Positions 1 through 30,459 of a DNA stretch of 30,459 bases are shown here, in pieces (the stretch's first letter is position 1; each line of letters begins with the position of its first letter). Origin of the DNA: a virus; the IMG/VR virus record IMGVR_UViG_3300022072_000084, positions 1-30,459 of that record; one strand, given 5' to 3'. The position numbers and the translations under genes were made by a program. The notes below the pieces were generated by a model. The model was not told where the DNA came from and did not search any database. It saw only the letters and a list, made by a program, of their open reading frames with translations.

Positions 1-86
1 ATAATAGCCCCCTTTTGTTATAGAGACTTATCGGTTGTAATATATATATACATTAACATTATTATTTTCTTTAGTTTAATAGACTT

Positions 87-116
87 TTGATATGTTTCGA
101 CTTGTATCGATATAAT
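87..116 (+). promoter_or_regulatory. Sigma-70-like promoter for the rightward gene pair
   Basis: A TTGATA hexamer at 87-92 and a perfect TATAAT at 111-116 are separated by 18 bases, a near-consensus arrangement. An 8-base palindrome TATCGATA at 105-112 overlaps the -10 box and could bind a regulator. Transcription would begin near 123, only about 13 bases before the ATG at 136, which has no clear ribosome binding site, so translation of the first gene may be weak or nearly leaderless. Confidence 0.6.
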
Positions 117-135
117 TATTAGATACACTTGTTAT

Positions 136-351
136 ATGAAAGATCCCGAACTTTATACATTTCCCCCAAAACCGGAAAAAGAACCGGATAATCAGAAATT
201 AACTGAGTTTATATCAAAAGAGGTTTCAATAATTTGTTACGCATATATCGAAAAAACAGGAAATAAACCTCCCCAAAATTTTATAAATAATATGATTTTC
301 ATGCTTCATAATGCTTATAATAAAAAAGAATTAATGGAGCATCATCAATGA
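136..351 (+). CDS. Small hypothetical protein (71 aa) upstream of the nuclease
   Basis: I do not recognise this protein. It is 71 residues long, with a Pro/Lys/Glu-rich first 20 residues followed by a likely helical segment containing Ile, Tyr and Phe. No signal peptide or metal-binding motif is visible. It starts 20 bases after a good promoter -10 box, has no obvious Shine-Dalgarno site, and its stop overlaps the start of the VRR-NUC gene in an ATGA junction, so the two are translationally coupled. The coupling supports it being a real gene and suggests a function tied to the nuclease, but the role is unknown. Confidence 0.6.
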   Translation: MKDPELYTFPPKPEKEPDNQKLTEFISKEVSIICYAYIEKTGNKPPQNFINNMIFMLHNAYNKKELMEHHQ

Positions 352-707
352 ACAGTGAACACGAAGAGCAATGTATTATTTTCGAATGGTCTAAATTTAT
401 GAAAGGGAAATACCCCCAATTGAATTTCATGTTTTCAACTTTAAACGGTATTAGGTTAACGATAGGGCAAGCAAAAAAAGCCAAGAGATCCGGAAATAAA
501 AAAGGCATTTCTGACATTTGCCTCCCTTGGAATAATGGGAAATATTATGGCCTTTGGATAGAATTAAAAGCAAGCAAAGGCAAACCAACAAAAGAACAAA
601 AAGAATTCATAGAATTTATGAACGATCAAGGTCATTATGCTGCCGTTGTTGTTGGAAGTACAAACGCAATAAAAATAATAAAACAATATTTAGAAAATGA
701 ACTTTAA
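348..707 (+). CDS. VRR-NUC domain nuclease
   Basis: The 119-residue protein is a stand-alone VRR-NUC domain of the PD-(D/E)XK superfamily, typical of phage replication or recombination regions and thought to cut branched or flap DNA. Visible features in order are an N-terminal Glu/Gln helix (EHEEQ, residues 4-8), a Gly/Lys-rich stretch leading to the catalytic Asp at 56 in GISDICLP, then the ELK triad portion at 72-74 in WIELKASKGKP, then a Gln-containing helix near 84 (KEQKEF). The length matches single-domain phage members. It overlaps the preceding gene by 4 bases and is followed by a rightward terminator at 772-815. It is separated from the other DNA-processing genes, which run the opposite way. 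The fold is confidently recognised; the exact substrate is not. Confidence 0.88.
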   Translation: MNSEHEEQCIIFEWSKFMKGKYPQLNFMFSTLNGIRLTIGQAKKAKRSGNKKGISDICLPWNNGKYYGLWIELKASKGKPTKEQKEFIEFMNDQGHYAAVVVGSTNAIKIIKQYLENEL

Positions 708-731
708 ATTTTAATGATTATAGTTTAAAGT

Positions 732-757
732 GTCGAAGTCCGTCCTTGGACTCCGAC
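732..757. repeat. Imperfect hairpin between convergent genes
   Basis: GTCGAAGTCC at 732-741 and GGACTCCGAC at 748-757 form a 10-base stem with one A/C mismatch and a 6-base loop. It lies 25 bases after the VRR-NUC stop and upstream of the terminator at 772. No T tract follows on either strand, so it is not itself a standard terminator. It could protect the 3' end of the mRNA. Confidence 0.5.
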
Positions 758-771
758 TATGGAGAGAACGA

Positions 772-815
772 GGCTTGCCCCTAGTGAAAAAAAGCAAGCC
801 TTTTCTTTTTCTTCT
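772..815 (+). terminator. Rho-independent terminator of the rightward pair
   Basis: GGCTTGC at 772-778 pairs perfectly with GCAAGCC at 794-800 and is followed by a T-rich run, TTTTCTTTTTCTTCTTT, read rightward. The right arm and tail lie inside the last codons of the leftward peptidase gene, whose stop is at 781-783. On the minus strand the hairpin is not followed by T residues, so termination is expected only for the rightward transcript. Confidence 0.75.
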
Positions 816-1206
816 TTAATATTCCGTATTTTTTATGTATTTGTAAATGGCAATGCGGCCCATTTCCGTTAGTATGCCAAAAAGCGAGCCTTTTAACTCC
901 GCTATTTGATAAATAATGATATTTTTTATATTCTTCTTTTGAATTAATATAATTTATTATGTCTGAAACAATAAAAGGATCTATTCCTTTTGTTCTCCAA
1001 TCTAGTGCAATATGCAATTGGTGAGCATCAGATACACGATTTAATTTCTTATCAATTTTATTATTTGAAACTGTGCTAGTGATAACAATATCAATATCAT
1101 GTTTTTCTTTTGCATAATTCGCCAGATCCGCATAAATCATTATTAATGTTAAATGAAGTGTCAAAAACATTTTTTCATCTTCTTTGTGTTTAAAGTGTAA
1201 GTTCAT
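781..1206 (-). CDS. M15-type peptidase, candidate endolysin
   Basis: This 141-residue protein carries the zinc-ligand pattern of the M15/VanY-like D-Ala or L-Ala-D-Glu peptidases: His62 and Asp69 seven residues apart in the segment following RVSDAHQL, an Arg at 71, and a C-terminal GPHCHLQIH with His118 and His120 as the last ligand and catalytic neighbour. Such phage proteins cleave the peptide stems of peptidoglycan and act as endolysins. It is the last gene of the late leftward operon, directly after the tail genes, where lysins commonly sit. The N-terminus lacks a signal peptide, so release would need a holin. The C-terminus is a Lys-rich tail (ILKKKKKRLAFFH) encoded across the terminator of the opposing gene. 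The expected Gly of HxxGxAxD is replaced by His65, so the family call is good but not certain. Confidence 0.7.
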   Translation of the reverse strand: MNLHFKHKEDEKMFLTLHLTLIMIYADLANYAKEKHDIDIVITSTVSNNKIDKKLNRVSDAHQLHIALDWRTKGIDPFIVSDIINYINSKEEYKKYHYLSNSGVKRLAFWHTNGNGPHCHLQIHKKYGILKKKKKRLAFFH

Positions 1207-1207
1207 A

Positions 1208-1918
1208 TTAAGCCGGTTCCGATCCCTCTGCTCCTGTAGCTGTTACAAGAAAATTAAAAGTTAAGTGCCCACGCCCACCCGATCCGGCAACGCTTGAAAC
1301 TACTTGGCCACCGGTTAGATAGCCACCGCCACCACCACCGCCGCCAAAGCCCGAGCCACCGTCAGCGCTTGCCGATGCACCACCACCACCACCACCGGCA
1401 CTCCATAATCCACCGGTACCGCCTGATTCATCAAGGATCGCGGCAACATTTCCACCATTGGCATTTTTTCCACCGGCCCCACCGCTTATTGATCCTGTAG
1501 TTACGACTGTAATATTTGTATCATTTGCAGTTGTAAAAGCTCCGGCAGCGCCTCCGGCTGTAGTCGTTCCGTTAACGCCTCCCCCTGCTCTTGCGTAACC
1601 TGTCCCGATTTCTATCCCTGAGTAAGTCCCTGGAACTTCCTCAGTCCCTCCAGATCCAACTTTTATAGTATATGTTTGAGTGGGTACGACTGTAATACTT
1701 GCTTTAAAGTAAGCGCCACCGCCGCCACCGCCGCCACCAAAACCGGCAACATTATCAAAAGAACCACCACCGCCGCCGCCCCATGCGTCCATAGTTATTG
1801 CGTATGGATCGCCTAGTCCTGTAGCGTCCGGAGCTGTCCAAGTGTAAGTTCCTGATGTACTAATTGTATGTTGAACTAGTGAAGATGGTTTAGATGGTAA
1901 ATAAAAATTTCCGGCCAT
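1208..1918 (-). CDS. Glycine-rich tail tip or adhesin protein
   Basis: The 236-residue protein has at least five poly-glycine runs (for example GGGGGG near residues 48-53 and 62-69) between short beta segments, closely resembling the Gly-rich domain of phage receptor-binding adhesins, where polyglycine type II helices pack into a lattice with variable loops between. The first 30 residues (up to the TWTAP segment) look like a conserved attachment part. Its position after the tail hub and the coiled-coil linker protein and before the lysin suggests a distal tail location. Variable loops between glycine runs would set receptor specificity; that is inferred from the T4-like adhesin analogy. No chaperone-like gene is adjacent. 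The receptor is not predictable. Confidence 0.75.
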   Translation of the reverse strand: MAGNFYLPSKPSSLVQHTISTSGTYTWTAPDATGLGDPYAITMDAWGGGGGGSFDNVAGFGGGGGGGGAYFKASITVVPTQTYTIKVGSGGTEEVPGTYSGIEIGTGYARAGGGVNGTTTAGGAAGAFTTANDTNITVVTTGSISGGAGGKNANGGNVAAILDESGGTGGLWSAGGGGGGASASADGGSGFGGGGGGGGYLTGGQVVSSVAGSGGRGHLTFNFLVTATGAEGSEPA

Positions 1919-1928
1919 GATATTTCCT

Positions 1929-2462
1929 TTAAGCTATGTCGCCATAAACTGTAATTAAAAAAGAACCTTGAGTGTCTTTCTTCGATGTTATATTAACTCT
2001 TAACAATTCATCTTGGAGAACGTCCTCGCCTCCAGTTAAAAAGGTTACGTTTGGAGATTCCGATCCTGTGGCATTTGTTCCGTCAGCGATTTCCGGTTGA
2101 ATTGCCAAAAGAGTGAACCAGTTAACGCCGTTATCTGTTGATTTTTGAAGATCTATTTTTAAAGCTCCGTCAGCGGTTGACGTTGGACTTGATGATCCAT
2201 TTAGTAATGTTATTTTACATTCTGTTAAGATAAGATCTGATGGCGCTCTAAAAGTTCCGACTTGTACTAGCTCCTCGGCTAGATAGTCATTGATATAACC
2301 CATTAACTCAAAGTTAAAAACCTCGACTTTTCCGGCCCCACCTTCAAGGCCATTTATTCTTGTTTCGTGATCGTCAAAATTATCTTTAGTTATTTGAAAA
2401 AGTCTTTTCTTTACTGCTTTTCCTACACTGATTAAACTATCTGGAATCGATTCAAAGGCCAT
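1929..2462 (-). CDS. Probable tail fibre or adaptor protein (177 aa)
   Basis: I do not recognise a named family. The first 45 residues contain a short helical segment (KDNFDDHETRINGLEGG) that looks like a trimeric coiled coil, followed by a beta-rich domain of Thr, Ser and alternating hydrophobics ending in FLITVYGDIA. This organisation, and placement directly between the 848-residue hub protein and the Gly-rich adhesin, suggests a trimeric linker or fibre attached to the tail tip. The gene begins 4 bases after the hub stop and is followed closely by the adhesin gene, so all three are likely co-translated. Function is inferred from context only. Confidence 0.6.
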   Translation of the reverse strand: MAFESIPDSLISVGKAVKKRLFQITKDNFDDHETRINGLEGGAGKVEVFNFELMGYINDYLAEELVQVGTFRAPSDLILTECKITLLNGSSSPTSTADGALKIDLQKSTDNGVNWFTLLAIQPEIADGTNATGSESPNVTFLTGGEDVLQDELLRVNITSKKDTQGSFLITVYGDIA

Positions 2463-2465
2463 GTT

Positions 2466-5012
2466 TTATCCTATTAAGTTGTTATATATTTGTGAATCAT
2501 CGCTAACATCTGGAGTGAGCGCATCATCATCAACTATATATGAATTTATTATTTTTTCTTCATTTGTTGCAATTGAATAATCGCTTGCATCATCTTCGCA
2601 AATTACTGCAACTCTATTAAAAGAATTTCCCAAGTCGTTTATCTCCAAAGTAACATTTTCTAAATTATTTGTTATCTTGTTAATAATCCCTATTTTTTGA
2701 TTATCTCCATTTCCAAAACGATCATATAATCTGTCTAGCTTTAGATAAATTTTACTGTTCAATTCTTTCAATGCCAAGTCCTGACCACCTTTGATTTTAA
2801 CCGTTGATTGACTTAGCGAGTTATAAAGAGAATATCTTTCTGCTATTTCCTCAACATCAACACTATTAAATAAATGAATATCAATTTCTCGACTAGAAAT
2901 AACGCCTATCATATCACTGACAAACTGATTATCGAATTCGTATAACTCAAAACTTTCACTTGCTGTGAATTTATCAACAAAGTATCTATATTTAGCGTGA
3001 ATTGACTTAACAATTTCGTTTTTCGAATCAATGACAGGATCTCCCCTTAAATCATCGTCCTTTATTGCTTCAAGTCCTGTGGGAATATCACTTGTTAAGG
3101 CAAAATATTTAAAATCGTAATTGCTATCCATTATTAGTGAGCCTAAAACGCTTATATTGAGCAATTCAATGGCTTTCTTTATTGTGCTGTTGTCTTGTCC
3201 TATTCTTCTTGGAAGTGCTATAGAACAAAGAGCCGGAGCATCTAAAGAGGCATCTATAAAAGATTGCTCATTTATATTTGTTAATCCTGCATCACTAGAA
3301 ATCAATTCTTTTATTGCCTCTGGAGCTGTTTTTATCCAAGTTCCGTTTTTTTCCATGCCTAGACAATTTACAGTTACAATTGATCCGTCCTTGATTATGT
3401 TCGGATTTTTATATTTACCTACTCCAGTTATTGAACTAGATGGATAATTTTCTCTTATTCTAACTTCCGTTTCTGTAACTGAAAGAACTTCATAAAAATC
3501 TGGATTCCCCTCGTCTGGAGATTGAATCCAATCCCTAGCACTTATTTCGCCTGTAGGATCTCCAGAAAAAACTCCAATTACATTTGATCCCGATGTGAAA
3601 ATCAAGCTAGATTCAAAAGGTATTATTGGAGCAACATTTTTTTCAAAATCTTCTGATATGTTCAGGATCGCATTAGTGTCAGTGTTCGAAACTGTATAGT
3701 CTCTTGGAGTGAAAGCCTCAACGCCATCAATAAAAACTTGTGAGACTGAATTCTTCGTAACAACATCGCCGATTTCTGGTTTGCTTCCTTGCAAGTTAGA
3801 TCTAAGGACAATAGTGCTTCCACTGACTCTCAATATTCTACTTTCTAGGCCATTTACATTTATTCTATCTGTCGCAACAAATTGCGATGGATCTGCAACA
3901 TTAAACCTATTATTTTGTAATATTTCTGTAATTGTTGTTGAAGGCTCGGTCAGTTTGTGGCCAGCAATATGCCAATTCCGATTCTTTTTTCTGTAATCGA
4001 TTCTAGGTTTTAAAGTTAAGGATTCATTTTGAAAAGATACCGGAAAATTATCATCTAAAACTAAAGTTTCGTTATCAGTAACATTTTCTATTGTTGCCCT
4101 GTATTCGACTCCGTTTTTATTTAGAATTATCTCGTCACCTTGAGAGGCTTCTAATAAAAAATTAGTTCCTATTCCTATAGCCTCTGGATCTCCAGTGTTG
4201 AAGGCTGTTATAGTACCAGTTAAGGGATAGCCATCTAAAATATTATCTACTGGAGTACACTGTAGTTGCTTTACTCTTCCGAATATTTTGCGCTTCGGTT
4301 TGTTTAGATAATTATCTGCAACGCTCCCATCATCTGATGAAAAGTTTTCAGATTGAACATTTACTCTAAGCGTATAAGTTGAATCTTTACACCTTAGACC
4401 TACTCTTGAAGCTGAAAAAGTTTTATTTTTAACTGTACCCTCGAAGATCTTTCTTTTTTCACTCATTGGAAGTTTTTCGTTCCATACCCACAATTTTACG
4501 ACTGCATTTTCCCAGACTAAAACATCGAATATCCTATCAAAATAATAATCAGTGTTCTCAAGTGTCAATGTTGTATTAGCCTCAACAACAATTCCGACTT
4601 GCTCCTCGTCCAATTCTTTTTTTATTGGAGAGTTCGATTTTAAACGTCCGTCATAATTAACTTCCGATCCGTTTTCTAAATCATTAGGCAAGTCAATCGA
4701 TGCTGTGGAGTAAAACATTCTATAAGATAAAATGACTCTGTTTGTTTTTGGCTCTGAATCGTCGCTCATTCTGACAAATAATTCATTGGTATTAGGATTA
4801 TAGAAGTACGTTCCTGGAATCAATGTTTCATTTTCGTATTCTGCTAGATTAACTCCATTTTGAGACACTGTAGAAACAAAATGAGACACTGTTTTTTTAT
4901 ATATAGCTCCACTAACAAGATCAAAAGAAACTAACCTTTGTTTGGGCTCAACATGACAAAGGATAATATCATTCTTTATAGTGTTTTTTGATAAACTTTC
5001 AAAAGTCGCCAT
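2466..5012 (-). CDS. Tail hub / tail tip structural protein (848 aa)
   Basis: This is the largest tail protein after the fibre and the tape measure-linked genes, and it sits where siphophages place the hub or central tip protein. Roughly the first 230 residues look like a DUF2163-like or T5/lambda hub N-terminal beta domain. Two related beta modules with a GT.F....GD.I..........I..V.....L.L pattern occur at about residues 260-330 and 470-540, a module seen in many phage baseplate and tail proteins. The C-terminal third contains helical and beta segments ending in acidic DDD-rich sequence. No peptidase or lysozyme motif is visible. It starts 3 bases after the upstream stop. The assignment rests on size, composition and order; a homology search could change the exact name. 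Confidence 0.65.
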   Translation of the reverse strand: MATFESLSKNTIKNDIILCHVEPKQRLVSFDLVSGAIYKKTVSHFVSTVSQNGVNLAEYENETLIPGTYFYNPNTNELFVRMSDDSEPKTNRVILSYRMFYSTASIDLPNDLENGSEVNYDGRLKSNSPIKKELDEEQVGIVVEANTTLTLENTDYYFDRIFDVLVWENAVVKLWVWNEKLPMSEKRKIFEGTVKNKTFSASRVGLRCKDSTYTLRVNVQSENFSSDDGSVADNYLNKPKRKIFGRVKQLQCTPVDNILDGYPLTGTITAFNTGDPEAIGIGTNFLLEASQGDEIILNKNGVEYRATIENVTDNETLVLDDNFPVSFQNESLTLKPRIDYRKKNRNWHIAGHKLTEPSTTITEILQNNRFNVADPSQFVATDRINVNGLESRILRVSGSTIVLRSNLQGSKPEIGDVVTKNSVSQVFIDGVEAFTPRDYTVSNTDTNAILNISEDFEKNVAPIIPFESSLIFTSGSNVIGVFSGDPTGEISARDWIQSPDEGNPDFYEVLSVTETEVRIRENYPSSSITGVGKYKNPNIIKDGSIVTVNCLGMEKNGTWIKTAPEAIKELISSDAGLTNINEQSFIDASLDAPALCSIALPRRIGQDNSTIKKAIELLNISVLGSLIMDSNYDFKYFALTSDIPTGLEAIKDDDLRGDPVIDSKNEIVKSIHAKYRYFVDKFTASESFELYEFDNQFVSDMIGVISSREIDIHLFNSVDVEEIAERYSLYNSLSQSTVKIKGGQDLALKELNSKIYLKLDRLYDRFGNGDNQKIGIINKITNNLENVTLEINDLGNSFNRVAVICEDDASDYSIATNEEKIINSYIVDDDALTPDVSDDSQIYNNLIG

Positions 5013-5014
5013 TT

Positions 5015-5356
5015 TTACCTTATTTTGTTTTTTTGTTTTATATCTAACTTCAATCTTTCTAATTCTTCTTTAATTTTTAATTCAAAGCGATTATGATCTG
5101 TTTTAGTCCATCTATCTATCAATCTTTCATCTTGTTTTATCTCTAAAATTCTTATTTTTTGATCCAGTAAATTATATCTAAAAGTATGTGATATTAGTTT
5201 CTCGCTCATTGATGCTAATGAAATATTTAATTTATTGACACTAAATTGCATGTGATCTAGGGAATTTCCAAAACTGCTTAAAATAAAAAGGCATACCGCC
5301 ATTAATATCGATGCAATTCCCTTGAATATATTTGATGCTAAATCTTTATTTTCCAT
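5015..5356 (-). CDS. Membrane-anchored coiled-coil protein in the tail cluster
   Basis: The 113-residue protein has a single hydrophobic helix at about residues 11-30 (ASILMAVCLFILSSFG) after a short charged N-terminus, then a long charged helical region rich in Lys, Glu and Leu, including RWTKTDHNRFELK, which is the kind of sequence seen in phage coil-containing or inner-membrane spanin-like proteins. Such a layout fits an inner-membrane protein with its coil in the periplasm, as in an i-spanin, or a virion protein inserted into the membrane during DNA injection. It lies between the secreted-looking fibre-like protein and the hub gene, with tight spacing on both sides. The function is not established; lysis or entry are the two candidates. 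Confidence 0.6.
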   Translation of the reverse strand: MENKDLASNIFKGIASILMAVCLFILSSFGNSLDHMQFSVNKLNISLASMSEKLISHTFRYNLLDQKIRILEIKQDERLIDRWTKTDHNRFELKIKEELERLKLDIKQKNKIR

Positions 5357-5366
5357 TTTTTATCCC

Positions 5367-6038
5367 TTAAAAGTCCGTTGTTACTTCCATTGAATTGTGC
5401 TCAATTATAGTTGCGTGAGCTCTTGATCCGACAATTTCAACATTTGTTTTCGAGATTAGACTGACTGAAACCTGAGTCACGGCCGGTTTAAATGTGAATG
5501 ACTTAACCAAAGTCATTTGAAAGTTATCTTGCTGACTTATGTCGAACTCCGTAGCACTTCCAGTTATCTCAGCTCCCAACGCTGTTAAAAGTGCAACTTT
5601 TGCCTTTTTTCTTATTGTTGTTGTGAAACTTGTTTGTAAAAAATGGACTGAATAAGTTATTGTGTAAAATTTGCTTGTATTCAATCCGGTAAAAGTTAAT
5701 GCTGTTATTTGTCCTGTTGTTGAAAAATTCGCTCCCGAATATACTTTGTATTCGTATTTGTCGTTTGTTGCTCCGGCTGTGGCCCATGCTTTAGATCCTC
5801 CGACAATTGATAAGACTTGCCCTTCCGTTCCGTCAGCTATTTGCGAAATCGTTCCGGTTGATGCTGATAAAAGCCCAGAATAATCTTTTAAAATTACTGA
5901 TCCTGTCCCTGTCGGAGCAATTTCTATATTTTGATTAGATTTTTTTGATGTTATTTTTTCAGCATTTAAAACCGTATCAGCTCCAAAGCATATATTAATC
6001 AAGAATAAAAAACCTATTACGATTATTAATTGTTTCAT
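5367..6038 (-). CDS. Fibre-like protein with an N-terminal signal peptide
   Basis: I place the start at 6038 rather than an upstream ATG at 6086: the 6038 ATG has AGGAA eight bases upstream, avoids a 47-base overlap with the previous gene, and makes residues 1-20 a textbook signal peptide (Lys2, hydrophobic core LIIVIGFLFLINI, then CFGAD). The mature part begins with a Lys/Asn-rich stretch and a TGTGSVILKD motif common in phage tail fibres, then a DGTEGQVLSI motif, and ends in a Thr/Ser-rich beta domain of about 130 residues like those at fibre tips. A cleavable signal peptide in the middle of a tail gene cluster is unusual, because virion proteins normally assemble in the cytoplasm. It might be a lysogenic or late surface protein instead. 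Length 223 residues. Confidence 0.6.
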   Translation of the reverse strand: MKQLIIVIGFLFLINICFGADTVLNAEKITSKKSNQNIEIAPTGTGSVILKDYSGLLSASTGTISQIADGTEGQVLSIVGGSKAWATAGATNDKYEYKVYSGANFSTTGQITALTFTGLNTSKFYTITYSVHFLQTSFTTTIRKKAKVALLTALGAEITGSATEFDISQQDNFQMTLVKSFTFKPAVTQVSVSLISKTNVEIVGSRAHATIIEHNSMEVTTDF

Positions 6039-6039
6039 A

Positions 6040-6432
6040 TTAAAAATTCCTACTTGATTCAACATATCTTTCAATTGATGAATCATAAGTTAATGTTAAT
6101 TTGTCGTACTCTCCAAGAATTGCATCACCATTTAAAACACAACCGTATTGAGCATCATTGTGCTTTATTTCTACTGTGTTCGTGTCGCTAGTCCCTTGTA
6201 AAATTATTAATGCTCCATTGTTCGCGTTAGAATCAAAAGGCGTTAGAGAGCAAATTACTGGCCCTCCAGATCCGGCAAGTTTAAACAGTTGAGAGTTGTC
6301 AGCAAACATTTCTATAGTTCCCGATTCTGTTATTGTCTGGAGTGTTCTTATGGAAACACTTGGCAAGTCAGATCCAACCGGAGGAGATACGCTTGAAAAA
6401 CCATCTGAAAAATTTAGTATTCTAGTTGTCAT
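6040..6432 (-). CDS. Probable virion protein (130 aa)
   Basis: No named family is recognised. The sequence is beta-rich, with many Thr, Ser, Gly and Asp residues and a pattern (SGTIEMFADNSQLFKL, GGPVICSLTPF, TNTVEIKHNDAQYG) that resembles the beta-solenoid or appendage domains in phage tail and decoration proteins. It overlaps the upstream gene by 4 bases and is followed immediately by the signal-peptide protein. Its place between distal tail proteins makes it likely to be a minor tail component. No membrane segment or catalytic motif is visible. Confidence 0.55.
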   Translation of the reverse strand: MTTRILNFSDGFSSVSPPVGSDLPSVSIRTLQTITESGTIEMFADNSQLFKLAGSGGPVICSLTPFDSNANNGALIILQGTSDTNTVEIKHNDAQYGCVLNGDAILGEYDKLTLTYDSSIERYVESSRNF

Positions 6433-6881
6433 TTTATTAAGTCCTGTCTTAAAAGTTCATATATTCTAAAGCAAAATGGAGTTTCTAATCTTTCTTGTGA
6501 TATTTCTGATCTTTCATTAAAAACGCTTTCATAGTCTCTTATCCAACCGATCTGATTTGATTCGCTTTGAGTGTAATCCGCTGCTGTTAGTTCTAGTGTA
6601 TATAATCCGGCCTTAATCGTAAAATCATTAAAATTTAACGCTTTCCATATCCAAGCATTATTGTCTGTAGTTGACAGATCGCTCTTAATATCTGCACTTG
6701 TAAATGATTTCGATGCAATTACGTTATCACCTTTTTTAAAAGATAGGGTAAATGTCCCAAGTGGAGCTCCAATCATTGATATTTTTATTTTTATTGCTGA
6801 GATCGTACAGTTTCTATATGGTACGAATTCAATTTCTTGCTTTAATGTTGTTTTTAATGATTCTGATACAAAAACACTCAT
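6429..6881 (-). CDS. Probable minor tail protein (150 aa)
   Basis: I choose the ATG at 6881 over a GTG at 6890 because the ATG overlaps the previous stop as TAATG, the usual coupling in this operon. The product has a beta-sandwich look, with alternating hydrophobics (AIKIKISMIGAPLGTFTLSFKKGD, spaced with ... AGLYTLELTAADY), similar to small jelly-roll domains on phage tails, and ends in a helical RLETPFCFRIYELLRQ segment. It follows the discoidin-like distal tail protein and precedes another beta-rich protein. No known family is assigned; tail appendage is an inference from context. Confidence 0.55.
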   Translation of the reverse strand: MSVFVSESLKTTLKQEIEFVPYRNCTISAIKIKISMIGAPLGTFTLSFKKGDNVIASKSFTSADIKSDLSTTDNNAWIWKALNFNDFTIKAGLYTLELTAADYTQSESNQIGWIRDYESVFNERSEISQERLETPFCFRIYELLRQDLIK

Positions 6882-7645
6882 TATTTGCACTCTCTTAATG
6901 CTAGTGAAGTGTTAAAATATCCGGAATTAACATTTTCAACTAATAATGGCGAAATAAATCTATACATACCATTATACCTATTATCATTTGATACAATTCC
7001 ATCAACCTCAAGAGGGAAGTAAATAAAACAAGGCTTAACTGTTGTGACATTATCGTAAGCATTTTGTAAAATATCCATTTCCGTTGAGTCCATTATTGAA
7101 TAAGTGACGTTTGTTAGTTCTTTTCTAGTCGTTTTATAGTCAATAAACTCTTGGCCATATCTATTCGTCGATACATTTTTAAGATCTTTATTGGTGAAAG
7201 CCCAATTGTAGCCCACGCCATTAGTTAATATTTTATCAGATTTTCCAATAAACATATTCGCGAGCTCGCAATATCCTAAAGTCGAAGTACAGACTAATCT
7301 CCAATATCTATAACTTTGTTCTGTAAATTCTTTTATACCTATTCCATAAGTAGAATCTAGTTCAATTGTTGTTGTGAAGGCCGGACTCGTAAAATCTGTA
7401 CTTCCATTAGCCTCTAAAGTTAATGAAGTTACACCAAAACCATTTTGCCAGTTAGAAACAATTGCGAATGAATCCACTGCTTCGATCATGCCTAGATCAA
7501 AGATTAAGCTATCACTATCACTTAAAGATCTATACGTTTTAGTTCTTCTATCATCATTTATATTTGAAATTGGATATTGAGCGTTCTCACTTGTAGCGGT
7601 AATAAGTGCCGAATCCACAAAGTTATTTGCTAGAAATTTTATCAT
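6881..7645 (-). CDS. Distal tail protein, discoidin-like N-terminal domain
   Basis: The 254-residue product is encoded directly after the tape measure, the position of the distal tail protein in siphophages. Residues 1-140 resemble a galactose-binding or F5/8-type C fold: a short N-terminal strand, the segment DDRRTKTYRS, LIFDLGMIEAVDSFAIV, and a C-terminal YRYWRLVCTS strand, all typical of this fold, which binds carbohydrate. The remaining part is less clear. The start overlaps the tape measure stop in an ATGA junction, so translation is coupled. Carbohydrate binding would help in host surface contact, but no binding residues can be assigned by eye. Role in the tail is inferred mainly from order. 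Confidence 0.62.
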   Translation of the reverse strand: MIKFLANNFVDSALITATSENAQYPISNINDDRRTKTYRSLSDSDSLIFDLGMIEAVDSFAIVSNWQNGFGVTSLTLEANGSTDFTSPAFTTTIELDSTYGIGIKEFTEQSYRYWRLVCTSTLGYCELANMFIGKSDKILTNGVGYNWAFTNKDLKNVSTNRYGQEFIDYKTTRKELTNVTYSIMDSTEMDILQNAYDNVTTVKPCFIYFPLEVDGIVSNDNRYNGMYRFISPLLVENVNSGYFNTSLALRECK

Positions 7646-9693
7646 GCTGTAAATCCTTCTTTTTGTTGTTCTCTCATTGCGACCGCTATTTCCCTTGAAT
7701 CAATTTCAATTACGATCGGTCTATTTGCCAATTCGCTTATTGATTCTGCTAGCCCAGAGTTATTAGATCCCCCACCTTTAGAGTTAGCAAGATCAAACAA
7801 AGTTCTTTGTTGAGAGGCGTTTAAAAACATTTCTCCATTTCTAGCGTTAACCGTCGTATCATCATTTCCAAGAGTAGCTCCAGAAAAACCACCAACAACA
7901 CCACCCGTCGCGAATGATGCCATTTGTGCCGCTTGCGCTGCCTGTGCTGTCGCTGCGATTCCTGCAAAAATACCACCGAGTACAGGCCCACCGATTCTCG
8001 AACCAAAATTAAATGATGATGCGATTGCCGGAGGTGTTGCGATTGCAATTTGTAAAATTCCGGCTGCTTTTCCAATTGCCGCTAATTCTTTATTTTTATT
8101 ATTTGATAAAGATATTGCACTTGCAAAAAATGCTTGTTCGTCCCTTATCTCCAAAGCTCTTATTTGTTGTTTTGTTTTTGATCTATTTTGAGTTATTGCA
8201 ATTTCGTTTTTCGCAAAGGCTGCTTGATCTGCCAAAGATCTTGATTCAAGATCAAAAATTCCTTTATTCTTTTCAAGTGCTGATTTTAACTCTATATCTG
8301 CTTTAGAATCATTAAAAACTTGTAATCTATTTAGAGCTTCTATTCTCTGTTCACTTCCTAGATCAATATCAGCAATTGTTAATTCCTCTTCTTTTGCTCT
8401 TTGATCTGCATTTAAAGTGTCTAATTGAGATTGAAACGAAAGCCTTTCCGCTAATATTTGTTCATTTGCTAGCCTTATTCTTTTAAGCCTTGGATCTTCC
8501 TCGTCAGATTTATCTGGAGTACTTTCACTTGCTATCTTTTTCCTTTGTTCTAGCAATGATTTAATTTTACCCTCTAATACTTCAATATTTATTCCGGCTT
8601 GTTTTATTGTGAAATTTGCGTCTTTATCAAATATACCTAGAAAGCCACCCAGAGATTTAGTTGCCTCTTCAGCTCCCTTTGCTGCCGCTTGCTGTTTATC
8701 TATAAAGCTTGCAATTTGTTTGTCTATTGTTTGCAGTGGAGTTTCTATTTCCGCTAATGATCCGGCCATTCTGGAATATACTCCAATGTAATCGGCAATA
8801 AATCCTATTCCGGCTGTTAACGTGTCCTTGTTATCAACTAAAACTTTTGTTAATTCTTGAAGAGATTCCGTTATTACTGTCGCTCCATTTATTAAACTTG
8901 GAGAAAAGGCGCTTCCAATTTCTGATTGTAATAAAAAGAAATTATCTTTTAATGTTGAGATTGCTCCGTTTAAAGTTTTTGCTTGCTTCCCGACTGCTCC
9001 CTCGAATATCCCACCGGCTTCAGATAGTGAATTAAAGGCTGTTTCGAATTCATCAAAACCAACAACGCCAGATGATACTAGATCTTTAACTTTTGATTCC
9101 GCAACGCCTAAAGATTTCGCTAGTGCTGGCCCTATTGGAATAGCTCTTTCTTGAAATTGTAATAATCTTTCACCGGTTAATTTTCCGGCTGCTGAAACTT
9201 GTCCGTAAATTAAAGCTACTTCTTTTAAGTCTGAACTTGATCCGGCAGCTACCTCGCCGATTTTTTGGATCCTTTCATTTACAGTATTAGCTTCAAAACC
9301 AAAAGACACTAACTGTGCCGCCGCCTCTGAGATCCCTTGTAATTGAAAAGGAGTTCCGGCACTGTAGGCCGTTAATTCAGCGTAAAGATTTGCTGCCTTT
9401 TCTTGTGATCCGGTTAATACTTCTAATTGTGTTTTTATTTTTTCAGTTGCCGCTGCAGCCTCAAAAGATCCAATTGCAAGATTTGCTAAACCTGCTCCGA
9501 TCGCTTTGATTGCTCCACTTGTTGCAAGTGCCGCTAAATTTCCCTTAAAACTAGAAAAGGCTTGATCTGATTTTTTGACTGTATCTGCTGTATCTTTTGA
9601 AAAGCTTTCAACGCCTTTGGAGAGGTTTTTTAAAGCTTTGAGCGCTTCTTTTTCCTCGATAGTTATTTCAACACTTACCTTATTTTCTGCCAT
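7642..9693 (-). CDS. Tail tape measure protein
   Basis: The 683-residue protein sets tail length and is ejected during DNA entry. Residues about 75-260 match the tape measure N-terminal domain: GSFEAAAATEKIKTQLEVL, then TAYSAGTPFQ, a SAAGKLTGERLLQFQERAIP segment and GPALAKSLGV. A long helical region rich in Ala, Leu, Lys and Glu follows (about 360-520), then hydrophobic Ala/Gly/Ile stretches near 545-610 and a Gly-rich FATGGVVGGFSG segment characteristic of tape measure C-termini. By the usual scaling of about 1.5 angstrom per residue, the tail would be near 100 nm, shorter than lambda. It overlaps the T frame of the chaperone by 14 bases, as in lambda-type clusters. No peptidase domain is seen. 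Confidence 0.93.
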   Translation of the reverse strand: MAENKVSVEITIEEKEALKALKNLSKGVESFSKDTADTVKKSDQAFSSFKGNLAALATSGAIKAIGAGLANLAIGSFEAAAATEKIKTQLEVLTGSQEKAANLYAELTAYSAGTPFQLQGISEAAAQLVSFGFEANTVNERIQKIGEVAAGSSSDLKEVALIYGQVSAAGKLTGERLLQFQERAIPIGPALAKSLGVAESKVKDLVSSGVVGFDEFETAFNSLSEAGGIFEGAVGKQAKTLNGAISTLKDNFFLLQSEIGSAFSPSLINGATVITESLQELTKVLVDNKDTLTAGIGFIADYIGVYSRMAGSLAEIETPLQTIDKQIASFIDKQQAAAKGAEEATKSLGGFLGIFDKDANFTIKQAGINIEVLEGKIKSLLEQRKKIASESTPDKSDEEDPRLKRIRLANEQILAERLSFQSQLDTLNADQRAKEEELTIADIDLGSEQRIEALNRLQVFNDSKADIELKSALEKNKGIFDLESRSLADQAAFAKNEIAITQNRSKTKQQIRALEIRDEQAFFASAISLSNNKNKELAAIGKAAGILQIAIATPPAIASSFNFGSRIGGPVLGGIFAGIAATAQAAQAAQMASFATGGVVGGFSGATLGNDDTTVNARNGEMFLNASQQRTLFDLANSKGGGSNNSGLAESISELANRPIVIEIDSREIAVAMREQQKEGFTA

Positions 9694-10135
9694 TTTTTCT
9701 CGCTTTTTGTTCGCGCTCGTTGTCTTTTTCTATTATTAAATTATGCACTAATCCCATGGCTTCTACAAATTTAGCCGGTTGATCCATTATTGAACCATCA
9801 AAAGGTAAGAGGCCTTTGTCATATTTAGGGAAATAATTAATAAGACTAGCCCAAAAACCATTATACTCGTTACCTATACACTTTTTATAGTTAATTCTTG
9901 GATTCCCTGTGTTATTTGCACTAGGTAAATAAAAGTGTCGAGATTTTGACGCATAGTAATTGCAAGCCATGTGCTCTCTATGTTTAGGCCATTTAACTTT
10001 ATCTGAGCTGTATTTTTTCTTGCAATCTGTACATCTATACTTAGGCTCTGTAAGCGTTATAAACGTGCTGCAAATTTCCGCATAGTCTTTGTCAGATAGT
10101 GAAGAAATAGACTTAATACACTCGATTAGGTACAT
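9680..10135 (-). CDS. Tail assembly chaperone T domain, expressed as GT fusion
   Basis: This open frame has no Shine-Dalgarno site at its first ATG (10135) and continues open upstream to 10171, where the G gene ends with a GGGAAAG heptamer in the correct phase. A -1 shift there gives a 298-residue fusion: 135 from G, 12 linking codons, and 151 shown here. The T domain ends with KGLLPFDGSIMDQPAKFVEAM, a pattern typical of tail assembly chaperones. Unusually, numbering from the ATG, Cys35, Cys38, His52, His55 and Cys58 form a compact Cys/His cluster that could bind zinc. The product would coat the tape measure while the tail tube assembles. The last 14 bases overlap the tape measure start. Confidence 0.8.
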   Translation of the reverse strand: MYLIECIKSISSLSDKDYAEICSTFITLTEPKYRCTDCKKKYSSDKVKWPKHREHMACNYYASKSRHFYLPSANNTGNPRINYKKCIGNEYNGFWASLINYFPKYDKGLLPFDGSIMDQPAKFVEAMGLVHNLIIEKDNEREQKARKNGRK

Positions 10136-10167
10136 TACGACTGTGCATTTCGTACCTGTCGAGGTTA

Positions 10168-10575
10168 TTACTTTCCCTTAGAAACAACCTCTAAAGAAAC
10201 GCCATTTAATTTCTCTCCAGTAATAGGATCTGATAATTCTTGAATTCCGCTTAATAACTGCCAAGCTGCCGTCGTTAATTTGCCTCTTTGCTCTAAACTT
10301 AAAAGCTCGCTAACGCAATTATCTGTCAATTCATCATTTTGAAACTCGAGTTTATATTCCTCGCCGTCAAAACATTCTAGCCCCTCAACATTTTTTACTG
10401 CAAATTTCAAATATAAAGATTGAGCTTTTAAAAGATCATAATGATCTTCTCCATTTCTGATTGTAGTGCAATTCGAAAGCTCTATTTTCTGAAAGTGGTT
10501 TAATGGTGCAATTGTGAAAACTACATCACCAATAGTCAACTTGATCCTGTCTGATAACCTCAATATTTTAGCCAT
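10168..10575 (-). CDS. Tail assembly chaperone G
   Basis: The 135-residue acidic and helical protein occupies the slot between major tail protein and tape measure, where lambda-like phages encode the G chaperone that binds the tape measure. It starts with a beta hairpin (ILRLSDRIKLTIGDVVFTIAPLN) and continues with helices rich in Leu and Glu. The start at 10575 has AAGGAG five to ten bases upstream. The gene ends ...SKGK and the last codons GGA AAG belong to a slippery heptamer. Most ribosomes should stop here, yielding abundant G, and a fraction shift to make GT. Sequence alone gives a weak family match; synteny and the frameshift signal make the call strong. Confidence 0.82.
   Translation of the reverse strand: MAKILRLSDRIKLTIGDVVFTIAPLNHFQKIELSNCTTIRNGEDHYDLLKAQSLYLKFAVKNVEGLECFDGEEYKLEFQNDELTDNCVSELLSLEQRGKLTTAAWQLLSGIQELSDPITGEKLNGVSLEVVSKGK
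10171..10192 (-). other. Programmed -1 frameshift site (G GGA AAG) with upstream SD-like AGAGG
   Basis: On the minus strand the heptamer GGGAAAG at 10177-10171 is aligned as G GGA AAG in the G reading frame and is immediately followed by the TAA stop. It is identical to the heptamer known for the lambda G-GT shift. AGAGG at 10192-10188 lies exactly ten bases upstream, the spacing at which an internal Shine-Dalgarno sequence stimulates -1 shifting in bacterial dnaX. A small 4-bp hairpin, ACCT CGAC AGGT, lies just 3' of the stop. The -1 frame stays open through the T domain. Confidence 0.85.
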
Positions 10576-10600
10576 AAATTCTCCTTTTAAAGATCCTACA

Positions 10601-10640
10601 TAAAAAAGAAAGCCCCGACAAATTTCTAGTTTATCGAGGC
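10601..10640 (-). terminator. Terminator after the major tail protein gene
   Basis: Read leftward, GCCTCGA (10640-10634) pairs with TCGGGGC (10618-10612) with one G-U pair, and the hairpin is followed by TTTCTTTTTTA. It sits between the major tail gene stop and the G start, so it should reduce downstream tail gene expression relative to the abundant tube protein. A second small stem TCTAC/GTAGA lies between it and the stop codon. Confidence 0.78.
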
Positions 10641-10686
10641 CAAAAGGAATTTTTATAGATCTACTTTGAGGAGTAGAATTATTTTT

Positions 10687-11865
10687 TTAGATAAATCCTA
10701 AAAATACTGAATCAGATCCAAGATTTTTATGACACTTTATTTCTACTGATTCTGCAATTATTCCGTCAACGTCTGAAACTGGAGTTGCTGTAATTTTCCC
10801 CTGTGGCAACCAATAAGCAACAACCTCGCTAAATTCTCCGGCAACGCCTGAAGGATTATAAGCATATCCGAAAACCGAAACATCTGTATTTGAGTTAAAT
10901 TTATCCCAAGTCGCAGTTGTATCATTGTCTAGTAAATAAGGGTTAAAACTAAAAGTTGTATTTTGATCTGTAATTCTTGAAGAAATACGGCCATCAGCAT
11001 CGCAAGCATCTTGAATGTAATTAACAGTATTCTCGATTGATAAACTTGCCTCTGTATAAGCTAACTTTGATCCACTTAACCAGACACAAGCTGAAAGAGT
11101 AACTGGAGGTAATCCGTCCGCTGAAAAGTCCGGAGAAAAACTTGCGTCCTCGTCAACTCTTACAATATCTAAACCTTGTAATCCAAAAGACATTTGCGGT
11201 AATTGTCCTACTGTCCAACCTTCAATATTTCCGCTTGTAGTTCTTAAACCTCTAACTTTTTGCTTAATTGCTCCAGATCCCATATTATGCTCGGCGCTAA
11301 ATTTTATCGCGTTTGCTGTATCTGAGTAATACATAGTAACCTGACCAACAACAACGCTATTTGACGGCGCTCCTCCTTCTAGTGGAAAAGCTAATGTGAT
11401 GCTTGTATTTGTTTCGACTGATGCAATCGGCCTACACTCAAAAGCCCCTGCCTCTTTTACAAGAACAATATCACCAACATTAAAATCTGTAGTATCGGCA
11501 AAATAAATCACTGTACTTGTATGAGTTGTATTATCGCTTGTTTGATCTGTGGTAATTTGCCTTTTTCCACCTAATAAAGATTTTAAAAGAACATCTAAAC
11601 TTTGTGGAGTATCGCCCTCCGTAGAACTTGCCTTAAGCTCAACGCCTAAAGTCCCTGATGCTTCAGCAACTCCAACCCTTGAAGCTTCTTGCTCGGTAGT
11701 CCCTCCGAGTGTACTCCTAGTCAATTCTTCCCTAGTTTTATTGAATTCTAAAGAGTCGCTCAAAACCTCAACGTAATCCGTTGAGCCTGTCGGGGCATTG
11801 TAAGCCTCAGTCACTTCTTCTTTTAATGCAATTGTCGATTCATTTGATACTACGCCTATAGCCAT
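10687..11865 (-). CDS. Major tail protein (tail tube)
   Basis: The 392-residue protein fits a siphophage tail tube subunit: position immediately before the G/GT chaperones, beta-rich composition, an N-terminus (VSNESTIALKEEVTEAYNAP) shared with many tube proteins that begin with a statement of tolerance to Glu/Thr-rich loops, and an expected strong ribosome binding site (AAGGA). At 392 residues it is longer than lambda V (246), so an Ig-like or other inserted domain is likely, perhaps in the middle around residues 110-190 where a GD..LV.......I..V.....I.L module resembles the modules in the hub protein. A terminator follows, as expected for a gene made in large amounts. No enzymatic motif is seen. 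Confidence 0.85.
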   Translation of the reverse strand: MAIGVVSNESTIALKEEVTEAYNAPTGSTDYVEVLSDSLEFNKTREELTRSTLGGTTEQEASRVGVAEASGTLGVELKASSTEGDTPQSLDVLLKSLLGGKRQITTDQTSDNTTHTSTVIYFADTTDFNVGDIVLVKEAGAFECRPIASVETNTSITLAFPLEGGAPSNSVVVGQVTMYYSDTANAIKFSAEHNMGSGAIKQKVRGLRTTSGNIEGWTVGQLPQMSFGLQGLDIVRVDEDASFSPDFSADGLPPVTLSACVWLSGSKLAYTEASLSIENTVNYIQDACDADGRISSRITDQNTTFSFNPYLLDNDTTATWDKFNSNTDVSVFGYAYNPSGVAGEFSEVVAYWLPQGKITATPVSDVDGIIAESVEIKCHKNLGSDSVFLGFI

Positions 11866-11879
11866 TTTTCACGTCCTTG

Positions 11880-12317
11880 TTACGTTGTTTGATTTCTATA
11901 CTTTATTGTAAAATTAACCTTCACTGATATTCCATTACTGTCTATCACTTCCGGATCATTATATTCTAAATCACTCACTAATAAAATATTAGCATTATTT
12001 AGTTTCTTTTGGAAAATTTCAGCATTAATCAGCTCGAAAAGGTCATAAATCTCTGAAAGGTTAGTTCTTTGATTTTCCTCACTCGACCTATTAACGAAAC
12101 TTTTTGTCAATACAACAAAAAAATTGAAGTCCATAGTTAATGCTTTATTGACTCCACTTACTGATGATCCGCTCAAAGTACCAACGCCAAAACGATTATC
12201 AATGTTTTTGGAGTTATTTGCCTCCAAGTCATATATATAATCTAATTCTCTCCAAGTAGCCCCGAGAGTGTCAGCGATTTGCAATTGCAGTGAATTTAAA
12301 ATAGATGAAACACTCAT
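11880..12317 (-). CDS. Tail completion / tail terminator-like protein
   Basis: The 145-residue protein lies between the connector and the major tail protein, where phages encode the tail terminator or completion protein (lambda U or gp17-like). It has a helical N-terminus (SILNSLQLQIADTLG), a beta core with DFNFFVVLTKSFVN, a helix (NLSEIYDLFELINAEIFQKK) and a final strand ending VKVNFTIKYRNQTT. This alternation is that of tail terminator proteins. The start overlaps the connector stop by ATGA. The family call comes from secondary structure pattern and order. Confidence 0.65.
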   Translation of the reverse strand: MSVSSILNSLQLQIADTLGATWRELDYIYDLEANNSKNIDNRFGVGTLSGSSVSGVNKALTMDFNFFVVLTKSFVNRSSEENQRTNLSEIYDLFELINAEIFQKKLNNANILLVSDLEYNDPEVIDSNGISVKVNFTIKYRNQTT

Positions 12318-13150
12318 TTTCTCTTAATCTCCCCACCAAAAGAAACATCAGCTTCTATTGGACTTTTATTTCCATCATCATTTAAATCAACATTTAATCT
12401 AGTAGAATTAACTATATTCATGGCCAAAGTTTCATACCTAGATGATTTCTGAGAGTAAACGTCCTCGGTGCTGTCCGATGCTGAAAACATAATTTTAGAT
12501 AATACTAAATAAGTACTTGCAAGCTTTACCTCTGAAATTTCCATTAAATCGAAGGCCGTAATATCTTGTCCCCAACCTGTCTCAACATTTATTTTTTCCT
12601 TGCCTATGATGTTCAAAGTTTGAATAATTTCGTCCCTAGCTGAAACGTGGGATAAAATATGCGAACCAGATCCCATTGGAAGATATTTGTCCACTTCGTA
12701 AAGTTCTCTTTTAAGATCTTGATCGTCAGAGAAAACAATATTTAAACCGATTATATCCATGATTGAAGTACTACTTGAAAAGTCTAGTTCATACCAAAAT
12801 TTCTCAACTCCGTTTACAGTAGTTGATTCTTCATTTAAAAGATTTCGTTCAAAGTTAATAAAACCGCTTCTAGTGAATCCTTTTGTATCATCATTAAAAC
12901 CGGTGGCCTCAGTAAAGCTTGAACCATTAAAATAATTAAGGCTTAAACTTGTCGCATTAATATTAGGATTATTAAATTCAACATAAAAAACATTAATAGG
13001 CTTATAAAAACCTATATATATTTTATCTTCATTTGAAGTGAATTCGATTTGAGCCTCGTCCCTTTGAAAGCTTGATAAGTCATTGCTTAAATCGGAAAAG
13101 ACTCCGTTTTTATCATGCAATACATTTAATTTTTCATTAATTTTTATCAT
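12314..13150 (-). CDS. Head-tail connector-like protein with an extra N-terminal beta domain
   Basis: The 278-residue protein seems to have two parts. Residues 1-140 are beta-rich (IYIGFYKPINVFYVEF, SLSLNYFNGSSFTEATG) and resemble an appended carbohydrate-binding or decoration module. Residues about 145-278 are helical (HILSHVSARDEI, LMEISEVKLASTYLVLSKIMF, SSRYETLAMNIVN) and resemble head-tail adaptors of the gp6/gp15 type, which attach to the portal. Order fits: after the fibre gene and before the tail completion protein. AAGGTGG upstream is a good ribosome binding site. The fusion of an N-terminal module to a connector is unusual, but the domain border is only estimated. Confidence 0.55.
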   Translation of the reverse strand: MIKINEKLNVLHDKNGVFSDLSNDLSSFQRDEAQIEFTSNEDKIYIGFYKPINVFYVEFNNPNINATSLSLNYFNGSSFTEATGFNDDTKGFTRSGFINFERNLLNEESTTVNGVEKFWYELDFSSSTSIMDIIGLNIVFSDDQDLKRELYEVDKYLPMGSGSHILSHVSARDEIIQTLNIIGKEKINVETGWGQDITAFDLMEISEVKLASTYLVLSKIMFSASDSTEDVYSQKSSRYETLAMNIVNSTRLNVDLNDDGNKSPIEADVSFGGEIKRK

Positions 13151-13181
13151 TTAACCACCTTGTTATATTAATATAATACTA

Positions 13182-16166
13182 TCACAATAAATCTTGAGCC
13201 ACCAAAGTGAAAGGCATCCTAGTGCATGAATAGACAACTCTACCAAAACCACCATCAATCATTGCATTAGTCATGTTACTGGTCATTACGAATGGCCCTG
13301 TCGTAGTTGTGGCAATGAATGTTTGACAATATGTAAAGGTATAATCCCAAGATCCCACGTTGCTAGCCCCTGCAATTAATTGAACATTATTCGGAGTTGT
13401 ATTGTATACAGTCAATTGAACTTTTTTAGGTGATCCAGTTGATGTTGTTGTTTGCACTGCCCTCATACTGAAAAATATTTGATAAGTCTCGCCAATAACT
13501 AGATCTTTAGTTTGAAAGACTATAACGAAATTTGTAGAAATATCACTTGTTCTTTGAGCTAACTCGTAACCACCGTCAGAGATACCACCGGCAGCCGCTA
13601 CCTCGTCAATTGCAGTTTTGACATTTGTTGCTGTTAATCCGCTTATTGTATTATCATAAGTGATTTCCGTCGATGATGTTGAATCTATAGTTTCCCATTT
13701 TGCAGCATCGTAAGTAACGTCAGAATTTTCTTCAATACACCTTACTGTCGCTCCATCAGACGGTCTAAAAACAAGATCACCTTCCGTATAAAAATCATCA
13801 CTAACCCATGTAACGAATAAAGATCTTAAAGGTGGGTTAATATCATCTTTAGGATTTGCAGCAGTCCATATACCTTGACTTTGACTTAAAGTATAAGTCA
13901 ATACTTGTCCCTCGGTAGGTGTAGTATCAAAATAGTTGCCTATATCATCCATGACAAAAACATCATTTGCCTTTACCCACAAAGTGACATTCCAAAAGAA
14001 TTGAGCGGTGTGGGTAGCTATACAAGTATATAATTCAACATAATTTCCAGTTATTTTTCTTACAGTTTGTCCGGCAGTGTAACCACTAAAAAGATCCCAC
14101 TGAGGAGATTCGTCACTTGGTTCGACCAATAATGATAATTTATATTCTGCTGTCGAGTCGAAAACTTCCGTATTACTATTTGATTCATATAATGATTTTA
14201 TTTCCGATGCTGTCAAGTCTGCTGTCGCTCCACTTTCAATTCCATCAAGTTTTGTTCTGTCCGTTCCGGGGGACAGAGTTGTCGCTGAGCTTGCATTTCC
14301 TGTGATGTCGCTATCTGTATAAGCCAAAGTTTTAGGAGTTCCCCAAGTTGAGTTCGTTGAGGTAGCTTGATAATGATTAATCTCAAAACTATCTTTATCA
14401 AAAGATAAAAGATTCGCATCGCCGCCGCTTGTATCCCCCCAAGTATCTAAGACAATAACATCGCGGTAATTGCTATCCGCTGCCCCTGTCATACCACCTT
14501 CACTCCCAAAAAAAACTTTCATTGCGTTTTCTGTATCAATCGTGGAAGTGTTGGGCTTCATATCCCTATCATCTGTAGCATTTAAATGTTGGACTGCATC
14601 TGTTATTTCGGCATCTGTTTGATCTGCTGTAGCTCCTACCTCAATACCTGAAAGTTTCGCAGTATTAGCCCCTATATCAATCCACTGAGCATCATTAGAA
14701 GCGGATATGATTGCAACATCACCCACTAAATCATCGATTCCTATCTGTTGAGCATCATCGACGCTTATCCTTGTTTCTATTAAAGTATCCAGAGCTTCGA
14801 TTGCCGTTTGGACATTTGTGCCACCATTTAAAATAACTGAATCGTCAAAAGGAACATCAATTGCGTTTTGATCTGCTGTAGCATTATTTTCGATGGTTGA
14901 TAATTTCAAAGTATTCGCATCAATATCAATCCACTGATCCGTATCGACTGCGGCAAGCGATGCCAAGTCAGCCGTGTGCGCGTCGATTCCTACTTGTTGA
15001 GCATCATCAACACTTATTCGCGTAGCAATTAGGGTATCTAGCGCCTCTATTGCTGTTTGAACATTATCACCACCATTGAGTATTACAGAGTCATCAAAGG
15101 GGACATTTATCGCATCTTGATCCGCTGTTGCTCCGGTCTCGATCCCTAATAATTTGCTTATTTCTGCGCTTGTTGTGAATTTATTAGTTGTTGCCGTATC
15201 GTCAAGATCATCAGGATCTATTACAACTACTCCAGTTTTTCCGTTTACAGAATCAACCGCGCCGCCTGTGGCTAAGACTTCATTTTTCCATTTACTAGAC
15301 GCTGCGTGATATTGAAGAATTTCGTTGTCAGCTAGCGCGCCACTTATTGTGACATCAGATAGCGCGCCTATTGAAGTCGCCCATGGTGGCGATCCTCCAA
15401 TTCCGACTTCTGATGATATTTCATCTAGTGCCGCTTTGACATCAATGGCCGTAAGTCCACTTGCCGTATTGTCATAAGGAACTTCCGAGGAAATTTGATC
15501 CTGAGTAGCCTCACTTTCTATTCCATCTAATTTAGTGTTTTTTACATCTGTATAAGCGTTAGCCTCTAACTCGTATAAAGCTTTTATTTCAGAGCCAGTC
15601 AAATCACCTGTCGCTCCAGATTCAATTCCTAAAAGTTTAGCCTTTTCGCTATCTGAGTAATTATTAGTGTCCGGATTGTTTTCATATTGAGTTTTTATTT
15701 GAGCATCAGTTAATGTTGTGCTCGTTCCTAATTGTAGAATATATTCTAAATCATCATTATCCCATATATACCTAACAACGTCCGAGCCTATTCCAGTATC
15801 AACATTTGCATAAGATCCAACCGAGGGCGATGGAAAGGCAATCTGAAGTGCTGCTAGTGAAATGTATTCCCCTAAAAATTTAGAACTATCTAGTCCTGCA
15901 AGTTTTGTTTTTTCGCTATCTGTATAAGCATTTGTATTTGACTCCGATTCATAAAGACTTTTTATTTCTGGCCCTGTCAAATCTGCTGTAGCATTATTTT
16001 CTATATTCGCTAATTTAGCTTTTTCGCTGTCGCTGTATTCATTTGTGTTTGGGTTATTTTCATACTGGATTTTTATTTCGGCATCTGTTTGGTTTATTTC
16101 TCCAGATCCGTCGCCGCCTGTAAAATAATCTAATAAACCCGTGAATGGATTGAATTTAAAGCTCAT
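13182..16166 (-). CDS. Long fibre protein with tandem fibre repeats (994 aa)
   Basis: The N-terminus (MSFKFNPFTGLLDYFTGG) is a known attachment motif of phage appendage proteins. Phage fibre repeats follow: copies of a segment with SDSEKAKL.GIE..AT at about residues 27-90 and 153-235, then two adjacent 83-residue repeats starting VPFDDSVILNGG at 355 and 438 (DNA 14856-15104 and 14607-14855). The C-terminal 300 residues include a TEGQVLTYT motif and a beta domain like a receptor-binding tip. Unlike most fibre genes it lies between coat and connector genes, so it may form head fibres or be attached near the neck. It overlaps the preceding 91-residue gene by 11 bases. No tail fibre chaperone is adjacent. 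Confidence 0.8.
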   Translation of the reverse strand: MSFKFNPFTGLLDYFTGGDGSGEINQTDAEIKIQYENNPNTNEYSDSEKAKLANIENNATADLTGPEIKSLYESESNTNAYTDSEKTKLAGLDSSKFLGEYISLAALQIAFPSPSVGSYANVDTGIGSDVVRYIWDNDDLEYILQLGTSTTLTDAQIKTQYENNPDTNNYSDSEKAKLLGIESGATGDLTGSEIKALYELEANAYTDVKNTKLDGIESEATQDQISSEVPYDNTASGLTAIDVKAALDEISSEVGIGGSPPWATSIGALSDVTISGALADNEILQYHAASSKWKNEVLATGGAVDSVNGKTGVVVIDPDDLDDTATTNKFTTSAEISKLLGIETGATADQDAINVPFDDSVILNGGDNVQTAIEALDTLIATRISVDDAQQVGIDAHTADLASLAAVDTDQWIDIDANTLKLSTIENNATADQNAIDVPFDDSVILNGGTNVQTAIEALDTLIETRISVDDAQQIGIDDLVGDVAIISASNDAQWIDIGANTAKLSGIEVGATADQTDAEITDAVQHLNATDDRDMKPNTSTIDTENAMKVFFGSEGGMTGAADSNYRDVIVLDTWGDTSGGDANLLSFDKDSFEINHYQATSTNSTWGTPKTLAYTDSDITGNASSATTLSPGTDRTKLDGIESGATADLTASEIKSLYESNSNTEVFDSTAEYKLSLLVEPSDESPQWDLFSGYTAGQTVRKITGNYVELYTCIATHTAQFFWNVTLWVKANDVFVMDDIGNYFDTTPTEGQVLTYTLSQSQGIWTAANPKDDINPPLRSLFVTWVSDDFYTEGDLVFRPSDGATVRCIEENSDVTYDAAKWETIDSTSSTEITYDNTISGLTATNVKTAIDEVAAAGGISDGGYELAQRTSDISTNFVIVFQTKDLVIGETYQIFFSMRAVQTTTSTGSPKKVQLTVYNTTPNNVQLIAGASNVGSWDYTFTYCQTFIATTTTGPFVMTSNMTNAMIDGGFGRVVYSCTRMPFTLVAQDLL

Positions 16167-16431
16167 TTTTTACCACGCTATTTAAAACCTCTTTTGTGCT
16201 GTCTGTATATGAAACTAATATTGTCCCGATTGCTGTCCCACTAAAAGAGTAAGTGTATAATTCACTAGATGTTGTTGGATATGTTGCCGCTATCGTGTCA
16301 TATTCCCCAAAAGGTGACAGGCCAATTGTTTTATTTGAAATTAAAACTTCCTGAGCCGTTTTATTTTCTCTTGTTGGAGAGTCAACGTAACTCTGGGAAT
16401 GTTTATCTTGAAGTGTTTTTTTATTTAACAT
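16156..16431 (-). CDS. Small structural protein upstream of the fibre (91 aa)
   Basis: I do not recognise this 91-residue protein. It has a charged N-terminus rich in Lys, Gln and Asp, then a beta segment with Thr/Ser/Tyr residues (ELYTYSFSGTAIGTILVSYTDS). It resembles short decoration or fibre-anchor proteins, and the location directly between the coat terminator and the fibre gene supports a fibre-associated role. It overlaps the 59-residue gene upstream by 11 bases and the fibre gene by 11 bases, so the three are translationally coupled. The role is inferred only from context. Confidence 0.6.
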   Translation of the reverse strand: MLNKKTLQDKHSQSYVDSPTRENKTAQEVLISNKTIGLSPFGEYDTIAATYPTTSSELYTYSFSGTAIGTILVSYTDSTKEVLNSVVKNEL

Positions 16432-16600
16432 TTAAAGCGTCCTTTGGATTTGCATAGTACCATGCAATAACTTTTTTTCCGCTTGCGTATATATTAATTA
16501 TTTTTACTGTGTAACCTGATTTTACTTGTAGCTCGACAAGCTTGCGTTGTAGCAATTTTTCTGTTTTAGCCTCTAAATAATTATAGCTTAAAACCATCAT
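16421..16600 (-). CDS. Small hypothetical protein (59 aa)
   Basis: A short open frame starts at ATG 16600, with a second ATG at 16597, and ends at TAA 16421. AAGGG five bases upstream acts as ribosome binding site. The product begins MMVLSYNYLEAKTEKLL, continues with basic and beta-prone residues and ends WYYANPKDALNVK. The end overlaps the next gene's start by 11 bases. Basic residues (many Lys) and a predicted helix then a beta hairpin with VKIINIYASGKKVIAWYY suggest a small folded domain. The head completion region is the context. It is easily missed because of its size; I know no matching family. Confidence 0.6.
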   Translation of the reverse strand: MMVLSYNYLEAKTEKLLQRKLVELQVKSGYTVKIINIYASGKKVIAWYYANPKDALNVK

Positions 16601-16608
16601 GCACCCTT

Positions 16609-16640
16609 AAAAAAAAGGGAAGGATTTTTAGTCCCTTCCC
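16609..16640 (-). terminator. Terminator after the major coat gene
   Basis: Read leftward, GGGAAGG at 16640-16634 pairs perfectly with CCTTCCC at 16623-16617 across a 10-base loop and is followed by eight T residues. It lies 22 bases after the coat gene stop. It should lower expression of the genes beyond, while keeping the coat in excess. The AAGGG just after the T run acts as the ribosome binding site of the next gene. Confidence 0.85.
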
Positions 16641-16661
16641 AATTATAGATTAAACTCTTTT

Positions 16662-17513
16662 TTATGGAGTTTCTTCGATTTTTACAACTCTTTTTCCAGA
16701 ATCTAAAACGCTGAATCCTGCAAGATAGTCTAGTGAGTATCTAGTCGCAAGGTTAGCAAGATCATATTCTCTTTGAGTTCTAACACCTTGTTGAAAAGCG
16801 AAACCAACCGCTGAAGGGTGCCAAGCATAAGAGTCATTTGCGTCAAAAACATTTGAAACAATTACTTTCATTCCGTAAACTTGTCCAATCTCACCATTTA
16901 AAATTGGTTGATTTGATCCATACTTTTCACTAGAAATGAATCCGTCGATTCCTAACATGTCTCTTTCTTTTGAAGATCCAACACCTAGAAAAGATTCTCT
17001 AGGATCAATATTTTGATCTACTAAAAGTTTTCTCATAGCAAGAATATCTGAAAGAGCAATTATTTCCCCTGCTGCGTCAGTGTACTGAATTACATGATCT
17101 GGACTTGAAGCTGATGCACTATCAAATTGAGCCTTGATTAGTTTATCAATATCAAACGCCATGTCCGCTGATGCTTTCATTAAAGAATCTTGAACAATAG
17201 CAATCGTTGCTTGCTCGTCCGCAATATCTTCTAAAAGAAATTGTACAACTCTATGTTGGTTTAAGTTGATTGTGTCAGCAACATAAGTTATTGCTTGTGA
17301 ATCAACCGCAACGTTTTCACCTTTAGCGCCAACAGTAAAACCGCCAGATCTAGGTAATTTAATTGAGCTTGAACCCTTAACCGCTAAGTTAGAATAGTTA
17401 CTAACTGTAGGGATAAGCTTTGAAGCTTGTTGTAAGTAAAGTTGAGCCATGTTAGAAACTTGCGCCATTGCTGAAGCTTGAGTTTCTGTAACTCCCATTA
17501 ATGTATCAGCCAT
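16662..17513 (-). CDS. Major capsid protein
   Basis: The 283-residue protein follows the scaffold gene and has the hallmarks of an HK97-fold coat: N-terminal helix, glycine-rich E-loop region (FTVGAKGENVAVDSQ around 58-72), long spine helix (ASADMAFDIDKLIKAQFD about 112-130), and a P-domain followed by an A-domain and a C-terminal YLAGFSVLDSGKRVVKIE. The motif YGMKVIVSN (about 210-218) and a LLEDIADEQAT segment suit the P22-like or gp5-like group. Short length suggests no insertion domain. AGAGG upstream gives a strong ribosome binding site. A terminator follows. Confidence 0.9.
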   Translation of the reverse strand: MADTLMGVTETQASAMAQVSNMAQLYLQQASKLIPTVSNYSNLAVKGSSSIKLPRSGGFTVGAKGENVAVDSQAITYVADTINLNQHRVVQFLLEDIADEQATIAIVQDSLMKASADMAFDIDKLIKAQFDSASASSPDHVIQYTDAAGEIIALSDILAMRKLLVDQNIDPRESFLGVGSSKERDMLGIDGFISSEKYGSNQPILNGEIGQVYGMKVIVSNVFDANDSYAWHPSAVGFAFQQGVRTQREYDLANLATRYSLDYLAGFSVLDSGKRVVKIEETP

Positions 17514-17514
17514 A

Positions 17515-18132
17515 TTAACCTCTTGTGTTTAAAGCCTTTGCAATCATATTGCTCATAGCTTCTTTTTGTTCGTCTGCACTCATGTGCTCGACTTTTTTTG
17601 TTAAAGGTTTATCGATAACTGGACTAGAGTCCGCCATCGATGCAACTTTTGTACCCTTAAAGAAGTACTTTTTTTCGGACTTTAATGAATTAACAAATTG
17701 TTCAATTGATGCGGTAACAGGCTCTAATGTTTCTTCGTCTACTTCAATCATTTTTACATATTCTGATTGAGCTAAAAGATCATTAACGTCATAAGCATCT
17801 TTTGCAATTCGCTGAACCGCATTGTAAACATTTCCCTTCAAAATCTTCTCTTTTTGCTTTTGAAGTTTACTGCTTAATTCTGCTGTTCTCTCTTGTTCTA
17901 GTCCAAGTCTTTTTTGCCAATCTCCACTTTCTTCGAGTTTTTTATTCTCAATTTCAGAGAGTTTTGCCTCTAAAGTCTCCAATTCGCTTTTACGCGTCTT
18001 GTTTTTCTGTGACTCAAACAAAAGTCTTTCATTTGCTGTTTTTAATCGTTCGATTTCAGCAGCATAATCCGTTTCTTTAGATTGTCCGGCGTTCGCCTCT
18101 AATGCAAGTTCTTGCTCTTTTTCTATAGACAT
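17515..18132 (-). CDS. Scaffold protein
   Basis: The 205-residue protein lies immediately before the coat gene and is highly charged and helical: a Glu/Lys-rich coiled coil from about residue 20 to 110 (EIERLKTANERLLFESQKNK, GDWQKRLGLEQERTAELSSK), then a Val/Glu segment (DEETLEPVTASIEQFVNSLK) and a basic C-terminal end (MIAKALNTRG). This matches phage capsid scaffolds, with the C-terminus binding coat. The AAGGAG site lies 11 bases upstream of the ATG. No protease gene is seen, so the scaffold probably leaves the capsid intact or is degraded by a host enzyme. Confidence 0.85.
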   Translation of the reverse strand: MSIEKEQELALEANAGQSKETDYAAEIERLKTANERLLFESQKNKTRKSELETLEAKLSEIENKKLEESGDWQKRLGLEQERTAELSSKLQKQKEKILKGNVYNAVQRIAKDAYDVNDLLAQSEYVKMIEVDEETLEPVTASIEQFVNSLKSEKKYFFKGTKVASMADSSPVIDKPLTKKVEHMSADEQKEAMSNMIAKALNTRG

Positions 18133-18177
18133 TATCTATTCTCCTTAATTATGGGCGTATTCCCATCATTTGTAAAA

Positions 18178-18630
18178 TTACTTAATTGCCTTTTTAACGG
18201 CCTTATCCAAAAGTGCTGTTATTCTTTTCATTATTCCAACCTTAAAAATTTCACGCCCTGCCGGTAAAATCTTCCTTACTGGTAAGCGTCCAAGTCCATT
18301 CTGGTGATAACTTGCAAGTTTTGCGGCTAAGCCACCTCTAAAAAGTATTAATATGTTTTTCTTGTTTGTTATCTTCGCATATAAATTATTCAGCATGTTG
18401 CCGGATTTGACAAGATCAACCGGCTCAGATCGACCCTTTGTTTTTGCATATCCTTTAGAATATTTCTTGTAGCGATTATTACCTTTCACTGGAGAGTTGC
18501 CCGAAACAATTTTTTCAACAATTAGATCAACAATTTCTTTCTTCATTGCAATTGCAAAGTTTGATCTTGCATCTGGTAAGATTGACTTAATATTGACATT
18601 AACTTTTTTGATTCCTTTTAATTTAACTGG
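18178..18630 (-). CDS. Virion morphogenesis protein, second paralogue
   Basis: I place the start at 18630 (MPVKLKGIKK), giving 150 residues; a longer frame to 18750 lies over the previous gene. The start overlaps the upstream stop by 8 bases. The sequence is basic and helical and resembles Mu gpG/HK97 gp10-like virion morphogenesis proteins, ending with GRLPVRKILPAGREIF at 116-131. The previous gene encodes a protein of 148 residues with LPVRQFLP at exactly the same positions 117-124 and related YAK..GK/R and GNM/GNL elements, so the two are tandem duplicates. Both probably act in head or tail joining. Which of them keeps the ancestral role is unknown. Confidence 0.7.
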   Translation of the reverse strand, partial: PVKLKGIKKVNVNIKSILPDARSNFAIAMKKEIVDLIVEKIVSGNSPVKGNNRYKKYSKGYAKTKGRSEPVDLVKSGNMLNNLYAKITNKKNILILFRGGLAAKLASYHQNGLGRLPVRKILPAGREIFKVGIMKRITALLDKAVKKAIK

Positions 18631-19069
18631 CATCTTCGATAATATCCTTAATCTTTTTGGTGATGCTTCTTTTGAAAGTTTCGCCGTTTTCATCATTCGG
18701 CAAAAATTGCCTAACTGGCAAAGTGTCCCCCGTATTGTGGTTATAACCAACTAATTTTTGCTTTTTATCAGTAATTTTAACCTCTATTCGATCTTTGAAG
18801 TTATCAACTCTAAGATCTCCCATGAGATTTCCATCTTCATATAAGTTAGCGACACTTTTTCCGGTAATTTTTGCATATTTCTTGGATAATGATTTTTTAA
18901 ACTCACCTTTTGAAACTGGAGTAACACCTTTAGATAAATATTCCTCCATAGAATCAATTACAGTTATTCCTATAAGCTCAGTGACCGCTTTCCTTTTCGA
19001 CGGCTTAACGGTCTTTATTTGCTCTGATAAGTCTAAGGTGTAGACAAATTTAGTCTTACTTATCGGCAT
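18623..19069 (-). CDS. Virion morphogenesis protein, first paralogue
   Basis: I choose the ATG at 19069, preceded by GAGGATA, rather than a TTG at 19087. It overlaps the portal gene by 14 bases. The 148-residue product has MPISKTKFVY, a helical SKRKAVTELIGITVIDSMEE segment, KKYAKITGKSVANLYEDGNL at 63-82, and TLPVRQFLPND at 116-126, which is the family signature of phage virion morphogenesis proteins. The following gene is a diverged copy of nearly equal length. Position between portal and scaffold is as in P22- and Mu-like clusters. Confidence 0.72.
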   Translation of the reverse strand: MPISKTKFVYTLDLSEQIKTVKPSKRKAVTELIGITVIDSMEEYLSKGVTPVSKGEFKKSLSKKYAKITGKSVANLYEDGNLMGDLRVDNFKDRIEVKITDKKQKLVGYNHNTGDTLPVRQFLPNDENGETFKRSITKKIKDIIEDAS

Positions 19070-20501
19070 TATCCTCGTCCTCTCCAAAAATGCTCGTTAA
19101 ATCTGCTTTCCGTTCTTCTTTTATTGTTGAGATCTTCTTTTTAGCATTTTCGACTGTAGTATTAGGATCTAGCATAATAAGAGCCTCGTATTTTTCTATT
19201 AATCCGAGCATTAATTTCTTTTCGATATTAGAAAGAATATCGGACTCTGAAATTATAGGTCTTGATTTGCTATATTTAATCGTAATGTTTTTACTTCTAA
19301 ATTTTTGACGATCTTTAATGTCATAAAATGATTTTATTATATTATAAAGAACATTTTCACATTTAGCGAAAACTTGCTCATTAGATTCTATAATATTAGA
19401 AATATCAGAGTTAGCGATCATTCTATCTAGCCCACTTGTAAAGTTATCAGATCCATTAACGCTTTGAGATCCATCGCCTAGATGTTCAGTAATTATTTGA
19501 TGTCCAAAGTTCTGTAATATTTGTAGCTGGCCATCAAGATTCGGAGCAGGATTTAAATAATCCAATGTTGTGGGAATCCCCCCTTCAACCTGTGGCAATT
19601 TAGAATAAGTAAATAAACTGTTATATATTTCACTTGGCATTTTTTGATCGCTCGGGTGAGATAAAACCAAGTGTCCAAAACTTTGAACATTTGCCGAAGT
19701 AAGCATTGATGAATATTGAGTACAAAATTCTATAGTTTGATTTGTAATAGGGTTTGATATTGGTAAGGCTGCATTATCCCCTTGCTGTGCAAAACAAGCC
19801 GGAATCATACCTAGATCATTTACATTATTTTCGTTACCCTCAATAACTTCGTGAGAAACTGTTATAGATCCTCCGTTCCCATATTCACAATTAACAACAA
19901 CGTGTTGATCTGCTGTCCATATTGCATATCTTTTTCTTGAAGAGTCTTGCTGTGAATCTTGAATTAAAGATTTTCTTCCATCAGTATCATTTGAACTATA
20001 CAAACTACTACTTGGAAAGTTAACGATAAAAACTTCAGTCTCTCCAATAGAGTTAGTTATTCTTGAAAATTGAAATGGAGCTAATGGGCGTAAAACAATT
20101 TCTTGTTCTCCATTAATTTCTACAAAACTAAACCACATTGCCGCATATCTATGTAAATTGTAATAAACGTCAAAAGTTCGCCATGCTTCCGATGCGTCGA
20201 CTTCCTCCATTAATTCCGAATACTCTTTGGTTTCTTGATCCGTTCCAAGATCTCTTATTGGAGGCTGTTTATATGCCTTAGATAATTTATCAACGCATTT
20301 CTTTGTTAGGTTTAAATCTGCTATTGAAAAAGATCCGTGAGTTTTAGGGTAAATTGTTTTGATTCTGTTAGTAACATGAGTTTTCAACTCTCCACTATAT
20401 ACTTCAAAAGCTTTTATTTCTTTTTCTCTTCTAGCCTTGTTTTGACTTGAGTTTATATCAGAAATTATATTCCTAATTGTGCTATCGTCTAATAAATCCA
20501 T
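19056..20501 (-). CDS. Portal protein
   Basis: The 481-residue protein directly after the large terminase is the portal, the dodecameric ring through which DNA enters the head. It has an SPP1/phage portal pattern: N-terminal helices with Lys/Glu (RREKEIKAFEVYSGELKTHV), a beta stem region with EIVLRPLAPFQFSRI, IYNSLFTYSKLPQVEGG, the SGLDRMIANSDISNIIESNE clip-like segment, and a charged C-terminal helix ending EDNADK. Size is typical of this group. The start has AAGGGC upstream. The first morphogenesis gene overlaps its end. Confidence 0.88.
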   Translation of the reverse strand: MDLLDDSTIRNIISDINSSQNKARREKEIKAFEVYSGELKTHVTNRIKTIYPKTHGSFSIADLNLTKKCVDKLSKAYKQPPIRDLGTDQETKEYSELMEEVDASEAWRTFDVYYNLHRYAAMWFSFVEINGEQEIVLRPLAPFQFSRITNSIGETEVFIVNFPSSSLYSSNDTDGRKSLIQDSQQDSSRKRYAIWTADQHVVVNCEYGNGGSITVSHEVIEGNENNVNDLGMIPACFAQQGDNAALPISNPITNQTIEFCTQYSSMLTSANVQSFGHLVLSHPSDQKMPSEIYNSLFTYSKLPQVEGGIPTTLDYLNPAPNLDGQLQILQNFGHQIITEHLGDGSQSVNGSDNFTSGLDRMIANSDISNIIESNEQVFAKCENVLYNIIKSFYDIKDRQKFRSKNITIKYSKSRPIISESDILSNIEKKLMLGLIEKYEALIMLDPNTTVENAKKKISTIKEERKADLTSIFGEDEDNADK

Positions 20502-20515
20502 TTTTCTTGCCCTTT

Positions 20516-21781
20516 TTATGAGAATGTTGCCGTTTCTGTATACTTTGGTCTAATACTATCCAATTTCCAACAAAAATAACCTAGCGCGTCTGAAATATGC
20601 GTTAAGTCCTTTGATGCTCCCTTTTGATCCAATGACTCATTTTTCCAAGTTACCTTTTCTAAATCGCCAATTAGTTTCTTACACTTAGGATTAATTATAA
20701 TTCGATTAGCCGTCAAAAGTCTATTTACGTTATTTACACGATCTGTAACAAAAGGATTAAATACCCTTGGAATTGTAAAACCGGCCTCTTTTAAGATTTG
20801 ATGATCTGATTTTCCGGAGGTTTTTCTGTTCGCCCCTGTGCTATCTGGTATCACAACGCCTCCAGTATAACCCTTTTCTTTCAATTTATTTACCATCTTG
20901 TAAGTGTCACTATTAGGCAAAAAAACCTCGTCGTGGATATAAAAAGTGTCATTTATGTATTGTCCAATCACGCAAGTCATTGGCGAAACATTAAAATCCA
21001 TACCAAAATATATTTGTGCTCCCTGTGGTCTTTCTTCTCTGACGTGTAATTCTCTGTTAAAAGCGTAATATGCTGATCCGTCGCTTGAATCCGAAAAAAG
21101 CCCCTCTAGGAATCTTTCACGATCTTTTTGGGGCATCGCCTCGAGAATGTTTAAATAATCCTCGTCTATGTTATCAATATTATCTTTTGGATTCATTAAG
21201 ATATGACCATATTCATGCGGATTTTTTAAAGGCTCTGACTCTATTGGATCTAGCCCTTTTATAAATAACCAATATGACCAATGATTTTTAGCCGGAGGAT
21301 TGAAATCGAACCATACTCTTTTTTTAAGACTATTCTTTTCAGCTAGTCTCGATAATACTAACTGGATTGCTGAGTAATTAAGCTCTGAGGCTTCGTTAAA
21401 ATACTCTGTGCTGAATTCCATACCTAATATTTTTTCAACTCTTGAATCATCTAAACCACATAGCCATATTTCTGATCCATTAGGAAAAGTAACAAAGTAA
21501 TCCGTTTTATTCCATTTAACCGGAAGGTTTGGAAAGCATATGGCCAAAACCTTTGGAAAAGTGTCCATAAAAATAGATCTCTTAACAGAGCTAAAAGTCG
21601 ATCTTATTATTGCGTGTCTTGATTTTACCTTGCAAGCCCTAATTATCATCGCGTAAATAATGATAAAAGTCTTTCCAGATCTCGAACCACCATAGCAAGC
21701 AGCATATTTATTATTCGCAAGTATGGGAATCGCTTCAATTTGTTTAGGAGTTTTTTTAAAGATTTTGATCTTCTTTATCAA
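20516..21781 (-). CDS. terL: Terminase large subunit
   Basis: This is the packaging motor, 421 residues with both domains. The ATPase contains Walker A GGSRSGKT at 31-38 and a Walker B followed by the coupling Glu (FSTEYFNEASE, Glu130 candidate). The nuclease domain shows Asp262 in YFGMDFNVSP, Asp313 in VIPDSTG and Asp398 in HISDALGYFCW, the RNase H-like triad. It resembles the PBSX/Terminase_3-6 group. The start is a TTG at 21781: an in-frame stop lies 9 bases upstream and no ATG precedes the Walker A motif. It overlaps terS by 26 bases, so it is translated by coupling. Confidence 0.95.
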   Translation of the reverse strand: MIKKIKIFKKTPKQIEAIPILANNKYAACYGGSRSGKTFIIIYAMIIRACKVKSRHAIIRSTFSSVKRSIFMDTFPKVLAICFPNLPVKWNKTDYFVTFPNGSEIWLCGLDDSRVEKILGMEFSTEYFNEASELNYSAIQLVLSRLAEKNSLKKRVWFDFNPPAKNHWSYWLFIKGLDPIESEPLKNPHEYGHILMNPKDNIDNIDEDYLNILEAMPQKDRERFLEGLFSDSSDGSAYYAFNRELHVREERPQGAQIYFGMDFNVSPMTCVIGQYINDTFYIHDEVFLPNSDTYKMVNKLKEKGYTGGVVIPDSTGANRKTSGKSDHQILKEAGFTIPRVFNPFVTDRVNNVNRLLTANRIIINPKCKKLIGDLEKVTWKNESLDQKGASKDLTHISDALGYFCWKLDSIRPKYTETATFS

Positions 21782-22160
21782 TATTTAAAATGATTTCCGT
21801 ATTGGTGTTTGTTGTTTCGATCTTCTCTTTCATATCAGTACAATTGATGGCCGTAAACTTTGCAAAACCTTCTCTATAGATCCCATTATTGGCAAGTTGA
21901 ATGATCCAATCTTTCTGATATTGCTTAGCCATGCTAAAAGCGCTCGATAAATCCGGCTTTTCTTTACACCATTTATAAAAAGTTGAGGTCACAATATCGA
22001 TTTCACAACAAAACTTTTCTATTGTTGGAAGTATAAAACCAACCTCGACATCATTCAATAATAGCGGTTTAATGTCCTTAAAGAACGCTTTCAAGTCCTC
22101 TGGAATTTTATCATGGTACTTTGTTGGCGGCCCAACTGGATTCTTTTCTTGTTCACTCAT
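21756..22160 (-). CDS. terS: Terminase small subunit
   Basis: The 134-residue protein has the typical order: N-terminal VGPPTKYHDKIP, then a helix-turn-helix with TSTFYKWCKEKPDLSSAFSM, and a helical C-terminal oligomerisation region (YQKDWIIQLANNGIYREGF). It recognises the packaging start (pac or cos) site. It is the first gene of the late operon, preceded by a leftward promoter candidate at 22199-22228 and AAGG. The end overlaps terL. An adjacent Cys pair (FCCEI) is present. Confidence 0.85.
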   Translation of the reverse strand: MSEQEKNPVGPPTKYHDKIPEDLKAFFKDIKPLLLNDVEVGFILPTIEKFCCEIDIVTSTFYKWCKEKPDLSSAFSMAKQYQKDWIIQLANNGIYREGFAKFTAINCTDMKEKIETTNTNTEIILNIDKEDQNL

Positions 22161-22198
22161 TTTTAAAACCTTCGTTTAGTAAATTCTTACTTAATTAA

Positions 22199-22228
22199 AG
22201 AATATCCTCTTTTTTGCATTATCGTCAA
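22199..22228 (-). promoter_or_regulatory. Leftward late promoter candidate upstream of terS
   Basis: On the minus strand TTGACG (22228-22223) and TATTCT (22204-22199) are 18 bases apart. The -35 is close to consensus and the -10 is moderate. It lies about 40 bases before terS and faces the rightward promoter at 22214-22242; the two overlap, so they could compete or be regulated together. Confidence 0.45.
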
Positions 22229-22242
22229 ATTACTGATCTAAT
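22214..22242 (+). promoter_or_regulatory. Rightward promoter candidate for the lysis-like cassette
   Basis: TTGCAT at 22214-22219 and TCTAAT at 22237-22242 are separated by 17 bases. They overlap the leftward terS promoter candidate. The next gene starts at 22283 with a GGAGG site. Confidence 0.4.
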
Positions 22243-22282
22243 TATTGCCTATATATTAATATTAACATTTTTGGAGGTTAGC

Positions 22283-22519
22283 ATGGATATTGATAAACTT
22301 GAATTAGTTATCGATGGATTAAAAGGCGTTATTAAGACAGGGGAAAAAGTTTTCGCTGATGGAAAAGTAGGATTCGAAGATTCTGTTCATATTCCTGAGC
22401 TTTATGACTCAGTTAGCAAGGTAATAACTGCGCTTAAAGAATTTAAAGAGATCGGAGAGGAAATTAAAGATCTTAATGCTGCCGAAGCTGTAGTAATTGT
22501 AAATAAGTTATTTTCTTAA
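22283..22519 (+). CDS. Small helical protein of unknown role (78 aa)
   Basis: The ATG at 22283 has GGAGG seven bases upstream; an upstream in-frame start at 22214 lies over the promoter and is not used. The product begins MDIDKLELVIDGLKGVIKTG, is acidic and mainly amphipathic helix with no transmembrane segment, and ends AVVIVNKLFS. I know no clear family match. It is the first gene of a rightward cassette whose other members carry a hydrophobic N-terminus and a lipobox, so an envelope-related role (lysis, exclusion or adsorption control) is likely. The next gene begins in the TAATG junction. Confidence 0.6.
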   Translation: MDIDKLELVIDGLKGVIKTGEKVFADGKVGFEDSVHIPELYDSVSKVITALKEFKEIGEEIKDLNAAEAVVIVNKLFS

Positions 22520-22758
22520 TGGGAATCACTTCTATAATGGGCGGCATTGTAACGATTGCCGCCGCTATTCCAAAAATTAAAGAATCAATTGATTTTTTCT
22601 ATTCCCTATGGATAGATAACAAGATCAAACAAGTTAGAGATGATTTCAACCTAAAAGAAAATAAGCAAATTGCTTTATATAAGGCCATAAAAAATGCAAA
22701 AGATGATGAAACTAGAATTGCCCTTAGTATTATTCTTACTGATATTAACAAGCTGTAA
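22519..22758 (+). CDS. Membrane-associated protein, possible inner-membrane spanin
   Basis: The 79-residue protein has a hydrophobic first 18 residues (MGITSIMGGIVTIAAAIP), a further apolar segment (ESIDFFYSLWID) and then a charged helix (IKQVRDDFNLKENKQIALYK). This layout is like an inner-membrane spanin or small holin-like protein, but the hydrophobic part is weak for a full transmembrane helix. The start overlaps the previous stop (TAATG), and a lipoprotein frame starts inside its last third in another frame, which is the usual nested i-/o-spanin arrangement. Confidence in the specific function is moderate to low. Confidence 0.5.
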   Translation: MGITSIMGGIVTIAAAIPKIKESIDFFYSLWIDNKIKQVRDDFNLKENKQIALYKAIKNAKDDETRIALSIILTDINKL

Positions 22759-22987
22759 GTCTAGGACTCCGAGATCTATTTTTAATAGAGGTTTTTTTAA
22801 AGAGTGTATAACTCTTGATGATATTGGCTTTATGGCATGTAATGGAGTTAAAAAAATAATTCCAAGTGGTCTTATAGTTCCCGAAACTATCGAAGATTAT
22901 ACCAATGCAAAGAATTATTGCGAAAAGAGAGAGTATGGCCAATATATTTGCATTGTTGATCCAGATAGATGCTCAGTTAATCCCTAA
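22694..22987 (+). CDS. Predicted lipoprotein, possible outer-membrane spanin
   Basis: The 97-residue protein begins MQKMMKLELPLVLFLLILTSCKSR, with a basic N-terminus, hydrophobic core and the lipobox LTSC (Cys21), followed by a mature part with five further Cys residues that could form disulfides in the periplasm. It starts within the previous gene in another frame, like nested Rz/Rz1 pairs, but it is longer than Rz1 and not proline-rich, so it may instead be a superinfection-exclusion lipoprotein. ATGs at codons 4 and 5 are alternative starts. It ends converging with the leftward gene at 22977, overlapping by 11 bases. Confidence 0.6.
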   Translation: MQKMMKLELPLVLFLLILTSCKSRTPRSIFNRGFFKECITLDDIGFMACNGVKKIIPSGLIVPETIEDYTNAKNYCEKREYGQYICIVDPDRCSVNP

Positions 22988-23186
22988 CAATATGTATTTT
23001 ATCTCTAAGATTATTCGCTAAACCTTGTTTTCTTACCATTATTTCATATTGATTTTCTGAGGTCATTTCTATTGATCTTATAGTTTCTCTAATTAATGCC
23101 TGTAAATAATTTGATTCGTTAGCCTCTTTGATACTTGGCTCATATCCTGTATTTATGTATAAAAGTCTGTTTAAATTATCGTACAT
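22977..23186 (-). CDS. Small hypothetical protein (69 aa)
   Basis: No family is recognised. The product is a helical, mildly acidic protein with ESNYLQALIRETIRSIEM in the middle and a basic end (KQGLANNLRDKIHIVRD). It starts 2 bases after the preceding metalloprotease gene stop, so it is probably coupled; no strong ribosome binding site is seen. The last 11 bases overlap the convergent lipoprotein gene. The overlap and short length leave some doubt. Confidence 0.45.
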   Translation of the reverse strand: MYDNLNRLLYINTGYEPSIKEANESNYLQALIRETIRSIEMTSENQYEIMVRKQGLANNLRDKIHIVRD

Positions 23187-23187
23187 A

Positions 23188-23496
23188 TTAAAACTTGAAA
23201 TCGAAATTTTCAGTCAAAACTTTTGCAAACTGATCCGCGATCAATTCCTCTAATTCACTTGATAACTCTGAGTTCTCTAAACCGGCTCGCCTGGAGTAAG
23301 CGTGAAATAATTCATGTAATATCGTGCAAGCTGTTAGCTGTTTATTCATCTTGTTATTTACATATATTTTCGAGGATTCCATATCACATAAGCCGCAAAC
23401 TTCAATATTTCCATCTGGATCTAAAACTTTACTTACGAATTCCACACTATATTGCTGGCCATAAACATCAAAAGTAAAATCAGACTTTCCCCTCAT
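23188..23496 (-). CDS. HExxH metallopeptidase, ImmA/IrrE-like size
   Basis: I place the start at 23496, because the ATG forms an ATGA junction with the metallophosphoesterase stop and is preceded by AGGGA; an upstream ATG at 23511 has no binding site. The 102-residue product contains HELFH at 61-65 in TILHELFHAYSR and Glu residues near 81-84 (EELIADQFAKVL) as a possible third zinc ligand. This pattern fits small phage ImmA/IrrE-like zinc proteases, which cleave repressors in some elements. A Cys pair, CGLC, lies at 34-37. An XRE-type repressor is encoded about 2.5 kb to the right, so a link is possible but unproven. Confidence 0.7.
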   Translation of the reverse strand: MRGKSDFTFDVYGQQYSVEFVSKVLDPDGNIEVCGLCDMESSKIYVNNKMNKQLTACTILHELFHAYSRRAGLENSELSSELEELIADQFAKVLTENFDFKF

Positions 23497-24227
23497 AGCT
23501 TCCCTATCCATCTATTATTTTTGTCTGTAATCATTCTAATCAATGAAGGCTCGCCCATTTCATTTAACCAACCCACGCCCAACATTGGCTTTTTGGCGAA
23601 ATTTTTGCCATAAGCAAAGGCCATAGAATTAACATCGATTAAGCAACCCACTATCATATTGAATCTTTCCATCATTGTTGACTTCGACCATGTTATTTCA
23701 AATTTCTGATGGTGATGCCCTTGAACCGCGCTATTTCCTTGTTCTGATGAAAGTTTATTATAACCGCCGCTTTTTCCATGAACAACCGATACAAAACCCT
23801 GTAAAGTTTCCACTAAAAGCTCGTGATGCCATTCCCAAAGAGGAGTATCATAAAGCTCATTGAGATCTTTTAAGTGTCTTATTGGAATCCCACCTTCCTT
23901 AATTTTACGATAGGCTAAAGATCCGTGATTTGATTCGCAAATATACATTTTTGGAAATAACTCTTTTAATCTTTGAATTTCTTCTATTGCCTCTTCAAGT
24001 TCCTGATCGGCGCTAGGCAAAGAGGAATCACTTGAATGAAAAGAAATTGCGTGTCCGTCAACCGTATCACCAACATTTAAAATTATTTCCGGTTTGTAAT
24101 TATCTTTTATAGCTTTTAAAAATGGATACCAATCTTTATGCGCGTATGGAAAGTGAAGATCTGAAATTATTAATACTCTTTGATCAAAAGACACAATTGG
24201 CTTTATATGATTGCCTAATTCTCGCAA
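23493..24227 (-). CDS. Calcineurin-like metallophosphoesterase
   Basis: The 244-residue enzyme carries the full set of metal-binding motifs: SDLHFP (Asp23, His25), NVGDTVDGH (Asp54), ESNHG (Asn100, His101, replacing the more common GNHD), VVHGKSG (His150) and a GHHHQ cluster (His171-173). These phage phosphoesterases may act on nucleotides or DNA ends. The start is a TTG at 24227, supported by AAGGAAGG six bases upstream; no ATG lies nearby. The next gene follows with an ATGA overlap. Substrate is unknown. Confidence 0.88.
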   Translation of the reverse strand: MRELGNHIKPIVSFDQRVLIISDLHFPYAHKDWYPFLKAIKDNYKPEIILNVGDTVDGHAISFHSSDSSLPSADQELEEAIEEIQRLKELFPKMYICESNHGSLAYRKIKEGGIPIRHLKDLNELYDTPLWEWHHELLVETLQGFVSVVHGKSGGYNKLSSEQGNSAVQGHHHQKFEITWSKSTMMERFNMIVGCLIDVNSMAFAYGKNFAKKPMLGVGWLNEMGEPSLIRMITDKNNRWIGKL

Positions 24228-24347
24228 AATGAACCTTCCTTGATTCTTAGCTTGTTAATGTTGTTTAATTATTCATAAGTTAGAAAGACTTGTAAACATG
24301 ACAATATTTTGACGCTGTTTTTTTTGGTGGGATTTGACTTTTTATGG

Positions 24348-24716
24348 TTATTGATGCCTTAATTCGTAGTCTTCTCTTTGATCGTAATAATCTTTTGTTG
24401 CTTGTTCAATTATTTCATCACCAATAGAAATAATATATTCATCTTTTATATTATCAATTGGAAAGTCTAATTTGACTCCATTTAATTCTATTTCAATTTG
24501 AAGATCTTCGACGTGGGCCGGCTCTTCTGGCTCTGTTCTTGATCCTCTTGATCCCTCTTGAATAGTACCACTTGCTTTTATTTCTAATTCGAATTCTTTT
24601 ATGCTATCACCTCCACTAAATAATTCACAAAAGAAATAAAAATTATCATTCTTAATTAAAGATCTTTCATCAATTGAAGTTTCTACGCTATAAGTCGGTT
24701 TTGGCTGTGTTTTCAT
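24348..24716 (-). CDS. Hypothetical acidic protein (122 aa)
   Basis: No family is recognised. The product is acidic and has a beta-rich middle (SIKEFELEIKASGTIQEGS, VEDLQIEIELNGVKLDFPI) followed by a helical C-terminus ending EDYELRHQ. A small folded domain with a Pro/Glu linker is likely. AAGGA lies nine bases before the start. It stands alone, with about 100 bases on each side, and could be controlled separately. It might mimic DNA by its charge, which would fit an anti-restriction or inhibitor role, but this is speculation. Confidence 0.55.
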   Translation of the reverse strand: MKTQPKPTYSVETSIDERSLIKNDNFYFFCELFSGGDSIKEFELEIKASGTIQEGSRGSRTEPEEPAHVEDLQIEIELNGVKLDFPIDNIKDEYIISIGDEIIEQATKDYYDQREDYELRHQ

Positions 24717-24789
24717 AGATTTTATTCCTTAATTAAGCCGGACACTAGAAATCCGACTATTATAAACACACGAAATGTTAAAAAATGCA

Positions 24790-24810
24790 ACGCCTAGTAT
24801 ATGCGTTATT
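24790..24810 (-). terminator. Weak terminator candidate
   Basis: AACGC (24808-24804) and GCGTT (24794-24790) on the minus strand form a short stem with a 9-base loop, followed by GCATTTTTT. It lies just after the stop of the Cys-rich protein gene. The stem is only 5 bp, so the call is uncertain and it might be an operator. Confidence 0.35.
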
Positions 24811-24816
24811 TAAAAA

Positions 24817-25146
24817 TTAAAAAGAGTTAAGTACAGGCCTAAACTTTTCATCTATAAACCTGTACTTTTCCCCCAAACCATCGAAAAGGTTATCATCTGT
24901 ACAATTGCACCTAGATGCAGTCAGTCTTTTTTGCCAGATCTTACAACATGAGTCACATTGGATAAAATCTGATGGCTTATTATTTATTAAAGCTTGTTTT
25001 TGATCGTGATTAACTCTATTGCTATGACAAGCCTTGCATACCCTTCTAAATCTGTGAGATCCGTCCGGTTTTTTTCCGGATTTTGCCGGAGCTTTTTCTT
25101 TTAAACAAATTTTACAATTAATTAAAATATCATTAGAGCTTTTCAA
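24817..25146 (-). CDS. Cys-rich zinc-ribbon/HNH-like protein
   Basis: The 109-residue product has two four-cysteine-like groups: Cys11-x2-Cys14 with Cys37-x2-Cys40 followed by His, and Cys64-x2-CysCys with Cys80-x-Cys82. The first resembles zinc-binding HNH-like or zinc-ribbon modules in phage proteins. No HNH catalytic His pair can be assigned, so nuclease activity is not shown. The start is a TTG at 25146, supported by GGAGG seven bases upstream. It is the last gene of a run that begins at 25828, and is coupled to the zinc protease gene before it. Confidence 0.6.
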   Translation of the reverse strand: MKSSNDILINCKICLKEKAPAKSGKKPDGSHRFRRVCKACHSNRVNHDQKQALINNKPSDFIQCDSCCKIWQKRLTASRCNCTDDNLFDGLGEKYRFIDEKFRPVLNSF

Positions 25147-25148
25147 AT

Positions 25149-25619
25149 TTATCCCTCCATTTGCTTTCTTAAAATGAATCCTGCGAAATATGTAGAAACT
25201 AGCATTGGAGCTGTTAACTGTTTTTGATCTTGATTAAAGTTAGATCCATGACCAAAACTTTTCGGACTTCTAGCGTCTGCAATATGCACTAATTCGTGTA
25301 TAGTTGTTCTCAAAATATCTGCTCTTGAGTGTATTTTTCTACTGTTAAAATAAATATCTTTTCCATAAGTCCAAGCCCTTGCGCTAGTCCATGGATTTTT
25401 TGATTTTTTAGATATTAATCTTACATTAGATCCGATAAGAGTTTCTCTGATCTCAGCTATAACACAACCTAATGAGCAATCAGCGAGATCCGGAAAATTA
25501 TTTAATTCCTTTTCAGTGAGACTTTTTTTAAACTCTTTTAATGTTTTTAGAGTGATAAGACTAGCGACCTCTTGAATAACTAAGTCTAATGGAGTTAGAT
25601 TTCCTGTAATTAATGGCAT
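25149..25619 (-). CDS. SprT/WSS1-like zinc metalloprotein
   Basis: The 156-residue protein has the HELVH motif at 108-112 in TTIHELVHIADAR, followed by FGHGSNF (His124), the pattern of SprT or WSS1-like metalloproteases that act on DNA-protein crosslinks or protein complexes. In the middle there is ARAWTYGKDIYFNSRKI, typical of the beta-sheet part preceding the zinc motif. The start is coupled to the previous gene and has AAGGGAGG upstream. It is unrelated in sequence to the other HExxH protein at 23188. Confidence 0.68.
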   Translation of the reverse strand: MPLITGNLTPLDLVIQEVASLITLKTLKEFKKSLTEKELNNFPDLADCSLGCVIAEIRETLIGSNVRLISKKSKNPWTSARAWTYGKDIYFNSRKIHSRADILRTTIHELVHIADARSPKSFGHGSNFNQDQKQLTAPMLVSTYFAGFILRKQMEG

Positions 25620-25828
25620 AATTCAGCGCCTCCCTTATTGGCTTTAATTGGATTAAGATAATTCATTGCTTGATTGTTTAAATAAATATTCTGATCCAAA
25701 ACAGATCTAGTAATATTTATATATTTACTGCCCTTTGAGCAAAATTGCATTTTAGCAATCTTTTCCTCTAAAAATTTAATTCTTTTACTAGTTATATCTA
25801 GCAAAATAATAACGCTACTATTCCCCAT
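25610..25828 (-). CDS. Small hypothetical protein (72 aa)
   Basis: No family is recognised. The 72-residue product has an N-terminal hydrophobic stretch (SSVIILLD), a helix with KRIKFLEEKIAKMQF, then an Asn/Ile-rich end. AAGGGG five bases upstream of the ATG is a good ribosome binding site. It is the first gene after the 17-bp inverted repeat and overlaps the SprT-like gene by 10 bases. A regulatory or small DNA-associated function is possible but unsupported. Confidence 0.55.
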   Translation of the reverse strand: MGNSSVIILLDITSKRIKFLEEKIAKMQFCSKGSKYINITRSVLDQNIYLNNQAMNYLNPIKANKGGAELCH

Positions 25829-25887
25829 TTTTCCCCTTGTAAATGTTGTTGATAATTATTTTTAGCTGAATTGAAACATAAAAAGAA

Positions 25888-25933
25888 ATACAATAATCAG
25901 ATAGAGTCTGGAAAAACTATCTGATTATTGTAT
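25888..25933 (-). terminator. Perfect 17-bp inverted repeat, likely terminator after the repressor gene
   Basis: ATACAATAATCAGATAG at 25888-25904 and CTATCTGATTATTGTAT at 25917-25933 are perfect complements with a 12-base loop. It begins 5 bases after the repressor stop. On the minus strand it is followed by TTTCTTTTTATG, so it can end the repressor transcript, although the stem is AT-rich. The length and perfection would also allow an operator or recombination role. Confidence 0.6.
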
Positions 25934-25937
25934 AACT

Positions 25938-26303
25938 CTATAAAAAATCCCTAAAAGTTAGCTTGATCGGAGCGATTCCCTTACTAGATCCCATGAACAA
26001 AGATCTTTCCGGTTTATCTGCGTCACTAACCGCACTTTCCTCACAAGCAGCCTCTAGGCTTAATCTCGTATCATCCAAGATCGCTTTAAATATTGTTTCT
26101 TGCTCGGTACTCAAAACAATAGCGACCTGTGGAATAATACTATATGGAATCGAGCATTTTGCTCGCTCAATATTAGAAATAAACTGGCCATTTTTAAAAC
26201 CAAGTTTTCTGCTTAATTCCATTTGACTAATATCAGATTTTGCTCTTAAACTCTGAAATAATCTCGAAATATTTATAAACTTTTTATTTGTTATTTTTTT
26301 CAT
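25938..26303 (-). CDS. XRE-family helix-turn-helix transcription regulator
   Basis: I place the start at 26303 (MKKITNKK), which has GGAG nine bases upstream; a longer ATG at 26318 lacks one. The 121-residue product has a Cro/CI-type HTH in residues about 10-65: LFQSLRAKSDISQMELSRKL, then GFKNGQFISNIERAKCSIP. The C-terminal 60 residues are not a LexA-like protease domain and lack a Ser-Lys cleavage dyad, so the mechanism differs from lambda CI. It is flanked by two large inverted repeats and is probably autoregulated. It stands alone on its transcript by the terminator-like repeat. No integrase accompanies it in the window. Confidence 0.8.
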   Translation of the reverse strand: MKKITNKKFINISRLFQSLRAKSDISQMELSRKLGFKNGQFISNIERAKCSIPYSIIPQVAIVLSTEQETIFKAILDDTRLSLEAACEESAVSDADKPERSLFMGSSKGIAPIKLTFRDFL

Positions 26304-26325
26304 AATCTTAATCTCCATTTATAAA

Positions 26326-26369
26326 GGCCGTAGGCAAGAAAGAAAACTTTCAAGCCTTACCCTACGGCC
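26326..26369. repeat. Inverted repeat in the repressor leader
   Basis: GGCCGTAGG at 26326-26334 and CCTACGGCC at 26361-26369 are a perfect 9-base pair of arms, GC-rich in an AT-rich context, with an inner AGGC....GCCT stem inside the 26-base loop. It lies 23 bases before the repressor start. Few T residues follow on the minus strand. It could be an attenuator, an operator pair or a terminator for the gene at 26466. Confidence 0.55.
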
Positions 26370-26465
26370 AGAATCAAAACTGAAAGAGTGAGAACTCTAA
26401 TCTATCGTGTAAATAATTTTAATCTGTATTCGTTTTTTTTAATATAGTTTTTGTAAAATTTACAG

Positions 26466-27008
26466 TTATTTATTTTCAATCTTTTTTACTATTTCATTAA
26501 AATTTATTTTATTTAGTTCATTATTTCTTGATTCAATTCTTTTTGCTTCTCTATTTAATAATTCAACATTATTTATTGATACCATGCAATTAGCTCTTAA
26601 TTGAGCTCTGAGCGTCCCCAAGTCTGAAGGTGAGGAATTGCATAGGATCTGCCACCCACCGAGCATTTCGACCGCTTTCCAAGCCTCTGAGCCCATACTC
26701 TTCATAGCTTCTTTGGCTCGATATGATCCGAACTCAGAAATTGCCTCAATTGCGCGCCCTGCCAATAAATCAGCATCTTCTCGAGTTACTTTTGGATTCA
26801 TTTCGGCAATGATCTCTGAGCATGATGGGAAAAATGGTGAACCGGCCTTGATTAAGCCAAAAAGAGCCCTAGAAACTTCCTTGTGGGGATAATGTATAAG
26901 AACATCAGCATAAACCTTTAAAGCCTCGTCAGATGGCTGTTGAGACTTATTAAAAGTAAGTGACATTTTGTATAATGATTTCGCAATTTGTTTTTTTTGA
27001 TCTTCCAT
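26466..27008 (-). CDS. Helicase-loader-like replication protein
   Basis: The 180-residue helical protein follows the replication initiator by 1 base and resembles phage replisome helpers of the G39P/lambda P-like type: ALKVYADVLIHYPHKEVSRA near 29-48, then SPFFPSCSEIIAEM at 57-70, a pattern of helicase loaders in which a Phe-Pro-x-x-x-Glu/Ile segment closes the N-terminal domain. A YRAKEAMKSMGSEAWKAVEML segment follows and the C-terminus is Lys/Asn rich. It would load the host DnaB on the origin. The exact name is uncertain because sequence conservation in this group is low. Confidence 0.6.
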   Translation of the reverse strand: MEDQKKQIAKSLYKMSLTFNKSQQPSDEALKVYADVLIHYPHKEVSRALFGLIKAGSPFFPSCSEIIAEMNPKVTREDADLLAGRAIEAISEFGSYRAKEAMKSMGSEAWKAVEMLGGWQILCNSSPSDLGTLRAQLRANCMVSINNVELLNREAKRIESRNNELNKINFNEIVKKIENK

Positions 27009-27009
27009 T

Positions 27010-27807
27010 TTAATGAACCTCGCTTATTGGATCTGCAAAGATTGATCTTTTTTCGGTTTTTTTATTATTCTTGTAATTACCCTCAACAACTTTCAAAAGA
27101 TTTGCTTTATTTATTAACCAATCAAAGTTTGTTCTCCAGTCGCTACTTTTACCGGTTAAGAAATCAGACTTATGAACCTCGTCAAAGTAATTTTTCCAAT
27201 CAACCATTTTTCGCATTTGAGGAAATCCCTCTAAGCAAGAATTAATTGCTGATATTCTGGACTTGTTTAAAATATTGGCTTTTGATAATGCAAAACTATG
27301 ACGCTCAACAGAATCATTGAAAATAATAATTATATTATCTGGCGTTGCTTCATATTTATTTTTTTGATGAATAATGCTTTCTTTCTTTTTCTTTTCTTTT
27401 ATTTCCTTTTCTTTACTTTCCTTTTCTTTTCTTTCCTTTTCTTTCCTTTTATTAGGCGTATTTGAATCTATTTTGCTTGAGTATCTTCCTAAATATTTCG
27501 CAAAGTTAGGTATTGTGAACTGAAAGTTTTTTTCGCCTTTTTTGAATTGTAACAGACCAACTGAGTGCATTTCGTTCGCTACTCGTTCGCTCTTTTTCAA
27601 ATTAACGCCCCACAAATTGCGAATTGTTGAATCGTGAAAGACATATTCTTCCTTCAATTGATCGCTACTTTCCTCGCCGCATAATTCTAAAAGTGTAAAA
27701 TAGAAATGATAATAACCAATCCCGACTCGATCTCTTAGCATTAGCATTTTTATATCGTTCCGCGTAAAAAACGAATGTCTGAAGTAGTTTTTTTTCCCAC
27801 TTGCCAT
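27010..27807 (-). CDS. Replication initiator / replisome organizer protein
   Basis: The 265-residue protein has an N-terminal winged-helix part (YFRHSFFTRNDIKMLML, then a segment with STIRNLWGVNLKKSERVANE), a Lys/Glu-rich linker at about 120-144, and a C-terminal DnaD/DnaT-like or O-type region with DWKNYFDEVHKSDFLTGKS and NFDWLINKANLLKVVEGNY. This matches phage replisome organisers that bind iterons inside their own gene and recruit the helicase loader. The linker is encoded by a 74-base polypurine tract, as in lambda O. GGGG upstream of ATG 27807 is the ribosome binding site. A terminator separates it from the gene before. Confidence 0.78.
   Translation of the reverse strand: MASGKKNYFRHSFFTRNDIKMLMLRDRVGIGYYHFYFTLLELCGEESSDQLKEEYVFHDSTIRNLWGVNLKKSERVANEMHSVGLLQFKKGEKNFQFTIPNFAKYLGRYSSKIDSNTPNKRKEKERKEKESKEKEIKEKKKKESIIHQKNKYEATPDNIIIIFNDSVERHSFALSKANILNKSRISAINSCLEGFPQMRKMVDWKNYFDEVHKSDFLTGKSSDWRTNFDWLINKANLLKVVEGNYKNNKKTEKRSIFADPISEVH
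27377..27450 (+). other. Polypyrimidine/polypurine tract inside the initiator gene, origin candidate
   Basis: Over 74 bases the plus strand is almost only C and T, with two A interruptions at 27401 and 27415, in repeats of CTTTT and CCTTTT. It encodes the Lys/Glu linker. Such a tract is easy to unwind and can form triplex DNA. In lambda the O gene contains origin iterons followed by an AT-rich purine stretch, so this region is a good origin candidate. Confidence 0.5.
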
Positions 27808-27832
27808 AATTTCCCCATTTCCTTAAATTTGT

Positions 27833-27864
27833 ATGAAAAACAAAAATAGCCCAGAAATGGGCTA
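27833..27864 (-). terminator. Terminator before the initiator gene
   Basis: Read leftward, TAGCCCA (27864-27858) pairs perfectly with TGGGCTA (27853-27847) across a TTTC loop and is followed by TTTTTGTTTTTC. It ends the transcript of the 84-residue gene just beyond its stop, so the replication genes need their own promoter or readthrough. Confidence 0.8.
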
Positions 27865-27890
27865 AATTATACTTGTTTTGTAATTTTTAC

Positions 27891-28145
27891 TTATTTTGCT
27901 AACATTAAATAAAACTTGTACAGATCAAGAGAGCTAAAATAAAAGCCGTCACTATAGAGCTCGACATACTTCTCGCCACTTACTCCGAAAAGGCTACCAT
28001 CGTCAATCAGGACATCATAAGCGCAAGAATATCTAACATCATTTAAAAGCTTGAAAAGTTCATCATGCTTTTCTATGAAGTTGAAAATTGTTTTTCCTTT
28101 GAATAGGGTTTTAAATTTTTTGTGTTGGTCTTGGATCTCATTCAT
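27891..28145 (-). CDS. Hypothetical protein (84 aa) behind an operator-like region
   Basis: No family is recognised. The 84-residue product is acidic, with aromatic clusters (FKTLFKGKTIFNFI, ELYSDGFYFSSLDLYKFY), and is probably a compact alpha/beta domain. It is bounded by a palindromic leader at 28159-28225 and a strong terminator at 27833-27864, so it forms its own transcription unit between recombination and replication genes. That layout is typical of small regulated early genes such as antirepressors or inhibitors of host functions, but nothing in the sequence shows the role. Confidence 0.6.
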   Translation of the reverse strand: MNEIQDQHKKFKTLFKGKTIFNFIEKHDELFKLLNDVRYSCAYDVLIDDGSLFGVSGEKYVELYSDGFYFSSLDLYKFYLMLAK

Positions 28146-28158
28146 TACAAATTACCTT

Positions 28159-28225
28159 ATTTGTTACAAATAGCCCTATTTGTATCACGCGAAAATATCA
28201 GAAAAGGATAAAAAAGCGTGATACA
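28159..28225. promoter_or_regulatory. Operator-like palindrome cluster upstream of the 84-residue gene
   Basis: TACAAATAG-CC-CTATTTGTA at 28165-28184 is a palindrome with perfect 9-base arms, and a third half-site TTATTTGT lies at 28159-28166. TGTATCACGC at 28181-28190 and GCGTGATACA at 28216-28225 form a perfect 10-base inverted repeat 35 bases apart, overlapping the first. No T tract follows on either strand, so they look like protein-binding sites. The stretch is the promoter region of the gene ending at 27891; no convincing -35/-10 pair was found. Confidence 0.6.
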
Positions 28226-28235
28226 TAAGGAATAT

Positions 28236-28844
28236 TTAATCTTTTAACTGTTCATATCTGCTTTTTATTTCTGATCCGGCATAAATAAGATCGTTTTTTA
28301 AAGCTTCGATGTATTTTTCATTTCTATCAACTTTTATATAAAACGGTTTTAAATGCTCCGAGTAAGATAAAAAGATCCATGAATTAAATCCAGTTATCAT
28401 CATCAGGCCTTGAACTTGTGATGAATAAATATTAGGAATTTTACCATTTAATAAATATTCGACTTGAGTGCTATTTATTGGACATTTTATTTCAGCGCCT
28501 ATTTTATTTTCAAAATCAATCGCATCTGGAGAACCACCGCAGGGAATTTCTAAGCTTTTAAGAAATCCGACTTTTTCGAAATTGTGGCCATAAGTAAAAT
28601 TTAAAAACTCAAGAGCTTCGTCCTCGGTATCATTTCCATATTGCATGGCTTCGCTTTTAAAAGTCTCCTCAACCATTCCAGTTAATTTAACCGCTACTTT
28701 TTTATTAATTAAAGTATTTAAAGAAGTCGATCTCTTGCATTGTGCCGGAGTCGTAACTTTTGCGAATTCGCTGGCCGTTATTAATGGAGCTCTGGTTTTT
28801 AACCAGAGATCCGTTCCTTGTTCACATTTTATTATTTTATACAT
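28236..28844 (-). CDS. YqaJ-like / lambda-exonuclease family recombination nuclease
   Basis: The 202-residue protein carries the nuclease motifs: EQGTDLWLKTRAPLITASEF at 8-27, MQYGNDTEDEAL at 67-78 with Glu74, GGSPDAID at 103-110 with Asp107, and AEIKCP at 117-122 with Glu118 and Lys120, then Gln127. This is a 5'-3' exonuclease that produces single-stranded overhangs for annealing. It lies 2 bases after the ERF gene, making a two-component recombinase pair like lambda Exo with Beta. Size matches the YqaJ family. AAGG is seven bases upstream. Confidence 0.9.
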   Translation of the reverse strand: MYKIIKCEQGTDLWLKTRAPLITASEFAKVTTPAQCKRSTSLNTLINKKVAVKLTGMVEETFKSEAMQYGNDTEDEALEFLNFTYGHNFEKVGFLKSLEIPCGGSPDAIDFENKIGAEIKCPINSTQVEYLLNGKIPNIYSSQVQGLMMITGFNSWIFLSYSEHLKPFYIKVDRNEKYIEALKNDLIYAGSEIKSRYEQLKD

Positions 28845-28846
28845 GA

Positions 28847-29599
28847 TTAAACCTTATCTTTTGAGATTAACGCCGATCTTTTTGCCTTTAATGCTGTAAT
28901 TGCTTTTTTTCCATCAAGTTCAGAAATATTTTCTAGTTTTTCGATTCTCATATATTTAAAAAATTGCTCTTGAGTTGTATCCGTCGATTTCATCAAGTCT
29001 TTTATTGTTTCTATTTGATCTCCAGTGATAGGCTTATCAATTGCCGTCTTTGCATCATCATCGGCGTTTACAGTGGCTATTCCAAGAGCCGCTTCAAGTC
29101 CTGCGCGTCTTGCATAGGTTAGAGCTGATTTTTTCCTCTGAGAATCATTCATTTTGCCCCCACTATCAAGTGAAACGAATTCATAATAACTTGAAAAGCT
29201 CGCTCCAGATCTATGCTTAATAGTCGTTTCTAGCTCCGAATAAGAGTTATCAACGCGTTTTGTATTGAATGTATACGATAAGCCGTATTTTGATAAAATG
29301 GGCTTAATTACCCTTACAATTTCCTCCAGTGGTGCATATTCGTTTGTATGTCCTCTTTTGGTTTGAACAATGTTCGGGCAATCTGATTGAAAATTTGCCA
29401 TAGCATTATTTAATTCTTTTTCGGCTTGTTTTGCTTCCATGCGCTCTTGTAACTCAATTAATTCTTTTAATTTTGTCGTGTCAATATCTTTACGGCCAGC
29501 TAATTCTATTAATGCGCCTTGAACATTAACCGGCTCTGATTTAACAACCTCAGAGTCATTTTCTAATTCGATTTCTGTAATTTCATTTTGATTTTTCAT
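28847..29599 (-). CDS. erf: ERF-family single-strand annealing protein
   Basis: The 250-residue protein has the ERF signature: an N-terminal helical segment, then NEYAPLEEIVRVIKPILSKYG at 86-106, split here as a Tyr-Ala-Pro-Leu start and a Gly-Leu-Ser end, then HRSGASFSSYYEFVSL and ALTYARRAGLEAALGI at 159-174 followed by an NADDDA acidic element. ERF binds single-stranded ends and promotes annealing. Together with the exonuclease just downstream it forms the phage recombination module, used for replication fork repair or genome circularisation. A charged C-terminal helix (about 195-250) follows. AAGGG is the ribosome binding site. Confidence 0.9.
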   Translation of the reverse strand: MKNQNEITEIELENDSEVVKSEPVNVQGALIELAGRKDIDTTKLKELIELQERMEAKQAEKELNNAMANFQSDCPNIVQTKRGHTNEYAPLEEIVRVIKPILSKYGLSYTFNTKRVDNSYSELETTIKHRSGASFSSYYEFVSLDSGGKMNDSQRKKSALTYARRAGLEAALGIATVNADDDAKTAIDKPITGDQIETIKDLMKSTDTTQEQFFKYMRIEKLENISELDGKKAITALKAKRSALISKDKV

Positions 29600-29618
29600 T
29601 TTTAAATCCCTTTGTTTT

Positions 29619-30029
29619 TTAAGATCTCGATGATCCCAATAAGTTTAGTCTTTCCATTTCTTTTGATTTCTTTTCTTTTTGCTCAATTTCCATGAAAGGA
29701 ATCAGCCCTTCTCTTTTTTCAAATTGTTTGCATCTTCTTATACTTCCCTTTGAGTCATAAAAATCTTCTCTTTGCCATTTAGTGTAAAATTTTCTTATAT
29801 TCATTTGATCTTTTACATATTGAATTTTTGTATAACTAGAATTAAATTTCTGAGGCAAAGAATCCATGTAATTATTATATTCCGCTTGATCTTCTCTTTG
29901 GAGTTTTAATAATTCATCGATTCTTGAAAAATCATTTGTTTTTTGAGCTCGCTCTAGTGTATTAGAGAGAATTCTCCATTGCTTCATTTTTCTTTTTAAC
30001 TCAGGCCCTTTTTCTAGTTTAATAAACAT
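29619..30029 (-). CDS. Hypothetical helical protein (136 aa)
   Basis: The 136-residue protein is basic and helical, with Lys/Arg/Glu-rich segments (KRKMKQWRILSNTLERAQK, SIRRCKQFEKREG, EQKEKKSKEMERL). No known domain is recognised. It lies just before the ERF gene in an early operon, with GAGG upstream, and could be a DNA-binding or recombination accessory protein. Charged helices and absence of hydrophobic segments place it in the cytoplasm. Confidence 0.55.
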   Translation of the reverse strand: MFIKLEKGPELKRKMKQWRILSNTLERAQKTNDFSRIDELLKLQREDQAEYNNYMDSLPQKFNSSYTKIQYVKDQMNIRKFYTKWQREDFYDSKGSIRRCKQFEKREGLIPFMEIEQKEKKSKEMERLNLLGSSRS

Positions 30030-30031
30030 TT

Positions 30032-30301
30032 TTATTCCTCGTATTTATCGTTGATAGTTTCTAATATATATTCACTAACTTTTTCGCTTACTTCAGTTTC
30101 TATTTCATTAAAAACTTGAGGATTTAAAATCTCAATTATATCTGAAATATCAGAGTGAGAAACGTCCCTATGAATAGTAAAATTATAAGAGAATTCTTTA
30201 GGCTTTCCAGAGTAGCGACCAAGAATTCTGACATATAAAGAATCGAATTTTATATCAGTTCCTATTTCTTTGATGAAATCTATATCTATTGCTGTAAACA
30301 T
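30032..30301 (-). CDS. Hypothetical protein (89 aa)
   Basis: The 89-residue product is acidic, with a beta-like first half (FDSLYVRILGRYSGKPKEF, YNFTIHRDV) and an Ile/Glu-rich helical end (VSEKVSEYILETIND). No family is recognised. It begins 2 bases after the ribbon-helix-helix gene stop, so the two genes are co-transcribed; the next gene follows after 2 bases. Its role is unknown. Confidence 0.55.
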   Translation of the reverse strand: MFTAIDIDFIKEIGTDIKFDSLYVRILGRYSGKPKEFSYNFTIHRDVSHSDISDIIEILNPQVFNEIETEVSEKVSEYILETINDKYEE

Positions 30302-30303
30302 AA

Positions 30304-30453
30304 TTATTTTTTCCCTTTTTGTTTTTCCGTTTCTTCATAAACATAAATTAAAAATTCTAAAACTTCTGAAACTTTCAATTCTTTTTTCGCTGCAATTACT
30401 TTAATTGTTTTCCAAGTTTCATCACTCACATTTGAAATTAATCTGTTTTTCAT
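30304..30453 (-). CDS. Ribbon-helix-helix (Arc/CopG-like) DNA-binding protein (49 aa)
   Basis: A complete short frame starts at ATG 30453 and stops at TAA 30306-30304. The 49-residue product begins with a short strand (MKNRLISNVSDETWKTIK), then helix one (VIAAKKELKV), a turn (SEV) and helix two (LEFLIYVYEETEKQ), the classic ribbon-helix-helix layout. Such proteins bind as dimers to operators. Only 6 bases lie between its start and the window end, so its promoter and ribosome binding site are outside or, if circular, within bases 1-30, where AAAAGGGGG occurs on the minus strand. It is the first gene of the early leftward operon. Confidence 0.65.
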   Translation of the reverse strand: MKNRLISNVSDETWKTIKVIAAKKELKVSEVLEFLIYVYEETEKQKGKK

Positions 30454-30459
30454 TTTTTT

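Follow-up and report, generated by a model that had tools for sequence, protein, structure and literature searches.

Phage lambda makes its tail proteins G and G-T by a programmed -1 frameshift (Levin 1993; Xu 2004, 2013, as summarised in PMC5009743), and the ratio of G to G-T, which is 30:1, is critical for tail assembly (PMC5009743). A second well-described signal, that of dnaX, consists of a Shine-Dalgarno (SD) sequence, a slippery heptamer and a hairpin (PMC5009743, PMC3711429), and in the dnaX genes of a few bacteria the zero-frame stop lies directly after the slip site (PMC5009743). A GAGG located 6-17 nt before the slippery motif is given as experimentally stimulatory, with a conserved SD present in 3 of 13 clusters from IS elements and prophages (PMC4066793), and a distance of 8-11 nt is given for internal SDs (PMC6321510). 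In the case of tail chaperone genes, ribosome-binding sites are among the frameshift features that PRFect scores (PMC10885494). The lambda sequence itself leaves unclear what sets the G to G-T ratio.

We analysed a virus record of 30,459 bases (the whole of this stretch is called the window below) whose tail genes are encoded on the minus strand. Two open reading frames (ORFs), designated G and T, sit between the genes for the tail tube protein (10687-11865, minus strand; Pfam Phage_tube_2, E 4.5e-13) and the tape measure protein (7642-9693, minus strand; Pfam TMP_3, E 2e-30; PHROG tail length tape measure, E 1.7e-50). The resulting order of tail tube, G, T and tape measure is that of lambda V, G, T and H. 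G (10168-10575, minus strand) is an ORF of 135 amino acids with a strong SD (AAAAGGAG), which by its position and predicted fold would be the N-terminal product of a tail assembly chaperone gene. T (9680-10177, minus strand) is a candidate extension in the -1 frame and, counted from the GGG of the heptamer to the stop at 9680, comprises 165 codons plus the stop, not the 163 given in an initial annotation of this DNA. As that annotation had it, the -1 frame is open into the tape measure gene, with an overlap of 14 nt with the ORF of the latter (ATG at 9693).

The 3' end of G reads ...GAG GTT GTT TCT AAG GGA AAG TAA on the minus strand, and the zero frame AAG GGA AAG TAA provides a legal slippery heptamer, G_GGA_AAG (10177-10171, minus strand), directly adjoined by the TAA stop of G (10170-10168). 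The initial annotation had described the heptamer as legal in the frame of G, equal to that of lambda and touching the stop codon, and it was right on each of these points. The motif GGGAAAG occurs twice on the minus strand of the window and is absent from the plus strand. In the -1 frame, a TAA stop lies immediately 5' of the GGG; because stops bound the heptamer in both frames, a -1 shift into T is possible in the window on the heptamer only. As in lambda, the GGGAAAG is found near the end of the gene that comes after the tail tube gene, and the -1 extension precedes the tape measure gene. The distance to the G stop differs: the lambda heptamer is located 15 nt before it (lambda record), whereas here the two are adjacent. 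A stop touching the heptamer is nevertheless not special, because Staphylococcus phage 6ec has the same arrangement (GGGAAAG adjoining TAG, without an SD) in a tail chaperone gene whose CDS is annotated as a join of two segments.

Relatives of the locus were gathered by searching viral contigs with alignments of G and T. They represent, with the window, eleven lineages (the window, L002, L003, L004, L005, L010, L015, L019, L022, L027 and L028), of which L004 and L005 are closely related to each other. The G identity of relatives with the same heptamer ranges from 80% down to ~54%. GGGAAAG is kept in all eleven lineages and lies directly against the G stop in ten of them; in L010, one codon (CAA) is located between the heptamer and the zero-frame stop. 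The codon before GGA encodes K, E, G, P or S depending on the lineage, always ending in G, as the heptamer requires. In the alignment of the relatives, the similarity of T and the conserved -1 reading begin at the heptamer itself. Two other events could join the frames, namely transcriptional slippage at GGGAAAG and a misassembly, and a G-T fusion, real or apparent, would be expected from both. However, the homopolymers in the tract are short (three Gs and three As), and the G/T frame relation is the same in many contigs obtained independently from different samples, so that we consider both explanations very improbable.

The -1 ORF lacks an ATG before codon 40 in 9/11 lineages. Early GTG or TTG codons are present in the T frame of some lineages, none of them conserved. 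An early ATG, at codon 15, is found only in the window, where it lies at 10135, 36 nt past the heptamer, and in the sister lineage L002; nine lineages have other codons there. Its presence would allow T to be a separate protein started at 10135, by reinitiation or from its own ribosome-binding site, with the slippery site being incidental. This ATG has no SD, since the anti-SD duplex before it amounts to +0.1 in the window (-2.5 in L002) versus a mean of -4.8 at the gene starts of this phage, and it is confined to two lineages, while the -1 reading is conserved from the heptamer onward; we therefore consider a separately started T very improbable. The missing ATG in most lineages, together with the SD-less early ATGs of the other two, argues for a route to T via frameshifting, and T is most likely produced by frameshifting only, as a G-T fusion. 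With a conserved heptamer, a conserved -1 reading and no usable start for T, the lambda-type -1 G-T frameshift put forward in the initial annotation is strongly supported. A programmed -1 frameshift at the end of G thus very likely yields a G-T fusion, with a predicted junction peptide spanning SKGKVITSTGTK. We infer where the shift takes place, its direction and the dependence of T on it from the sequence and its comparison with the relatives. In lambda the fusion is made at a low level, and by analogy a low-level fusion would be expected in this phage too.

Other arrangements were observed in more distant relatives of T. L032-L042 have a homologous G with T in its -1 frame, and no GGGAAAG; the G homologue of L033 and L037 ends AAG AAA AAA TAG, and L039 and L040 carry A_AAG_GGC within the overlap. 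Tail loci weakly similar to the C-terminal part of T were seen in L043-L046 and in Agrobacterium phage JP1 (L008). They contain A_AAA_AAC adjoining TGA (L044-L046), one codon before the stop (L043) or, in JP1, in frame and more distant from the stop. A search of the phages collection returned no match for G and one weak match for T (JP1, E 1e-3), and scanning genome contigs with the T alignment found no relative.

Upstream of the heptamer, the window contains AGAGG (10192-10188, minus strand) at a gap of exactly 10 nt, as reported in the initial annotation. The internal SD-like core of this element, GAGGU (10191-10187, minus strand), is 9 nt from the heptamer and can form a 5-bp anti-SD duplex of -6.5 kcal/mol. 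The best duplex at the lambda site reaches only -2.1 to -2.5 kcal/mol, which agrees with the earlier remark that lambda G-GT shifting is not known to use such an SD. Among the relatives, the gap is 10 nt in six lineages and 7 nt in one clade (L004/L005, L010 and L022), so that 10/11 lineages have the element at a distance inside the 6-17 nt range described as stimulatory (PMC4066793). In L027/L030, GAA replaces GAG and the heptamer is kept.

The Glu codon of GAGGU is GAG in 10/11 lineages versus 4.5 expected (p 2.5e-4 if the lineages are independent), a bias stronger than at any other of the 28 invariant degenerate columns, with one Gln column close (p 7.5e-4). The ratio of GAG to GAA is 10:1 at this column versus 34:43 at the other Glu columns (Fisher p 0.007), and by parsimony on a G+T tree the GAG column requires one change, compared with 2.8 on average at two-fold columns. 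Even L028, in which GAG accounts for just 16% of Glu codons, has GAG at the SD position. Tested against synonymous shuffles in single genomes, the strength of the SD duplex was not unusual (p 0.17-0.37, combined 0.22); the case for the SD therefore rests on conservation.

It could be argued that AGAGG is inert, that GAG GTT is there only to specify the Glu-Val conserved in G, and that the rate is set by the heptamer, either by itself or together with a downstream hairpin. Glu-Val is indeed conserved as protein, GAG is not a rare codon, the duplex is within chance for any single genome, and the heptamer occurs with no such SD in L027/L030, in lambda and in phage 6ec. Such a reading sits poorly with the codon bias described above, which sets this column apart from the other Glu columns and extends to L028, and with the fact that the hairpin reaches its highest significance (z -3.1) in the sole lineage lacking GAG. 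We find an inert AGAGG rather doubtful, and a real contribution of the SD to the frameshift reasonably likely. The putative SD would act by pairing with 16S rRNA, to which it is complementary, and its codon is conserved. Taken as a selected element, the internal SD is moderately supported and probably genuine; the exact ten-base spacing is not conserved. Comparison of the same locus in related phages, which the initial annotation had proposed as a check on its lambda-type slip with dnaX-like SD spacing, thus upheld the heptamer and the SD codon and did not uphold the ten-base gap.

Downstream of the heptamer, starting 5 nt past it, an RNA hairpin is predicted at 10165-10118 (minus strand) with a minimum free energy of -16.2 kcal/mol. 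In the window, its z score is -3.03 against dinucleotide shuffles and -2.84 against synonymous shuffles of T, and it ranks second of 128 windows placed along T. Over the 11 lineages, the Stouffer score is -3.8 with relatedness ignored. The z values are -2.2 to -3.1 in L003, L004 and L027, -1.4 to -1.6 in L002 and L015, and -0.8 to -0.9 in L005 and L028; of the 11 lineages searched, L010, L019/L021 and L022 gave no hairpin. A hairpin universal to the relatives was therefore rejected, the structure being present in the window and in most relatives. A pairing of the upstream GAGGUU with a downstream AACCUC in the window was also considered and dropped; it is not seen in L002.

The lineage L027/L030, without the SD and with the most significant hairpin, hints at a trade-off between the two stimulators, as a single case. 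Since, in addition, the hairpin-less lineages keep the SD, the internal SD and the hairpin may jointly set tail-chaperone frameshifting and be mutually substitutable in evolution, a possibility that we put forward tentatively. The combined signal of a lambda heptamer and an SD proposed in the initial annotation is supported strongly for the frameshift and moderately for the SD, but the hairpin had been missed and the signal would be tripartite. On the sequence evidence, the heptamer, the putative internal SD and the predicted hairpin are a dnaX-like tripartite signal in a tail chaperone gene.

According to the mechanism that we propose, ribosomes arriving at the end of G would hold GGA and AAG of G_GGA_AAG in their P and A sites. 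A fraction of them would move back by one base, onto GGG and AAA, and so bypass the adjoining stop and continue in the frame of T, giving a minor G-T fusion from the tail assembly chaperone gene. Two elements would stimulate slippage: upstream, GAGGU, by pairing with 16S rRNA during elongation, and downstream, the hairpin, whose start lies ~5 nt past the heptamer. On the model of lambda, G would coat the tape measure protein and the rarer G-T would link it to tail tube subunits.

Compared with lambda, the window thus differs in having a GAGGU SD-like element and a strong hairpin ~5 nt downstream, and in that its G and T show no sequence similarity to named families. With E. coli dnaX, it has in common the three-part layout, in which an SD-like sequence ~10 nt before the heptamer is followed, past the heptamer, by a hairpin. 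The heptamer itself differs (A_AAA_AAG in dnaX, G_GGA_AAG here). Also unlike in dnaX, the shift in the window would yield the longer product, and the hairpin is not kept in all relatives.

Similar layouts occur in unrelated tail chaperone genes. A scan for the pattern TAGAGGT-N9-GGGAAAGT returned 26 contigs, with the G-T layout only in the relatives and in L053. The latter contains GAGGT-N9-GGGAAAG-TAA and a hairpin of -15.9 kcal/mol (1513-1600) in an unrelated chaperone (PF23857) and, having come from a pattern that requires an SD, is an example and not a frequency. Enterococcus phages, for example dArtagnan, have tail chaperone genes with A_AAA_AAG, an SD-like sequence and a hairpin. In four Enterococcus phages (L073, L074, L076 and L079), the chaperone is annotated as two CDSs with A_AAA_AAG between the SD-like sequence and the hairpin, and the join is unannotated. 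The chaperones of L053, phage 6ec and the Enterococcus phages belong to protein families different from those of G and T of the window.

Pfam and PHROG profile searches gave no significant match for either G or T. A sequence search of the PDB found nothing for G and chance matches for T, and a PDB fold search with T likewise found nothing. The structure model of G (mean pLDDT 89.8) matched the HK97 tail assembly chaperone 2ob9 best among PDB entries, with a Z of 4.5, weak in absolute terms, versus 2.8 for the next entry. It also matched predicted viral tail assembly chaperones with a probability of 0.95-0.97 and modest absolute scores. Together, these matches of a predicted structure are suggestive of a tail assembly chaperone fold for G. 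In T, the cysteines at positions 49, 52, 72 and 100 of the -1 ORF (9683-10177 in the window, minus strand) are invariant in 18 relatives, which suggests that the T domain has a metal-binding site.

Each component of the signal is already known and, given the precedents of lambda, dnaX, phage 6ec and L053, so is the kind of device, which is found here in an undescribed phage group and an uncharacterised protein family. Phage annotation gains from this group a chaperone pair that had not been annotated, consisting of G and a T with four conserved cysteines. The group also provides natural variants on a constant heptamer, with the SD present or lost, a spacing of 10 or 7 nt and the hairpin present or absent, so that the contribution of each stimulator becomes directly testable. 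If the internal SD and the hairpin do set the frameshift jointly, the G to G-T ratio in these phages would be under a dnaX-type control that can be tuned, of a sort not described for lambda.
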